Shown piece by piece: positions 1 through 64,000 of a DNA stretch of 64,000 bases. The stretch covers positions 1 to 64,000 of the forward strand of contig JAAUSF010000009.1 in NCBI GenBank assembly GCA_012033255.1. The letters run 5' to 3'. Source of the DNA: Cyanobacteria bacterium RU_5_0. Lineage in GTDB: Bacteria > Cyanobacteriota > Cyanobacteriia > Elainellales > Elainellaceae. The first letter of the stretch is position 1. Each line of letters starts with the position of its first letter. Both the position numbers and the translations under genes were made by a program. The notes beneath the pieces are model-generated. The model was given only the letters and a program-made list of their open reading frames with translations. It ran no database searches and had not been told where the DNA came from.

Positions 1-125
1 GTTTGAGTAAAGACTACGAGTATTTGCCCACTCGCAGTGAAGCGATGATCTATGCTGCTATGGTGCATCTGATGCTCAGACGTTTAGCTCCTGCTTCCTC
101 TGCTTAACTTTTCAAACAGGTTCTA
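1..125 (+). mobile_element. 3' end of an insertion sequence (DDE transposase C-terminus plus IS end)
   Basis: The frame open from base 3 reads 34 codons to a TAA at 105-107. It contains KDYEYLPTRSEA and ends MLRRLAPASSA. The KDYE..P.xSEA..A....MLRRL pattern is typical of the extreme C-terminus of IS5/IS4-like DDE transposases. The gene begins outside the window, so its integrity is unknown. Just after the stop, bases 108-125 (CTTTTCAAACAGGTTCTA) look like the terminal inverted repeat. Family assignment rests on a short tail only. Confidence 0.6.
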
Positions 126-139
126 AGTGTCCCTCCTAA

Positions 140-1159
140 TCACCACCGATCGCGTTCTAGGTCGTAAATCGCTTTCTCCCAATACCAGTCTTCTGGCATT
201 CCGGGATGTCTTGCTTTCAGGCGTTCAACGAGTCCGGCTACAATGCGGCGATCGTCACCGACTAGCCTCAATAGCTTTTGTTGCACCGCAGAGCTGATTC
301 TGCCAGTTTGGACGGCTCGACGCGAAGGAAAGGGAACGACGTTTCTAGGATAGGTCGGGGATGCTGTTGCTTTTGGTCGTGAGGCTTTGAGGTGTTCGAT
401 CGCCTCAATCATCTGCTGTGCCATCAGTTTATCTGCCCGATGCAGATAAATCTGAGCCGCCATTCGATAATCGTCGATCGCCCCTTGCCAATCACCAAAC
501 CCCGATCGCACATGCCCTCGACTGGCATACGCTTGAGCATCTTGCGGATCGAGTTGAATTGCCCAATCCAAATCATCCATTGCGCCACCAACGTTTTTCT
601 GTTTCGCCTTTGCCACTGCTTGTTGCAGAAACTCATCTGAACTCACCAGAGAGGCGGAAGTTTGGGAGATTTGGCTCGGTTCTGGGAAGGTAGACGGTTG
701 AAGTTGGCGAATGGTTTGCAGGCAACGACGGCAGTTGGCGATGTCTTGCTGATCCAGGTATAACTCAGCCGCTTTTTTGTAGCTGGCAAGGGCTTTGTCT
801 ATTGCACTCTGTCGCTGTCGGGCTGCACCTAACAAACTATAGGCTGCCGCATGATCCGGTTTCAGAAGAACGGCTTGTTTGGCATCATCGATCGCGGCTT
901 CAGTGCTGCCTGCGGACAGGTGGGCTAAACCACGAGCATAGTAGAGACTAGCATTATTGGCATCACTCAGCAGGGCACGAGTGTAATCGGTGATTGCGCC
1001 TTGGAGATGATTCAATTTGAAGCGAACCAGCCCCCGATTGTAGTATGCCTCCGTAAAATCAGGAGCGAGTTGGAGCGCCTGATCGAATGCAACGATCGCG
1101 CCTTCCAAATCTCCTGCATCTGCTTTTGCAAGTCCCTGTTGATACAACTCCCGGTGCAT
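140..1159 (-). CDS. Tetratricopeptide-repeat protein
   Basis: This 339-residue soluble protein is built from TPR units. Four or five helical pairs in the N-terminal half show the A..Y..RG and A....A..L.P signatures (for example AYYNRGLVRFKL). Two more lie around residues 190-250, and a proline/threonine-rich linker follows. The C-terminal 60 residues (QQKLLRLVGDDR, then WYWEKAIYDLERDR) match a tail common on cyanobacterial TPR proteins. TPRs are protein-interaction scaffolds, and the partner cannot be inferred. A TTG start at 1180 is possible, but the ATG at 1159 is preferred because AGAAAGG lies 11 bases upstream. No signal peptide is seen. It lies downstream of psaK on the same strand but is separated from it by a terminator. 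Confidence 0.85.
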   Translation of the reverse strand: MHRELYQQGLAKADAGDLEGAIVAFDQALQLAPDFTEAYYNRGLVRFKLNHLQGAITDYTRALLSDANNASLYYARGLAHLSAGSTEAAIDDAKQAVLLKPDHAAAYSLLGAARQRQSAIDKALASYKKAAELYLDQQDIANCRRCLQTIRQLQPSTFPEPSQISQTSASLVSSDEFLQQAVAKAKQKNVGGAMDDLDWAIQLDPQDAQAYASRGHVRSGFGDWQGAIDDYRMAAQIYLHRADKLMAQQMIEAIEHLKASRPKATASPTYPRNVVPFPSRRAVQTGRISSAVQQKLLRLVGDDRRIVAGLVERLKARHPGMPEDWYWEKAIYDLERDRW

Positions 1160-1225
1160 CGTGATTGAATCCTTTCTCAATGTGGTGTTGTATTTCCATC
1201 TTGCCTTGTCACGCTCAAAGAGCGC

Positions 1226-1253
1226 AAAAAAGCCAGGAAATCAGTATCCTGGC
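1226..1253 (-). terminator. Rho-independent terminator of psaK
   Basis: A 7-bp perfect stem (GCCAGGA at 1232-1238 with TCCTGGC at 1247-1253) encloses an 8-base loop. Read on the minus strand it is followed by six T residues (1226-1231). It lies 30 bases beyond the psaK stop, so it should end the psaK transcript before the TPR gene. Confidence 0.75.
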
Positions 1254-1282
1254 ACTTGCTTTATTTCAAAAAAAGAAAAACA

Positions 1283-1531
1283 TTAAAGTACGCCCAAATT
1301 GGCTAATCCAAGGATGATCCCTGTTCCTAAGAGATGACCAAAACAGACGGCTCCGATGAAAGCTGGCACTCCAAGACCGATCGGCACAGGGAATTGAGGA
1401 GCAACATTGGGATATTTGACGACGCGGCTGGCTAGCGCGATCGCTGCAACGTTGCTGAGAATCATAACTAAGCCAGTGGATAGGCTCCAAGCTGGAGTAT
1501 TAGGAACGGCGGCTAGTAGTGTAGTAAACAC
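1283..1531 (-). CDS. psaK: Photosystem I reaction centre subunit PsaK
   Basis: This 82-residue protein has two hydrophobic helices (about residues 15-38 and 55-78) joined by a short hydrophilic loop with KYPNVAP. This is the PsaK/PsaG fold. The C-terminal FGHLLGTGIILGLANLGVL is characteristic of PsaK. PsaK sits at the edge of the photosystem I core, binds peripheral chlorophylls and contacts associated antenna. The start is GTG at 1531, supported by an AGAAGGAGAG ribosome binding site a few bases upstream. The usual family length is 80-90 residues, so the gene looks complete. It appears monocistronic, with its own terminator. Confidence 0.93.
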   Translation of the reverse strand: MFTTLLAAVPNTPAWSLSTGLVMILSNVAAIALASRVVKYPNVAPQFPVPIGLGVPAFIGAVCFGHLLGTGIILGLANLGVL

Positions 1532-1655
1532 CTGCTTCTCTCCTTCTGTAAGTAATTGGCAACCTGAGGTGAATTCTTACCAAAAAACGGCAACCCATAG
1601 GCACATTCCGCATCAATAGTTAACATTGTCGTTCACATTATCGGTAATCGGTATT

Positions 1656-1676
1656 CCCCATTCCCCATTCCCCATT
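1656..1676. repeat. STRR heptamer repeat, 3 x CCCCATT
   Basis: Three exact CCCCATT units are followed by a partial CCCA, and AATCGGT-type heptamers precede them (about 1640-1654). The same CCCCATT unit recurs at 9218-9238 and near 58225. Heptameric short tandem repeats are known from cyanobacterial genomes. Confidence 0.8.
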
Positions 1677-1763
1677 CCCAAATTAATTCTTTATGGGACT
1701 TTTTCAGAAGCCATTCAAAGCAAGGGAGAATGAAGAGCGTGGTTTCGATCAGGAGTAGCCGTT

Positions 1764-2273
1764 ATGCTTTCCCTCCGTTGGCGTAAAATTTTCGCCTCCG
1801 TCCTGCTGTGTCTCGTGTTATTTGTCTCTGCTTGTAGCACAACAGAACCTTCTCGGTTTTCTCAGACGCAAGAGGAAACCACTCAGAGAGATGCGCCTCC
1901 TGCGGTTGCTGATGAAGCGGTTCAAGGTGGCAATTTCAACAAGTTCTTTCCTCGATCGGTCCAAGGGTATGAGGTTGTTCCGGCTCAGGAGAAGCAAGGG
2001 TTTGCAGAGTATAAAGTCAATCAAGATGGTAAGAATGTGGCGATGCTAGCCATCAACGATACGACGGGAACACCTGCCGCCCAGAAGTTTCAAAACAGTA
2101 CAATGACGATCGCAGGCTATCCTGCGGTTGAGCAAGGACAAAACGCGACGGCGGTTCTCGTGAACGATCGCTTTCAGGTGAAAGTTCTGTCTCGCGATCC
2201 CTCCTTCACCAAAGACGATCGAGCCGCTTGGATCGAAAAATTTGACCTGCAAGGGTTAGCCAATCTATCGTAA
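1764..2273 (+). CDS. Putative lipoprotein of unknown function
   Basis: This 169-residue protein starts with a lipoprotein signal: basic MLSLRWRK, a hydrophobic stretch, then the lipobox LFVSAC with the lipidated Cys at residue 24. A Gln/Thr-rich linker follows, and then a globular region of about 115 residues from FNKFFPRSVQGYEVV to the end. The globular part resembles conserved cyanobacterial proteins without an assigned function, and no catalytic motif is visible. It is probably membrane-anchored on the periplasmic or thylakoid-lumen side. It stands alone, divergent from psaK, with heptamer repeats in its upstream region. Confidence 0.7.
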   Translation: MLSLRWRKIFASVLLCLVLFVSACSTTEPSRFSQTQEETTQRDAPPAVADEAVQGGNFNKFFPRSVQGYEVVPAQEKQGFAEYKVNQDGKNVAMLAINDTTGTPAAQKFQNSTMTIAGYPAVEQGQNATAVLVNDRFQVKVLSRDPSFTKDDRAAWIEKFDLQGLANLS

Positions 2274-2452
2274 TGGCTTTTTGTGATAACGTTGGGTTTT
2301 GGATTTTAGAGCCTGAAGCTTATTCTTACGTTTGTGTACCGTTTTTTGTGTGCCGCTTCATTTAGCAGACGAAATAGGCTTCATTCAAGATTGCAACTCT
2401 AAAATCTAAGAGTGCCGCACGTCTGACCATTCGTTCTCTTAAGGAGTGAACT

Positions 2453-3343
2453 GTGAGTAAACCAGTAATTTATGAAGTGGTCGATCGACTGCCCACAGGC
2501 GGTGTCACGGTGATGGCATTAAAATCCCTGGATTTTGTGCTTCCAGGACAGTGGCAGAATTTGACTGGGTTTGAAAACACGATTCGCACGGTGACAGGTG
2601 AAACCGATGAGAGCCTGATTCAGCAAATTGGCGATCGGGCTGTCACCCTCTTCAACGACAAATCAGAAGGCTATCAACGGGCACTCTGGCTCTATCAAAC
2701 CGTCGATTCAGCATCTGGAATGTTGGGCACGGCGGCTTTGGCAAACAAAATCGGGCAGGATATATCCTTCCTGGGAATCCTGAAAAATCTTACGCCCAAA
2801 CCCGAAAAACTCCAGAGTATCGACCTCTGCGTCAAGTTAGTCGTAGAACTGGTCGCGTTTTGCCAAATCAACGGTATTCCAGGTGATAGCATCGGAGACT
2901 TTTTGGCAGCCCTTAAGGATTACGGCGGCGAATCGCTGATACGGATGGCAGCCCTTGTTTGCTTTGATGGGTTGATCCCGCTTGGCGGCGATTTTGCTGA
3001 CAAAGCCTTGTCTGTATTCAAGCAAACTTCTCCCTCTGAACTGGAGAAAAACCAAACCTTCAAAGGGGTGAATGATCTGATTCCGGGTAATAATCCTACC
3101 GGGAAACACAGTTTCATCACGGAGAGCTTTGAATCGACTAAGGGCTGGATGAATGGTTTCGTGGCATCAAAAGGGTTGACCCCTGAAAAAGTAGTAGACA
3201 ATCTGCAAAAGTTTGTCGATGTCTCCAAAGACAAGCTAGACTACCTCGGTGCATTTATGGATATGTACGTCAAATACTATGAACACACCGGAGTTCAGAC
3301 TTTGGCACGTCGCTTGATCGAACGATCGGTTGCTGAGATTTAA
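2453..3343 (+). CDS. Conserved hypothetical protein
   Basis: This 296-residue protein is predicted soluble and mostly helical. The GTG start at 2453 is chosen because AAGGAG lies at 2441-2446. There is no signal peptide and no recognised catalytic motif. A weakly hydrophobic stretch around residues 160-178 (LIRMAALVCFDGLIPLGG) is probably a buried helix. I do not recognise the family. It is transcribed alone and faces the nucleotide-sugar operon, with a hairpin terminator between them. Confidence 0.7.
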   Translation: MSKPVIYEVVDRLPTGGVTVMALKSLDFVLPGQWQNLTGFENTIRTVTGETDESLIQQIGDRAVTLFNDKSEGYQRALWLYQTVDSASGMLGTAALANKIGQDISFLGILKNLTPKPEKLQSIDLCVKLVVELVAFCQINGIPGDSIGDFLAALKDYGGESLIRMAALVCFDGLIPLGGDFADKALSVFKQTSPSELEKNQTFKGVNDLIPGNNPTGKHSFITESFESTKGWMNGFVASKGLTPEKVVDNLQKFVDVSKDKLDYLGAFMDMYVKYYEHTGVQTLARRLIERSVAEI

Positions 3344-3374
3344 CGATTCGTTCATGTCATTTAGGCGATCGGAT

Positions 3375-3395
3375 GGGCATCCTTTACGGGTGCCC
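3375..3395 (+). terminator. Hairpin terminator after the 2453-3343 gene
   Basis: GGGCATCC (3375-3382) pairs with GGGTGCCC (3388-3395) over 8 positions with one T-G wobble and a 5-base loop. It is followed by a T-rich run (TTAGGTTTT). It lies 31 bases after the upstream stop codon in a convergent gap. Confidence 0.5.
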
Positions 3396-3467
3396 TTAGG
3401 TTTTGAGAGTCGGTGGAAGCTTGGGTGGAACGGACATCTCACTCTACAAAGCAAGATGCCCGATCGA

Positions 3468-4787
3468 TTACACTGTCGCAGCGACTTTCGCTTCAGCAGG
3501 CGCAAAGTAGGCATCTTGCTCAGCCCGGAGCTTATCGCATAAACGACCTTCCGGTCGCTCTACATCGTCATAGGTCAGGACTTGATCTTTAGCAATATCC
3601 CGCTTCAGACGGCAGCCTTCCGCTAAACCCATCGGCAACAAACGCTCCGTCCGCACAATCTCAGACTTCTCACACTGTCCGTAGGTCATATAGCAACCAA
3701 TGCCATCGATCGTTTCGCCTGCTTTCAGGTCGGTCTTGGCGGTGGTAATCACATCCACTTTCGGTGCGCCCATCGGAGCCAAAACAACATCCTTAAACAG
3801 GACAACACGAGCGACTGACAGAGGCACTTCAAAGTGACAGAGGTGATAGGGCGTGTAGAAGCTGTAGAGCGGACCTTCGCCCAACTTATACAGGTTCAGG
3901 TAGTGTTTCTGCTTCGGATCATCGTGCGTTCCAAAGACATAGACACCGGGACCTGGCTTAGCCCCAACGACGTAATCGACGATGCCGCCTAGCTCTTTGA
4001 GTTGGTCAATGTCATACATCTTGGTCATTTCATCCACATGACCCGTGAAGTTTTGACCGATCATGCCGCGCTGGGAAACGGTCATGCCTGTCGCATTAGC
4101 CACGATCGCCTGCTCAAACGAGATCTTCGTGCCATCCGCAAAGCTTGTCACCATGTGAACATTCTGTCCCCATTTTTTGGCAAAGCCCTCTTGCGTCGTC
4201 GGATTGCGGTAGGGATCTTGTAAGCCTTTGATGTTGCCACAAACGAGAGGCGTTAACCCGATGCTCTTGACGAAGCGATAGAGGTTCGCCTGCACTCCAG
4301 GCTGATCACCATCGCAAGCCGACAGAATTACCCCTTCGCGATCGGCATAGACTTTCAGGATCGAGCCAAGCGTGCCATCCAACTCAGCGTTCATCAGGAT
4401 GACGTGCTTTTTATGAGCGATCGCTTCTAACACCACATGGGCGCTGAATTCGATCGCGCCTGTGACTTCAACGAGGGCATCAAGACCTTCGGCACGGCAG
4501 AGCAACATCGGATCGTCGGTAATGGCATATTTACCTTGGGCGATCGAGTCTTCCAGTTCTGCAACGGTTTTCACTTCGCGGAAGTCTTCAATACCTGCTT
4601 CGGTGTACGCCCGTTTTGCCGTATCCAGGTTGCGGTTAAAAATAGCAACTAATTCCATCCCCGGAACAGAATGGGTGATTTGGTTGGCAATGCCGCGTGC
4701 CATGAAACCAGCCCCAATCATCCCAACTTTAATCGGATTGCCCGCTTCCTGACGGGCTTGCAGTGCAGTATCAACAATAAACATCAT
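3468..4787 (-). CDS. NAD(P)-dependent oxidoreductase with C-terminal SAF domain
   Basis: The 439-residue protein has a Rossmann nucleotide-binding motif near the N-terminus (VGMIGAGFMARGIA, about residues 21-34). The central domain resembles homoserine-dehydrogenase-like oxidoreductases (DALVEVTGAIEF, HVILMNAELDGT). The C-terminal third (LFKDVVLAPMGAPKVDV to the end) resembles a SAF domain, the fold found in FlgA and sialic acid/antifreeze-type proteins. The substrate is unknown. As last gene of the sugar operon it starts 4 bases after the rfbC-like stop, with GGAG as ribosome binding site inside the rfbC end, so the two should be translationally coupled. Its context implies reduction or oxidation of a sugar-derived intermediate, which is an inference. 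Confidence 0.8.
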   Translation of the reverse strand: MMFIVDTALQARQEAGNPIKVGMIGAGFMARGIANQITHSVPGMELVAIFNRNLDTAKRAYTEAGIEDFREVKTVAELEDSIAQGKYAITDDPMLLCRAEGLDALVEVTGAIEFSAHVVLEAIAHKKHVILMNAELDGTLGSILKVYADREGVILSACDGDQPGVQANLYRFVKSIGLTPLVCGNIKGLQDPYRNPTTQEGFAKKWGQNVHMVTSFADGTKISFEQAIVANATGMTVSQRGMIGQNFTGHVDEMTKMYDIDQLKELGGIVDYVVGAKPGPGVYVFGTHDDPKQKHYLNLYKLGEGPLYSFYTPYHLCHFEVPLSVARVVLFKDVVLAPMGAPKVDVITTAKTDLKAGETIDGIGCYMTYGQCEKSEIVRTERLLPMGLAEGCRLKRDIAKDQVLTYDDVERPEGRLCDKLRAEQDAYFAPAEAKVAATV

Positions 4788-4791
4788 GGCG

Positions 4792-5337
4792 CTATACTCC
4801 TACAGTAATGGGTTGAAAGGGTGCCCAAGCAGAATCTTTGTCGGAGATCACCGTGATTGGCATGGGCCACTCAATATTGAAAGCGGGATCATCATATCGG
4901 ATGCCACATTCGTAACCAGGCGTATAGAATTCACCCACCTGATAAACCACCTCAGCGCCATCAGTGAGGGCTTGATAGCCATGAGCAAACATCTCTGGAA
5001 CGAATAGTGCGCGTCGGTTATCGGCAGTCAACTCTACGCCAATGTAGTGCAGATAGCTGGGAGAGTCGGCACGCAGATCGATAATTACATCATAGATCGC
5101 GCCTTTGGTACAACGGACTAGTTTCGTTTCTGCGGCTGGAGGCGTTTGATAATGCATTCCTCTGAGCGTTCCCGCTTTGTAGTTGAACGAGAGATTGCAC
5201 TGAGCAACGCTATTCTTCAAACCATGCGCTGCAAATTCTTTGGCGCAAAACGTCCGAGCGAACGCACCTCGATCGTCTCCCTTCAATTCCAGATCAATAA
5301 TGAATGCGCCTTTCAGTTTAGTTTCAGTAAAAATCAT
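4792..5337 (-). CDS. rfbC: dTDP-4-dehydrorhamnose 3,5-epimerase family protein
   Basis: This 181-residue cupin-fold protein has the RmlC active-site segment GMHYQ, with the putative catalytic base His62, and the later Y.P..E.GIRYDDP and IEWP motifs. It has the usual family length. RmlC enzymes epimerise C3 and C5 of 4-keto-6-deoxy nucleotide sugars. No rmlA, rmlB or rmlD is present here, and the first operon gene makes CDP-glucose. The real substrate may therefore be a CDP- rather than dTDP-linked sugar, and the gene symbol denotes the family only. Confidence 0.85.
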   Translation of the reverse strand: MIFTETKLKGAFIIDLELKGDDRGAFARTFCAKEFAAHGLKNSVAQCNLSFNYKAGTLRGMHYQTPPAAETKLVRCTKGAIYDVIIDLRADSPSYLHYIGVELTADNRRALFVPEMFAHGYQALTDGAEVVYQVGEFYTPGYECGIRYDDPAFNIEWPMPITVISDKDSAWAPFQPITVGV

Positions 5338-5401
5338 GCCTTATCCTCATTTAGAGTTGATGCATCGATAACTCACTGTAAGGGTGAACGGCGGTTCGCC
5401 C

Positions 5402-6430
5402 CTACTTGCCACTCCAAAAGAAATCTTTGTCAATTTGCTGAGTGCGAATCAGGTATTCCAATTGCTTCAGACGAGTAAACCCTCTGGATTCAAACACGTC
5501 TTTCGTCATGTCGATTTGAGAGAACACGTTGTAAAGCTGTTGGGCACCGCGACGAGCATCCCAATCGCACTTGAAGCCAGGAAGGTGAGAGTTAATTTTC
5601 TCAAAGGAAACGCGATAGCTGCGATTATCGGCACCGCTTTGACCAAAGCTTAGCTCACAGCCAGGGAAGCTTTCTGCCACGATTTCAGCGATCTCCCGCA
5701 CTCGGTAATTATTGGCGGTATCACCCACGTTAAAAATTTGGTTGTGGATGATGTCTCGTGGCGCTTCGAGAACGCAGGCGATCGACTTGGCAATATCCAG
5801 CGCATGAACTAGAGGACGCCACGGTGTCCCATCACTAATCATTTTGATCTCTTTCGTTGTCCATGCCAAGCCTGCCAGGTTATTGAGCACGATGTCAAAG
5901 CGCATCCGAGGAGACGCCCCGAACGCAGTAGCATTCCGCATAAACGTGGGAGAGAAATTATCATCCGCCATCGGTTTAACATCCCGCTCTACGAGTGCTT
6001 TACACTCGGCATAAGCGGTTTGAGGGTTGACTGCCGACTCTTCCGTCACATCGCCCTCAGTCGCCACGCCATAAACGCTACAGGAAGACATATAAACAAA
6101 GCGACGCACCCCTGCCTGCTTCGCCAATTCAGCCAAGCGAACAGACCCTTTGTGGTTAATGTCGTAAGTGATGTTGGGAGAGAGTTGTCCGGTGGGGTCA
6201 TTGGAAAGCTCCGCCATATGGACGATCGCATCCATCCCTTGTACATCTTCCAGGGTGATATGGCGGATATCTTTGTTGAGGGTTTTAGCTGTCAAATTTG
6301 TGCCGTTGTAGAGCCAACCGACCTTATAGAATCCTGTGTCTACTGCCGTTACTTCATGTCCCTTTTCTAACAGAAGTGGCGCAAGCAATGAACCCAGATA
6401 ACCTTCGGTACCAGTGACAAGTACTTTCAT
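5402..6430 (-). CDS. SDR-family nucleotide-sugar epimerase/dehydratase
   Basis: The 342-residue protein is an extended short-chain dehydrogenase. It has the NAD-binding GTEGYLG motif at residues 7-13, the SSCSVYG strand carrying the active-site Ser, and the YAECK catalytic Tyr-x3-Lys. FNVGDTANNY near residue 230 is typical of nucleotide-sugar epimerases and 4,6-dehydratases. The exact reaction cannot be read from sequence. In this operon it could be the 4,6-dehydratase or the epimerase acting on CDP-glucose. It sits 64 bases upstream of the rfbC-like gene. Confidence 0.82.
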   Translation of the reverse strand: MKVLVTGTEGYLGSLLAPLLLEKGHEVTAVDTGFYKVGWLYNGTNLTAKTLNKDIRHITLEDVQGMDAIVHMAELSNDPTGQLSPNITYDINHKGSVRLAELAKQAGVRRFVYMSSCSVYGVATEGDVTEESAVNPQTAYAECKALVERDVKPMADDNFSPTFMRNATAFGASPRMRFDIVLNNLAGLAWTTKEIKMISDGTPWRPLVHALDIAKSIACVLEAPRDIIHNQIFNVGDTANNYRVREIAEIVAESFPGCELSFGQSGADNRSYRVSFEKINSHLPGFKCDWDARRGAQQLYNVFSQIDMTKDVFESRGFTRLKQLEYLIRTQQIDKDFFWSGK

Positions 6431-6532
6431 TGATGTTTTCCTAGCTAACTTAAGTCTCTATACGTGGATAACTGTGAAATTCCATACGATTTGGCGTGAG
6501 CCATACCCACCCACTCGCAACGAACCTGTTCC

Positions 6533-7747
6533 TTAGGCGCGGACTGTCGATCGCAGATGCTCTGGCTCCGGAATTTGATCGACTACGGCTTTGCCAATCT
6601 CGATCGACGAAGTAGCTGCCGGAGACGGGGCATTGCAGACATGAACAGAGTGTTGCCCTTTGATAATCAGGAAGTCGTCTACCAACTTGCCATCGTTCAT
6701 TAAAGCTTGCGCCCGAACGCCCGCATGAGTTGGCACAACATCCTCCATCTGCACGTCCGGAATTAACCGTTGTAAACTGCGAACGAAAGCGGCTTTGCTA
6801 AAGGAACGAATGATTTCCTGGAAGCCTTCGTCGTAGTGTTTGGCGGCGAGTTTCCAGAAGCCCGGAAAAGTCATTACTTCTGCGAAGTCGCGCAGATCAA
6901 AATCTGTCTTGTGATAGCCTTCCCGTTTGAGGCTGAGTACGGCATTAGGACCGGCATGAACACTTCCGTCGATCATGCGCGTGAAATGCACACCCAGGAA
7001 GGGGAAATCTGGATTTGGCACCGGATAAATTAATCCTTTAACCAAACCGCGTTTTTCAGGAGTGAGTTCGTAATATTCTCCTCGGAAAGGCACGATCTTG
7101 GCTTGTGGATCAACCTTGCCGAGTTTGGCGATGCGATCACTATGCAATCCCGCACAGTTGATCACAAATCGAGTTTCAAATTCACCCTGTTTCGTTTCAA
7201 GCACTTGTCCCTTAGACGTTTCGACAATCTTCTCAACTTTCGTGTTGAGTCGCAGATCACCACCCTGACGCTGGACAATCTCAGCGTATTTCTGGCACAC
7301 CTTCTTGTAGTCAGCAATGCCCGTCGAGAAGACGCGAATTCCGGCAATGCAGTTGACGTGAGGCTCGATCTCTCGCACTTCTTCAGCCGTGATTTTGGCG
7401 ATCGGGATGTCGTTCTGCAACCCGCGCTGATAGAGGTTTTCCAGCAACGGAAGCTCTTTCTCCTCAGTCGCCACAATCACTTTGCCGCACACTTCATGCG
7501 GGATATCATGCGCTTGGCAAAACTCCACCATCGACTGGCAACCCTCGCGGCAAAATTTTGCCTTAAAGCTACCTGGCTTGTAGTAGACGCCAGAGTGAAT
7601 CACGCCACTGTTGTTGCCTGTCTGGTGAAACGCCCATCGGCTCTCTTTTTCCAGAACCAGAATCTTTGAATCTGGGTATCGCTTACTTACAGCCATCGCG
7701 GTAGACAGACCCACAATGCCGCCACCGATGATCGCAAAATCATACAT
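6533..7747 (-). CDS. lhgO: L-2-hydroxyglutarate oxidase-like FAD enzyme
   Basis: The 404-residue protein belongs to the DAO-type FAD oxidoreductases. It shows the FAD-binding IIGGGIVGLSTA motif at the N-terminus, a second segment HQTGNNSGVIHSGVYY, VINCAGLHSD in the middle, and NAPSPAATSSIEIG near the C-terminus. These are hallmarks of LhgO, which oxidises L-2-hydroxyglutarate to 2-oxoglutarate and feeds electrons to quinones. Its place in a nucleotide-sugar operon is unusual, and a related 2-hydroxy-acid or sugar-derived substrate is possible. Confidence 0.85.
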   Translation of the reverse strand: MYDFAIIGGGIVGLSTAMAVSKRYPDSKILVLEKESRWAFHQTGNNSGVIHSGVYYKPGSFKAKFCREGCQSMVEFCQAHDIPHEVCGKVIVATEEKELPLLENLYQRGLQNDIPIAKITAEEVREIEPHVNCIAGIRVFSTGIADYKKVCQKYAEIVQRQGGDLRLNTKVEKIVETSKGQVLETKQGEFETRFVINCAGLHSDRIAKLGKVDPQAKIVPFRGEYYELTPEKRGLVKGLIYPVPNPDFPFLGVHFTRMIDGSVHAGPNAVLSLKREGYHKTDFDLRDFAEVMTFPGFWKLAAKHYDEGFQEIIRSFSKAAFVRSLQRLIPDVQMEDVVPTHAGVRAQALMNDGKLVDDFLIIKGQHSVHVCNAPSPAATSSIEIGKAVVDQIPEPEHLRSTVRA

Positions 7748-7809
7748 ATGCTTTTAATTGCTCTAGAACAAAAAACGTGAACGACTGAACTCCAGACAAG
7801 AACACAGAC

Positions 7810-8583
7810 TTACCAAACTTTCCAAGGCGCGTTACCCTTCTTCCACAGATCTTCCAGATAGTTTTTATCACGAAGAGAATCCATCGGTTGCCAGAAGCCT
7901 GTGTGTCTGAAGGCAGAAACTTGTCCATCATGCGCCAACTTTTGTAGCGGCTCGTTTTCCCACATGATGGTGTCATCCGCGACATATTCAACGGCTTCAG
8001 GTTCGAGAACGAAGAAACCCCCATTGATCCAAGCGCCATCCCCTTCTGGCTTCTCGTGGAATTGCTGAATTTTGGTTTGCTCGTGTTCCAGAGCAATCGC
8101 TCCAAACCGTCCGGGGGGCTGCACAGCTGTCAGCGTCGCTAAAGTGCCTTGCTCTTTGTGGAATTTCACTAGTTCAGTGACATTGACATTGCTCACCCCA
8201 TCTCCATAAGTGAAGCAGAAAGTTTCATTGCCAATGTGTTCACGGACACGCTTGAGGCGTCCTCCGGTCATCGTGTTTTCACCTGTATCAACTAACGTGA
8301 CTCGCCACGGTTCAGCATTACCTGCATGAATATTCATTTGATTAAAGCGCATATCGAATGTGACATCAGACATGCGGAGGAAGTAATTGGCGAAGAACTC
8401 TTTGATCACATAGCCTTTATAGCCACAGCAAATGATGAAGTCATTAATACCGTGAGTAGAATAAATTTTCATGATGTGCCAGAGAATCGGGCGACCACCA
8501 ATCTCGACCATCGGTTTTGGCTTCACTGTCGTTTCTTCGCTCAGGCGAGTTCCCAATCCACCAGCCAGAATTACAGTCTTCAT
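7810..8583 (-). CDS. rfbF: Glucose-1-phosphate cytidylyltransferase
   Basis: This 257-residue nucleotidyltransferase has the N-terminal signature AGGLGTRL, then [18 protein letters not shown], the metal-binding YGDGVSNV, and [16 protein letters not shown]. Length and motifs match RfbF, which makes CDP-glucose from glucose-1-phosphate and CTP, the first step towards CDP-dideoxyhexoses and related sugars. An AGAGG ribosome binding site lies 7 bases before the ATG. It heads a minus-strand set of five genes with gaps of 62, 102, 64 and 4 bases, probably one operon driven from the 8584-9352 region. Confidence 0.92.
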
Positions 8584-9136
8584 GCAATTACCTCTTCGCT
8601 CACGATGGGATCATGTTTATAAATGAATTCATTACTTGACTTACAAATTCCAGGCAAAACTAACTCAAAAGTTCCTAAAATTTTTTTAAGCCAATTGGGT
8701 TAAGTGAAAGGGAAAAGTTCTCCCAGATTACCCGTTGAAGCACGTATCCAAAGTTCTGTCAATTGGTTCGATCAAAGTTAACTAGCCAATGATACGGAGG
8801 TTTAAAAAACTACTTGTGCAGTTTTCCATTCCCCTCTCCGCATCGGGGAGGGTCTCTTGATCACAAAAATCCTTTTCAAACATCCTCTAAGTGCCGTAAA
8901 AATCAGGATCACGACTAGACTCTTTGCTCTGATTTTCAACAGATCAGTTTTGAATACTTCAATCTACAGTGAGATTAACAGGAACTTTGAAGGGAAGCTG
9001 TGAAGACAGGGTAAATAAAGGATTTCCTATATGAAAACTGCATGAAAAGTTTACAAAGCGATCGTGCGATAACCGTATGAACGACAGAATAGAGGTGCAA
9101 AGACCCAGTAAATTCACGGCTTTTCTGGGTAATCGG

Positions 9137-9178
9137 AATTGGTAATTGGTAATCGGTGATCGGTCATTGGTGATGGGT
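9137..9178. repeat. STRR heptamer repeat, 6 x (A/G/C)AT(T/C/G)GGT
   Basis: Six consecutive heptamers read AATTGGT, AATTGGT, AATCGGT, GATCGGT, CATTGGT, GATGGGT. They resemble the TTGGTCA class of cyanobacterial heptamer repeats. A separate CCCCATT x3 cluster follows 39 bases later. Confidence 0.8.
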
Positions 9179-9217
9179 CATAGAAACATCCAACACTTTA
9201 TCTAGATCAAGGATCTT

Positions 9218-9238
9218 CCCCATTCCCCATTCCCCATT
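9218..9238. repeat. STRR heptamer repeat, 3 x CCCCATT
   Basis: Three exact tandem CCCCATT units lie here, identical to those at 1656-1676. Confidence 0.8.
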
Positions 9239-9352
9239 CCTGCTCTTCAGCTAAATAAAATACCTTGTATAGTCAGTGAATCAAGCAAGGTTACGGTTGC
9301 TAAGAGTACCCTTTATCTGAATACCCTGGATTTGTTGTAAGGGACTGAACCT

Positions 9353-9952
9353 ATGGCTCAAAAAATCCTGATCATTGATGACAGCAAAGCAGTCCGAATG
9401 CAGATCAAAGAGATGTTACCCAAAGGGAACTTTGAAGTCTTGGAAGCGGGTGACGGAGTTGAAGGGCTTGACCTGATGCAGCAAGAATCCCCTAACTTAG
9501 TTTTGTTAGATTTCTTCATGCCACGAATGAACGGATGGGAAGTTGTGCAGCAGATTCAAACTCATCCAACCCTCAGCGGCATTCCGATCGTTTTAATGTC
9601 AGGTCGTCGGGAGGAGGTTGAGCAGAAAATCCCTGACCTGATGAACTATTTTGAGTTCATTGGCAAGCCGTTTGAGCAACCACTTTTGGTCAAGGCGATC
9701 AAATCGGCAATGGTGAAGGCAAAAAATCGGCAACACGTTACCAGCACACCTCATCCTGCCATAACATCTGCCCAAGTTCCGGTTGCTTCATCTGATTCCT
9801 CGGCATCTAGGTCTAGCGATGCGGCTATGATGCAAACATTGAAAGCAGAAGTTCATGCCCTGCGCCAAGAAAATGTGAAATTGCGAACGGATGTTGAAAG
9901 TTTGAAAAAGCAGGTCAGCCAAATCATGGCATTTTTGCGGCAACGAAAGTAG
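9353..9952 (+). CDS. Response regulator (CheY-like receiver) with C-terminal coiled coil
   Basis: Residues 4-122 form a receiver domain: acidic pair Asp9-Asp10, phosphoacceptor Asp53 in LVLLDFFMP, Ser83 and Lys105 in the switch positions. A Ser/Pro-rich linker (about 125-160) leads to a predicted coiled coil (TLKAEVHALRQENVKLRTD, then more heptads) at 165-195. There is no DNA-binding domain, so output is likely through protein interaction or dimerisation. No kinase is adjacent on the same strand, though a GAF histidine kinase lies 1.2 kb away on the opposite strand. Confidence 0.85.
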   Translation: MAQKILIIDDSKAVRMQIKEMLPKGNFEVLEAGDGVEGLDLMQQESPNLVLLDFFMPRMNGWEVVQQIQTHPTLSGIPIVLMSGRREEVEQKIPDLMNYFEFIGKPFEQPLLVKAIKSAMVKAKNRQHVTSTPHPAITSAQVPVASSDSSASRSSDAAMMQTLKAEVHALRQENVKLRTDVESLKKQVSQIMAFLRQRK

Positions 9953-9962
9953 GGATTGGGAG

Positions 9963-10871
9963 TTAAAAAGATTTTGGGTTGCGTATGGGAATGCGTTGCC
10001 CTTTCGATCGCTGAATTGCCTCTCCCACCGTCACATTCAACTGTCCCCCGATCAGCATGATCAGCGAACTCATGTGTAGCCAGATCAGTAGCACAATCAC
10101 GGCTCCAACGGCACCATAGACCTGATTGTAGTTACCAAACCGCTGCACATATAGCCGGAACAAGTTCGATAGAATTGCCCAAAACACGGCGGCAATAATC
10201 GCTCCGGGCATAATTGGCTGTCCAGGGTTCCAACGACTGGGACCAAACCGATAGATGAATGCAAATAGGGTAGACATGATTCCCAAGACAAAAGGCAATG
10301 CTAGCAGCCGCCAGAGGTGTAGCAGTCTAGGTTCTAGTGTTCCGCTTTGCTGAGCAATATGCCGCACCACCATATCGCTGATGAACACGATCGCCGATGC
10401 CAACAACAGCAGCAGAATTCCGCCGATCGTCAGTCCTAGGGCAATGAGTTTGGCTTTCCAGAAAGGGCGGACTCGGTTACGCGGAATCCGGTGAATTTGA
10501 TCCAACGCCGCCATTGCCGCACTCAGGGCACCCGATGCAATCCATAGAGCGAACACAAAGCTGAGGGAAAACAATTCACCATTTTGGCTCCCACTAATGG
10601 CATCAGCGAAGCCTTCGATCACACCTAATACATCTTCAGGAGCCACTGCGCTGACTCGTTCCGCCAACACTTGGAATGTCGCCTTCAATGGATTAAACAG
10701 CCCGATCGCCGTCAACACCGCCAAGATCGCTGGAAACAGAGAAAGCATCGTGTTATATGCCATTTCTGCCGCTAATCCAGGGAGCCGTTGTTGTAGGGCA
10801 GCATCGATCGTCTTGCGAATCGTTTGCCAAGTGAGATGCTGAAAGAATCGGAAGAAGCGCAGGGAGAGCAT
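9963..10871 (-). CDS. YihY/BrkB family inner-membrane protein
   Basis: This 302-residue polytopic membrane protein has about six hydrophobic helices. YihY/BrkB signatures are visible: GLAAEMAYNTMLSLFPAIL near residue 35, then RFGPSRWNPG..IMPGAIIAA, and the C-terminal YNQVYGAVGAVIVLLIWLH. The family was once called ribonuclease BN, but it is a membrane protein of uncertain transport function. It converges with the response regulator, with only 10 bases between their ends. Confidence 0.85.
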   Translation of the reverse strand: MLSLRFFRFFQHLTWQTIRKTIDAALQQRLPGLAAEMAYNTMLSLFPAILAVLTAIGLFNPLKATFQVLAERVSAVAPEDVLGVIEGFADAISGSQNGELFSLSFVFALWIASGALSAAMAALDQIHRIPRNRVRPFWKAKLIALGLTIGGILLLLLASAIVFISDMVVRHIAQQSGTLEPRLLHLWRLLALPFVLGIMSTLFAFIYRFGPSRWNPGQPIMPGAIIAAVFWAILSNLFRLYVQRFGNYNQVYGAVGAVIVLLIWLHMSSLIMLIGGQLNVTVGEAIQRSKGQRIPIRNPKSF

Positions 10872-11194
10872 GGAAGGACGGAGGATGAAGGATGAATGGG
10901 AGGTTTCGGTCAGTTGGATTGGGGGAGCGCGATCGAGTCTGTCGATGTAGTCAAGGTTTTAAGATCAAGATCCTAAGATCAAGACCTTACACCCGTTTTC
11001 AGTTGAATGTGATATGTAAAGGGGCACGATATGCCGTGCCCATACAAGTTTGATGGATTGGACGCCATTGAAAACCGCCATACCTGAAAAGTATTGAGTT
11101 TTTTATCGTCTCTCTCCTTCGATCGCTCTACAACTTGTCATACCGAATCTGATCCATTCAATATTCTGCTCTCACCAAAGCAAAATATATCCCT
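10872..11194. other. Intergenic region, no gene seen
   Basis: This gap lies between two minus-strand genes. It contains two direct copies of AAGATCAAGA around 10960-10985, and nothing else is recognisable. It should hold the promoter of the yihY-like gene and the end of the histidine kinase transcript. Confidence 0.5.
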
Positions 11195-13171
11195 TCATCG
11201 TTCATCCCTTTTCCTGGCTAGCTGAACAATAAATGTTGTCCAGCCTTCTGCGCTTTCGACGGTAATGCTACCATGCAATTGCTCAACAAGTTTTTGTACG
11301 AGAGCCAGCCCTAGTCCGGTTCCGCCTCGGCTCCAGGGGTCGGCATTGGGGCAACGGTAGAATTTATCGAAAATTTTGGGCAGTTCGTCTGACGGAATAT
11401 GGGCCTGGTTGCGGATGATGAATGTTGTCACCAGAGTAGCGTCTGTTGTAGGTTGGGGTTCGACATGAACGTCTAGATTGATCTTGCCGCCAGAAATGGT
11501 GTATTTGCAGGCGTTGTTCAGCAGTTCTGCCAGGATGCGGCGCAGAATAGTACCATTTGAGGTCAGTGGAGGCAAATTGGCAGGGTAGGTGGCTTGGAGT
11601 ATTTGCTGGCGATCGGCTGCCCGGGATTGAAAGGGTTCAACCAGATGAGGGAGCCAGTCTTGGAGATCGATCGAGTCGAGTGCAACTGGGTAAGAGGCGG
11701 CTTCCAGACGTTGCAAGTCCAATAAATCATCAATGAGTTCTGCTTCGCGGCTCGATTCTCGCTCCAAAATCTCGATATATTGCCGACGCTTCTTGTCGGT
11801 GTTAGCGACTTTTAGCATCTGAATTGCCATCTTGACGTTGGTGATAGGCGTTCGCAGTTCGTGAGAGACGGTGCTAAGGAATTCGTCTTTGAGGCGATTG
11901 AGCTTTTCGAGTTCCTGAACTTGGACTTGAGCGGCTTGATAGAGGCGGGCTTGGCGGATGGCGATCGCACATTGGTTTGCCACTTGCTGCACGAGTCGAA
12001 TTTCAAACTCACTAAACACATGCTCGTGCTGATGAATCAACCATAAGTCACCCAATACCGTTTGATCGATCACCTGGGATGATCCCAGATCAACAAACAT
12101 GGGACAGGCAAGCATCGCCACTCTGCCTCGTTCTGGGTTGGGAACAAGGGAGCAAAACTGGAAGTAATGTCCTTGCTGAAGCTGATGATAGATCTCCGGA
12201 AAATCATCCATTTGCGCCACTTTACCCTGATAGGTAGGGATGGAGTGCGTATATTCGTAGCGAATTGTGGAAGTTCCCTGATTCAAGTCATAGAGGGCTG
12301 CATTACAGCCACCCAATCCCAAAACTAGCGTCAGTTCTTTGACGGCTGCCTGTAGAATTTGGTTTTCATCCAGCGAATCTCGGACTTTATCGGTGATACG
12401 TTTCAGCATTGATTCAAAGGCAAGAGCTTTTTGCAACTGGGCGGCGTGTTGCTGAACTTGCGTGTTGAGTTGCTGTGAATATTGATAAATGTCTGACTGA
12501 CGCAGGGCGATCGCCACTTCCGCCCCAAGTTGCTGCAATGCTTCAACCTCTGAGGGTTGCCAGTCGCGCACTTCCATACACTGATGGACGCAAATCGCAC
12601 CCAGCAAATCTTCGCCTTTGAAAATGGGAGCCGTCAGGATGGCATTGACCTGTTGGTGTTGCAAGAGTGTGGCGATCGCGGGGGGGAGTGCAGCTTGTTG
12701 GATATCATCGATCGCTAAACATGCCTCATAGCAACAGCTTACAAGTTTCTCGATCACTGTAGAGTCAACGGTAGTGCCCAACATCGACGCATAACCAGGC
12801 TGAACGGCTTCAGCCGCGATCGTCGCGAGTCCGGCATCCAAGCGATAGAGAACAACCCGATCGGCGGTTAGCAATTTCTGAATAGCGGTCACGGTGCTAT
12901 CCAAAATTTCGGCTGGGTTAAGCGATTGACGCAACTGTTGAGTGATTTGCCCGATCGCACGATAGCGTTGACACTCCTCGACAACCGCCCGATGGTGAAT
13001 GGCTAAACTCTGATTTTCCTGATTGAGATCCTCAACGCTCGCCTGCCACTCTGTCAACGCAGACAACACAACCTCTAAAGCATCGGTGAAGGGAGATGCA
13101 GCAGACGGTAAAACTGTTTCCAGTTGGACTCTTGCCGTCGATAAAGAGCCGTCTACTATTTTTTTCGTCAC
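11195..13171 (-). CDS. GAF-domain sensor histidine kinase
   Basis: The 658-residue protein has a short N-terminal coiled coil, a first GAF domain (about residues 90-230), a second GAF (about 265-415), a HisKA dimerisation domain with the intact H-box FLSTVSHELRTP (about 435-500) and an HATPase_c domain. The latter has N-box ELLNNACKYT and glycine-rich GTGLGLALV. There is no membrane segment, so it is a cytoplasmic sensor. The ligand of the GAF domains is unknown; a Cys-His bilin-binding motif is not evident. The GTG start at 13171 is supported by AAGGAG seven bases upstream. The nearby response regulator at 9353 is a possible partner, but this is only proximity. Confidence 0.88.
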   Translation of the reverse strand: MTKKIVDGSLSTARVQLETVLPSAASPFTDALEVVLSALTEWQASVEDLNQENQSLAIHHRAVVEECQRYRAIGQITQQLRQSLNPAEILDSTVTAIQKLLTADRVVLYRLDAGLATIAAEAVQPGYASMLGTTVDSTVIEKLVSCCYEACLAIDDIQQAALPPAIATLLQHQQVNAILTAPIFKGEDLLGAICVHQCMEVRDWQPSEVEALQQLGAEVAIALRQSDIYQYSQQLNTQVQQHAAQLQKALAFESMLKRITDKVRDSLDENQILQAAVKELTLVLGLGGCNAALYDLNQGTSTIRYEYTHSIPTYQGKVAQMDDFPEIYHQLQQGHYFQFCSLVPNPERGRVAMLACPMFVDLGSSQVIDQTVLGDLWLIHQHEHVFSEFEIRLVQQVANQCAIAIRQARLYQAAQVQVQELEKLNRLKDEFLSTVSHELRTPITNVKMAIQMLKVANTDKKRRQYIEILERESSREAELIDDLLDLQRLEAASYPVALDSIDLQDWLPHLVEPFQSRAADRQQILQATYPANLPPLTSNGTILRRILAELLNNACKYTISGGKINLDVHVEPQPTTDATLVTTFIIRNQAHIPSDELPKIFDKFYRCPNADPWSRGGTGLGLALVQKLVEQLHGSITVESAEGWTTFIVQLARKRDER

Positions 13172-13488
13172 AGTTCTACTCCTTACGCTTGGAATGGCTT
13201 CGGCAATGGCACCCCCTGACTCTAGAAAGAATTCTCTGGCTAAAGGTCGCGATCGAATGAATACCGCTAGGAAGTACTATGCCGCAAAGTTTGGGCAGAG
13301 TGCTACTGTACTGAGGAAGTTTGTTCCAAATCGTTCGTGAAAAGGAAAAAGCGGGAGGGAAAAAAGCTCCTTTTATCTTTCCCTGTATCAAGGGTTCCCA
13401 AACCCGATCGAGGTTCCTCTACCTGTTTGCCTTATCCCAAGGCACTCCCGTTCATGCAATTTTGCAAACTAATTGCACAGCCGCTTAT
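13172..13488. other. Intergenic region, no gene seen
   Basis: This is a 317-bp gap between two minus-strand genes. No convincing ORF, RNA or repeat was recognised. It includes the ribosome binding site of the downstream kinase at its lower end. Confidence 0.5.
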
Positions 13489-13842
13489 TCAACTGGCTGC
13501 ACTCTCAATCAAATGCCACTGGCGATTTTCGGCGATCGCTCGATTGACCAAATTAAATACTTGCCGACAGTGATTATTGCTGTGCAACGGCAGTTCTTCA
13601 TTCTTGACCACAAAATTCATCTGCACTTCCGCTTCTTTAGCAGTGGATTGCTCAATCAAAACTTCCACAGTCACAAGTTTGGCGTAGGATACGTGACCAG
13701 GGACTTCACGAGCCACCAGGTAATCCTCTGAAGAATAAATCACATCCAGGCTGCACGAATGTAGGATATCGGTCAATAGCTGCCGAAATCGGTCTAGCGA
13801 GACTGCAACCTTAAACAGACTTGTGTAGCGAGCCATAGGCAT
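13489..13842 (-). CDS. Conserved hypothetical protein
   Basis: This 117-residue soluble protein has mixed alpha/beta character and no signal peptide. ARYTSLFKVAVSLDRFRQLL and SYAKLVTVEVLIEQST are the best-ordered segments. I do not recognise a named family, although the composition looks like a real protein rather than a shadow frame. The start may be the ATG at 13842 or the in-frame ATG at 13836, which has GGGGAT upstream. It is divergent from tmk. Confidence 0.6.
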   Translation of the reverse strand: MPMARYTSLFKVAVSLDRFRQLLTDILHSCSLDVIYSSEDYLVAREVPGHVSYAKLVTVEVLIEQSTAKEAEVQMNFVVKNEELPLHSNNHCRQVFNLVNRAIAENRQWHLIESAAS

Positions 13843-14186
13843 CCCCGGTCGTCTAACTGTGAAACCGTCTGATCATACCCAACCTGAATTCACAACCGCA
13901 GTCAAGAGTCAGGGGTAACAAAATCCTAACTTAACTTTCCGTCCAGAGTTGACTAACATGGGTCAAACTTGTCAGGGGGCTACGATTCAGGCGTCGATAA
14001 AGAGGGATAACGTTCAATCATTCAAAATACAAATGGGTTCCTTAAAATCCCTCTATACATATTTTCCATATATCGTCATTTTCGATCATGCTTCCGGAAC
14101 TTTTTCCCTATTCTAGGACACGAGTGGGGGGAGGATGAAAGATGAAAAATGAAGAGTGAGGGGGAGGAGTGAGGGGGAGGAAAAAT
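13843..14186. promoter_or_regulatory. Divergent intergenic region; heptamer-like repeats supply the tmk ribosome binding site
   Basis: This is the shared upstream region of the 13489-13842 gene and tmk. Its last 70 bases are purine-rich degenerate heptamers (GGATGAA, AGATGAA, AAATGAA, GAGTGAG, GGGAGGA). The final GGGGGAGGA directly provides the ribosome binding site of tmk. No other feature was recognised. Confidence 0.5.
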
Positions 14187-14855
14187 ATGCAGGGTCGGTT
14201 GATTGTGTTTGAAGGGGTGGAAGGGTGTGGCAAGACGACGCAAATTGCCCGATCGCACCTGTGGCTGCAAGACAGTGGCATTCTGGAGTCGTTGCAAACA
14301 CGAGGGAATGTGTCTCAGTTGATGATCACTCGTGAACCAGGCGGTACAGAGGTAGGACGGGCAATTCGTCAGCTCTTACTGTATCCGGCTTCGCAAGAAC
14401 TGGTGCAAAATCGAACTGAGTTGTTGCTTTATGCCGCCGATCGCGCACAGCATGTTGAAGAGATTTTGAAACCGCATCTAGCTGAAGGAGGATTAATTTT
14501 GTGTGATCGCTATACCGATTCGACGATCGCCTATCAGGGGTATGGTCGTGGACTCGATCGCGCCTTGATTGATCAACTGAATCAAATTGCAACGAGTGGA
14601 TTGCAAAGCGATTTGACGTTGTGGTTAGATGTGGATGTCGAAATTGGGTTAGCACGGGCAAAGCAGCGGGGAGTGCGCGATCGGATTGAACAAGCCACGA
14701 TCGATTTCCATCGTCGAGTTCAGCAAGGCTTCAACGAATTGGCGAGAACCTATCCCGATCGAATGGTGCGCGTGGATGCAAGTCTCAATGAAACAGAAGT
14801 CGCTCAAGCCATCCAGACTATTTTGCAAACTCGATTAGCACAGTGGTATACCTGA
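14187..14855 (+). CDS. tmk: Thymidylate kinase
   Basis: The protein (222 residues from this start) phosphorylates dTMP to dTDP. It has the P-loop FEGVEGCGKTTQ, the DRY-type motif LILCDRYTDSTIAYQGYGR with the catalytic Arg region, and LWLDVDVEIGLARAKQRG leading into the lid. The length is normal for the family. The ATG at 14187 is chosen over a GTG at 14169 because GGAGG lies 7 bases before it and the family begins close to GRLIVFEG. An inverted run of CTGAG/CTCAG heptamers follows the stop (14857-14909). Confidence 0.93.
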   Translation: MQGRLIVFEGVEGCGKTTQIARSHLWLQDSGILESLQTRGNVSQLMITREPGGTEVGRAIRQLLLYPASQELVQNRTELLLYAADRAQHVEEILKPHLAEGGLILCDRYTDSTIAYQGYGRGLDRALIDQLNQIATSGLQSDLTLWLDVDVEIGLARAKQRGVRDRIEQATIDFHRRVQQGFNELARTYPDRMVRVDASLNETEVAQAIQTILQTRLAQWYT

Positions 14856-14986
14856 GGGCTGAGGGCTGAGGCTGAGTTTAAGCTATTTCTCAGTTCTCAG
14901 TTCTCAGTCTTTTTCAAAAAATTTTCTATGACAGGAGGTTTTTTATGATTAAAGTTGTGTCCTCCTGAGTTTGATCCCATCTCCCC

Positions 14987-16609
14987 ATGCGCCTGACTGG
15001 ATCTTGGTTACAAGTTATTTGCCAGGGAGTCCTTCCCATCAGCGTTTGGCTACTTCCCCAGACGATCGCCCTCGCCAGCCCAGAGCCGTTGATATCGCCA
15101 GCAATTGCCCAATCTGTTGCGGCGAATCAGGCTGATGAGACGATCGAGTCTCCCTCAAACGCTAAACCTGAGTCACCGGATGAGATGCCGCCTCCATCCA
15201 CACCAGCACCGACAGCACCAACCGATCCAGAGGCAATGGAGGAATCTAATGGGCTGCAAGGCGATGAACGATTACAAATTCTAATTGAAGCCGATCGCCT
15301 CTACTTGCAAGGACGAATTGCTGAGGCGGAAGCCCTTTATCGTAAAGCAAAAGGATCGTTTACGGGGGTGGAGTTTGGCGATCGTCCTGACCCTATCTTC
15401 GATCCAGCCTTATTATCTCCTGCTGGACAAGTCTATTGGCGCGAAGCGGTAGCCGGACGCGAACTGAATCTACCAACCCGGATGCTTGTGCCATTGGGAT
15501 TGTTGACTGAGCAGTGTCCCGAATTTATTCCGGGTCATCTTCGCTATGCTGAAGTGTTGATGGAGCAAGGTCAACCCGAACAAGCATTGATGGTTTTAGA
15601 ACGGGCAACCACGCTTTATCCGGAGCAAAGTGAGCTAGTTCGCGTCAGAATCAACGCCTTAGCGGCTCAAGAGAAATGGCTAGATGCCTCGATCGCCGCT
15701 CGCCAATTTGCTCTGCTGAATCCGGATGATCCTGCCGCACCCGAATTTGAGCGATTAGCCGAAGAATACCTCGACACGTTTAAGGGAAACCTGCGGGAAC
15801 GCCTGACTGGGAACGCGATCGCCAATGTCATCACTGGGGCGATCGGCTTTGCACTCACTGGAGGGTTACTGGGACCGTTAACCGCCCTCGATACGGCCAT
15901 CATCCTGTTACGCGGCGAATCAGAAGTGGGTGAAAGCATTGCCAACGATGCTCAACGAGAGCTAGACCTGATTACTGAGCCAGAAGTCGTGGCGTATGTT
16001 GATGAAGTCGGTCAGCAATTGGCAAGTGTCACGGGTCGTGATGAGTTTGAATATGAGTTCTACATCATCCGCGACCCAGAACTGAATGCTTTTGCGCTTC
16101 CAGGGGGCAAAATTTTCATCAATGCTGGAGCCATCACCCAAACCAACTCTGAAGCCGAACTCGCCGGACTGATTGCCCATGAACTCTCTCACACCGTTCT
16201 GTCCCACGGCTTCCAATTAGTCACAACAGGCAATGTCACCGCCAGCGTTTTATTTTCTATCCCGTATGCGGGTGAGTTGGCGACTGAATTAACGCTGCTG
16301 AGTTATAGCCGCGACATGGAACGACAAGCGGATGCAATGGGAACCCGTCTCTTAGCCACATCTGGCTATGCGGCTGACGGACTCCACAACCTGATGGTGA
16401 CACTCAACGAACAAAGCGAGTCTTATCCAGCGTTTGAATGGCTCTCCACGCACCCTGACACCGCCGAACGGATTCGCAATATTGAAATGCAAATCGAACA
16501 GAATGGCTATAACCGCTATACTTATGAAGGGGTTGAGCGACATCAACACATTCAGCAGCGAATTCAGCAATTGATGGGCGAACCAGAATCTAGCCCGGAT
16601 AAGGATTAG
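14987..16609 (+). CDS. M48-family metalloprotease with TPR region (BepA-like)
   Basis: The 540-residue protein has an N-terminal signal peptide and a Pro/Thr/Glu-rich linker to about residue 85. TPR-like helices follow (about 90-260). The zinc protease domain has HELSH within LIAHELSHTVLSHG near residue 400 and a downstream RDMERQADAMGTRLL supplying the third zinc ligand. The order (TPR before protease) is reversed relative to E. coli BepA. Family members act in the periplasm on outer-membrane assembly or protein quality control. The preferred start is the ATG at 14987. It is transcribed alone. Confidence 0.88.
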   Translation: MRLTGSWLQVICQGVLPISVWLLPQTIALASPEPLISPAIAQSVAANQADETIESPSNAKPESPDEMPPPSTPAPTAPTDPEAMEESNGLQGDERLQILIEADRLYLQGRIAEAEALYRKAKGSFTGVEFGDRPDPIFDPALLSPAGQVYWREAVAGRELNLPTRMLVPLGLLTEQCPEFIPGHLRYAEVLMEQGQPEQALMVLERATTLYPEQSELVRVRINALAAQEKWLDASIAARQFALLNPDDPAAPEFERLAEEYLDTFKGNLRERLTGNAIANVITGAIGFALTGGLLGPLTALDTAIILLRGESEVGESIANDAQRELDLITEPEVVAYVDEVGQQLASVTGRDEFEYEFYIIRDPELNAFALPGGKIFINAGAITQTNSEAELAGLIAHELSHTVLSHGFQLVTTGNVTASVLFSIPYAGELATELTLLSYSRDMERQADAMGTRLLATSGYAADGLHNLMVTLNEQSESYPAFEWLSTHPDTAERIRNIEMQIEQNGYNRYTYEGVERHQHIQQRIQQLMGEPESSPDKD

Positions 16610-16727
16610 AACTTTAAGTACAGATCTCGCAATCAATGTTTGCTATGTCGGTGAATTTAATCAATTGTGGGGTGGGTGAGGACACCCGCCCGAACGGGCA
16701 AGATGCCCATCTCACAAGATCTGTAAT

Positions 16728-16822
16728 TATAGCGATAGCCCTATTGGTTAGGACATTTTTGTGGAGCGGCTTCGCCACCCCACAAAAATGTCCCTGTCCT
16801 AACTTAGCTGACTACAGCTATA
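16728..16822. mobile_element. MITE-like palindromic element, copy A
   Basis: The element begins TATAGCGATAGCC and ends in GCTATA, with GGTTAGGACA and TGTCCTAAC inside the ends. Its centre is a perfect 14-bp inverted repeat (GGACATTTTTGTGG at 16751-16764 with its complement at 16780-16793). The same terminal pattern flanks 39755-39868, and one end recurs at 29846. No ORF is present. Flanking TA bases are consistent with a TA target duplication. Confidence 0.65.
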
Positions 16823-16986
16823 ACTCTGTCGGGCAATGATCACTGCACTGAATACGTTCCATCTACGACCAGCGAATGCCTGGTTACGAATGATGCTGCA
16901 TCCGAACTATCTTGGCGGGGTTGCCCTGGCTTAGAGGGCAGACCCACGTGTGCCTGCCCCGACCCACGTGGGTCTACCCTGCCAAA

Positions 16987-17514
16987 TCAGTACGTATAGA
17001 CGGCTCCATTCGTCTCGATGCTGACGGTTGTTTGTCCGGGGATATCGCTGAGGGCTTCGCCAATCACGATCGTCACTACATTATCGGAGGCGATCACGTC
17101 CATGCTCAAGCCGATGTCTGGCGTTTCGGGATAAGCGACCAGGTAGATCGGCACGGGCAGAAAGCTAGTTGTGGTGGTGCCAAAGGTGATACTACCTCCA
17201 GGTGGAATGTCACGATCGGTGCTAGCAGGTTGGGTGAGGCGGCAGGTAATTGTGGTTCCTCCGGCGTTGATGATTTCGATTTGAATCGGACGGCTTGGAT
17301 CGACGCTAGCGATCGCTTGTCCGGCAGTTTGAGCAATGTCTAACTGAGCAATGTCTAACTGAGCAATGTCTAACTGAGCAATGTCTAACTGAGTAACATC
17401 GGGTTGAGTGATATCTTGAGCCGCGAGAGGCGTTGGCACAACTGCAATGGCGATCGGCAGAGTCATGCTTAGAGCAATGGCTGAAACGGGAATGGAGAAG
17501 AGATGAAATGGCAT
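16987..17514 (-). CDS. Secreted protein with DIAQL repeats
   Basis: From the ATG at 17514 the protein is 175 residues: a signal peptide (MPFHLFSIPVSAIALSMT..., cleavage likely after LAAQ), then a five-residue repeat LDIAQ encoded by four exact 15-bp units, then a globular domain of about 120 residues. The frame stays open to an ATG at 17655, overlapping the end of the kinase-like gene. The signal peptide favours the shorter form. No strong ribosome binding site is visible. I do not recognise the family. It is a likely periplasmic protein, possibly co-transcribed with the two genes upstream. Confidence 0.6.
   Translation of the reverse strand: MPFHLFSIPVSAIALSMTLPIAIAVVPTPLAAQDITQPDVTQLDIAQLDIAQLDIAQLDIAQTAGQAIASVDPSRPIQIEIINAGGTTITCRLTQPASTDRDIPPGGSITFGTTTTSFLPVPIYLVAYPETPDIGLSMDVIASDNVVTIVIGEALSDIPGQTTVSIETNGAVYTY
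17331..17390. repeat. Tandem repeat, 4 x 15 bp, in coding sequence
   Basis: Four exact copies of GAGCAATGTCTAACT lie end to end and encode the LDIAQ repeats of the secreted protein. Exact identity suggests recent expansion by slippage, so copy number may vary between strains. Confidence 0.9.
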
Positions 17515-17644
17515 AGAGTTTGTTAAATAAATGGGAATGAAATGCGAATGAGCGGCTTTAGCAAAATGGGTAATCCCATCTGCGTCGGTATAGGTGCAAT
17601 ACCCAGGAAAAATTATCTCATCCGGAGAAAGATCGATCGCAATT

Positions 17645-18853
17645 TCATGGATCATCTCTCCGTGAGTGAATAGTGATTGGGAAATGAACGGTAAAGGTAG
17701 AACCTACGCCAAGCTCGGATATCACCTCGATTTCACCTTCAAGCATCTTAACCAACCGCAGAACGATCGCCAATCCCAAGCCTGTGCTGTTCGATTCAAA
17801 TGAATAATCGCGGCTATCGACTCGAAAGAAGGGGTCAAAAATGCGAGTTTGATCGTCTGGCGTAATTCCTACACCCGTATCTTGAATGGAGATGAACCAA
17901 CGATGGTCGGGTTGTTCTTGACAGCGAATGTTCACAGAGCCAGATTCGGTGTAACGAACAGCATTACTTAAAAGATTGGTAATAATTTGTTGAAGTCGCA
18001 ATGGGTCAGTCACAATCAGCGATGGTGCCAATTCACAATCCACTGTCACCCGTAATCCCTTGGCAGCGATCGCCGTTTCCATGACTTGAAGGGTTCGTTG
18101 AATCACAGAGGAAACATTGGTGGGCAAGGGGTGTAAGCGTAGCTGTCCGGCGTCATACCGGAGGAGTTCAGTGGTGTCATTGATTAAACGCAAGAGATGT
18201 CTACTGTTCCGCAATGCTCGCTCAATGTGTTCAATTCGAGGGGAAATACCGGATATTTCAGGGGATTGTCTCTGATGACGTAGAAATAGCTCCGTATGAC
18301 CAATCACCGAGCTTAACGGCGTCCTGAGCTTATCTGCTAATTGCTGGGACAGCGTGTCTTGACTGGTTTGAGCAAGGCGATTGATTTCCTGTTCCGCCAG
18401 GATCACCTGACGCTGCAACTTTTCCAGTTCCTTCAATCGCTCTTCCACATAGCTTTTGAAGCTCAGAGCGATCGCCTCATCCACAACCAGATCGATCAAA
18501 CGAAACACCCGATAGACTTCAACAGGTGATTCACTCATTAACTCTATCTCTAGGTTTGAGAAGATGGTGCTTCGCAATAAGCTATATTCTCGTGCAATCT
18601 CCGTTGGATCAAAGCCTTGTTCGGCTCGTAAAACCCCATGTTCCAAACTGGCAGCGGCTAAGGTTTGCACATCGTCCTTTTGGGTTTTAGAGAGGATAGT
18701 GACGATCGCCTGAAGGACGTGCGGGATGTGATCGCGGATTGCCTTAAACGACAGCGTATCGTCTGTTTTCATGTGCCTGTCTTGCCGCACAGCTTTTATC
18801 CATTGCTCAACAATGGTGTCCGCTCTTGCCGCAAGTAGTTGGCTGAAATTCAT
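17645..18853 (-). CDS. Histidine-kinase-like protein lacking the phosphoacceptor His
   Basis: The 402-residue cytoplasmic protein has an N-terminal all-helical domain resembling RsbRD/RsbR-type sensors (about 1-140), a coiled coil, a HisKA-like region and an intact HATPase_c domain (NLLSNAVRYT, DTGVGI, STGLGLAI). In the H-box the expected SHELRTP reads ADKLRTP, so Asp174 (GAT at 18332-18334) occupies the His position and Lys the Glu position. ATP binding is likely retained, but autophosphorylation at the usual site is not possible. The ATG at 18853 overlaps the stop of the upstream oxidoreductase (TGATG), with GAGGAAG as ribosome binding site, so translation should be coupled. Confidence 0.8.
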   Translation of the reverse strand: MNFSQLLAARADTIVEQWIKAVRQDRHMKTDDTLSFKAIRDHIPHVLQAIVTILSKTQKDDVQTLAAASLEHGVLRAEQGFDPTEIAREYSLLRSTIFSNLEIELMSESPVEVYRVFRLIDLVVDEAIALSFKSYVEERLKELEKLQRQVILAEQEINRLAQTSQDTLSQQLADKLRTPLSSVIGHTELFLRHQRQSPEISGISPRIEHIERALRNSRHLLRLINDTTELLRYDAGQLRLHPLPTNVSSVIQRTLQVMETAIAAKGLRVTVDCELAPSLIVTDPLRLQQIITNLLSNAVRYTESGSVNIRCQEQPDHRWFISIQDTGVGITPDDQTRIFDPFFRVDSRDYSFESNSTGLGLAIVLRLVKMLEGEIEVISELGVGSTFTVHFPITIHSRRDDP

Positions 18854-21710
18854 CACCGCGTCGCTTCCTCTAATAGGTGAATGTGCGATCGATAGATCTT
18901 TCCAGTGGCGCGGGTCATGCCAACTTCGCACATTCGATTGCTAGAAATGTAAGCATCGTAGGGTTTGCCCTCTAGATCCTCGGCTTCATGATGAGTAGCA
19001 GAGGCGGTGAGTTCTGGGAATGTGAACCCTCGATCGCCTGCAAAACCGCAGCAGTTGGCATTGAGAGGCACGATCACCTGATTGGCACAAGCATGGGCGA
19101 TCGCTTCCAGGTTTGGTTGTAATCCCATTTCCATGAGCGAACAGATCGGATGAAGGACAACTGAGTTCAGTTTGCGTGTGATTTGCAGATTAGGTAATAG
19201 CTTATCGTGAGCGAAGTCTACACTGTCATAAATCTTAAATTGATCAAATTTGGCTTGGTTTTCAGGCGTGAGTAAGTGACGACTGTTACGGAGATATTGA
19301 GAACAGGCACTCGCATCCATCACGATCGGGAGTTCTCCGTGGTTTGACCAGTTCCAGAGGCGATCGGTCGTTCGATTGGCACTGGCTTTCTCCGCATCCA
19401 CAAAGCCTTTCGCTTCAAACGCCAAGCCACAGCAGGTTCCAGTCACGCCAGACGGGAGATATAACGGTACATCTGCTCGATCGGCAAGCGTGACCAATGT
19501 AGCTTGCAATGAACGATCGCTCAGTTCACCGGGGATATTGCCACATATCCGAGTCATGCAAGAGGGTAAGTACACCGCTTTAGCCCCTTTCTGTTCTGTG
19601 ATGGGCAACGACTTGGTAGGTTGAGGAATTTCCGGACTCCAACGCGGAAACTGTGAGCCAATGATCGATCGAATCAGCCCTGTAATCCCGATCATTGTGC
19701 CTGCACCGAGCGTATTCTGGACAAGATGCCCTATGCCCAGTCCGACGCGGGCGGCCCGTTCGACGAGCGCAAAATTTTCGGCAGCGCGTTTGGCGATCGT
19801 TTCTGCAACCGATGAGTTTTCCTGATGGCGGAAGAGTCGCATTAATTCGCCTGTGTTGATTTTTACCGGACATGCCGTTGCACACATGCCATCTCCGGCG
19901 CAAGTATCCAGCCCCATGTAGGGATACTCTTTCTGCAACGCTTGCAGAAGGGGCGATTTGCCGTTTAACCCTTGCCGTACCATTTCGCGACGGACAACAA
20001 TGCGCTGACGCGGCGTCAGGGTAAGTTCGCGGCTAGGACAGACTCGTTCGCAGTAGCCACACTCAATGCATTTATCCGCGATCGCTTCGATCGTCGGAAT
20101 CGATTTCAGATCCTGCAAATGCGCCTTTGGATCAGAATTCACGATCACCCCCGGATTCAATAAATAATCTGGGTCAACGAGCGTTTTCAGGTGTCGCATG
20201 ATCTCAAGGGCTTCACCACCCCACTCCGCTTCCACGAAGGGAGCCATATTCCGACCCGTGCCATGTTCGGCTTTCAGTGCGCCATCATATTTTTTCACCA
20301 CCAATTCCACGACATCCTCAATCAGGTTGGCGTATTGCGCGATCGCCGCTTCATCGTTGAATGATTGCGTGATCACAAAATGCAAGTTTCCATCTTTCGC
20401 GTGACCATAAATGATGGCGTTGCCGTAACCATGTTTTTTGAACAGTTGAGTCAGGTCTACGGCGGCATCCGCGAGATGTTCGATCGGAAATGCCACATCC
20501 TCAATAATTGCAGTTGTACCGCTCTTGCGAACTGCCCCGATCGAAGGATACATCCCGTGACGAATATGCCAAAGCTGCTCTTGCTGAATTTTGTCCTCCG
20601 TGAAAACAGCAGGTTCTAGAAGGTGTAATCCGACGATCGTATTTTCTGCTGCCGCTTTCATCGCTGGGATTTCTGCCGCATCTGCAACCTGAAATTCGAC
20701 TAATAAACCCGCTGCATCATCGGGTAGCATTCGCATATAAAGCGGCATTCCAGGCTGATTTTCTACCGATCGCAACGATGCCCGATCCATCAGTTCTAGA
20801 GCTTTCGCGCCTGCATCCCGAAAGGGAACGATCGCCTCACAGGCAGCATGAAGATTAGGAAAAATTAGCAAACCTGTGTACTTGTAAGGCAGCACGGGCA
20901 CGGTATTTAGTATGGCTTCTGCAATGAATGCCAATGTTCCCTCAGAGCCAATCAGCACATGACTGAAGATGTCTACAGGTTTCTCATAATCAATAAAAGC
21001 GTTGAGCGCATATCCCATAGTATTCTTCATCCGATATTTAACTCGGATGCGCTGCGTTAATTCTGCGTTCGCTAAAATTTGCTCTCGGAGTTTTAGCAAT
21101 CCGTTTGTCAGTTCAGGTTCTTTGTCTCGAAACTGTTCATTTGCATTTGACTCAGCCGTGTTAATGACCGTTCCAGATGGCAACACAAACGTCAGGGAAT
21201 CCAGCGTATGATAAGCGTTTTGCGATACGCCACAGCACATGCCGCTAGAGTTGTTAGAAAGAATACCGCCTAAAGTGCAAGCGTTGATACTAGCCGGATC
21301 AGGACCAATTTTTGCTTTAAATGGCAGGAGAGTAAGATTGGCATATCCGCCGATTACGCCGGGTTCAACCTGGAGTTTTTTGCCATCTTCTAAAACTGAG
21401 ATTCTCTGCCAATTGCGTTTTACCTCTACCAAAATACCATCCGTCACAGACTGCCCAGAAAGACTGGTGCCGGCCGATCGAAACGTCAACGGAATCCGTC
21501 GTTGCCGACTGTATTGAAAGAGTGCCTGAATTTCCTGAATTGAATTGGGAAAACAATCACCTTTGGGATCAGGTGATAGAAGCTGGCATCGGAGGCAAAA
21601 GCGATTAAGTCGATCGGACGATCTAGGATTCGATCGACAGCTATGATTTGGGCAAGTTCGTTCCGCAGCCCATTCGGAGTTCCCTGAGCAAGACTGAAAT
21701 TCTTTACCAT
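18853..21710 (-). pseudogene. FAD-linked oxidase fused to Fe-S/CCG domains (YdiJ-like), frameshifted near the N-terminus
   Basis: This product of about 950 residues would combine an FAD_binding_4 domain (FRSAGTSLSGQS), an FAD-oxidase C-terminal domain, two 4Fe-4S motifs (CIECGYCERVCP and CAGDGMCATACP) and two cysteine-rich CCG segments (TGTCCGLAFEAKG and NANCCGFAGDRGF). That is the layout of YdiJ/D-lactate-dehydrogenase-type 2-hydroxyacid oxidases. The N-terminal 55 residues (from ATG 21710, with GGAGAA upstream) run in one frame to PKVIVFP, and the rest continues in another frame from NSIQEIQALF. One missing base at about 21545-21550 explains the break. Either the gene is damaged or the base call is wrong. 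Confidence 0.82.
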
Positions 21711-21875
21711 GTTCTTCTCCATGCCCCATTTCGGCAGGCACTATGTATCGGAGCTAACCTGCGAATGCCAAGTGTTGACTTAACACGATTGTAGCGATCG
21801 TCAAGTTTCGATGATGGAAGAAATCGTAAGAATTTCAGGCTAACCTAATCATCCAACTTCAGGAGGGTTCTGCGT

Positions 21876-22412
21876 TCATGTCGGAGTTGTTTCAGCGGAG
21901 GTTGCTGCAACTGGAGGGGGTTCAGGCTGAAGCTGTGCGGGTGGAATCGTCAATACGGCACATTGAGCATGATGGGTAACAAAATTACTGATACTGCCCC
22001 AAAACAATTCAGTCAGCCCTTTGTAACCATGACGACCCATAATAATCAGATCGGCTTTCCAGGTGTCTGCCAAATTGCAAATTGCTGGACCTGGTTCACC
22101 AAAGGCTTGAGTGAATTCAGTGGAAATTCCTTCTTTTGTCGCTCGATCGGTCAACGTCTGCAAAAACGATAATCCTTGCTGTTCAAGCTTTTCCCAGGCT
22201 TCGCGGTAATCCTCAATCAGGCGGGTATGTAAACCAGAATAGATCGCATCGCGCCCTGGATAAATTGGATCAGCATAGCCCGATTTAAAGGGAGACAACA
22301 CATTAATTAGCATCAAATTGGCATGGGTTGCCTTAGCCATAGCCAGGGCTTGCTCAAAGGCAAGTTTGCTGAGATCAGAATCGTCGATCGCCACCAAGAT
22401 CTTTTGAAACAT
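21876..22412 (-). CDS. Universal stress protein (UspA family)
   Basis: The protein has 178 residues from the ATG at 22412. This start is preferred to an upstream ATG at 22427 because GGGGAGA lies 7 bases before it and the family begins FQKILVAIDDS. The ATP-binding motif G-x2-G-x9-G-S is present as GRHGYKGLTELFWGS. The last 25 residues are a Pro/Ala/Thr-rich tail beyond the core. Usp proteins bind ATP and dimerise under stress. It has its own upstream region, and the next minus-strand gene is the oxidoreductase. Confidence 0.88.
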   Translation of the reverse strand: MFQKILVAIDDSDLSKLAFEQALAMAKATHANLMLINVLSPFKSGYADPIYPGRDAIYSGLHTRLIEDYREAWEKLEQQGLSFLQTLTDRATKEGISTEFTQAFGEPGPAICNLADTWKADLIIMGRHGYKGLTELFWGSISNFVTHHAQCAVLTIPPAQLQPEPPPVAATSAETTPT

Positions 22413-22538
22413 GATAGATCTCCCCATAGTACTCCGCCATAATAGCAGACCTGTATTCAGGCATTCATGTATTCAGGACTACTGAAAAATCTAAACTGAA
22501 GCAAAGCATTTGTAGCAACCTCAAATTGATCTCTGCGC

Positions 22539-23408
22539 CTAATCTTCCTGTCCTAACATTTCCCGCGCTTGTAGAAGTTCCTGTCGCTGCTCTTTACTAA
22601 CGATCGGATATTGTAACTTGAGTGCTTGTAGCTTGGTATTGATGACATCTGCCACCGCTAAATGAGTAAACCACTTGTGATTAGCAGGGATGATATACCA
22701 GGGTGCCCACTCCGTACTAGTGTGGTTGAACATATCTTCATAAACGGTCATATAATCTTTCCAGAAAGTACGCTCCTTTACATCTGACGCTGAAAATTTC
22801 CAGTTCTTTTCAGGACGATCGATTCGTTCTAAAAAGCGTTTCTTTTGCACAGCTTTAGAGATATTCAGAAAAAATTTAAGAATGATAATTCCATTGTTCA
22901 CTAAATACTTCTCAAAATTGTTAATCTCCTCAAATCGACGCTTCCAAATCTCTTTTCCTTTCGCTTCCGGCGGCAATTGTTGCTTCGCCAAAATTTCCGG
23001 ATGCACCCGCACCACCAACACTTCTTCGTAATACGATCGGTTGAAGATCCCAATCCGCCCTCGTTCGGGTAATGCCTTCATCGATCGCCACAAATAGTCG
23101 TGATCTAACTCTTCTTCTGAAGGAGCCTTGAAGCTATAAACCTGACAGCCCTGCGGATTCACACCCGACATCACATGCTTAATCGTTCCATCTTTCCCGG
23201 CAGCATCCATCGCCTGAAAAATCAGCAGTAAAGCATAGGTGTTTTGGGCATAGAGGACATCCTGATACTCTCCTAGCCGTTTGATGTCAGATTGCAATTT
23301 GCCTGTTGCATCCTTCTTTGTGATGTAGTCTGCCTTGTAGGAGGGGTCAAAGTCTTTCTCAAGCGAAATTGCTGAATTCGGTTTGACGATGAAGCGATCG
23401 TGTTTCAT
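22539..23408 (-). CDS. ppk2: Polyphosphate kinase 2 family protein
   Basis: The protein (289 residues) uses polyphosphate to phosphorylate nucleotides, or the reverse. It has the PPK2 Walker A segment FQAMDAAGKDGTIKHV, the lid RSYYEEVLVVRVHP and the Walker B-like IIILKFFLNISK. The ATG at 23408 is chosen because the family starts at about this point; an in-frame ATG at 23474 would add 22 non-conserved residues. Substrate class (ADP or AMP) cannot be decided from sequence here. It is monocistronic. Confidence 0.88.
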   Translation of the reverse strand: MKHDRFIVKPNSAISLEKDFDPSYKADYITKKDATGKLQSDIKRLGEYQDVLYAQNTYALLLIFQAMDAAGKDGTIKHVMSGVNPQGCQVYSFKAPSEEELDHDYLWRSMKALPERGRIGIFNRSYYEEVLVVRVHPEILAKQQLPPEAKGKEIWKRRFEEINNFEKYLVNNGIIILKFFLNISKAVQKKRFLERIDRPEKNWKFSASDVKERTFWKDYMTVYEDMFNHTSTEWAPWYIIPANHKWFTHLAVADVINTKLQALKLQYPIVSKEQRQELLQAREMLGQED

Positions 23409-23669
23409 GTTAGAGCCACTCTCATCATTGGTGTAGTGGGCGCTACACACCCTAAGAACCTGTTTGAGAAGCATCGGTCGGGGCAGACACGTTGGTCTGC
23501 CCTCTAATCCAGGACAACCCCACTGGGATTGCCCCTACACCCCACCATCGATCAACAGAAAATTTACAGGTGGTAAAAATACTGTTTAAACCCCTCATGA
23601 GACTGATGGTAATCCTTGAGTCGCGGAGTGGTAGAGTTTATCGCAGGGGTCGTAACGAAATGAAAAGGT

Positions 23670-24716
23670 ATGAAAGCGCAAGTTTTTAGAGGGGTCAATC
23701 AACTCAGCTACGAAGAGGTGCCTGTACCCGACATCGCCGCCGATGAGGTGCTGGTGCAAGTGCGGGTCGTTGGGCTTTGTCAGTCGGATATCAAAAAAAT
23801 TCGCTATCCGCTCTACAATCCCCCTCGGATTTTTGGACATGAAACCGCCGGAACGATCGCCGCGATTGGCTCAGAGGTGAACCATTGGCAGATAGGTCAA
23901 CGAGTGGTCGTGTTGCACCACATTCCCTGTATGCATTGCGCCTACTGCCTGAATGACAATTTTTCGATGTGCGATGTCTACAAAAATATTACCACTACGG
24001 CAGGCTTTGTTCCCAGTGGAGGCGGCTTTGCCGAATATGTAAAAGTCCCTGGACACATTGTGCGCCACGGTGGACTGATGACCATCCCCGATTCGATTAC
24101 GTTTGAGCAAGCCAGCTTCGTTGAGCCAACCAACTGCTGTCTCAAAGCCGTCAAAAAAGCTCAAATTGCCCCAGGACAAACGGTATTGATCACCGGAGCA
24201 GGTCCGATCGGGCTAATGTTCATCATGCTCGTAAAATATTTTGGAGGACGAGCGATCGCCACTGACCTCCTCCCAACCCGCATCGAACGAGCCATTCGTG
24301 TCGGAGCCGAAGCCGCCTTCGATGCTCGCGACCCAGAGCTTCCAGCAAAAATCCATCAACTCACCCAAGGCATGGGTGTCGATGTGAGCTTGCTTGCCGT
24401 TCCCAGCGAAAAAGCCTTCTTCCAGGCACTCAATTGCACCCGCAAAGGCGGCAAAATCCTCTTTTTTGCTGAATTTCCCGACGAAGTTGAAATCCCCATC
24501 AACCCGAATATTCTCTACCGCCGAGAAATCGATCTGATAGGCAGCTATAGCTCCTCCTACCGAGTGCAGCAACTCGCCGCCGATATTGTCTTCAACCACC
24601 GAATCGATGTCGATGCCCTAGTGAGCGATCGCTATCCCCTCAAAGATCTTGCCGCTGCTGTCGATCGAGCCGTTTCGCCGACACCAGACACGTTCAAGAT
24701 TTTGATTTATCCGTAG
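23670..24716 (+). CDS. Zinc-dependent alcohol/sugar dehydrogenase (MDR family)
   Basis: The 348-residue medium-chain dehydrogenase has a catalytic-zinc Cys in GLCQSDIKKI and His-Glu in GHETAG. A structural-zinc loop has four cysteines (PCMHCAYCLNDNFSMC). The Rossmann motif is GAGPIGLMF. This pattern is closest to sorbitol/threonine 3-dehydrogenase-type enzymes that oxidise secondary alcohols with NAD(P). The substrate is not predictable. It is divergent from ppk2 and stands alone. Confidence 0.85.
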   Translation: MKAQVFRGVNQLSYEEVPVPDIAADEVLVQVRVVGLCQSDIKKIRYPLYNPPRIFGHETAGTIAAIGSEVNHWQIGQRVVVLHHIPCMHCAYCLNDNFSMCDVYKNITTTAGFVPSGGGFAEYVKVPGHIVRHGGLMTIPDSITFEQASFVEPTNCCLKAVKKAQIAPGQTVLITGAGPIGLMFIMLVKYFGGRAIATDLLPTRIERAIRVGAEAAFDARDPELPAKIHQLTQGMGVDVSLLAVPSEKAFFQALNCTRKGGKILFFAEFPDEVEIPINPNILYRREIDLIGSYSSSYRVQQLAADIVFNHRIDVDALVSDRYPLKDLAAAVDRAVSPTPDTFKILIYP

Positions 24717-24740
24717 GGAATAGGAGACAGGGAATCCCCC

Positions 24741-25421
24741 CTAACAATATTTCGACACATCCTCCCGACAATCATCCGCTAAGTAAGTCAGGGCACGAAA
24801 GCGCAACCCGACTAGCTGATCGTACAAAGGATTCAATTTACACATAGGGGGAATCCGAACGACCTTCTGCCCAAATAGCGTGACTTTCCGCTCGAAGGGG
24901 CATTGGGGCGGAATCATTTTGCAGAGGAATCGCGCCAACCTCGGATCATGCACTTCTAGTCGATCGAGCCAATCTTGTAGAGGTCTGAGCGGAGCAGCAG
25001 AATGATCGTATTGAGCAAAATCCGAGGTGGGGGCACCGCTATTCTCAGGACGGTAGTGGAGGGTGAGACGAAGCGATTCCAGGATTTTGGGTGGCAAATC
25101 GAGAGCGACACAGAACTGATGTAAGATATCATCTTCGGGACTAGAGTAGACGCCATCTGCGATCGCCACCATCACCGCCGTTCTCATAAAATTCTCGGCT
25201 ATTTCAGGCTCCTGCCCCAAGACAATAGCAAGCTCATCAGGGGTGATCTTCTCAATTCCGCCTAACTCAGTCTCAGGAACTAACTCACTTTGAGTCAGTT
25301 CGGCGATTAGGGCTTTTTCCTCCTCATCAAAGTGACCATCTGCCCAAGCGATAGTCAGCAGCCCTCTTAGCCAGACAACGATTTGCTCGTCGCTGTAGGG
25401 CGATTTTACCGTTGTAACCAT
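24741..25421 (-). CDS. TerB-like domain protein with Mo-dependent nitrogenase C-terminal domain
   Basis: The 226-residue protein has an N-terminal TerB/DUF533-like helical domain with acidic signatures (AWADGHFDEEEKALI and AIADGVYSSPEDD, about residues 18-110). The C-terminal domain matches the Mo-nitro_C family (LEVHDPRLARFLCKMIPPQCPFER, then CKLNPLYDQLVGLRFRALTYL). Despite that family name, such proteins occur in many cyanobacteria that do not fix nitrogen, and the function is unknown. There are no membrane segments. It faces the MDR gene with a 24-base gap. Confidence 0.8.
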   Translation of the reverse strand: MVTTVKSPYSDEQIVVWLRGLLTIAWADGHFDEEEKALIAELTQSELVPETELGGIEKITPDELAIVLGQEPEIAENFMRTAVMVAIADGVYSSPEDDILHQFCVALDLPPKILESLRLTLHYRPENSGAPTSDFAQYDHSAAPLRPLQDWLDRLEVHDPRLARFLCKMIPPQCPFERKVTLFGQKVVRIPPMCKLNPLYDQLVGLRFRALTYLADDCREDVSKYC

Positions 25422-25518
25422 AGAAGTAACACCTAATTCAATTGTTGACGCAACTTCCGCTTACAATGTCCAGTCTAACTCTAGTAGTCTGTCATTTTTG
25501 TTTTGCGGGGTGCAGGGG

Positions 25519-25643
25519 TTTCACCCCTGCGTGGCAACGCCCCCACCCCCCATTACCTATCAAAGTCTTGCTTGACAAATTTCACCCCTGCGTGGGGGCA
25601 ACGCCCCCACCCCCCATTACCTATCAAAGTCTTGCTTGACAAA
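25519..25643. repeat. Direct tandem repeat, 61 and 64 bp
   Basis: Two tandem copies (25519-25579 and 25580-25643) start TTTCACCCCTGCGTGG and end CTTGCTTGACAAA. The second has three extra G residues. GGGGGC/GCCCCC runs can form a hairpin in each. The repeat lies upstream of the EamA gene, and no ORF in it is convincing. Confidence 0.85.
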
Positions 25644-25721
25644 GCACTAGTATTTGGTAAGCCGAATACACCCGCACTCACTGTACACTACTGAAAGTCT
25701 GCGTGTAGAGGAGAGGATACT

Positions 25722-26096
25722 GTGATCCTGCAAGAGTTTGGTTTGTTGCTCATGTCTATCCTGGCAAGTGTCGCCGGACAGTACTTTCTCAAGACAGGAG
25801 CCTTAAAGCTAGGTAAGGTTAGTGCTGAGAACGCCATCAGTCATATCCTCAGCATTATTACCATCCCGGAGCTAGTGATTGGGTTAATGTGTTATGCCCT
25901 AGGCGCGATCGCTTATATCCTCATTCTGACCCGCGTCAACCTCAGCATCGTAGGACCCTCGATCGCTCTTAGCTATGTCTTCTCCGTCATCCTGGGCTAC
26001 TTTGTCTTCCGCGAAATGATTCCCTTTGAACGAGTAATCGGCTTAGGGCTGATCGTCTGTGGCGTTGTTTTAGTAGTTTGGCAAAAATCCTCTTAA
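25722..26096 (+). CDS. EamA/SMR-like small membrane transporter
   Basis: The 124-residue protein has four transmembrane helices. FGLLLMSILASVAGQYFLKTG at the start and SIALSYVFSVILGYFVFRE near residue 80 resemble half-size EamA/drug-metabolite transporters, which work as dimers. The substrate is unknown. The GTG start at 25722 has GGAGAGG upstream. Its TAA shares bases with the stop of the convergent gene (TTAA at 26093-26096). Confidence 0.8.
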   Translation: MILQEFGLLLMSILASVAGQYFLKTGALKLGKVSAENAISHILSIITIPELVIGLMCYALGAIAYILILTRVNLSIVGPSIALSYVFSVILGYFVFREMIPFERVIGLGLIVCGVVLVVWQKSS

Positions 26097-27244
26097 CCCG
26101 GCAAACTCCTCCACACCACTACGATCGTCCCCATGCCATCCTGGGTAGGAATCAGATTGAGGTAGCCCATAAATGCCCTCTGACTGATCTCATAGACTAT
26201 TCCACCGCCATACTCTCCAACGGGCGATACAGCAAATCCGCTTCCTTGTAGAGTGCTGGTCAGGCTGACGGATAGCTGAGTGGGGTTGCCACCAGGGATC
26301 AAATGGAATTGTCCCCCTATTTCTGGGCGCGGATTTGTCCCTGTAAAGAAGAGGTCAGGGTAAACAAATTGGGGATAAGAGGCTCTATTGCCGCCTGATA
26401 GATTAGTTAGCACGGTTTCAAGCTCAGTTTGCACCGTCCCTGCATTTTCAATTTCGGCTCGTGTGGTCAGTTCGGGGGTAAGGATGTAAATGGTTTCGCC
26501 CAATCCTGATGAAATCACGTTCAGATATCGAGTGGTGCCATCCTTGGAAACCTCATAGATTTTCATCCCCTGGTAGTCGCTTGTATCAATCAAATCATCC
26601 CGTAAGCGAACAGTATATCCCTGTGCCTCCATTTGCTGCTTCAGCGTTTGACTGACCTCACCAGGATTCTCAGCAATCTGACGACAGCCTCCTAGCCCTA
26701 AACACCCAGACTGAGAGCCAGTCAATTGAGGAAGGTCGGCAAATGGAGCAGCGAGAACTGTTGTAGGCGCAGGGGGAGGATTGGACGGAAGCGGAGATTG
26801 TGAAGCGCTCGCTCCATCGGGAGGTGGAGAATTTGGGGATGAAGAAATCTCTGGTGAGGCTTGTGGAGGAGCCGTTTCAACGATCGCCACAGAAGCGTTA
26901 CTTGGCAACGGCTGCACATTGATCCCAGGGGACGGGGCAAGCTGAGGGTTGGAGGAGGGAGACTGGCTAATCGAAGCGGGTGGGGTTGGCGAAGAGGCGA
27001 GTTGAGGACTGGGTAATAGTTCTGGGGGCAGTGATGTGAGATCGATCGCGACGTCAGGGTCTGCCATCGATGCTTCTGGATCTGGAGATGCCGGATCAGG
27101 GGCGATCGGCAATGCCAGCATTAACGCATGAACTCCGAGCGACAGGAGCAAGGCAGGTCGAATCAAGCAACGTACAGAGATAGGAACATTTTTTAACCAT
27201 TTCTGCAACTTAATCACTGATACTGCTCCCCATTTTTGGTTCAT
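26093..27244 (-). CDS. Proline-rich membrane-anchored protein with TonB-like architecture
   Basis: The 383-residue protein has a basic N-terminus and one transmembrane helix (about residues 28-46, LLLSLGVHALMLALPIAP). A Pro/Ser/Ala-rich spacer of roughly 110 residues follows. The C-terminal region contains two similar subdomains ending in YLNVISSGLGETIYILTP and YLNLIPTQDGMGTIVVVW. The layout resembles TonB energy transducers, but the C-terminal domain is not a recognisable TonB_C. It is likely a periplasmic protein tethered to the inner membrane, with unknown function. Confidence 0.65.
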   Translation of the reverse strand: MNQKWGAVSVIKLQKWLKNVPISVRCLIRPALLLSLGVHALMLALPIAPDPASPDPEASMADPDVAIDLTSLPPELLPSPQLASSPTPPASISQSPSSNPQLAPSPGINVQPLPSNASVAIVETAPPQASPEISSSPNSPPPDGASASQSPLPSNPPPAPTTVLAAPFADLPQLTGSQSGCLGLGGCRQIAENPGEVSQTLKQQMEAQGYTVRLRDDLIDTSDYQGMKIYEVSKDGTTRYLNVISSGLGETIYILTPELTTRAEIENAGTVQTELETVLTNLSGGNRASYPQFVYPDLFFTGTNPRPEIGGQFHLIPGGNPTQLSVSLTSTLQGSGFAVSPVGEYGGGIVYEISQRAFMGYLNLIPTQDGMGTIVVVWRSLPG

Positions 27245-27501
27245 TATTTCGGGTTAATTAATGCCAATTAATGCCAATTATTCCTAACTAAGTCTAAGGC
27301 TTTTTAGCGACACCTGGAAGCAAGCGAAATCCATCGTGATTTGATACGCCGTCGCAACACTTGAATAAAATTAAGTTAAGAATCGTAAAAATTGTTGTCA
27401 ACGCACCCAGTTACCGTTCTACGCGAGTCAGCACCAGGATATCGATGCTACGATTGCGACAGGAAAAAAAGAGGATGTAACAAAGAAGGATTAGTCGCTT
27501 C

Positions 27502-29652
27502 ATGCTAGGAGAAATAGATAAGTCAGTATCCGTTGATGGCAGGGATATTCGACTGAAGATCGGTCTGCTTGCACCCCAAGCAGGCGGTTCGGTTTTGATT
27601 CAATCGGAGGATACGGCTGTTTTGGTGACAGCAACCCGCGCTGAGGCACGGGAAGGAATCGATTTTCTGCCGCTCATTGTTGATTATGAAGAGCGATTGT
27701 ATGCGGCTGGACGGATTCCTGGAGGGTTCCTGCGACGAGAAGGTCGTCCACCCGAACGAGCAACGCTAGTGAGTCGCTTGATCGATCGCCCCCTCCGCCC
27801 TCTCTTCCCAGGTTGGCTACGAGACGATATTCAGATTGTCGCGACAACATTGTCTTTGGATGAACGAGTTCCACCGGATGTGTTGGCTGTTACAGGTGCG
27901 TCCCTCGCCACTCTGGTCGCCAGAATTCCGTTTTATGGTCCAATGGCAGGCGTGCGGGTTGGTTTAATTGGAGATGATTTTGTCATCAATCCAACCTATC
28001 AGGAGATTGAGCAAGGCGACCTGGATTTGGTGATTGCCGGTTCGCCAGATGGCGTGATTATGGTCGAAGCTGGCGCAAACCAGTTGCCAGAGCAAGACAT
28101 CATTGAGGCGATCGATTTTGGCTATGAAGTAGTGCGCGATTTGATTCAGGCGCAACGAGATTTGATGGTGGAACTGGGCATCGAACCGATTCAAGAATCA
28201 CCACCCGAAGTCGATTCTACGCTGGAAACGTTCATTAGTGGACGGGCGACAGACTCAGTGAAGCAAATTCTGACTCGCTTTGAACTTGCTAAACCTGAAC
28301 GAGATGCGGCGCTGGATGAGGTGAAAGAGATGGTGAAGGCGGCGATCGCTGAACTCCCCGAAGATGATCCTGTCCGCGTAGCGGCAACAGCTGAGCCGAA
28401 AGCCGTTGGTAACACCTACAAAGACATCACCAAAAAGCTGATGCGACGGCAGATCGTTGAGGAGGGGGTTCGGGTGGATGGTCGTAAACTTGACGAAGTT
28501 CGCCCGATCGCGTGTCGCACAGGACTATTGCCGTCACGAGTTCATGGCAGTGCCTTATTCCAGCGAGGGCTAACTCAGGTTATGTCCGTTGTGACGTTGG
28601 GAACTCCGGGAGAGGCACAAGAACTGGATGATTTGCATCCGGATGAAGAAAAACGGTACATGCATCACTACAATATGCCGCCCTATTCGGTGGGCGAGAC
28701 GAAGCCGATGCGATCGCCCGGACGCCGAGAAATCGGGCATGGGGCGCTGGCAGAACGAGCACTCTTCCCAGTACTTCCACCCAAGGAACAGTTTCCTTAT
28801 GTCATCCGCGTCGTATCTGAGGTGCTGTCCTCCAACGGTTCAACTTCAATGGGTTCCGTTTGCGGCTCTACCCTGGCATTGATGGATGCTGGAGTCCCGA
28901 TCATCAAGCCTGTGAGCGGTGCGGCGATGGGTCTGATTAAGGAAGGCGAGGAAGTTCGCATCCTGACGGATATTCAGGGCATTGAAGACTTTTTGGGCGA
29001 CATGGACTTTAAAGTTGCCGGAACCGACAAAGGCATCACGGCGCTGCAAATGGACATGAAGATCACAGGGTTAACGATGGATGTGATTGCCGATGCGATC
29101 AATCAAGCCCGCCCTGCCCGAATGCACATTTTGGAAAGGATGCTCGCGGCGATCGACAAACCTCGCACCGAACTGTCTCCCTTTGCGCCGCGCCTGCTTA
29201 CCATTCGCATCGACCCCGAATTAATTGGACTGGTGATTGGTCCGGGTGGCAAGACGATTAAAGGTATCACGGAGCAAACCGGAGCCAAGGTCGATATCGA
29301 AGATGATGGGACTGTGACGATTTCGGCAGTCGATCGAGACAAAGCGAAAATGGCACGGGGCATCATCGAAGGCATGACTCGCAAACTCAGCGCAGGTGAT
29401 GTGTATGTCGGTCGTGTTACCCGGATTATTCCGATCGGGGCATTTGTCGAATTTCTTCCTAGCAAGGAGGGCATGATCCACATTTCGCAACTGGCAGATT
29501 ATCGCGTTGGCAAAGTTGAAGATGAAGTGGCGGTTGGCGATGAAGTGATCGTCAAGGTGCGCGAAATTGATAGCCGTGGACGGATTAACTTGACGCGCTT
29601 GGGTATCCATCCAGATGAAGCTGCTGCGGCACGGGAAGCCGCAACTCAGTAG
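27502..29652 (+). CDS. pnp: Polyribonucleotide nucleotidyltransferase
   Basis: The 716-residue PNPase degrades RNA 3' to 5' using phosphate, or polymerises nucleoside diphosphates. Domains are in the normal order: first RNase PH core (about 10-145), a helical domain, second RNase PH core with [14 protein letters not shown] and [15 protein letters not shown], a KH domain ([13 protein letters not shown]) near 575 and an S1 domain ([20 protein letters not shown]) at about 635-700. The length matches cyanobacterial PNPases. In cyanobacteria it also contributes to RNA tailing. It is preceded by a 257-bp AT-rich gap with a tandem AATTAATGCC motif. Confidence 0.96.
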
Positions 29653-29679
29653 TCTTGTAGGGTGGGCATTCAACACCTA

Positions 29680-29751
29680 TAGAGGCGAAGCATTCGTACG
29701 TATAATTTTTGGTTTTCATCTCAAGTCTCTGCCGCAAATGCTTCGCCTCTA
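29680..29751. repeat. Interspersed inverted repeat
   Basis: TAGAGGCGAAGCATT (29680-29694) is repeated in inverse at 29737-29751 with a 42-base spacer. The right half with its GCGGCAGAGAC neighbour resembles a dispersed intergenic repeat of filamentous cyanobacteria. Confidence 0.8.
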
Positions 29752-29845
29752 CTATGAGTTGTACAATAAACTCCAGTATTGCGAACCCAACGGGATTAGC
29801 CAGAGGAATTAAGTTTAGTGTTGAAAGTGCCTAAAATTCCACTGG

Positions 29846-29872
29846 TATAGCAGTAGCCAGCGTGGTTAGGAC
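29846..29872. repeat. Solo end of the TATAGC/GTTAGGAC MITE family, copy C
   Basis: TATAGCAGTAGCC followed by GGTTAGGACATT matches the ends of the elements at 16728 and 39755. No clear opposite end was found; TTAGCCATAGC near 29937 is only a weak candidate. Confidence 0.5.
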
Positions 29873-30243
29873 ATTGCCCAAGGCTGAAAGGCAAACGGTC
29901 AATCAATCCTGACTCAGCACTCAGTCCTCAGAACTTAGCCATAGCATTCATTCCTTGCCTTACAGCTTGTTCCTTCCAGCTTGTGAATCAATTTCTCTCA
30001 GAGCAGCGATGTTGTCCCATCTCGCCTCGTTGCTCATGAGATGATAGTCAGGCAAACTTTACCTAAAATTGCGTTTTTTAACGTTTTATAAACGGATGGC
30101 TGCATAGTATCCTGGTTTTCGAGACACTACGTGAACATACTTTTCCCACCTCAACCCCACCTGGTAGCCGTCACGATTTGCTTAGCAAAAATTAATTTTT
30201 CCTATTCAGTTTAGTTGCAGCCGTTCAGAGAGTCTTAACTTGC

Positions 30244-33735
<3,492 letters not shown>

Positions 33736-33863
33736 AAAATGAAAGATGAAGAGAGATCCGCTATTCCACATTTAGTCTACTTACAGCGATTTTCAGATGA
33801 GTAACCCACAATTGCGTGTGGATGAGTGGATGGGTGAGTGTGTGGCTTATGCAAGGGGAAACG

Positions 33864-33902
33864 GCTGGAGGGGGACGGGCAAGATACCCATCCCCCTCCA
33901 GC
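33864..33902. terminator. Perfect 12-bp hairpin between convergent genes
   Basis: GCTGGAGGGGGA (33864-33875) pairs with TCCCCCTCCAGC (33891-33902) around a 15-base loop. It sits between the SNF2 and sqdX ends and could stop both transcripts, but no T run follows. The loop CGGGCAAGATACCCA also matches a dispersed repeat near 16700. Confidence 0.5.
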
Positions 33903-33913
33903 AAACCACTCGC

Positions 33914-35044
33914 TCATGCCGCCCTGGATAGAGATGGCGCGAGGATGGATTGATAAAAGCTTTGCAGTTGGCGGGTAGCGGCTGCCCAGCCCCATTTTTC
34001 TGCTTCGCGACGGGCATTTTGGCGGAGGATGTCTCGTTCGCGTTGGTTGGCTAGCAGCCGTTGAGTGGCGACGATCGCCCCATCGTCATCTGCCGGATCG
34101 AACAGATAGCCATTGACGCCATCGGTAACGATATCAGGAATGCCACCGGCGTTTGCGGCGATCACGGGGCATCCAGCCGCCATCGCTTCTAACAGTACCA
34201 ATCCGAGGGTTTCTGTGCGAGAAGGGAAAATGAAGGCATCCGCAGAGGCGAAGGCAGTTGCCAGATCGCGACCTGTGAGATAGCCGACAAAATAGGTGGG
34301 GGTGTCAGCAAAGTGTTTTTCCAGGTCTTGGCGATAGGGTCCATCTCCCACTAGGGCAAGTCTGGCGTTTGGGATGGCTTGCAGAACGGGTTTGATGCGA
34401 TCGATCTCCTTCTCTGCCGACAACCGACCCACATAGAGCAGAATGGGGCTATCGGGGTGTCCCTGGGAAAGATGCGATCGAACTGCCCGACTCGCCAATA
34501 TTGGCTGGAACAACTCCGTATCAACCCCCTTTTGCCAGACTTCAACTCGCTCGATCCCATGCGATGTTAATTCATACTGCATCGCTGTAGAAGTACAAAG
34601 GTTTAGCTGTGCCTGGTTGTGTCCAGCTTTGAGGAGTTCCCATAGCAACCCTTCCAACATTCCCAACCCATAATGTTCCAGATATTTGGGCAGGTGCGTA
34701 TGATAGGACGCTACAAGCGGCACATCCAGCGACTTCGCATAATACAATCCTCCCAATCCCAAAACGGCTGGGTTCACTAGATGAATCAAATCAGGCTGAA
34801 ACTCTTCTAATGCCTGACGAATAGAGGGACGAGGCAACGCCAACTTTAACTCTGGATAGAGAGGCAGCGGAAAGCCTGGAACACCGTAGATCTTTGCCCC
34901 TTTATAGTCTCGTAGCCCACCATCGGGGGAAAAAATCAAAACCTGATCGCCCATGCGCTGAAGGTGATCTACCGTGTGGCTCAGACGAGTGACAATGCCA
35001 TCTACTTTGGGCAAAAAGGTTTCAGTAAAGAGGGCAATACGCAT
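33914..35044 (-). CDS. sqdX: Sulfoquinovosyltransferase SqdX (GT4 glycosyltransferase)
   Basis: The 376-residue GT-B enzyme transfers sulfoquinovose from UDP-sulfoquinovose to diacylglycerol, giving the thylakoid sulfolipid SQDG. MRIALFTETFLPKVDGIVTR is the typical SqdX start. SYHTHLPKYLEHYGLG lies in the acceptor domain, and the donor site has LLYVGRLSAEKEID and the EX7E-type motif SRTETLGLVLLEAMAAGCPV. The assignment is reinforced by sqdB directly upstream on the same strand. The gap between them (254 bp) contains a possible small membrane ORF. Confidence 0.92.
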   Translation of the reverse strand: MRIALFTETFLPKVDGIVTRLSHTVDHLQRMGDQVLIFSPDGGLRDYKGAKIYGVPGFPLPLYPELKLALPRPSIRQALEEFQPDLIHLVNPAVLGLGGLYYAKSLDVPLVASYHTHLPKYLEHYGLGMLEGLLWELLKAGHNQAQLNLCTSTAMQYELTSHGIERVEVWQKGVDTELFQPILASRAVRSHLSQGHPDSPILLYVGRLSAEKEIDRIKPVLQAIPNARLALVGDGPYRQDLEKHFADTPTYFVGYLTGRDLATAFASADAFIFPSRTETLGLVLLEAMAAGCPVIAANAGGIPDIVTDGVNGYLFDPADDDGAIVATQRLLANQRERDILRQNARREAEKWGWAAATRQLQSFYQSILAPSLSRAA

Positions 35045-35099
35045 ACGATTCTATGAACTTTTGCTTAGCGTGAATTGAGATGCAGTCGGGTTGGGGGTG

Positions 35100-35290
35100 T
35101 CAAAATCTTGCTCTGGGCAACAGGCAGAGTCCGTGAATTCCGATCGCCACTATCACTCCACCCAGCAAGACTCCTACTCTTTCCGCAAAACAAGTGCCCA
35201 ATCTCGAAGACGAGAGTGGACGCTGATGCTACTGAACATAACGCCCAGTAGCACCGCAATTAGCAGGAGAGCCAGCATCCGTGCATCCAC
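35100..35290 (-). pseudogene. Possible small two-helix membrane protein between sqdB and sqdX, frameshifted
   Basis: A GTG at 35290, 8 bases after the sqdB stop, opens 38 codons to TAG at 35174-35176. It encodes one hydrophobic helix (MLALLLIAVLLGVMF) and a basic tail. In another frame directly after the stop, VGVLLGGVIVAIGIHG encodes a second helix ending at TGA 35100-35102. Adding one base near 35177 joins them into about 63 residues. This could be a real small gene with an indel, or chance; I recognise no family. Confidence 0.3.
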
Positions 35291-35298
35291 AGGTTCTC

Positions 35299-36465
<1,167 letters not shown>

Positions 36466-36618
36466 TTACGAATACTCCGCTAAATCTACCAGCTTATGCG
36501 CCCTCTTGATCACCAGAAAATTAATTCTTCCTGTACGATCGCACTGTCTCAATTCACCTCGCTATGCAATAGTTTATGTTGCGTGTCTTGAAGGAGCGAC
36601 AGATCTCTGTTTGAGGTT

Positions 36619-37089
36619 TTAGTGTTGACCCAATACAGCAATCGCTATTGCTGGCTCTGAAGGGCGATCGGTTTGGAAGAAGCCAGAATAACCACCTAAC
36701 CAGGCTTTGAGGGTTGTCAGCATTCGAGTGGTTTGTGTAAGGCTATGGTAATCCGTTTGTCTTTTTGGAGAAACCGCTGTTTCGCCCAACTCTTCTTGAG
36801 TCTCCGATTGCCTATCTGAAGGATGGAGCGGCAGATTCTCCACCAATTCTCGGTTGGCATAAACACAAAACAAAGGAGCCGTATCTCCGCAGGATGCAAT
36901 ATTCCAGCTTGAAGTGGTGATAGCGGTTCCTAGGGCAGTTTTCCAAGATATTTCAGCGATCGGCGCAGTTGAGGCAGCTAGATCCAGATTTTGCGATTGC
37001 CCACTTTCAGGTTGTGCAAGAGTGCGAAGGCTAGTCACGGTGACAGCAATAACGGCAGCAGTGAGGAGGAGGCGATAGCGTCGAAGCAT
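36619..37089 (-). CDS. Secreted hypothetical protein
   Basis: The 156-residue protein has an N-terminal signal peptide (MLRRYRLLLTAAVIAVTVTSL, likely cleaved after LAQ). A Ser/Thr-rich region follows, with two cysteines (residues 67 and 74) that could form a disulfide. I do not recognise the family. It is divergent from the first lysozyme gene. Confidence 0.55.
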   Translation of the reverse strand: MLRRYRLLLTAAVIAVTVTSLRTLAQPESGQSQNLDLAASTAPIAEISWKTALGTAITTSSWNIASCGDTAPLFCVYANRELVENLPLHPSDRQSETQEELGETAVSPKRQTDYHSLTQTTRMLTTLKAWLGGYSGFFQTDRPSEPAIAIAVLGQH

Positions 37090-37299
37090 AGTTCAAGCTT
37101 GTATTGCCAGCAAATAATGTCATCCACTGTGAAACCTCCATTTCCGTCAGTGGAATTCCGCAGGGTGAGCGCATCTTCAAGCAATCTTCATCGATCGCTC
37201 AGGGTGTCGCTGCCCTCAGCCCAACTGGGAACGTTAACGATTAAACTCGTCGATTATTTAGCGATCGGTTTGCCAATCACAACTGCTAGGAATTGTGCT

Positions 37300-38115
37300 A
37301 TGACTTCTTCTCCAAAACCTATTTCGCAGGCTGCATCCACTCCGGTTTACACCCTCAACATTGTGACGGATACTTGGCTAAAACTCAGCACAGTTCAAGG
37401 CTCGGTTCTGCCAGATGATCAACGGCAATTTGTCAGTTCAGGGACCCTGCTGCCGATCGCCAGCTATGCTCGTGTGGACAATGACCACATCAAAGTCACA
37501 TTCGGTCTGGATAGCCAGGGTAAACAAGTCTTTTTCAAGGGGCGCAACACCTGGTATGTTTACCGTCCAGTGGTGCAAATTCTCAAGAATGGACAGGCGA
37601 TCGATCCCTCTGCACTATCTAATTCTGCGCCAATCAATCCTACACCAGCCAATTTAGCCCGCCGTGGGAAAATCAGTGCCAAAGGGTTACGATTGCTGAA
37701 ATCCTTTGAAGGATTGGAATTGGAAGCTTATATTGATGCAGTTGGCGTGTGGACGATCGGCTATGGCACCACGACAGGAGTGACTCCAGGAATGCGGATT
37801 ACCGAAGCCCAAGCCGAGGAGTTTCTCAAGCGAGATTTAATGAAATTTGAGAATGCCGTTTCCAAATTGGTTAAAGTGTCATTGAATGACGATCAGTTTT
37901 CGGCACTGGTGACATTTGTTTACAACGTGGGCGATGGCGCATTCGCTGATTCCACACTATTGAGATTGCTGAACCGACGCGATTATCAAGGTGCTGCCGA
38001 TCAGCTTTTGCGCTGGAATAAAGGTAATGGTGGTGTGGAATTGGCAGGTCTAACGCGACGACGCAAAGCAGAACGAGCGTTGTTCCTCAGTCAAGATTTC
38101 ACCCTGTTCTTGTAA
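37300..38115 (+). CDS. GH24 (T4-type) lysozyme with one SH3-like domain
   Basis: The protein has 271 residues from ATG 37300. The frame is open further upstream but overlaps the divergent gene, and the paralogue aligns from this Met. Residues about 18-100 form an SH3b-like domain ([28 protein letters not shown]). The C-terminal 150 residues are a GH24 muramidase with catalytic Glu in [20 protein letters not shown] and Thr in TIGYGTT. It should hydrolyse peptidoglycan. No signal peptide, holin or other phage gene is nearby. Confidence 0.88.
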   Translation: MTSSPKPISQAASTPVYTLNIVTDTWLKLSTVQGSVLPDDQRQFVSSGTLLPIASYARVDNDHIKVTFGLDSQGKQVFFKGRNTWYVYRPVVQILKNGQAIDPSALSNSAPINPTPANLARRGKISAKGLRLLKSFEGLELEAYIDAVGVWTIGYGTTTGVTPGMRITEAQAEEFLKRDLMKFENAVSKLVKVSLNDDQFSALVTFVYNVGDGAFADSTLLRLLNRRDYQGAADQLLRWNKGNGGVELAGLTRRRKAERALFLSQDFTLFL

Positions 38116-38240
38116 ATTCCCGTAAATTCCTGACAGGATTTTGTGTATACACGGTAGCCACTAGGATTGCTGAAGCAGGAACTACTGATCACTCCAGTGG
38201 TAACTTGATGCGATCGCCTACCTACGCAGAACGGAATACC

Positions 38241-39356
38241 ATGACCCAAACTCCCAAACCTGCAACCTCAGCCTACACTCTTAGAGCAGTGTCGGATACT
38301 TGGTTTAAGCAAAGTACGGCTCAGAGTTCAACCTTGCCGGATGATCAAAAACTATTCATCAAATCGGGGTTCTCAGTGCCGCTATCAAGCTTTCAGCCTG
38401 TCGCAAATGATCATGTTAAAGTTGCGCTCGGCTTAGATAAACAAGGAAATCAGTTGCAATTGAGAGGACGCAACACCTGGTATGTCTACTATCCTTCTAT
38501 TCAGATTCTACGGAATGGGCAAGCCGTACCGATCAATTCGCTACCTGCACCCACTCCCGCCCCTCCTACTCCTGCCCCTCCCATTCCTACCCCTACTCCC
38601 ACGCCAACTCCACCATCAGGATATGCCCTAAGAGCATCAACAGATATTTGGTTGAAGCAAAGCACGGCTCAGGGTTCAACCTTGCCCGATGACCAACGGC
38701 AATTCATTAGCGGCGGAACGACTCTCTCTTTATCAAGTTTTGCGTTAGCTGAAAATGATCATCTCAGAATCACGTTTGGCTTAGATAGGCAAGGGAATCA
38801 GATTCAGTTCAAAGGGCGTAACACCTGGTATGTCTATCGTCCGGCTGTCCAAATTTTGCGAAACGGACAACCGATCGACCTCAACCCACCCACCCCTTCG
38901 CCATCGGGCAGACGGATTAATGCCAAAGGGCTGCGCTTGCTGAAATCGTTTGAGGGTCTAAGACTAGAGGCGTATCTCGATCCGGTTGGCATTTGGACGA
39001 TCGGCTATGGCACCACGTCGGGCATCGGACCCGGTATGGTAATCACCGAAGCCGAAGCCGAAGCCTTTCTCAGACGAGACTTAAGACGATTTGAGGGCGC
39101 AGTCATAGATTTAGTCACTGTCCCCGTAACCGACGATCAGTTTTCCGCCTTGGTATCGTTTACCTACAACGTAGGTGAGGGCGCGCTAGCCGGTTCAACC
39201 TTGCTGAGGCTGCTGAATCGAGGTGATTATCAAGGCGCTGCCGATCAGCTTTTGCGCTGGAACCAGGGAGATGGCGAAGTCTTGCCAGGGCTAACACGAC
39301 GGAGGAGAGCAGAAAGGGCACTGTTTCTAGGTCAAGATCATACGGTGTTTTTGTGA
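38241..39356 (+). CDS. GH24 lysozyme with two SH3-like domains, tandem paralogue
   Basis: The protein (371 residues) repeats the design of the preceding gene but has two SH3b-like modules ([19 protein letters not shown] and [19 protein letters not shown]) joined by a Pro/Thr linker, then the GH24 domain with [17 protein letters not shown] and TIGYGTT. The catalytic residues are intact. The ATG at 38241 is chosen by alignment with the paralogue; 38208 is an alternative. Tandem arrangement and high similarity indicate duplication followed by gain or loss of one module. Confidence 0.87.
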
Positions 39357-39480
39357 AGGTGGGAGTGCAATTGCTACAACTCTTCTGCAATTTTGCCTGA
39401 TATCATGCAGCCAGTCAGAATTAGGACTAGCCCTCACCGTTCTCAAGGGTGGCTCACCTGACACTCGTGCTGCCAGCGAA

Positions 39481-39666
39481 GACTCTGCTACCCGCAAATG
39501 GATCTGCAAACAGTGCAGCATGATCTACGACCCTGTTATCGGTGATCCAGACTCCGGCATCGCACCTGGAACCCCTTTCGAGGATATTCCTGACGATTGG
39601 CAGTGCCCTATCTGCGGTGCATCCAAGAAATTATTCATTCCCTTTGAAGAAAAAGTTGCCGCATAA
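39481..39666 (+). pseudogene. Rubredoxin domain without a usable start codon
   Basis: The frame encodes a complete rubredoxin iron site: [12 protein letters not shown] at the N-terminal pair of cysteines, [20 protein letters not shown] in the middle and [11 protein letters not shown] at the second pair. It ends in TAA at 39664-39666. The frame is open back to a TAG at 39328-39330 but contains no ATG, GTG or TTG. The true start may have been lost by a frameshift, the domain may be a fragment of a larger gene, or a rare start such as ATT is used. Rubredoxins transfer single electrons. Confidence 0.7.
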
Positions 39667-39754
39667 CTTCTCCCGGTAGACAGGGTGATGGGTAGATGGG
39701 GAGTCGGTTTTAATACCAATCGTCCACTCATCCACCCCATCACTGTTTTGCATC

Positions 39755-39868
39755 TATAGCTGTCACCATCAAGGTTAGGACATCGGGATTAAAGGGGGTG
39801 TGGGGGCTTCGCCTCAGCTAGGGGTTCCACCCCTGCACCCCGTCCTAACCCAAGTGGCTGTCGCTATA
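39755..39868. mobile_element. MITE-like element, copy B
   Basis: Ends are TATAGCTGTCACC...GGTTAGGACAT on the left and GTCCTAACCC...GGCTGTCGCTATA on the right, matching the element at 16728-16822. The interior is GC-rich, with AGGGGTT/ACCCCT inverted segments, and differs from copy A. No ORF is present. Confidence 0.6.
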
Positions 39869-39880
39869 CCTCAAGAGAGA

Positions 39881-39912
39881 ATGTCACAATGCAGAAATGT
39901 CACAATGCAGAA
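39881..39912. repeat. Tandem repeat, 2 x 16 bp
   Basis: ATGTCACAATGCAGAA occurs twice with no gap, 30 bases before the Uma2 start. The AATGT/ACAAT content may be part of its promoter region. Confidence 0.85.
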
Positions 39913-39941
39913 AAGACTTGCGGTATCAGGAGGTGTTTCTG

Positions 39942-40721
39942 ATGGTTCAGCCCTTCACCACTCATCTCGTTCCCGACATTTTCTACCCTGATAGTGATGG
40001 GCAACTGATGGCGGATAATACGAAGCAATTCCGATGGATTGTTGTCATCAAAGAGAATCTGGAGTTACTGTTTGCCGATCGCTCTGATGTGTTTGTTGCC
40101 GGAGATTTGCTCTGGTATCCGGTTGAGGGCAGCAACACTATTCGGCAGGCTCCTGATGTCATGGTGGTATTGGGTAGACCCCAGAGTGATAGGGGGTCTT
40201 ACAAGCAATGGGAAGAGGACAATATTGCTCCTCAGGTTGTGTTTGAAATTTTGTCTCCAGGCAATCGCTTGGGTACGATGGCACGAAAGCTCAAGTTTTA
40301 TAAGCGTTATGGAATTGAAGAATACTACATCTATGATCCCGATGATGTGGATCTGATGGGATGGTTGCGTTCTGAGGATGATCTGGATGTCATTGAAGAT
40401 ATGGCGGGTTGGGTCAGTCCTCGGTTAGGAATCCGTTTTGAACTCACGCCCGAAACCCTGGAGATCTACCGTCCAGATGGCGATCGATTCCTCACCTACA
40501 TCGAATTAGCACAACTGCGAGACCAAGAACGCCAAGCCAAAGAACAAGAACGCCAAGCCAAAGAACAAGAACGCCAAGCCAAAGAACAGGCGCTGGCTCT
40601 AGCGGAAGAAAGGCTATCACAGCTACAGGAAGCCTCTTCTCAATTGGAAGCGGAACAACATCGAAATGAACGATTGGCTGCTCGATTACGAGAAATGGGA
40701 ATTAATCCAGAGCAGGTATAG
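39942..40721 (+). CDS. Uma2 family (PD-(D/E)XK-like) protein with coiled-coil tail
   Basis: From the ATG at 39942 (AGGAGG ribosome binding site) the protein has 259 residues. The nuclease-like core shows APDVMVVLGRP, VVFEILSPGNR and KLKFYKRYGIEEYYIYDPD, the Uma2/DUF820 signature, a very expanded family in cyanobacteria with unclear biological role. The C-terminal 65 residues are a charged coiled coil with three RQAKEQE repeats from an exact 21-bp tandem repeat. Confidence 0.85.
   Translation: MVQPFTTHLVPDIFYPDSDGQLMADNTKQFRWIVVIKENLELLFADRSDVFVAGDLLWYPVEGSNTIRQAPDVMVVLGRPQSDRGSYKQWEEDNIAPQVVFEILSPGNRLGTMARKLKFYKRYGIEEYYIYDPDDVDLMGWLRSEDDLDVIEDMAGWVSPRLGIRFELTPETLEIYRPDGDRFLTYIELAQLRDQERQAKEQERQAKEQERQAKEQALALAEERLSQLQEASSQLEAEQHRNERLAARLREMGINPEQV
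40527..40589. repeat. Tandem repeat, 3 x 21 bp, in coding sequence
   Basis: Three near-identical 21-bp units beginning GAACGCCAAGCCAAAG encode ERQAKEQ heptads of the coiled coil. Only the last base differs in the third copy. Confidence 0.9.
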
Positions 40722-41135
40722 TAGAAACGTGCATTCGCTCTACCAAATTTCCACAATTGCCTGCTCTTCTTGCTTTTCCTACTTTTCCGTCTTCCAACGC
40801 TAGCTTGACTTCGCTTCTGGGCACTCTTAGGATAGATTTTCTTAACACCCACTTCATATTCATGATGGTGAATTCCTCATCCTCATGAAATGCTTCCTCA
40901 GCAATCTGCTTTGGTATGGTCTGTTGCTTATGGGATCAGAAGCAAGCGGATATAGTGAGTGCAGGGGTTTAGTCTAAGACTGTCTCAAATCCCGAAAGTG
41001 TGGGGTTGCTTACGTTTTGTTCCCTGAAGTAAATGGGTTTATGTCTCTCGGCTTTCTGAATAAGTCTTCTGAAATGGCAGAGAGCCGCCCAAGACTTATC
41101 TCTCTAACCTGGACACTCCCTGAGTCAAGGCATCT
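40722..41135. other. Intergenic region, no gene seen
   Basis: This 414-bp gap lies before the adenylate cyclase. A lysine/arginine-rich minus-strand frame (40640-40852) overlaps the Uma2 end and is not convincing. No repeat or RNA was recognised. It should contain the cyclase promoter. Confidence 0.5.
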
Positions 41136-43928
41136 ATGAAAGCATCATCCTCACATCGATTTCCTCAGAACTCCGCTAACAATACCGTACCCATAATCAA
41201 CTGTGAAGAGAGACTGGCTGTTATGGTGGGGGATTCGTCTCGATCGGACGGTGTCACTGAGATTGCGCCTCGTCGTATAGAAGCTAACACTACAGGAGGT
41301 AACGTGATTGATGTTACAGTTCTGGAAAGCGGCACCCCCTCACAAATCACCATTGGGGATAGACAACCTTCAATTTTGAGTGAGGCGATCGCCCCTTCTG
41401 AAGCAACTTCGTATCGCCTTTCTACATCGGGCGGTACCTTGACTACTACCAAAGGATCGTTCTCTGCTTTCTTAGCACCCCTGACTCAGGATACGTTTAA
41501 GCAGGTCGTAACGGACGTGGAGCAGAAGTTGCAGGTGGTGAACCAAACCCTGTCGATGCTAGATAGCGTATTAGATTCACAGGGGTTTGATGCCATTCTC
41601 AATGAAATGCTCCGCTCCATCACTTTGAAAACCGGGGAGTTGTTAGCGGCCGATCGCACGACCATCTTCCTCCTCGACGAAGAGCGAGATGAACTCTGGT
41701 CGATCGTGGCTCAAGATGAAAAAGGGAATAATTTAGAACTGCGAGTGCTTAAAACTGTTGGGATTGCTGGAGAAGCCGCCACCACCAAGTCGGTCATCAA
41801 CATCCCCTACGATTTCTACAACGATCCCCGTTCTCAGGCGGCTCAAGAAATTGATAAGAAGAATCATTACCGCACTTATACCATGCTCACTTTGCCGCTG
41901 CTAACCGAGGAGGGTGAGTTGGTTGCGGTCGTGCAATTGATCAACAAGCTAAAACCCGATTATGATCCCCATGCGCCGCTAGAGGAAAAAATCAATTTAG
42001 ACGGCTTTACTGCCCATGACGAACAAGTCTTCCGGGATTTTGCGCCTTCCATTCGTTTGATTCTGGAATCATCCCGCTCTTTCTACAAAGCCACTCAGCA
42101 ACAGCGTGCTGCCTCAGCACTGATGAAAGCAACCAAGGCGTTAAGTCAGAGTAGCCTTGATCTGGAAGAAACGCTCAGCAAGGTGATGGATGAGGCAAAA
42201 GAATTGATGCAAGCCGATCGCAGTGCTTTGTGGCTGTTGGATCACGATCGCCATCGTCTCTGGACAAAGTTCTCCGTTAACGGCATTATGCGAGAATTCA
42301 GCATTGGGATGGACGCTGGATTTGCCGGACAAGTTGCCAAGACAGGCGAACCTCTGCTGATTCCGTTCGATCTCTACAATCATCCTAATTCCGCGACTTC
42401 CAAGGAAACCGATCAACAAACGGGCTATCGGACGTGCAGTATGCTCTGTATGCCTGTCTTTAATGCGGATAGAGAACTGATTGCCGTCACCCAACTGATC
42501 AATAAGAAGAAACACGGACGCTATCCTGCCTACGATCCGGCAAACTATCCGGAGGCTCCTGAATGCTGGAGAGCTAGTTTCAACCGTGGCGATCAGGAGT
42601 TTATGAAAGCATTCAATATTCAAGCTGGGGTCGCGCTTCAAAACGCCAAGCTATTTGCCACCGTGAAGCAACAGGAGCAGATGCAACGGGATATTCTGCG
42701 ATCGCTCTCCAATGGTGTCATTTCTACTAATAAAGAAGGCAAAATTATCGCCGCCAACGAAAGTGCTAAGCAACTCTTGGGCTTAGACCCATCTGAAGCC
42801 TTAGAAGGACGCCCTGCGGCAGATCTAATTCGCCTGGAAAACGGAGAATTTTCTCGCTGGTTTGCAATGGCGTTAGAGGCTAGAGACGAAAAGAGCCGCC
42901 AGCAATATTATCCCGATCAGACGCTTCAACCGGTCAAAGGACAAGAGCAACATAGCATTCATCTGTCGATTAACACGATCGCGGATGCAAATGACAGCAC
43001 TCGGATCTCTGGCGCACTCGTTGTTATGGATGACATTAGCGACGAAAAACGACTGAAAAGCACCATGTATCGCTATATGACTCAAGAATTGGCGGAACAG
43101 TTGCTTAGTAGTGGCGATGCCAAATTGGGGGGCGATCGCAAAGAAGTGTCCGTTCTCTTCTCTGACATCCGCAGCTACACGACGCTCACCGAAAGCATGG
43201 AGGCTGAAGAAGTTGTCACCATGCTAAACGAATACTTCGAGACGATGGTGGATGCGGTATTCAGATATAAGGGAACGCTCGACAAATACATCGGTGATGC
43301 AATCATGGCGGTGTTTGGTTCGCCTCTGCCACTGGATGATCATGCTTGGATGGCAGTTCAGACGGCATTAGAAATGCGTCGCCGCCTCAAAGATTTCAAC
43401 GCCGATCGATCGGAAAAGCGCAAAATCAACATTGGTATCGGGATTAACTCCGACAGTGTGATTAGTGGCAACATCGGCTCTAGCAAACGCATGGAGTTTA
43501 CGGCGATCGGGGATGGCGTTAATCTTGGCTCTCGCTTAGAAGGGGCGAGCAAGATCTACGGCACAGACATCGTGATTAGCGAGAACACCTACGCTCCCTG
43601 CGCCGATCGCGTCTGGGCACGAGAACTCGATTGCATCCGCGTCAAAGGCAAAAATAACCCCGTCAGTATTTATGAACTGATAGGACTGCGAGATGAACCC
43701 ATTCCTGATGAAAAACTGCGATCGATTAAGATCTATCAGAAAGGACGAGAACATTACCTGGAACGCAAATTTCGCAGTGCGATGAACCAGTTTAGCGAAA
43801 TCCTCGACGAAATCGATAGTCAAGACAAACCGGCTGCTATGCACATCGATCGGTGTCTCCACTGGCTTAAAAACCCACCCACTGATGAACAATGGGATGA
43901 TGGCGTCTCGACATTGACAGAGAAGTAA
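41136..43928 (+). CDS. Class III adenylate cyclase with GAF-GAF-PAS sensor (CyaB-like)
   Basis: The 930-residue protein has a disordered N-terminus (to about 115), GAF-A (about 150-310), GAF-B (about 340-515), PAS (about 525-650) and a class III cyclase domain (about 690-870). GAF-A keeps the NKXnFX3DE motif (INKLKPD...FTAHDE). GAF-B has FNRGDQ, with Gln replacing the Glu. The cyclase has metal Asp residues in LFSDIRSYTTLTE and DKYIGDAIMAVFG and the adenine-selective Lys in SKRMEFTAIGDGVN. This matches Anabaena CyaB1/CyaB2, whose GAF domains bind cAMP and activate the enzyme. It is monocistronic. Confidence 0.92.
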   Translation: MKASSSHRFPQNSANNTVPIINCEERLAVMVGDSSRSDGVTEIAPRRIEANTTGGNVIDVTVLESGTPSQITIGDRQPSILSEAIAPSEATSYRLSTSGGTLTTTKGSFSAFLAPLTQDTFKQVVTDVEQKLQVVNQTLSMLDSVLDSQGFDAILNEMLRSITLKTGELLAADRTTIFLLDEERDELWSIVAQDEKGNNLELRVLKTVGIAGEAATTKSVINIPYDFYNDPRSQAAQEIDKKNHYRTYTMLTLPLLTEEGELVAVVQLINKLKPDYDPHAPLEEKINLDGFTAHDEQVFRDFAPSIRLILESSRSFYKATQQQRAASALMKATKALSQSSLDLEETLSKVMDEAKELMQADRSALWLLDHDRHRLWTKFSVNGIMREFSIGMDAGFAGQVAKTGEPLLIPFDLYNHPNSATSKETDQQTGYRTCSMLCMPVFNADRELIAVTQLINKKKHGRYPAYDPANYPEAPECWRASFNRGDQEFMKAFNIQAGVALQNAKLFATVKQQEQMQRDILRSLSNGVISTNKEGKIIAANESAKQLLGLDPSEALEGRPAADLIRLENGEFSRWFAMALEARDEKSRQQYYPDQTLQPVKGQEQHSIHLSINTIADANDSTRISGALVVMDDISDEKRLKSTMYRYMTQELAEQLLSSGDAKLGGDRKEVSVLFSDIRSYTTLTESMEAEEVVTMLNEYFETMVDAVFRYKGTLDKYIGDAIMAVFGSPLPLDDHAWMAVQTALEMRRRLKDFNADRSEKRKINIGIGINSDSVISGNIGSSKRMEFTAIGDGVNLGSRLEGASKIYGTDIVISENTYAPCADRVWARELDCIRVKGKNNPVSIYELIGLRDEPIPDEKLRSIKIYQKGREHYLERKFRSAMNQFSEILDEIDSQDKPAAMHIDRCLHWLKNPPTDEQWDDGVSTLTEK

Positions 43929-43986
43929 TTTTCTGTAGGATGGGTACGGCTCATCTTAATCACAGGTAATCCAGTTAAATTCATTT

Positions 43987-44235
43987 TTAGCTACCTGGTT
44001 GTAACGAATCTTTGCCAATTCCTAATGCTTTCTTGCTGAATTTGAGTTGGTGCCAAAGGGATTCAATTTGATCAAAAGCTTCGATCGGCGTTAGCTTACC
44101 ATTGGTTTGTAACCCGCAGATAAGATTGAGTCGTTGCGAAAATTCTTGCAGATTAGCGTTAAACACCAGGTTTTCCGGTTTCACCTGACCCCGATAATGA
44201 CTCCGAGAATAAAGAAAATGGTTGCGATCTGACAT
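43987..44235 (-). CDS. DUF7219-like small cyanobacterial protein
   Basis: The protein has 82 residues from ATG 44235, chosen because AGGAGAG lies just upstream and the family begins MSDRNHFLYSRSHYRG. The body (NLVFNANLQEFSQRLNLICGL, then IESLWHQLKFSKKALGIG) is conserved in cyanobacteria. No function is known. It is divergent from purC. Confidence 0.75.
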   Translation of the reverse strand: MSDRNHFLYSRSHYRGQVKPENLVFNANLQEFSQRLNLICGLQTNGKLTPIEAFDQIESLWHQLKFSKKALGIGKDSLQPGS

Positions 44236-44606
44236 TCTGCTCTCCTGATTCTGATGTAAAAGTGTTAAGGTTTCGATCGCCATTAAACACTTTGGTATTT
44301 ATGTTTTAACCTATTCTTAACCTAACTCGCTCTAATTTATGACCACCTTTTATCGGAACTTTACCATCCTCAATTTGTAAATTCACTCAATCATGCTGAA
44401 ATTGCAGAACCAATTCGTTAAAGTTTTTTAAACCAGTCTGCACCTGTTCCGCAGCCCGTTATATCAAGTCCGGGGAATCAGTTATCGCATTATGCGGAGA
44501 GGCGAACCGCGTTCGCTCGTACATCCACCCAAAGAGAGAGATTCTTTTGTGGGTTCAGCGTGACCGCTAGAATAGGGAAGCTATTCCTTAAATCGGATCA
44601 AGTATC
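44236..44606. promoter_or_regulatory. Divergent promoter region upstream of purC
   Basis: This 371-bp gap lies between the DUF7219-like gene (minus) and purC (plus). It contains a small perfect hairpin (GCGAAC at 44502-44507, GTTCGC at 44511-44516). No gene was recognised, and specific promoter boxes cannot be assigned with confidence. Confidence 0.45.
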
Positions 44607-45340
44607 ATGTTTGCCCGTCAAAAACTCTACGAAGGTAAAGCCAAAATTCTCTACGCGACGGACGATCCAGGTATTTTATTAACTTATTTTAAGGATGATG
44701 CAACGGCATTTAATGCTCAAAAGCGAGGCAGTATTGCAGGCAAAGGCGAGATGAATTGTGCGATCTCCAGCCATTTGTTTCGACTCTTAGAGGCACAGGG
44801 GATTCCAACCCACTGGATCGATCGCCCCGATCCCAACACGATGCGGGTGCGTTCTGTAAAGATTGTGCCATTAGAAGTCGTAGTCAGGAACATTGCGGCT
44901 GGGAGTCTCTGTCAACAGACGGGAATCGCTCTAGGTACGATTCTCAACCCTCCTCTGGTGGAGTTCTACTATAAAAATGACGCATTGGGTGATCCTCTAC
45001 TGACTCGCGATCGTCTGCTGCTGCTGGAACTTGCAACCCCTGAACAGGTTGATCAGCTTCGGAGTATGGCATTACAGATCAACGAAATCCTCTCTGATTT
45101 TTCCAGAGGTGCAACATTACGCTAGTAGATTTTAAATTGGAGTTTGGATTAGATGCAGATCACACTCTACTCCTTGCAGACGAAATTAGCCCCGATACCT
45201 GTCGGCTATGGAATCAGACCACTACCGACCCTGCCCAACGAGTCATGGATAAAGACCGTTTCCGCCACGATCTGGGTGATGTTGAAGCGGCTTATCGGCA
45301 AGTGCTAGAAAGGGTTCTGGCACAGCCAATTCAAACATAG
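44607..45340 (+). pseudogene. purC: SAICAR synthetase PurC, frameshifted
   Basis: Together the two frames encode a full-length (about 242 residue) phosphoribosylaminoimidazole-succinocarboxamide synthase of purine synthesis. The first frame holds KLYEGKAKILY, FKDDATAFNAQK and PLEVVVRNIAAGS and stops at TAG 45123-45125 after FSRGATLR. The second continues from [20 protein letters not shown], with ISPDTCRLW, to 45340. The joint TTACGCTAGTAGAT has net one base missing, or five extra (CGCTA). PurC is essential for purine synthesis, so a sequence error is more likely than loss unless another copy exists. Confidence 0.9.
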
Positions 45341-45474
45341 GGGAATCTAATGCTGTAAAATTGCACAGTCTACCAGGGATCACGTACCTATCGGCTTTCT
45401 CAGTGTCCCTTAATGTAGTTTGACCTGCAATACGCAGGTATTGGTGTGTGGAAGTGCTAAACAGCTTGAACAGT

Positions 45475-47880
45475 ATGCGTTTTTCTCCAGTTCTACTGGC
45501 AGCGTTGACTGCCTCCGCAGCCTTTGGTCTTGCCCATCCTGCTGAAGCGCAAACCTCGGATGCTGGGATTGATACTGAGACGGTCATCCGTTCAGAGATC
45601 CCGCCTGATGATGTGATTTTGGCGCAGGAGGCGATCGCAGATGCCCAACCTGGCGTCGATCGATTGAGTACTGGGGTTGTGGCTCCGATGGTGAGTGCGC
45701 CTGAATATTCTTCGGTTGAGTTTTTGTCTCAAGCACCGGAGGAACTCTCACCTGAAGAGGCGATACCTGAAGAGGCGATCGACGAGCAGATCGACGAGAC
45801 GGAAGAGACGATCAACGAACAGCTTGAGGAACCGCCACCTGAGCTTCCGGGTGAACCAGGACAGCCTCCACCGGGAACCCAAACCCCTGAACAAGACACT
45901 CCAGATCAGATAGACATTGTTCCTCCTCAGTCAGACGTTGAGATTGAGGAAGACGTGCAAGAGGAGGTGGAAGACCAGACTCCAGACCAGACTCCATCGT
46001 CCCCAACAACTCCCCCCGCATCGCCCACGCCCCCTCCTCCATCGTCTACTGAACCAGAGCCTCGCGTTTTGGTTGCCGAAGTGGTAGTAGCAGGAGCCGA
46101 GGGTGAGTTACAAGATATTGTTTATCAGGCAATCCAGACTCAGCCAGGACGGACAACGACGCGATCGCAACTCCAAGAAGACATCAACTCCATTTTCGCG
46201 ACGGGCTTTTTCTCTAGTGTCCGGGCAATTCCAGAAGACACGCCGTTGGGTGTCCGCGTCACCTTTGAAGTGGCACCGAACCCTGTACTTCAGTCTGTAC
46301 AGCTTCAAGGAAGCGCCTTAGAAACGATCAACTATGACGGTGCTGAAGTCCCGATTCAACAGGCAGTGGATGATATTTTCAGCCCTCAGTATGGAGAAAT
46401 TCTCAACCTGCGAAACTTCCAGACGGGCATTGACCAACTCAACCAGCTTTACCAGAGCAACGGCTACGTTTTGGCTCAGGTGATTGGTGCGCCGCAGATT
46501 TCCCCAGATGGAGTCGTGATGCTGCAAGTCGCTGAAGGCGTGATTGAAGATATTCAGGTTCGCTTCCGCACTCGCGATGGTGAAACGGTTGATGAAGAAG
46601 GAAACCCGATCGAAGGTCGAACTCGCGATTTCATTGTCACTCGTGAGTTTGAGTCTCAACCCGGAACAGTGTTCAATCAAAACCAGATCCAGGCAGACTT
46701 GCAACGAGCCTTTGCCCTCGGAATCTTTGAAGACTTGAGTATTTCCTTGAACCCTGGTCAAGATCCGGCTCAGGTAGAGGTGATTGTAAACGTGACCGAA
46801 CGCCGCACTGGGACGTTTGGGGCTGGAGTTGGGGTTAGCTCTGCTAGTGGTTTGTTTGGAACTGCCAGTCTTCAAGAACAAAACTTGGGCGGTAATAATC
46901 AACGACTCAATGCAGAAATTCAAATTGGTGAACGGGATCTGCTGTTTGATATCAGCTTTACTGATCCCTGGATTGGCGGCGATCCCAATCGCACCTCTTA
47001 CACGGTTAATGCGTTTGGTCGGCAGTCGCGATCGCTTGTTTTTGAAGGAGAAGGTGATGATAACATCCGCCTTCCCAATGGCGATCGTCCCCGTGTCCGG
47101 CGGTTTGGTGGCGGTGTCAGTTTTAGCCGTCCACTAAGAGATGGCTGGAGAGCAACCGTAGGGGCGCAATATCAGCGAGTGTCGATCGTGGATCTAGATG
47201 GCGACGTAACACCCCGTAGCGAATTTGGGACTCCTCTAAGCTTCAACGACTCTGGAGAAGATGACATCACCTCCCTTCAGTTTTCCGTCTCGCAAGATCG
47301 CCGCAATGACCCACTGCAAACCACGAGCGGCTCTTTCTTGCGGTTTAGCACTGAGCAAACCATCCCAATAGGCAATGGCAGCATCACGTTTAACCGCCTC
47401 CGTGCCAGCTACAGCTACTTCTTACCCGTCCGCGTCACCGATTTTACGCCCGGTTGTCAAGAGGAAAATCCAACCCCCAATCAATGCCCCCAAACGATAG
47501 CGGTCAATGTCCAAGGGGGAACGATCATTGGGGATCTGCCGCCCTATGAAGCTTTCTCGATCGGTGGAACCGATTCTGTGCGAGGTTATGGACCTGGTGA
47601 AGTGGGCAGTGGACGCAGCTACTTTCAAGCGACGGTCGAGTATCGCTTCCCTGTATTCTCGATTATCAGTGGCGCATTATTTGCTGATGTCGGTACCACA
47701 TTGGGAACTGAGGAAGATGTTGAAGGGGAACCTTCGGTAATTCTAGACGAACCTGGTTTCGGATTTGGCTATGGGATTGGTGTCCGAGTTCAGTCGCCAT
47801 TAGGACAGATTCGTGTCGATTATGCCGTTAATGATGAGGGTGACGGGCAGTTCCATTTTGGGATTGGGGAGAGGTTTTAG
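45475..47880 (+). CDS. bamA: Outer-membrane assembly protein BamA/Omp85
   Basis: The protein has 801 residues from ATG 45475; a GTG at 45448 would add 9. It has a signal peptide (MRFSPVLLAALTASAAFGLA, cleavage near AEAQ) and a long acidic Pro-rich linker (about 40-200). POTRA domains follow (LVAEVVVAGAEGELQD, then NPVLQSVQLQGSA, then EGVIEDIQVRF). The C-terminal 16-strand barrel ends in Phe (FHFGIGERF), with SIGGTDSVRGYGPGEVGSGR as the conserved barrel loop. It inserts outer-membrane proteins and is related to chloroplast Toc75. It heads the bamA-lpxC-fabZ-lpxA-lpxB cluster. Confidence 0.93.
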   Translation: MRFSPVLLAALTASAAFGLAHPAEAQTSDAGIDTETVIRSEIPPDDVILAQEAIADAQPGVDRLSTGVVAPMVSAPEYSSVEFLSQAPEELSPEEAIPEEAIDEQIDETEETINEQLEEPPPELPGEPGQPPPGTQTPEQDTPDQIDIVPPQSDVEIEEDVQEEVEDQTPDQTPSSPTTPPASPTPPPPSSTEPEPRVLVAEVVVAGAEGELQDIVYQAIQTQPGRTTTRSQLQEDINSIFATGFFSSVRAIPEDTPLGVRVTFEVAPNPVLQSVQLQGSALETINYDGAEVPIQQAVDDIFSPQYGEILNLRNFQTGIDQLNQLYQSNGYVLAQVIGAPQISPDGVVMLQVAEGVIEDIQVRFRTRDGETVDEEGNPIEGRTRDFIVTREFESQPGTVFNQNQIQADLQRAFALGIFEDLSISLNPGQDPAQVEVIVNVTERRTGTFGAGVGVSSASGLFGTASLQEQNLGGNNQRLNAEIQIGERDLLFDISFTDPWIGGDPNRTSYTVNAFGRQSRSLVFEGEGDDNIRLPNGDRPRVRRFGGGVSFSRPLRDGWRATVGAQYQRVSIVDLDGDVTPRSEFGTPLSFNDSGEDDITSLQFSVSQDRRNDPLQTTSGSFLRFSTEQTIPIGNGSITFNRLRASYSYFLPVRVTDFTPGCQEENPTPNQCPQTIAVNVQGGTIIGDLPPYEAFSIGGTDSVRGYGPGEVGSGRSYFQATVEYRFPVFSIISGALFADVGTTLGTEEDVEGEPSVILDEPGFGFGYGIGVRVQSPLGQIRVDYAVNDEGDGQFHFGIGERF

Positions 47881-47900
47881 GAGGAAATAGGGGATAAGGA

Positions 47901-47977
47901 TGAAGAATGAAGGGTGAAGGGTGAAGGGTGAAGGGTGAAGGGTGAAGGGTGAAGGGTGAAGGATGAAGGGTGAAGGG
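47901..47977. repeat. STRR heptamer array, 11 units of TGAAGGG
   Basis: Eleven consecutive heptamers lie between bamA and lpxC. Nine are exactly TGAAGGG; the first is TGAAGAA and the ninth TGAAGGA. Read on the minus strand the array stays open in all frames, producing a spurious PSPFTLH repeat. Confidence 0.95.
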
Positions 47978-48052
47978 GAAATACGTAGACATGGCACAGG
48001 GTTGTGAATGAAGGGTGCGGTTAGCCGCTGCAACGGGTGTGAGGGGTGTGAG

Positions 48053-48997
48053 ATGAAGCGTGAGATTCACTGGTCTGAGGCGAGGGATAGCAGTGTCCCG
48101 ATGGAGTTGTATGGAGTACCGGAATTCTTGAAGGTGTTGGATTGTGAATCCTGCATTCTGAGTTCTAAGCAACATACGTTGGCGACTAGGTTTGAGCGAT
48201 CGGGAATTGGACTCCATTCCGGGGAATTAGCCACGGTGCGGGTATTGCCCGTGGCGGTGGGGCAAGGGCGCTATTTTGTGCGGGTTGATTTGCCTGGATC
48301 GCCTATTATTCCAGCAACGGTCGATTGTGTGGGTCAGACGATGCTATCGACTGAGTTAGTCAATGGAGAGGCGCAGGTTCGTACTGTGGAGCATTTGCTG
48401 GCAGCGTTGGGCAGCATGGGGGTTGACAATGCTCGAATTGAGATAGACGGGGCAGAGGTGCCGTTGCTAGATGGTTCGGCGTTGGAATGGGTGGAGGCAA
48501 TCGCTCAAGCGGGGATCGTAGCGCAATCTGCCGATCGCCAGATCCATCCGCTCAGTGAACCGATTTGGCTCTGTCAGGGGGATGCCTTCGTTGCGGCGTT
48601 GCCTTCCAGCGAATTGCGCTTTAGCTACGGCATTGATTTTGAGTTGCCTGCGATCGGCAATCAGTGGTTTAGCTGGTCGCCTCATCAGGAGAGCTTTCGA
48701 GTCGCTGTTGCACCCGCCCGCACTTTCGGTTTGTTGCCTCAAATTGAGCAGTTGCAGCAAAGTGGGTTAATCAAGGGGGGTAATCTAGACAATGCTCTGG
48801 TTTGTGGTGAAGATGGGTGGGTAAATCCGCCCCTAAGATTTTCAAATGAACCAGTGCGTCATAAACTTCTAGACTTAGTAGGGGACTTGAGTTTGTTGGG
48901 AGTTTTTCCGCAAGTCCATGTGTTGGCATATAAAGCTAGTCACCGCTTGCATACCCAACTGGCTCAACGTCTAGCGTACACACGGCTATCTGTTTGA
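48053..48997 (+). CDS. lpxC: UDP-3-O-acyl-N-acetylglucosamine deacetylase LpxC
   Basis: This zinc deacetylase catalyses the committed step of lipid A synthesis. The core begins at [36 protein letters not shown] carries a zinc-binding His, PLLDGSA follows, [14 protein letters not shown] holds the second His and the Asp, and [10 protein letters not shown] carries the catalytic His. The start is uncertain. The ATG at 48053 gives 314 residues, the ATG at 48008 directly follows the heptamer array, and 48101 is also possible. The N-terminal extension before KQHTL is longer than usual, probably because of repeat-derived sequence. Confidence 0.9.
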
Positions 48998-49052
48998 CGC
49001 ACAAACTTCTTCGTTATTCCAGTCCTAATTCCAGTCCTACCAACGTTCACTC

Positions 49053-49574
49053 ATGGCTACATTGACTGACGACCATATCACGACGACCCACTTGGACGCC
49101 GATATTGATCAAGAAGTGATCGATCGCACTTCCCCATCTCAAGTTCTTGCGGTGGAGGATATTCATCGCTTGTTGCCGCACCGTTATCCCTTCTCGTTAG
49201 TGGATCGGATCATCAAGTACGTGCCTGGGAAATTGGCGGTGGGCATCAAAAATGTCACAATCAACGAACCTCATTTTCAGGGGCATTTTCCAGGGCGGCC
49301 AATCATGCCTGGAGTGCTGATTGTTGAGGCGATGGCTCAAGTCGGTGGCATCGTTCTCGTTCAAATGCCCGATCTCCCCGAAGGCTTGTTCATGTTTGTC
49401 GGAATTGACAAAGTGAAGTTTCGTCGCCCTGTCGTTCCGGGTGATCAGCTAATTATGACTATGGAACTCCTGTCGGTGAAGCGAGGTCGGTTTAGCAAGA
49501 TGCATGGTCGTGCTGAAGTCGATAATCAACTTGTCACTGAAGGCGAACTCATGTTTTCGATCGTGGATTTGTAG
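49053..49574 (+). CDS. fabZ: 3-hydroxyacyl-ACP dehydratase FabZ
   Basis: The 173-residue hot-dog-fold dehydratase acts in fatty acid elongation. It contains [18 protein letters not shown], the active-site His in [18 protein letters not shown] and Glu in [11 protein letters not shown]. It lies between lpxC and lpxA, the common arrangement that balances fatty acid and lipid A supply of 3-hydroxyacyl-ACP. About 30 N-terminal residues precede the family core. Confidence 0.94.
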
Positions 49575-49581
49575 AGTGTTG

Positions 49582-49675
49582 AGTTTTGAGTTCTAAGTGT
49601 TAAGTTGTGAATTCTGAACAGAATCTTCCTGACCAAACCCTTAAAACTTAAAACTCAAAACTTAAAACTCAAAAC
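49582..49675. repeat. Inverted heptamer repeat between fabZ and lpxA
   Basis: The left part reads GAGTTTT, GAGTTCT, AAGTGTT, AAGTTGT. The right part (49641-49675) reads TTAAAAC, TTAAAAC, TCAAAAC, TTAAAAC, TCAAAAC. The two sides are complementary and could fold into a long hairpin. The same element type is inside pyrB (53366-53445). Confidence 0.75.
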
Positions 49676-49695
49676 TTTCTACCTCTCTTACTGCT

Positions 49696-50508
49696 ATGAC
49701 AACGCTGATTCACCCTACGGCTGTGATTCATCCCCGTGCTGAACTGCACCCCACAGTTCAGGTAGGGGCGTATGCGGTGATTGGGGAACGGGTGAAAGTG
49801 GGGGCTGGAACTGTCATCGGACATCATGCGGTGTTGGATGGCTTGACTGAGATTGGTGCCCGCAATCAAATCTTTCCGGGAGCCGCGATCGGCTTAGAAC
49901 CCCAAGACCGTAAGTATGATGGCTCCCTCAGTTTGGTCACAATTGGGGATGACAATACCATCCGCGAGTATGTGACGATCAACCGTGCAACTCATCACGG
50001 GGAAGCCACCGTGATCGGAAACAGCAATTTGCTGATGTCCTATGTCCACATAGCGCACAACTGTGTGATTGAAGATCAGACGACGATCGCCAGTTCTACG
50101 GTCATGGGAGGGCATGTCTGGGTGGAATCGAAAGCAACGATCGGGGGAGCTTCTGCGATTCATCAGTTTGTTCATATCGGTCGCTTGTCGATGATCGGCG
50201 GAATGAACCGAATTGTCCACGATGTGCCGCCATATCTGCTCGTTGAGGGGAATCCAGCTAGGGTGCGAACGCTCAATCAAGTTGGACTCAAACGCGCCGG
50301 ACTCGTAGACGACAGCCACACCTTCCAAATTCTCAAAAAAGCATTTCGCCTCCTCTATCGCTCTGGTATCCCTTTTACCGATGCCCTAGACCAACTCGAT
50401 CTGCTCCCCGATAACGAATACCTGAACCATCTGCGTCAATTTCTCCGACTTAGCTTATCGCCCGGACGACGAGGATTAATTCCGGGTAAGCGGCGGGGGG
50501 AAGGATGA
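49696..50508 (+). CDS. lpxA: UDP-N-acetylglucosamine O-acyltransferase LpxA
   Basis: The 270-residue left-handed beta-helix enzyme is the first acyltransferase of lipid A synthesis. Hexapeptide repeats run from IHPTAVIHPRAELHPTVQ to about residue 190, with the catalytic His in SYVHIAHNCVIEDQ and GGASAIHQFVHIGRL in the expected places. The C-terminal helices follow. The last residues (GKRRGEG) are read from the start of a heptamer-like purine repeat, so the natural C-terminus has been changed slightly. Confidence 0.93.
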   Translation: MTTLIHPTAVIHPRAELHPTVQVGAYAVIGERVKVGAGTVIGHHAVLDGLTEIGARNQIFPGAAIGLEPQDRKYDGSLSLVTIGDDNTIREYVTINRATHHGEATVIGNSNLLMSYVHIAHNCVIEDQTTIASSTVMGGHVWVESKATIGGASAIHQFVHIGRLSMIGGMNRIVHDVPPYLLVEGNPARVRTLNQVGLKRAGLVDDSHTFQILKKAFRLLYRSGIPFTDALDQLDLLPDNEYLNHLRQFLRLSLSPGRRGLIPGKRRGEG

Positions 50509-50535
50509 AGGGTAAGGAAAGGGGGAGATGGGGAG

Positions 50536-51806
50536 ATGGGGGATAGAGAGATAAAGGAACTGCAAGATGGGGAGCAGGCTCGTAAGTCTGACAATCCCCT
50601 CATTCCCTCATCCCCTCACCCCCCTCCCCTCTCATCCTCTGCTTACCGAATTTTTGTTAGCACTGGAGAAGTGTCTGGCGATCTCCAGGGAGCGTTGTTG
50701 ATTCAGGCATTGCGGGATCGGGCGGAGCAGGCTGGAATCAGGCTGGAGATTCCGGCGTTGGGTGGGCAACGGATGGCAGAGGCAGGAGCGGTGTTACTGG
50801 CGGATACGAGTGCGATCGGCTCGATCGGCATTTTGGAATCGGTGCCCTATATTTTCTCGACGCTGCGAATTCAACGCCAAGTGAAGCACCATTGCGCCAA
50901 TATCCGCCGGATCTAGTGGTGATGATCGATTATGTCAGCCCCAATCTGGCGATGGGTCGCTTCGTGCGACAGCATCTTCCGCAGGTTCCGACGGTGTATT
51001 ACATTGCGCCGCAGGAGTGGGTTTGGTCAATCAATAATCGCAATACGAATCTGATTTTGCAAATTACCGATCGCCTCCTGGCGATTTTTCTGGGTGAAGC
51101 GGAGTATTACCAGAAGCGTGGCGCAAAGGTGACTTGGGTTGGGCATCCCTTGGTCGATCGAATGCAGATGGCACCGGGGCGATCGCAAGCCCGATCGATG
51201 TTGGGCATCTCCGCCGAACAAATCGCCATTGCGCTGATTCCGGCATCGCGTCGTCAAGAACTCAACTATATTTTGCCCGTGATGTTTGAGGCGGCGCGGC
51301 AGATCCAGGCTCAACTTCCCCAGGTTCATTTCTGGATTCCGCTATCTCTGGAGATTTATCGTCCTATTTTGGAGCAGGCGATTCGTCACTATGGACTACG
51401 GGCGACGTTGGTAGCGGATCAGTCGCAAGTGGTGATTGCAGCGGCGGATTTGGCAATTGCGAAGTCGGGTACGGTTAACCTGGAAACAGCGCTGCTTAAC
51501 GTGCCGCAAGTGGTGATGTATCGACTCAGTGAGGCAACTGCCTGGATCGCAAGGCATGTGCTGAAATTCTCTGCTCCATTCGTATCGCCGCCAAACTTAG
51601 TGATGATGGAGGCGATCGTCCCGGAACTCTTGCAGGATAAAGCGACCCCAGAACGGATCACTCAAGAGGCGCTAGATATCTTGCTAAACCCAGCCCGACA
51701 GCAACAGATGCTCACTGATTATCAGCGAATGCGCCAGAAATTGGGTGATGTGGGAGTGTGCGATCGGGCTGCACAGGCAATTCTTCAACTTTTAGAGAAA
51801 ATTTAG
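50536..51806 (+). pseudogene. lpxB: Lipid A disaccharide synthase LpxB, frameshifted
   Basis: LpxB joins UDP-diacylglucosamine and lipid X. The first frame (50536-50916) contains YRIFVSTGEVSGDLQGALL and SIGILESVPYIFSTLRIQRQ, then runs out of frame. The second resumes at LRQYPPDLVVMIDYVSPN and holds YYIAPQEWVWS and IPASRRQELNYILP through to 51806. Restoring one T in CACCATTGCGCC (near 50892) joins them. About 36 residues before YRIFVSTGE come from heptamer repeats, and no start codon lies closer to the core. Loss of lpxB would be lethal or strongly deleterious, so an error is suspected. Confidence 0.9.
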
Positions 51807-51980
51807 CTTAAGACCTTGCAATTCCGAACACTCTGTTTTAGTGTCAAGTATGTTCGGATCAACATAGAAGATACCGTTAAATCCTAATAAATCCTAAAAA
51901 AGTTATAGAGGTTGGATTTAGTTCTATTCTAGACTGGGGTATCTCCTCTCACAGCAGTTGTCGAGTTGTAAGGTATCACT

Positions 51981-52427
51981 ATGGAATCAGAAGTACAAGA
52001 CATTAACTCCCCAGAATATAAGACGGAGACGGTTAGCGTGACTATGAACAACGAAGACCCCGGATCTTTTGCAACTACTGCCTCTACTTCAACCACTAAT
52101 GAACAGTTGAAGCAGGTTGGCGAAAAAATCTCTGAGTTCCTGTCTGACTTGCCCGAATACCTGACCGATTTCTTTGGAGAGTACAGACGCCCGATTATCA
52201 CTGTTGCGCTGGTGATTGGGGCATTGATTGCTGTCAAGCTGTTGTTGGCAATTTTAGATGCTATCAACGACATTCCGTTACTATCTCCACTCTTTGAACT
52301 CGTCGGGATGGGGTATACCGCTTGGTTCGTTTACCGCTATATCTGGAAAGCAGAAAACCGCCAAGAGTTAACCAACGATTTCAACTCTCTCAAAGAGCAA
52401 GTTTTGGGTAAGAGCGGATCGATCTAG
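51981..52427 (+). CDS. CAAD/CURT1-like thylakoid membrane protein
   Basis: The 148-residue protein has an acidic, Thr/Ser-rich N-terminus of about 45 residues. An amphipathic helix (LKQVGEKISEFLSDLPEYL) and two transmembrane helices (PIITVALVIGALIAVKLLLA and LLSPLFELVGMGYTAWFVY) follow, then a charged C-terminal helix. This is the CAAD domain, shared with plant CURT1, which bends thylakoid membrane at grana margins, and with domains appended to cyanobacterial aminoacyl-tRNA synthetases. Here it stands alone, which fits a CurT-type role. AAGG lies before the ATG. Confidence 0.88.
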   Translation: MESEVQDINSPEYKTETVSVTMNNEDPGSFATTASTSTTNEQLKQVGEKISEFLSDLPEYLTDFFGEYRRPIITVALVIGALIAVKLLLAILDAINDIPLLSPLFELVGMGYTAWFVYRYIWKAENRQELTNDFNSLKEQVLGKSGSI

Positions 52428-52715
52428 GCCTTCATTTTAATTTTTCAAAGAAAGCCTTTTAAAGCTTGCACATTTGAAATTTCCCTGCTTGATCTCCCTC
52501 CCCCCAGGAGAGGGGGATTTGTGTTTTGGCTCATGTTTAGCGGGAAATGCTAAGCTAAACCAGAATCTATTCCTGTCGCCATGCCTAGGCATTTGACTTT
52601 GCTGACGTGTACCATCTACCACCACTGACGAGAGGATTATCAACCGAGCCAGTAATCTTAACTAAAAAGGGTGAGCCGCATCGCGACAGGACTCATCCAT
52701 CGTTTTACGCTTTTT

Positions 52716-53787
52716 ATGGTTACAACCTCCTGGACTCGTCGCCACGTTATATCTCTCGCTGACTTTCAACCCGATGAATATGATACTGTCCTCCAGACGG
52801 CTGCTAGTTTTCAAGAAGTGCTGTCTCGCCGTACCAAAAAAGTTCCGGCACTGCAAGGGCAAGTTATCGCCAATTTATTTTGAGCCATCTACACGCACCC
52901 GCAGCAGTTTTGAACTAGCGGCTAAGCGCCTGTCTGCTGATACGCTGAACTTTGCTCCTAGTACATCTTCCCTGACCAAGGGCGAAACGATTCTAGATAC
53001 AGCTAAAACTTACCTGGCAATGGGCACCGATATTATGGTGATCCGTCATCGGGAAGCTGGAGTGCCTCAAGCGATCGCCAACGAAATGGATCGTCTGCAA
53101 ACTCGTGTTGGCGTCTTCAATGCCGGAGATGGACAGCACGAACATCCCTCCCAGGCTCTCCTCGACCTGTTCACCATCTGTACCTTGCTCGACCCTGAAC
53201 ACCCTCGTTTATCTCTCTTGAAGGACAAAAAGATTGCGATCGTCGGGGATATTCTGCATTCTCGTGTGGCGCGATCGAACATTTGGAGCCTCACTGCAAG
53301 CGGAGCCGAAGTTCATCTCGCGGGACCGCCGACTCTGTTACCGAAATGGTTTGCAGACTACATAGGAAGTTCTGAGTTCTCCGGTTTAAGTTCTCAATTA
53401 AAAGACCCAACTCAAAACTCAAAACTCAAAACTCAAAACTCAAAACTCTCTTCTACTTCTCGCAAGCTTTTCATTCACTGGACTCTTGAATCGGCGCTTG
53501 AGGATGCAGATTTTGTCATGACTTTGCGCTTACAACGGGAACGAATGACGCAACATTTGTTGCCCAGTCTACGGGAATATCATCAGCGATATGGGATTAC
53601 GATCGATCGGCTCAAACTCTGCAAGCCGGATGTAAAGGTGCTGCATCCGGGTCCCGTGAATCGAGGGGTGGAGATTAGCTCTGAATTAATGGATGATCCG
53701 ACGTTCAGTTTAATTTCACAGCAAGTCACAAGTGGCGTTGCTGTACGGATGGCGTTGCTGTATCTGATGGGCAGTGGTAAAGCTTGA
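52716..53787 (+). pseudogene. pyrB: Aspartate carbamoyltransferase catalytic subunit PyrB, frameshifted and carrying a heptamer insertion
   Basis: PyrB forms carbamoyl-aspartate in pyrimidine synthesis. The first frame starts at ATG 52716 and runs to GQVIANLF before a TGA at 52881. The second resumes with [20 protein letters not shown], then [11 protein letters not shown] and [12 protein letters not shown]. The T run at 52877-52881 has four T where NLFFEP would need six (net minus two). A low-complexity insert containing [12 protein letters not shown] is encoded by five CTCAAAA heptamers (53411-53445) and leaves the frame open. Catalytic motifs are otherwise intact. Confidence 0.9.
53411..53445. 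repeat. STRR heptamer, 5 x CTCAAAA, inside pyrB
   Basis: Five exact CTCAAAA units are preceded by opposite-strand heptamers (GAGTTCT, AAGTTCT) at 53366-53392. They form the same inverted heptamer element as at 49582-49675. Confidence 0.92.
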
Positions 53788-53890
53788 CCTTACAGCGATT
53801 TTCAGAACGTGAGATGATGAACGTGGTGATCGTCACTTTGATCAAACACATCAACACGATCGTCATCGACTACAATAATCCCAACAATCA

Positions 53891-54322
53891 TCATTCCTTC
53901 ATACGCATCATCCCATGAACCACTTGCATCTTGTAGACCCATTGATACTCGGATATTAACCGATCAATGAACGAATCAAAATCTTCCAATTCTGGTCGGA
54001 TGAATGCTCGTAACACGTGATGATCTGAATCACTGAATTGAATATCATATAGCAGCCCTAAATCATTTGTAAGAAGGGGGTGGAGGGGGGCAGTGCCCCC
54101 TCCTTGGGGACTTCGTCCCCAAACCTCTTTGGGTTTTCTCACAATTGATTTGGGATTGCTATATCCTTTCAAAATCAATAACACTCGTGCATTGCGACTC
54201 GGATTATTCCGAGTAATGTTTACCCTGGCTCTCAACAAGCTTTCTCCGCCGGATGTGCTTGCAAAATTGAAAGTTTGTTCAAAGAAACTCAGCATAATGA
54301 TGTGTTCTGTATTGTGCTTCAT
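53891..54322 (-). CDS. Hypothetical protein with an in-frame MITE insertion
   Basis: The 143-residue frame contains a 38-residue stretch (from SNPKSIVRKPKEVWG to TNDLGLLY) encoded by a 114-bp MITE. Removing it joins RVLLILKGY to DIQFSDSDHHVLRAFIRPEL without a frame change, giving about 105 residues. The flanking segments look like one continuous protein. The start may be the ATG at 54322 or the ATG at 54295 (MLSFFEQTF). I do not recognise the family. Whether the interrupted protein folds is unknown. Confidence 0.6.
   Translation of the reverse strand: MKHNTEHIIMLSFFEQTFNFASTSGGESLLRARVNITRNNPSRNARVLLILKGYSNPKSIVRKPKEVWGRSPQGGGTAPLHPLLTNDLGLLYDIQFSDSDHHVLRAFIRPELEDFDSFIDRLISEYQWVYKMQVVHGMMRMKE
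54049..54162. mobile_element. MITE, 114 bp, inserted in frame in a coding gene
   Basis: Terminal inverted repeats are ATAGCAGCCCTAAATCA on the left and, read from the right, ATAGCAATCCCAAATCA, continuing with good similarity for about 27 bases. The centre holds two palindromes (GGGGGCAGTGCCCCC and GGGGACTTCGTCCCC). Flanking TAT/TA duplication fits a TA-targeting (IS630/Tc1-type) element. There is no ORF of its own. Confidence 0.8.
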
Positions 54323-54567
54323 CTCTTACAACGCAGGTTTGTTGCAGAATATTCCAATCAAATGAGTAAATTTTTTGAATCACATTGATGGCAAGGATTC
54401 CGAAATTTGTAGAGAAAGTTGTGTGGTGAAACTAAGAACCAACCATCAGGTGTATTTCAATCATCAGGTGTGTTCTAATCATCGGGTGCATCTTTTCACT
54501 GTGCCAAATCTGTAAGTAGCACTGTCTGTATTCCAGAAATAACTGAACTGAAATAGGGTCTAAATAG

Positions 54568-54741
54568 AGTCCTGAGCACCAGAAATACTCGATTAATCTG
54601 ATTCTGATTTCGTCTCTCAAGCTCTGGCAAGGACAAATTCAGGGTAAAAATCAATCTGAATTAGCGATGGAGTTAAACATCACTCAAGGCGCTGTTTCAA
54701 AGCGTTTGAAAGAATTATGTCAACGTATGACGGAGGCATGA
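54568..54741 (+). pseudogene. Remnant of a sigma-70 region 4-like HTH protein
   Basis: An open frame ending at TGA 54739-54741 encodes SSLKLWQGQIQGKNQSELAM followed by ITQGAVSKRLKELCQRM. This is a helix-turn-helix of the kind at the C-terminus of small sigma-70-like factors or related regulators. No start codon lies in frame before a TAG at 54565, and upstream sequence in other frames is degenerate. It looks like the surviving end of a decayed gene. Its place just upstream of a DUF1822 gene is suggestive, because such genes often neighbour sigma-like factors in cyanobacteria (from memory, not verified here). Confidence 0.5.
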
Positions 54742-54938
54742 GGATTGTTGCAAGCTGAAGCGGTTAAACAACAGGTATCAATAAATCAGCAAATGAAAAT
54801 ACAAACAAGGCGATCGACGACGCAATGGTAATTTGCTATAAGTGCAGTTTGTAATCATAGCCAGTTTAGTCATCGCACGAGGTTGTTGTTCGTTCACTAG
54901 ATCGCGCATTACCGATTTTCAATCAACGCGAGGAGCTT

Positions 54939-56333
54939 ATGCATACTGATCTAAGCCAATCTTCATCTACCCAAAACCAAGCCACTCTATCGAAACCTGG
55001 AGAAATCTGGGAAGTGAGTCGATCGGTGCAAACTCCTGTAGAGTTTTCTGACGAACAGCAGCAACACCTTTATTCAGAAACCGCCCAACTTTTTTTAGAC
55101 GGAATTGCTCCCCGACGCTTTGTGATCATTACGGGAGATCCCGAACCGCCCGTTGATCCAGAAGAGCCTTGGCAAGTCGTGTCTGTGATGCTGTTATCTA
55201 GAGAAACGGAATTTTTAAGCAATGTGGATTTGCTGATCCCATCTGAAGTGTCTGGAATTGACTGCGATTTAATTGCTGAAACATGGCATATTCTGCCGAT
55301 GTTAACTTGTAATTTGTTGCGTCCGGTTGGGAAACGATTGTCACGAACAATCTACGATGTACTGCTTACAGTGGGAGATTTTCACAATGGATTGGCAGAT
55401 GAAATCCCATCGAAACGAACGATCGAATCATTAGGGTTGACCATTGCTACTACCTCGTTCAAACAGCCCAACATTCAAGCCTTTCATCAGCGAGAAGTTG
55501 ATTGGAGCGATGTACTCAGTATTCCATTTGCCGCCTACTACACCTATCTCAAGGCAACAGGATTAACCGATTCAGCATTGAATGCAGCGATCAAACTAGA
55601 ACGTGAATTCTCAGAAGTATGGATGGATTCTGAGAGTAGCTCTGAACTAATCTCAACAGCAAAACAGACCAATAATCATAACCAATTAAGAAACTGGTTT
55701 CGGAATCAGTTTGAGACAGGATGGATGGCGATTGAAGAATTCCTGGAAATGCGAACTCAACTCGCACTTGCCTGTCGTAGCGCAGAGAATTACAATAACA
55801 TCACTTCAGATGATATTACATCACTGATTCATCAACTTGATGAACCTGATGAATTACAACAGCGCACTGCTGCGAAACAACTTGGAGCAATTGCTGTAGG
55901 GCATCAACACGCGATCCAAGCATTAGTTCATTTACGGCAAACGACCCAAGATGATGAAACACTCTGGACAGTCGTAGAGAGCCTTTGGCAAATTGATCCG
56001 GGAAATCCGGCAGCAGGAGTCAGACGAGTTAAACTGATTGATTTAGGAATGCAAGTTGCCGGACAATCGATCGCTCTCGCTGTCACGTTGATTCACAAAC
56101 CCGATCAACAAGTGGGTATTCTCTTGCGTGTTTATCCTACAGGCGATGCACCTTATCTACCTGCCAGTTTGCAACTTATTCTATTAAAAGAAATAGGGCG
56201 ATCGTTGTATGAAGTAACCGCACGACAGGCAGATATGTATATTCAACTTAGGTTTAGTGGGCGATCGGGTGAGCAATTTGGTGTGAGAGTGACATTGGGG
56301 AATGCTGATATTTCGGAGAATTTCACAATTTAA
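54939..56333 (+). CDS. DUF1822 family protein
   Basis: The 464-residue protein has an N-terminal DUF1822 region (LYSETAQLFLDGIAPRRFV, then EIWEV, then GDFHNGLADEIPSKRTIESLG). A helical middle part contains a HEAT-like segment (LQQRTAAKQLGAIAVGHQHA) around residues 305-350. The C-terminal DUF1822 portion is a beta-rich module (GMQVAGQSIALAVTLIHK, then RVYPTGDAPYLPASLQLILL). The function is unknown and it is predicted cytoplasmic. It follows the HTH remnant and precedes a tiny membrane ORF. Confidence 0.85.
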   Translation: MHTDLSQSSSTQNQATLSKPGEIWEVSRSVQTPVEFSDEQQQHLYSETAQLFLDGIAPRRFVIITGDPEPPVDPEEPWQVVSVMLLSRETEFLSNVDLLIPSEVSGIDCDLIAETWHILPMLTCNLLRPVGKRLSRTIYDVLLTVGDFHNGLADEIPSKRTIESLGLTIATTSFKQPNIQAFHQREVDWSDVLSIPFAAYYTYLKATGLTDSALNAAIKLEREFSEVWMDSESSSELISTAKQTNNHNQLRNWFRNQFETGWMAIEEFLEMRTQLALACRSAENYNNITSDDITSLIHQLDEPDELQQRTAAKQLGAIAVGHQHAIQALVHLRQTTQDDETLWTVVESLWQIDPGNPAAGVRRVKLIDLGMQVAGQSIALAVTLIHKPDQQVGILLRVYPTGDAPYLPASLQLILLKEIGRSLYEVTARQADMYIQLRFSGRSGEQFGVRVTLGNADISENFTI

Positions 56334-56344
56334 CAGGGTTGCAT

Positions 56345-56470
56345 ATGCCTCCGAACTTTTTGGCAAAACGATGCGAGGTCAATCGTTTAGGAATCTTAAT
56401 TGCAATTGTCGTTGCGGTCACAATGGCAGGAACAGTTGCCGGAACATGGGCGAATTTTCGACACTCATAG
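56345..56470 (+). CDS. Possible 41-residue single-span membrane protein
   Basis: A small ORF begins 12 bases after the DUF1822 stop (ATG 56345) and ends at TAG 56468-56470. It encodes a basic N-terminus (MPPNFLAKRCEVNR) and one strongly hydrophobic helix (LGILIAIVVAVTMAGTVAG). AGGG lies about 8 bases before the ATG. It could be a genuine small partner of the DUF1822 gene or a remnant of a larger membrane protein. Confidence 0.35.
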   Translation: MPPNFLAKRCEVNRLGILIAIVVAVTMAGTVAGTWANFRHS

Positions 56471-56555
56471 TAATCTGTCAAAACTCTGCTGAGGTTCCCT
56501 TAAGCTGGCAAGACTTTTGAGTGAAAATAGAGTGAGTGATTTACAACAACTTGTG

Positions 56556-57050
56556 ATGAATCCGATCGCCCCCTCCTTCTCTAAATCTCTTCAACTCCAT
56601 TCTCATGATCATTTTGCAATCACGTTTGCGCCACTCTCGCTAGAAGAGGTGTATGCACTGGCAGATGATCCCGCTAACGGGGCTGTCGTCGTGATGAGCG
56701 GCATGGTTCGCAATCAAACGGATGGTCAGCCTGTGGTGGCGCTGGAATATCAAGCGTATGAGCCAATGGCGATCGAAGTGTTCAAGCAGATCGCTGGCGA
56801 GATTCGTCAAACTTGGACAGATGTAACCCATGTGGTGATTCATCACCGCGTCGGACGATTGCAGATTGGCGAGATTAGTGTGCTGGTTACGGTAGGCTGT
56901 CCGCATCGGACGGAAGCCTTTGCGGCGTGTAAATATGCGATCGATACGCTTAAGCACAATGCGCCGATCTGGAAAAAAGAACATTGGGCGGATGGATCGA
57001 GCAGTTGGGTTAGTATTGGAGCGTGTGAACAGTTAGAAAAGAATTGCTAA
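56556..57050 (+). CDS. moaE: Molybdopterin synthase catalytic subunit MoaE
   Basis: MoaE with MoaD converts precursor Z (cPMP) to molybdopterin. The protein has GAVVVMSGMVRNQTDGQ at the N-terminal subunit interface, then VVIHHRVGRLQIGEISVLVT and the catalytic lysine region FAACKYAIDTLKHNAPIWKK. From the ATG at 56556 it has 164 residues. In-frame TTG (56517) and GTG (56532) starts are possible, and no clear ribosome binding site decides. No other molybdenum cofactor gene is nearby. Confidence 0.92.
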   Translation: MNPIAPSFSKSLQLHSHDHFAITFAPLSLEEVYALADDPANGAVVVMSGMVRNQTDGQPVVALEYQAYEPMAIEVFKQIAGEIRQTWTDVTHVVIHHRVGRLQIGEISVLVTVGCPHRTEAFAACKYAIDTLKHNAPIWKKEHWADGSSSWVSIGACEQLEKNC

Positions 57051-57117
57051 TATTTCAGAAACAGAAGGCATCTCAAGGTCCACTTCGTATCCAGCCGAAT
57101 TTACAGTGCTGCTAACT

Positions 57118-57336
57118 ATGCTTGCTCTCAAATCCTCCGAAAAAACTCACCTTCCATCTGGAGCAGTTGTGCGGCTACCTGCCACCTGGGAAGACTCAGG
57201 CGATCGCAAATTACGCTTGATCCCCCCAACCTCCCTTGAGAAAGGGGGAAACCAAGTGAATGGATTGGTTTGCCGATCCACCGCCTGACTTAGTGCTTGA
57301 GATTGACGTTTGACCAGCCCTCTCAATCACGAGTGA
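57118..57336 (+). pseudogene. Decayed Uma2 family gene
   Basis: Three fragments in different frames line up with a Uma2 protein. LPSGAVVRLPATWED...GDRKLRLI is read from ATG 57118. Then comes an intergenic-type repeat (CCCCCAACCTCCCTTGAGAA at about 57224-57243). MDWFADPPPDLVLEIDV (57260-57310) follows, and TSPLNHE (57313-57333) sits in yet another frame. PDLVLEIDVTSP is a hallmark Uma2 active-site segment. The order is preserved but the middle is missing and the frame breaks at least twice, so this is a remnant. Confidence 0.6.
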
Positions 57337-57385
57337 GCAATTGACTGATAAAATTTAGGCGATTTTAGAGTTTAGGTTGAAGCAA

Positions 57386-58219
57386 ATGCGTATGAGGCAA
57401 TCGTCAAATTTTCCTGTCCGAATGCATCCCTTGATGTGGGGAGTGCGGGCGATCGGTCGTCTGCTGATTCGTCTACGAATGGTTTGGATTATTTTGGTTG
57501 CCACCCTTTTTCTATCTGGATGCGTTCAGTATGATGTGGGCATTAAATTCGCGGATGCGAGTCACGGGCAAATTGTGCAACACATTCGCCTGAGTGAGCC
57601 GCTATCAGGCTTCAGCTATTCTGTTTTATCGACTTGGCTAGAACGTCTTGAACAGCAAACCAAGCAACTCGGAGGGCGAATTCAGCATCCATCCGATTGC
57701 GAACTCATCATGACTATTCCATTTCACGGTGGAAAGGATTTGGCAACCAAATTTAATCAATTGTTTCCCTCCTCTTCTAAGCCCGAATTAGCCCGAACTT
57801 TTGGCTCAAATCCACCTGAATCAGGATCGCGATTGCAGGTAACAACTCGCAATTTTATACTTTGGCAACGCAACCATTTAAACTATGATTTGGATTTGCG
57901 ATCGCTAGCCTTTCCCTCCCCATCCGAAACGCTTCCAGATCAGTCAGATAAACGACTGGAACTCGCATTTAGCCTTGATACTCCCTGGGGCGCACAAATT
58001 AATGATTCGGCTGACACCGCTACTCCAGAGATTCAGAGCCGAGGACGACAGTTAATCTGGCAACTGAAACCTGGAACAATTAATCATTTAGAAGCCGTAT
58101 TTTGGGTTCCAAATCCATTAGGAATCGGGACGTTTGTGATTGTGCTGCTCATCGTTGGAGGAATGTATTTAGAGAGGAGACGATCGACATCGCAACCTGA
58201 AAACTCTGGGAACGGATGA
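57386..58219 (+). CDS. DUF3153 lipoprotein with C-terminal membrane anchor
   Basis: The protein has about 277 residues from ATG 57386; a TTG at 57377 and further Met codons are alternatives. A hydrophobic segment ends in the lipobox LFLSGC around residue 45, followed by VQYDVGIKFADASHGQIVQHI, the conserved DUF3153 start. The family is cyanobacterial and of unknown function. A transmembrane helix (IGTFVIVLLIVGGMYL) near the C-terminus is followed by a basic tail. The product is probably exposed to the periplasm or lumen with both ends membrane-attached. Confidence 0.8.
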   Translation: MRMRQSSNFPVRMHPLMWGVRAIGRLLIRLRMVWIILVATLFLSGCVQYDVGIKFADASHGQIVQHIRLSEPLSGFSYSVLSTWLERLEQQTKQLGGRIQHPSDCELIMTIPFHGGKDLATKFNQLFPSSSKPELARTFGSNPPESGSRLQVTTRNFILWQRNHLNYDLDLRSLAFPSPSETLPDQSDKRLELAFSLDTPWGAQINDSADTATPEIQSRGRQLIWQLKPGTINHLEAVFWVPNPLGIGTFVIVLLIVGGMYLERRRSTSQPENSGNG

Positions 58220-58257
58220 GTAACCCATTCCCCATTCCCAAATTCAACATTATGCTT

Positions 58258-59673
58258 TTAGTCGCAATCCGATATCAGTAATTGTTTGAGTTGCGTATAG
58301 TTTATCTTCCCTTGAGCATTTCGAGGCAATTGTTCCATCACAATCCAGTGTTTAGGACATTTGAATTTGCTCAATCGATCGACTAAGCTCAGGCGCAATT
58401 CTGAAACTGAAATTTTTGCATTCGCAGGGATATAAACAGCAGTTACGACTTCACCCCACTCGCGATCGGGGATTCCTAAAACGCAAACATCTCGGATTAA
58501 TCCAGTCGATCGAATGGCGGCTTCTACCTCTGCGGGAAACACGTTTTCGCCTCCCGTAATAATCTTGTGGCTATTCCGACCAACAATATGCAAATAGCCT
58601 TCTGCGTCAAAAAATCCCAGATCATCGGTAGTGAAAATACCCGAAGGATTGAAGGATTCAGGATAATAGCCCAATGCAAGAGAAGCGGCTTTGATGGCGA
58701 TCGTGCCGATTAAATCAGATTGAACCGTTGGATTGTCGAGGTTACGAATCATCACTTCCGCATGGGGCAAAACCTGTCCACAGCCTGTTTGTCCTCGTAA
58801 GAAATCCTCTGGCTTGAGCGTGACAATTTGAGAGGCAGTTTCCGTCATGCCATAGGTAGGAGCCAGTCGAATTCGATGATTTCTGGCAGTTTCTAGTAGC
58901 TCATCCCAGGCTGGCGCACCTCCCAATAAAACCGTGTGAAATCGAGCAAGCCAATCGATCGATCCTGGAGTTTGCAATAACCGTTGTAATTGCGTCGGAA
59001 CAAGAGATAGAAAAAACTCAGCCGGATCGAACTCATCTACGCCAGTCTCTAACGCCTTAGACGAGAGAACCGCCAATTTCCCCCCCGACAGAAACGATCG
59101 CATGAACTGCATCAACCCACTGACATGATAGAGCGGCAACACGCAGCAAGAATGAACGCGATCGACCTGAAAATAGGCTCTAAACCCTTCAACTGATGCG
59201 GTTAATGTTTCCCAGGTGTGAATGGCGAAGCGAATCTGACCGGATGATCCGCCTGTGGGAATCATAATCCAGTTGGAGGGAAAAGATAAAGATCCCCCTA
59301 AATCCCCCTTAGGAAGGGAGACTTTGAACGAGTTAGGGTGTCCGGTGTGAAGAGGGGTTAGGAGGGACGCTCGATCGCTTCTCCAGATGACATCAGGTGT
59401 GACTCGATCGAACACTTGCTGCCACTCGGTTTCAGTCCATTGTGGATTTCCTAGAAAAACGGGACAGTCAGCAGAGCAAGCCGCCACAAAACTCGCTAGA
59501 AACACTAACAGATCAGGCTCAGCCAGCAGAACGATCGGTTGCAGATTTGCCTGTTTGAGTTGGTGGAGTTGATAAACTCTTTCGGTTGCCAGGTCAGCTA
59601 GTTTTTGCGCTTCAAGCCCGATTAACCAGTTGGTGGCGAGGCGCTGTTGGAGATGGGTCAGAGGCTCTGCCAT
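58258..59673 (-). CDS. menE: o-Succinylbenzoate-CoA ligase MenE
   Basis: The 471-residue acyl-CoA ligase acts in phylloquinone/menaquinone synthesis; phylloquinone is the photosystem I A1 cofactor. Its motifs are the P-loop MIPTGGSSGQIRFA, APTYGMTETAS, TTDDLGFFD, GRNSHKIITGGENVFPAEVE and the catalytic Lys in NAQGKINYTQL. The start overlaps the end of menC by 16 bases, so the pair is translationally coupled. The P-loop lacks the usual Lys but retains Ser/Gly. Confidence 0.92.
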   Translation of the reverse strand: MAEPLTHLQQRLATNWLIGLEAQKLADLATERVYQLHQLKQANLQPIVLLAEPDLLVFLASFVAACSADCPVFLGNPQWTETEWQQVFDRVTPDVIWRSDRASLLTPLHTGHPNSFKVSLPKGDLGGSLSFPSNWIMIPTGGSSGQIRFAIHTWETLTASVEGFRAYFQVDRVHSCCVLPLYHVSGLMQFMRSFLSGGKLAVLSSKALETGVDEFDPAEFFLSLVPTQLQRLLQTPGSIDWLARFHTVLLGGAPAWDELLETARNHRIRLAPTYGMTETASQIVTLKPEDFLRGQTGCGQVLPHAEVMIRNLDNPTVQSDLIGTIAIKAASLALGYYPESFNPSGIFTTDDLGFFDAEGYLHIVGRNSHKIITGGENVFPAEVEAAIRSTGLIRDVCVLGIPDREWGEVVTAVYIPANAKISVSELRLSLVDRLSKFKCPKHWIVMEQLPRNAQGKINYTQLKQLLISDCD

Positions 59674-60626
59674 AATCGATCGAAGTCGGAATGATCAAGG
59701 TCAGCGTCATCGAACCAATGGTCAACGCCAAAGCCGATCGCTCTGGGTGAAACGGGAAGTGACGCAATCAAGTAGTGTTGGATAAAGTGCCCAGCCACCG
59801 CCGTTTCAAAGGCAGACGACCAAACCACATCGACCTCATGCGATCGGCAAAATTCGCGCAGACGGGCAGGAGAACCGGCGATCGCGGCTTTAATTACAAA
59901 AATTCCGCGCCAACCCTGGTTGTAGCAGGCTTCCATGTCATCGGTGGTGGCAACGGATTCGTCCAGGGCGATCGGCACAGGATACTGTTCGCTCAGCTTC
60001 AACATGAGGTCAAACTGTTCGGGTGGGAGAGGTTGCTCTAAAAACTCTACCGTGTTGTGGGGATCGCACACTCGCAGCCACTCACAGGTTTGTTGCCAAT
60101 CGAATCCACCATTCGCATCAAGTCGTAACCGCGCTTCAGAGGGTAAGGCTGTGATTAGCTGTTCAAATAGACTGAGTTCTTGGGCGATCGCATCGACACC
60201 AATTTTCCATTTGAATGTTCGTGCCCCGTTCTCCCAAAGCTTCTGCCACGCCTGCAATGCGAGTGAGCCTGTAGGCAGGAGGGCGCTGTAGGTTGATGGA
60301 ACTAGACTATACCTCGATCGAGGTGCAGTCAGCATTTCCCAAGCCGACTCAAACCCAAATTGACAAGCAGGCATATCCGGCAATAGCACTGGGGCTGGAT
60401 TATCCGCCACTTCAGCCGGAATTTGCTGGCAATAAGCAAGGGCTTGCTCAAAACTCTCACTGCCAAATTCCTGAATCGGCGCAATTTCCCCCCAACCGAC
60501 TTGCCCCTCGGTATCAGTGATTCGCAAAATAATTCCCTTGCGGAGATACCACACCCCATGATTGGTTCGCAAAGGGGGGGTAAACGATCGCTCGTAAGGG
60601 CGAAACTCAAATTGGTAATAACCCAC
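59658..60626 (-). CDS. menC: o-Succinylbenzoate synthase MenC
   Basis: The 322-residue enolase-superfamily enzyme dehydrates SHCHC to o-succinylbenzoate. The catalytic set is in order: KWKIG with the Lys pair, metal ligands in RLDANGGF, FLEQPL and ALDESV, and the second Lys in FVIKAAIAG. It starts at GTG 60626, with a weak ribosome binding site. It is upstream of menE in the same operon. The other men genes are not in this window. Confidence 0.92.
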   Translation of the reverse strand: MGYYQFEFRPYERSFTPPLRTNHGVWYLRKGIILRITDTEGQVGWGEIAPIQEFGSESFEQALAYCQQIPAEVADNPAPVLLPDMPACQFGFESAWEMLTAPRSRYSLVPSTYSALLPTGSLALQAWQKLWENGARTFKWKIGVDAIAQELSLFEQLITALPSEARLRLDANGGFDWQQTCEWLRVCDPHNTVEFLEQPLPPEQFDLMLKLSEQYPVPIALDESVATTDDMEACYNQGWRGIFVIKAAIAGSPARLREFCRSHEVDVVWSSAFETAVAGHFIQHYLIASLPVSPRAIGFGVDHWFDDADLDHSDFDRLWQSL

Positions 60627-60641
60627 GAGAATTAAAAAGTT

Positions 60642-61205
60642 TTAAATGAATAACCAGGCAAACAAATCGCTGATCGCAAGCTGTAGCCCACTTGCAAACG
60701 ATGGTACAGGAAGTTGTGCCTCTGGTTGATCAAATACTTCTGTTTGTTGCCCAGGAAGATAAACAAATACAGTTTGCTCATCGGGGTCAATCAGCCAACC
60801 CATTTGCGTATCAAACTTCAGGCAATGAAAAATATTTTTGGTGACTCGTGTTTGGCTTTGGTCAGGCGACAGGATTTCAATGATCCAATCTGGTGCAACG
60901 GAGAATAGATTGGCAACTTGCCCCTGTTCATCACGCGGAATTGTCTGCCAACGGAACACCGCAATATCCGGTACCAGCGATCGTCCCCCAAAGGTACAGC
61001 GCAATTCAGGAAAAGCCAACGCAATTCGGTCAGGCTTCAGGACATGATTGACCGTAGATACAAATTCACCTTGAATCCGGCTATGTTTTCCCTGCGGCAT
61101 CGGTTTTTGAATAATTTGACCGTCAACATACTCGCTAGCAGGCTCAGTTTCCCGCAACTTCAAAAACTCTTCCAGAGTCAACTTTTTGACTGGCACCTGT
61201 ACCAT
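60642..61205 (-). CDS. Uma2 family (PD-(D/E)XK-like) protein
   Basis: The 187-residue protein has the family start LTLEEFLKLRETEPASEYVD, then LVPDIAVFRW and WIIEILSPDQS with the acidic active-site residues, and MGWLIDPDEQTVFVYLPG. It is compact, without the coiled-coil tail of the 39.9-kb copy. Its biological role is unknown. It lies 15 bases upstream of menC on the same strand and might be co-transcribed. Confidence 0.87.
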   Translation of the reverse strand: MVQVPVKKLTLEEFLKLRETEPASEYVDGQIIQKPMPQGKHSRIQGEFVSTVNHVLKPDRIALAFPELRCTFGGRSLVPDIAVFRWQTIPRDEQGQVANLFSVAPDWIIEILSPDQSQTRVTKNIFHCLKFDTQMGWLIDPDEQTVFVYLPGQQTEVFDQPEAQLPVPSFASGLQLAISDLFAWLFI

Positions 61206-61365
61206 TGAAAACCACCTTCACAAATTTCTTCTCAAGATCGCGCCTCGCTCACACCTCGTTCCAAGGTTCTACCCATTGATTACAACTTAAGAACTAGAAG
61301 CCGCTGTCAAGGGGGATAGGGGGATAAATCCAACTCCGGTTTTCGCCTAGACTTAGCATCACGGG

Positions 61366-61390
61366 TAGGGTGGGCACTGCCCACTCTACA
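61366..61390. repeat. Interspersed palindrome GTAGGGTGGGCA / TGCCCAC(T)CTAC
   Basis: A 12-base arm pairs with its inverse with one mismatch and a single-base loop. Related GTAGGGTGGGC sequences occur near 29657 and, inverted, near 63565, so it is a dispersed intergenic repeat. Confidence 0.65.
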
Positions 61391-61445
61391 AAATGGGTTT
61401 TCAGACAGACTTCTAAGGGCAAGTGGCAGAGCCACTAAACAAATA

Positions 61446-61466
61446 TTCCCAGATAGAATCTGGGAA
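61446..61466 (-). terminator. Perfect 9-bp hairpin downstream of the DUF3318 gene
   Basis: TTCCCAGAT (61446-61454) pairs with ATCTGGGAA (61458-61466) around a 3-base loop, 15 bases beyond the DUF3318 stop. On the minus strand it is followed by an AT-rich stretch but no long T run. The neighbouring GAACGAGAATGATA resembles a dispersed cyanobacterial repeat. Confidence 0.5.
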
Positions 61467-61480
61467 CGAGAATGATACTC

Positions 61481-62125
61481 TTAGTAAACTTCCGTGCGAG
61501 GAGCTTTAACCTGCGACTTTGCCTTCGCCGCACTCTTCTTGAGGGCATCCAATCGCGACTCAAATTTCTTGCGCTGCCGCTTCTTCGGAGTCTGTTCGAT
61601 CAAGACTTTCAGGGCGCTGCCAAGACTCTTATAGGCATTCGGTAACGTATAGCCAAACCGAGTTGCCAACGCGATCGCCTTCTCATCCGCATCGATCGCC
61701 TCTTTCAGGGTCTTCTGACCGTTGTTGCGCTGATATAACCGCCAGCCAGACACACTACACAGCGCCAGTGCTAGCAACAGCAATAAGCCATCCTGCACCC
61801 AGAGTTCACCCACCGCACCGCCCAGACCGATCGCCAGCGCCGCCATCTCCCAGCCATCTCTGGGAATCGTGTCATTCTGAATTCGAGCGACTTCATGCCA
61901 GAACAGCAGATTGCGCTGATCGAGCGCCAGTTGATCCCACTTTGCCAGATCAATCTGGATCTCCACTTGATCCTTGCCAATCTCTTCACTCGTGACAAGG
62001 GGTGGATTCACAGCAGTTGCCGCTTCGATCGTCACCCAACTTTTCAACTCCGGCGGCAATAGCGTCTTCAGCCGTCGCAATTCACTCAGATCCGATCGAG
62101 CAGTAGAAGTGGCGTAGGAGGTCAT
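61481..62125 (-). CDS. DUF3318 domain protein
   Basis: The protein has 214 residues from ATG 62125; an upstream in-frame start at 62158 is less conserved. DLSELRRLKTLLPPELKSWV, RNLLFWHEVARIQNDTIPRD and two membrane helices (MAALAIGLGGAVGELW and LLLLLALALCSVSGW) are typical of the cyanobacterial DUF3318 family. A Lys-rich helical tail follows. The function is unknown. The product is predicted to be an integral membrane protein. Confidence 0.82.
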   Translation of the reverse strand: MTSYATSTARSDLSELRRLKTLLPPELKSWVTIEAATAVNPPLVTSEEIGKDQVEIQIDLAKWDQLALDQRNLLFWHEVARIQNDTIPRDGWEMAALAIGLGGAVGELWVQDGLLLLLALALCSVSGWRLYQRNNGQKTLKEAIDADEKAIALATRFGYTLPNAYKSLGSALKVLIEQTPKKRQRKKFESRLDALKKSAAKAKSQVKAPRTEVY

Positions 62126-62313
62126 GAATTCAGCCCTGGAACACTCAATAAATAGCAATCTTGATAGGAAGTATAGCGGTCTTTGCTATCCCTTTCTCTA
62201 TCTTATCTGCGGATTTGGGATTAGGGTGATGGGTGGATAAATTAGGGTGATGGGTGGATAAGTGGATGAGATAATCAATCTGCCTTCATCCTTCATTCCT
62301 CATTCCTCATTCC

Positions 62314-63524
62314 TCAAGCAATACTGCCTCGCTTACGGGCTTCCTTGTAGGAGGTGCCGATGTTCTTCAATCCTGCTCGAATCATTTGTTGCTCCAGTAG
62401 GGCAAAGAAGCGGGCACGATCGCCCCCTCGTACTACCGCCTGATTATGGGCTTCTGCTAATGCCACCGGATAGCCATAGCCCTTTTGTACCTGCGTCAAG
62501 GTTAAACTGAGCGCCGTATTCAGCAATTCTTCATCCTGCGCCACCCAGAGCGGGAATTCAATGCGGGCAATCTCCGACCCCATATGGACATAACAGAAGC
62601 AGATCGTATGGTTGCCATAGGTTTCCAGAATTTTTGCCGAACTGCGCCAGATCGCACCTCGCTGTCCGGGTTCGAGTAGCAATCCCCATAAGGCTGTATC
62701 TCGCAGGGGCGCAAACACCTGACAGGGAGCTTGCTCAGTGGCACCCGGACAATGCGTAATACAATCGGGCGCGAGATAAGGGCAGGTGTGTAATCGAAAG
62801 AAGTTCAATGCCTCGCCACTGCGAGCCGCACTCAGATAACCCACGATCGGCACTCGGATCGATCGCAATTGCTCCCAGGCTTGCAAGATGGGGGGAAGGA
62901 TGCGATCGCGCGCCTCCCCAGGCAAGGGTTCTAGAAACCAATGAATCAGGGAACCATCCACCATCGCCAGACAGGGATGAGGGATGAGGGATGAGGGATA
63001 AGGAGATGGCGATTTGCCTTCTTCAAGGCTTGCTCCAAGTTCCGCTAATACTGCCGCTTCTGATACGGTGCGTCGATAGCCCATCCATTCTTCCGTGCGA
63101 ACGCCCCATTGACGCGAAATGTAGAGGTCTTCAGGACGATAGATGACTTCAGGGAGGCTATCTAGCAACGGATGGCGGTTCTGCCCATAATGCAATACAA
63201 CCCGTCCGACGTTGATCAGATAGCAATAGGCGATCTCATGATGGCTGGGTGCGATTTGAGAGCCGTCTGTAGCGAGAACAGTATGAATGGCAGGAGCAGG
63301 AGCCAGATCAATGCGAGTGTCGAGGGGTTCAAGAGGTTGGGCGGCTGTAAAACCAAGCCGATCGCCCCAAGCTTGCTGCCGTTCCACGAGTTCAGTCTGT
63401 CGTTCTTGTGCTTGTTTTAACAATTGCTGTGCTATCTCCAATCGCTGACGGGCGCGATCGCTTCCTGGTTCAGGTGTTGACCAATGCCCTGCATCTGACG
63501 GGCAAGTTTAATGAGGTCAAGCAT
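62314..63524 (-). CDS. NurA-domain nuclease, N-terminal frameshift and heptamer-derived insert
   Basis: The main frame (62314-63441) contains TVLATDGSQIAPSHHE with the first metal Asp, CLAMVDGSLIHWFLEP with the second, and VGYLSAARSGEAL. These are the NurA domain motifs of 5'-3' exonucleases linked to DNA-end processing. The first 27 residues (MLDLIKLARQMQGIGQHLNQ...) start at ATG 63524 in a different frame, and one missing base at about 63449-63453 (GGG run) joins them to RLEIAQQLLKQ. The insert KSPSPYPSSLIPHP comes from heptamer repeats at 62978-63005. No HerA-like helicase is adjacent. Confidence 0.82.
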
Positions 63525-63584
63525 GAAAAGAAACCCTTGTAGTCAACCGGAGGGTGAGCCATGCCCACCCTAATGCCGAAAAAT

Positions 63585-64000
63585 TTAGCTTAGACGGCTA
63601 GTCCGTTCACCTTGCTGAAGAATCTGCTCGACTTGTTGCCGCAATTCTGGACTTTGCTGCACCATCGCAAAGATCTGGTTGAATCGCTCAATTTCCAATC
63701 CTTCTTGAATGATCGCCTGCTCCATACGGCTTTCAGTGTCCTGTCGAATTTGCAAAATCTGATTATAGGCTTGGTCAAATTGCTGTTGTTCGTCAGGGGT
63801 GATCGCTGTGCTCGGTGGCGCTTCTGGTTCGCGTTGGCTTCGGAGAATTTCATTGAAGCGATCGGGAGACAATCCAGATTGCTCAAGGACTTGAATCGCT
63901 TGATTATGAGCTTCATCTTGAATCTGCTGCATCTCTCGAATTGCATTCGCAAATTTCTGCACTTCGTCAGCACTGACATCCACTTCTGGGGCTGCCTCTG
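63585..64000 (-). CDS. DUF4168 domain protein, N-terminus outside the window
   Basis: At least 138 residues are visible, continuing past the window edge (the frame is still open at 64000). Two repeats of the DUF4168 pattern appear: SADEVQKFANAIREMQQIQDE with LSPDRFNEILRS, and TPDEQQQFDQAYNQILQIRQ with LEIERFNQIFAMVQQS. Family members are usually secreted and helical with unknown function. A signal peptide would lie beyond the edge. Confidence 0.82.
   Translation of the reverse strand, partial: EAAPEVDVSADEVQKFANAIREMQQIQDEAHNQAIQVLEQSGLSPDRFNEILRSQREPEAPPSTAITPDEQQQFDQAYNQILQIRQDTESRMEQAIIQEGLEIERFNQIFAMVQQSPELRQQVEQILQQGERTSRLS

Follow-up and report, generated by a model that had tools for sequence, protein, structure and literature searches.

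A conserved clade of cyanobacterial RsbRD_N histidine kinase-like proteins without the H-box histidine, probably pseudo-histidine kinases

Results

Gene content of the locus

The window (the whole stretch of 64,000 nucleotides that was analysed, from contig JAAUSF010000009.1 of Cyanobacteria bacterium RU_5_0) carries at 17645..18853, on the minus strand, an open reading frame of 402 aa whose translation contains TLSQQLADKLRTPLSSVIGHTELFLRHQ. Pfam placed an RsbRD_N domain at residues 3-102, a HisKA domain at residues 166-236 (29.1 bits against a cut-off of 26.9) and a HATPase_c domain at residues 283-394 (100.2 bits), and gave no PAS match at E ≤ 0.001. On the minus strand, the N-terminal RsbRD_N region as a whole (residues 1-133) occupies 18455..18853 and HATPase_c, with intact N, G1, F and G2 boxes, 17672..18007. 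The plasmid collection held no homologue of the protein at E ≤ 1e-50.

The H-box reads LADKLRTP (codons gca gat aag ctc agg acg ccg for ADKLRTP), and the codons GAT AAG at 18329..18334 (minus strand) encode Asp174-Lys175 where intact homologues have His-Glu or His-Asp. At 18341..18346 (minus strand) lie Gln170-Gln171; column 170 is a one-residue insertion common only to the window protein and its nearest homologue, L128 (see below), and is gapped in all 116 aligned rows with an intact H-box. Translation, codons and alignment bear out the original prediction, which did not mention the minus strand, that an Asp encoded by GAT and a Lys stand in place of the usual His and Glu and that the N (NLLSNAVRYT), G1 (DTGVGI) and G2 (GLGLAIV) boxes are intact. 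The protein has the HisKA match, the DHp (dimerisation/histidine-phosphotransfer) helical fold (model helices 110-196 and 204-234) and the HATPase_c boxes of a HisKA-type sensor histidine kinase, and lacks the phosphoacceptor His, which is present in none (0/6) of the clade members described below.

Upstream, at 18853..21741 on the same minus strand, lies the gene of a 962-aa FAD/4Fe-4S oxidase with the Pfam domains FAD_binding_4, FAD-oxidase_C and 4Fe-4S, which resembles a GlcD+GlcF fusion by NCBIfam matches that all fall below their cut-offs. As had been noted for the sequence TGATG, its stop codon TGA (18855-18853) and the ATG of the kinase-like gene (18853-18851) share one base. Further upstream of the oxidase, at 21876-23474 on the same strand, lie genes for a universal stress protein and for the polyphosphate kinase PPK2. 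A perfect 15-bp tandem repeat of 4.3 copies (17330-17393) encodes LDIAQ repeats in a small downstream open reading frame that has no Pfam match, and two adjacent open reading frames at 36991-38115 and 38205-39356 both match Phage_lysozyme, apparently as a tandem pair.

We also read 80 other HisKA places in the window genome, two of which contain a pair of matches; His is present in 76, and the four exceptions are L223 (Gln), L225 (Gln), L241 (Leu) and L248 (Tyr), on contigs C144, C190, C228 and C195, respectively. His-less kinases are a minority in this genome, yet not unique.

The histidine is missing throughout one clade

A first set of 40 orthologues from near relatives and from named Nostoc, Calothrix, Leptolyngbya and other genomes carried His-Glu without exception and suggested an oddity of the window alone. 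This reading was overturned by a search of 388 genomes of the class, in which up to four candidates were scored per genome, making paralogue counts lower bounds. Among 123 distinct homologue rows (each with an open frame of 300 aa or more, a match at E ≤ 1e-70 and coverage of no fewer than 300 query residues, after merging of identical rows), the H position is His in 116, Asp in five, Ser in one and Gln in one. The nearest homologue among the 388 genomes, at 67% identity, is L105/L128 in G303, a genome of another family; it reads LSQQFTSKLKVPL, with Ser for His, Lys for Glu and the same extra Gln as in the window. Four further genes (L129-L132), from four genomes of one genus, read LVTDELNVRL or a close variant, with Asp for His and Arg for Pro. 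A single miscall, against which the original prediction had argued from the additional Glu-to-Lys change, is rejected as the cause of Asp174, since this nearest homologue and the four further relatives lack His as well.

The six His-less rows form one clade, with members from two families and three genera in the genome set. In a tree of these six and the 54 most similar other rows, built without the H-box columns, the clade had support of 100/99, was recovered in 100% of 200 bootstrap trees and required one state change; in the tree of all 123 rows, likewise without the H-box columns, the six again grouped (SH-aLRT 99) and two state changes were needed. We judge the presence of His in 116/116 intact homologues and its absence from all six members of one clade to be more than chance. 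The intact rows (40-56% identity) have the three-domain layout throughout the alignment. An intact paralogue (LAHELKTP) is also present in three genomes of the genus (G114, G165 and G279), and no intact close paralogue was found at the thresholds used in the window genome (G000, 89% complete), G303 or G308. The remaining non-His row, L165 in G132 (46% identity), is an RsbRD_N kinase homologue with Gln for His that lies outside the clade and represents a second, separate loss.

Overall, the orthologues do not uniformly carry SHE, since the six-member clade and the Gln row lack His, and the idea of an ATP-site-intact, kinase-like protein without phosphoacceptor gains support from five relatives in one clade with the same loss. 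Of the pattern for which an alignment had been proposed, the part that stood is a non-His residue conserved across the clade; the oxidase neighbour is not conserved with it, and 116 of the 123 rows keep His.

The residue pair at H and H+1 is D-K in the window protein, S-K in the G303 homologue and D-E in the four genus members. Asp (5/6) and Ser (1/6) are both chemically phosphorylatable, the ATP site is intact, and the window DHp also contains His186 and His193; phosphate could in principle still be transferred, with Asp174 or another residue as acceptor. We consider this very improbable, as His186 and His193 are absent from the other five members and the Glu at H+1 has become Lys in two of the six. 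We know of no HisKA kinase that is phosphorylated on Asp at the H position.

The ATP site is kept and change is concentrated in the DHp domain

The ATP-site residues N297, D325, G327, G329, G358 and G360 are kept in all six His-less rows. Next to the ATP-site motifs, N293 is Ser in one clade member and I363 is Ser in another, and the CA domain of the four genus members deviates at S296, 342 and T357 (the last is Lys in all four), so that their ATP binding may be weaker.

We then took the positions with a residue conserved in 90% or more of the 116 intact rows and counted those kept by all six His-less proteins: 23/26 (N-terminal region), 6/8 (linker), 10/25 (DHp) and 30/40 (CA domain). As a control, five intact paralogues from the genus of L129-L132 kept 26/26, 8/8, 24/25 and 39/41, respectively, and the change in the His-less proteins is therefore concentrated in the DHp domain. 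Within the genus, NG86 dN/dS was 0.10-0.15 for the His-less genes (six pairs) and 0.05-0.08 for intact paralogues (ten pairs). Because the former is about twice the latter, constraint on the His-less genes appears somewhat relaxed. Comparisons with the window gene were saturated at synonymous sites (dS 2.6 or infinite).

An alternative explanation is that the gene is decaying, a former kinase in the course of losing its function. The faster DHp divergence of the clade, the doubled dN/dS and the N293S and I363S changes beside the ATP-site motifs would agree with this. However, six open reading frames persist over two families with the key ATP-site residues in 6/6, the DHp has remained conserved within the genus after the His was lost (pN 0.04-0.09), and the within-genus dN/dS itself argues against decay. 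The gene looks retained rather than broken, and we regard decay as unlikely.

The motif E/DxxT/N is described as the phosphatase motif of HisKA transmitters in the available text of PMC11502775. It is present after the H position in 93 of the 116 intact rows and broken in all six His-less proteins, with K-L-R-T in the window protein and H+1/H+4 residues of K/T, K/V and, in four members, E/V across the clade. A phosphatase role, one of those suggested originally, finds no support here: a response-regulator phosphatase without kinase activity would be in keeping with the retained DHp fold and most specificity positions (see below), but with its motif broken in 6/6 we hold this to be the least probable of the explanations considered.

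The oxidase is a neighbour in the window only

An oxidase gene beside such a kinase-like gene was found neither in 41 other loci, which represent fewer distinct places (some are short or have the gene doubled, e.g. L053 and L055), nor in a further 12 loci. Conservation of the oxidase neighbour across orthologues is rejected; among these loci, the adjacency is confined to the window. At E ≤ 1e-60, one of 25 near-relative genomes contained the oxidase, namely the window genome itself. Class-wide, with two candidates scored per genome and counts that are accordingly lower bounds, the oxidase was found at E ≤ 1e-100 in 2/388 genomes, the window genome and G303 (72% identity); the two most similar His-less genes, a sister pair in the tree, come from exactly these genomes. 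Under independent distributions, drawing the same genome pair by chance would have a probability of 1 in 75,078 (pairs from 388), a post hoc figure confounded by possible gene transfer. The two genomes do not appear to be simply close kin: PNPase identity to G303 is 81-84% (in two pieces) against 82-89% within family f1, and G303 has the accessory neighbours Usp, PPK2 and alcohol dehydrogenase at levels ordinary for these genomes. The PNPase gene of G303 (G303:C1:4492739-4494875) is split into two overlapping pieces, which points to a frameshift, either real or introduced by the assembly.

The TGATG overlap, the co-occurrence in these two genomes and their distance by PNPase would all suit a dedicated regulator of the FAD/Fe-S oxidase that is translated together with it. 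However, the two genes lie about 1.08 Mb apart in G303, the genomes of the other four members have no oxidase at E ≤ 1e-100, and the pattern could also arise, with no functional link, from a shared transfer between the two genomes. The suggested regulation of the oxidase had been read from a one-base overlap that occurs in the window genome alone, and what remains of it is the co-occurrence in 2/388 genomes; the oxidase-kinase link is weak and such a dedicated role is doubtful.

Other members have other neighbours. In L129-L132 (4/4), a gene for the magnesium-chelatase subunit ChlD (TIGR02031, above cut-off) lies downstream of the His-less gene in the same orientation, no more than about 100 bases away, an adjacency that is synteny in one genus. 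The G303 copy sits between a gene that we take to be FtsH-like and a dynamin-like gene. In five genomes of the ChlD genus (L134-L138), the intact paralogue adjoins a kinase-like gene of about 1250 aa in divergent orientation.

Structure model and response-regulator positions

An AlphaFold2 model of the window protein, built with 18 orthologues, had a mean pLDDT of 79.2 and a pTM of 0.52, with a weak stretch at residues 348-354 that is presumably the ATP lid. A single helix over residues 110-196, the long first DHp helix, contains Asp174. Foldseek searches against the PDB matched the model to solved histidine kinase cores including GacS, HK853, DivL (4q20) and RetS (6dk7). Specificity positions were mapped by eye, from HK853 alignments and the rewired positions in the title of 4jas, to residues 182, 185, 189, 212 and 215. 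The window protein matched the intact consensus at 5/5 of these, L128 at 3/5 and the other four members at 4/5; the rest of the DHp matched it at 25-28 of 36 positions across the clade (25/36 in the window protein), so that 5/5 is no clear enrichment. This retention is compatible with response-regulator docking, a weak indication.

Discussion

The sequences show that one clade of six has lost the His and has no E/DxxT/N motif, that its ATP-site motifs are intact and that purifying selection acts in one genus. We propose, with a probability of roughly two in three, that the window protein is a conserved, allosteric pseudo-histidine kinase and a paralogue of a common cyanobacterial RsbRD_N histidine kinase. 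In this reading, both the phosphoacceptor His and the phosphatase motif disappeared from the paralogue, while a DHp domain, an intact ATP site and the N-terminal domain were kept. We infer that ATP would be bound without H-box autophosphorylation and that the protein would act allosterically through its DHp helices; intact boxes are no guarantee of ATP binding, because DivL itself binds an ATP analogue poorly. Among the roles named in the original prediction, scaffold or allosteric regulator appears the best option.

Two routes are conceivable for such an allosteric pseudo-histidine kinase: like DivL, it could bind a response regulator, or it could pair with an active kinase, which is one reported way of RetS and RocA; its partner would not be a fixed neighbour gene. 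A heterodimer with an intact close paralogue would fit G114, G165 and G279, each of which carries one. The active-kinase route is weakened because G000, G303 and G308 yielded no such paralogue at the thresholds applied. A more speculative and rather improbable version is that the ATP-bound HATPase domain of the clade serves as a nucleotide-occupancy switch whose state is passed to RsbRD_N or to a redox enzyme inherited with it, the partner in the window lineage being the GlcD/GlcF-like oxidase. If true, this would be a reversal of the usual kinase direction.

Within the literature covered, few pseudo-histidine kinases from bacteria have been described in detail (DivL, RetS, RocA and a laboratory-evolved ChrS), none of them cyanobacterial. 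By title and abstract, in a coverage that leaves out most subscription journals, we found no description of a His-less RsbRD_N kinase in cyanobacteria. According to the available text of PMC4558063, one published census dropped proteins without the histidine when they were identified, and such clades can therefore be missed.

In the broad, DivL-like sense of a pseudo-histidine kinase, the His loss is conserved in an orthologue group, here the clade of six. As in Caulobacter DivL, whose structure 4q20 the model matches, the H-box His is replaced across the orthologue group and the other boxes are kept. For DivL, the available text of PMC4211667 reports no kinase or phosphatase activity and poor binding of an ATP analogue. 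However, DivL, an alphaproteobacterial protein, has PAS input domains and a Tyr in the H position, whereas the cyanobacterial clade has Asp or Ser and RsbRD_N, with Lys at H+1 in 2/6; the window protein, with Asp and RsbRD_N, is not a DivL orthologue. Pseudomonas RetS, which regulates GacS, similarly has a kinase-like core (structural match 6dk7) and acts on another kinase. It retains HExxT and has a degenerate HATPase domain without G-boxes, as far as the available text of PMC5992135 describes it, and is in this respect a mirror image of the window clade, which has lost the phosphatase motif together with the His but keeps the HATPase boxes. The RocA protein of group A Streptococcus, which acts through CovS, is also kinase-like, with regulatory activity independent of the H-box His; unlike the clade, it is a membrane protein, several kinase residues are missing from its CA domain, and its His is still present but dispensable (all according to the available text of PMC7028121). 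The intact cyanobacterial RsbRD_N histidine kinases share the layout of the clade but have His-Glu/Asp in 116/116 and E/DxxT/N in 93/116 rows. With an intact paralogue also encoded in three of its genomes, the clade offers a natural before/after pair for a kinase core without catalysis.

Follow-up and report, generated by a model that had tools for sequence, protein, structure and literature searches.

An IS630-type MITE that probably disrupted a small beta-sandwich gene of a cyanobacterium while leaving a reading frame open

In this study, we analysed a stretch of 64,000 nucleotides from Cyanobacteria bacterium RU_5_0 (hereafter the window), in which a 143-aa open reading frame (ORF) on the minus strand (53891-54322) reads through a palindromic MITE. 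We consider it probable that this IS630-type MITE disrupted a small beta-sandwich gene, that its in-frame state is due to chance and that the gene was thereby probably inactivated. The MITE would have been moved, putatively by an IS630-type transposase (that transposase was not found in the assembly), into a TA midway along a small gene for a beta-sandwich domain that appears H-type-lectin-like. Its length and frame would by chance have kept the reading frame open, so that a longer ORF became readable, and the cut through the third beta-strand would most likely yield a product misfolded relative to the family, with probable loss of function. The original prediction had suggested that a transposon may here be becoming protein sequence; the cut strand, the poor model of the ORF and the conserved C-terminal motif lying out of frame speak against a working protein, and the evidence favours disruption over use of the insert.

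In the assembled sequence the MITE does lie within the ORF, has no stop in the host frame and adds a multiple of three, as had been claimed. The borders of the element were set by aligning its genomic copies and have TA on each side (Table 1). What had been described as a 114-bp palindrome is indeed palindromic, folding into a long and strong hairpin (-57.6 kcal/mol, z -7.35), but the element itself measures 112 bp, and the added length of 114 bp, or 38 codons, includes one TA. Inverted ends are likewise present where repeats of about 27 bp had been suggested, with the exact count by inspection being 21/26 equal positions in an imperfect pair (TAGCAGCCCTAAATCATTTGTAAGAA / TAGCAATCCCAAATCAATTGTGAGAA). 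Of the proposed TAT duplication, the duplication stands in the form of TA, as in other copies, and the third T belongs to the host. The host gene starts at an ATG at 54322 or 54295, of which the latter fits the homologues better. When the minus strand is read in three frames, the host continues after ...ISEYQ in another frame as MGLQDASGSWDDAYEGMMIVGIIVV; the last ~16 residues of the ORF (WVYKMQVVHGMMRMKE) are not the continuation conserved in the family, and GLRDWSGDWDD, the stretch that the family conserves best, is encoded in the frame of the C-terminal part, outside the 143-aa ORF.

Table 1. Positions in the window of the MITE, its target duplication and the parts of the host gene
Feature	Position	Strand	Remark
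MITE, non-autonomous, IS630-type ends TAGCAGCCC...GGGATTGCTA	54050..54161	.	112 bp
TA target duplication, left copy	54048..54049	.	
TA target duplication, right copy	54162..54163	.	
Host gene, N-terminal part	54162..54322	-	ends ...LILKGY
Host gene, middle part DIQFSDSDHHVL...ISEYQ	53943..54049	-	same frame as N-terminal part
Host gene, C-terminal part MGLQDASGSWDDAYEG...	53802..53942	-	frame differs from rest
Tail of 143-aa ORF, WVYKMQVVHGMMRMKE	53891..53942	-	frame not used by the family
Predicted peptides across the insert junctions of the ORF			LILKGYSNPK / GLLYDIQFSDSDHH

The joined flanks in the ORF's frame alone found no homologue in 60 relatives, a set that holds no genome of the host's genus, or in 85,000 species genomes. 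A query combining the flanks with the second frame led to a distantly similar protein, encoded by a relative from the same taxonomic family. Homologues were recovered at 17 loci (L041-L057), as small proteins and as N-terminal domains of longer proteins, from cyanobacteria, proteobacteria, actinobacteria, Bacteroidota, Gemmatimonadota, Chloroflexota and Myxococcota. The alignment that found these loci included the window sequence (row three), though their confirmation relied on the first row; the weak matches L031-L033 were left out of the set. The family shares the motif GF.V.FS..DHHLG..V.......VT.TFGLRDWSGDWDD.YEG, and one of the longer proteins bearing the domain at its N-terminus weakly resembles M12-type metallopeptidases. 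The flanks had been expected to align as one protein lacking the 38 residues, and they do so at all 17 loci, across many phyla; homologues bearing the 38 residues, which would have spoken against an insertion, were not seen among them (0/17). An insertion-free ancestor can thus be inferred from distant homologues, at ~30% identity; an empty insertion site was not found in the relatives, none of which is of the same genus. Neither the host nor its family had a significant match in Pfam, NCBIfam, PHROGs or PDB, and relatives of the family were absent from plasmid, phage and viral collections.

A profile of 18 domains, from which the window sequence was excluded, scored the host joined without the insert in both frames at 54.3 bits and the same two frames with the insert in place at 37.4 bits, while the joined flanks in the ORF's frame alone reached 21.3 bits and the C-terminal motif alone in its own frame 26 bits. 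The 143-aa ORF as given scored 7.8 bits, against 7.9 for the best of 200 shuffles. By this profile the frame is the same on both sides of the insert. It could be argued that the open frame is a chance one and that the host gene does not exist, given that the ORF's frame has no homologue and that other copies of the MITE, too, lie in joined frames about as long (up to 108 aa). However, the 54.3 bits of the joined flanks with the second frame, set beside 7.9 for the shuffles, refute this explanation unless the family match is spurious, and we regard it as extremely unlikely; judged by its homologues, the host gene is real.

The family model, built from 17 sequences, is a six-stranded beta-sandwich (pLDDT 90). 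The solved structures closest to it are snail agglutinins of the H-type lectin group, the resemblance being weak: its best PDB match is the Helix aspersa agglutinin 4q56 (probability 0.97, TM 0.50, E 0.09). The host domain may be H-type-lectin-like. The insert falls between the residues equivalent to F41 and D42 of the homologue L048, within the third predicted beta-strand (34-45) and adjoining the invariant G40. Since the insert cuts this strand, the product is most likely without the family fold. When the 143-aa ORF with its insert was modelled with the same family, pLDDT dropped to 46.7, with residues 37-89 below 50, for which there are two possible causes, the insert and/or the missing C-terminal motif. 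The models therefore suggest that the domain with the insert would not fold normally.

On the other hand, the fusion might work as it stands, with the 38 residues as a tolerated loop and the downstream frame change as a sequencing error. The frame is open across the MITE, breaks in purC, lpxB and pyrB (see below) suggest base errors in the assembly and possibly one in the host as well, and the C-terminal motif is so well conserved in its own frame, at the 26 bits given above, that little decay is suggested. Yet the insert sits not in a loop but halfway along the third strand, where it adjoins the invariant glycine; the insert-bearing ORF gives a poor model, and the insert occurs in no relative, all of which make a working fusion distinctly unlikely. 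Translation across the end of the element gives ...LGLLYDIQFS, and this LGLLY could in principle replace part of the lost strand and give a partly folded product. The fuller proposal, in which the fusion is translated and folds, LGLLY filling in for the missing half of the strand and the other inserted residues looping out at the surface, so that the MITE would be part of a cyanobacterial lectin-like protein, we consider very unlikely indeed. Disruption of the gene thus remains the reading we prefer.

The identification of the repeat as a MITE was borne out: it is short, has inverted ends, carries no transposase and is dispersed with TA at its borders. A search of the genome, as the original prediction had proposed for the inverted repeats, returned ~20 full copies with 90-97% identity plus partial copies, a repetition far beyond chance, and TA borders nearly all ends of the full copies; with so many copies, the MITE is therefore a genuine mobile repeat. 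When relatives were searched with the MITE, matching ends were recovered elsewhere in cyanobacteria. At one locus (L068), two such ends lie ~1.1 kb apart with two overlapping ORFs between them, bearing a winged-helix HTH_33 domain and a DDE_3 transposase domain; a second locus (L079) has paired ends with a DDE_3 ORF, and a third (L069) has a DDE_3 ORF with one end seen. The ends shared with these HTH_33/DDE_3 elements, together with the TA duplication, place the MITE in the IS630/Tc1-mariner group.

A search with the first ORF of L068 found no such transposase in the host's own assembly, which is 89% complete, so that this absence is no proof. The DDE_3 transposases of the own genome were considered as parent of the MITE and rejected, as no MITE-type ends were found beside their ORFs. 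In two copies of the MITE (L024 1501-1664 and L025 1501-1669), the sequence breaks off at one common internal point, past which each copy continues into a sequence of its own; the two continuations are related, both start with TGTTACCCGACACG and both lie close to contig ends. The pattern is suggestive of an insertion sequence that targets the hairpin of the MITE, for which the insertion of IS elements into REPs offers a comparison (PMC1525189). In another cyanobacterium, an ORF (L087 1124-1583, minus strand) likewise reads across the end of a MITE whose ends are similar, and the end peptide LTNDLGLLY is common to that ORF and the window element.

The length of the insert is divisible by three in 6/20 full copies, and 12/120 combinations of copy, strand and phase give an open passage. 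A single open passage through the MITE is thus an event of about 10%, noticed because it is open. The exactness of the 38 residues is itself uncertain to the base. In a stretch of ~9 kb within the window, purC (44607-45313), lpxB (50536-51806) and pyrB (52671-53787) are each split between two frames. As purC is the sole copy in the genome and its two pieces align with contiguous stretches of its family, a base error is the most likely cause of its break, and the three breaks are probably all base errors of the assembly. In pyrB, in-frame heptamer repeats (CTCAAAA)n at 53410-53450 interrupt the Asp/Orn-binding domain. In addition, the contigs C97 and C199 (L016 1-323, L019 1-325) overlap, so that one MITE site has been assembled twice, and the two versions differ by three indels and one substitution in 325 bp, one of the indels, of 2 bp, lying inside the MITE. 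The nearby breaks and this mismatch together imply that the host's downstream frame change may be either true decay or a base-calling error and that the insert length is uncertain.

The insertion might also be real with a true length that three does not divide, the G/C runs in the MITE having been miscounted. These runs do vary between copies (copy length 107-113 bp), the window copy has two extra G relative to the copy consensus (112 vs 110 bp), and the site on C97 and C199, with three indels in 325 bp, has a 2-bp difference inside the MITE. However, sequence where contig ends overlap is probably of low quality and may make errors look more frequent than they are, and the profile recovers one and the same frame before and after the insert, as a correct length would predict. 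We hold a miscount to be possible though rather unlikely, and retain a chance in-frame insertion that disrupted the gene as the best explanation.

In-frame insertions of MITEs or palindromes in ORFs are already known from Rickettsia and Coxiella, and the window case is one more. Rickettsia palindromic elements (RPEs) have been reported in protein-coding genes (Ogata 2000, 2002; reviewed in PMC10969869). RPEs are likewise short palindromic repeats that lie in frame within a gene and add a few dozen residues, but they recur in frame across many genes, whereas here one of ~20 copies lies in a gene and the fold core is struck; among the other full copies, none was found within a long joined reading frame. 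QMITE2 of Coxiella makes in-frame insertions mid-way in hypothetical ORFs (PMC5896051). Our case resembles it as an in-frame MITE mid-way in a small hypothetical ORF, and differs in element family and host, and in that homologues here establish the family of the host protein. With the IS630/Tc1-mariner elements and MITEs of cyanobacteria it shares the TA duplication, the inverted repeats and relatives with HTH and DDE_3 ORFs, while the assembly of the window's genome yielded no matching transposase. Nezha, reportedly described by Zhou in 2008 as a MITE of cyanobacteria (as cited in PMC10969869), is alike in being a cyanobacterial MITE.

If the fusion were made and working, it would offer a cyanobacterial parallel to the RPEs and a clear-cut way to test the conversion of transposon DNA into protein. 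On present evidence the case is one of ordinary insertional disruption, and as about one in ten insertions of this MITE would look in-frame, such cases can mislead. The widespread beta-sandwich family with the motif DHHLG...GLRDWSGDWDD.YEG, which has no Pfam model, may prove more lastingly useful. Beside the host gene, an 18-bp unit, CAACCATCAGGTGTATTT, is repeated three times in tandem (54440-54493).
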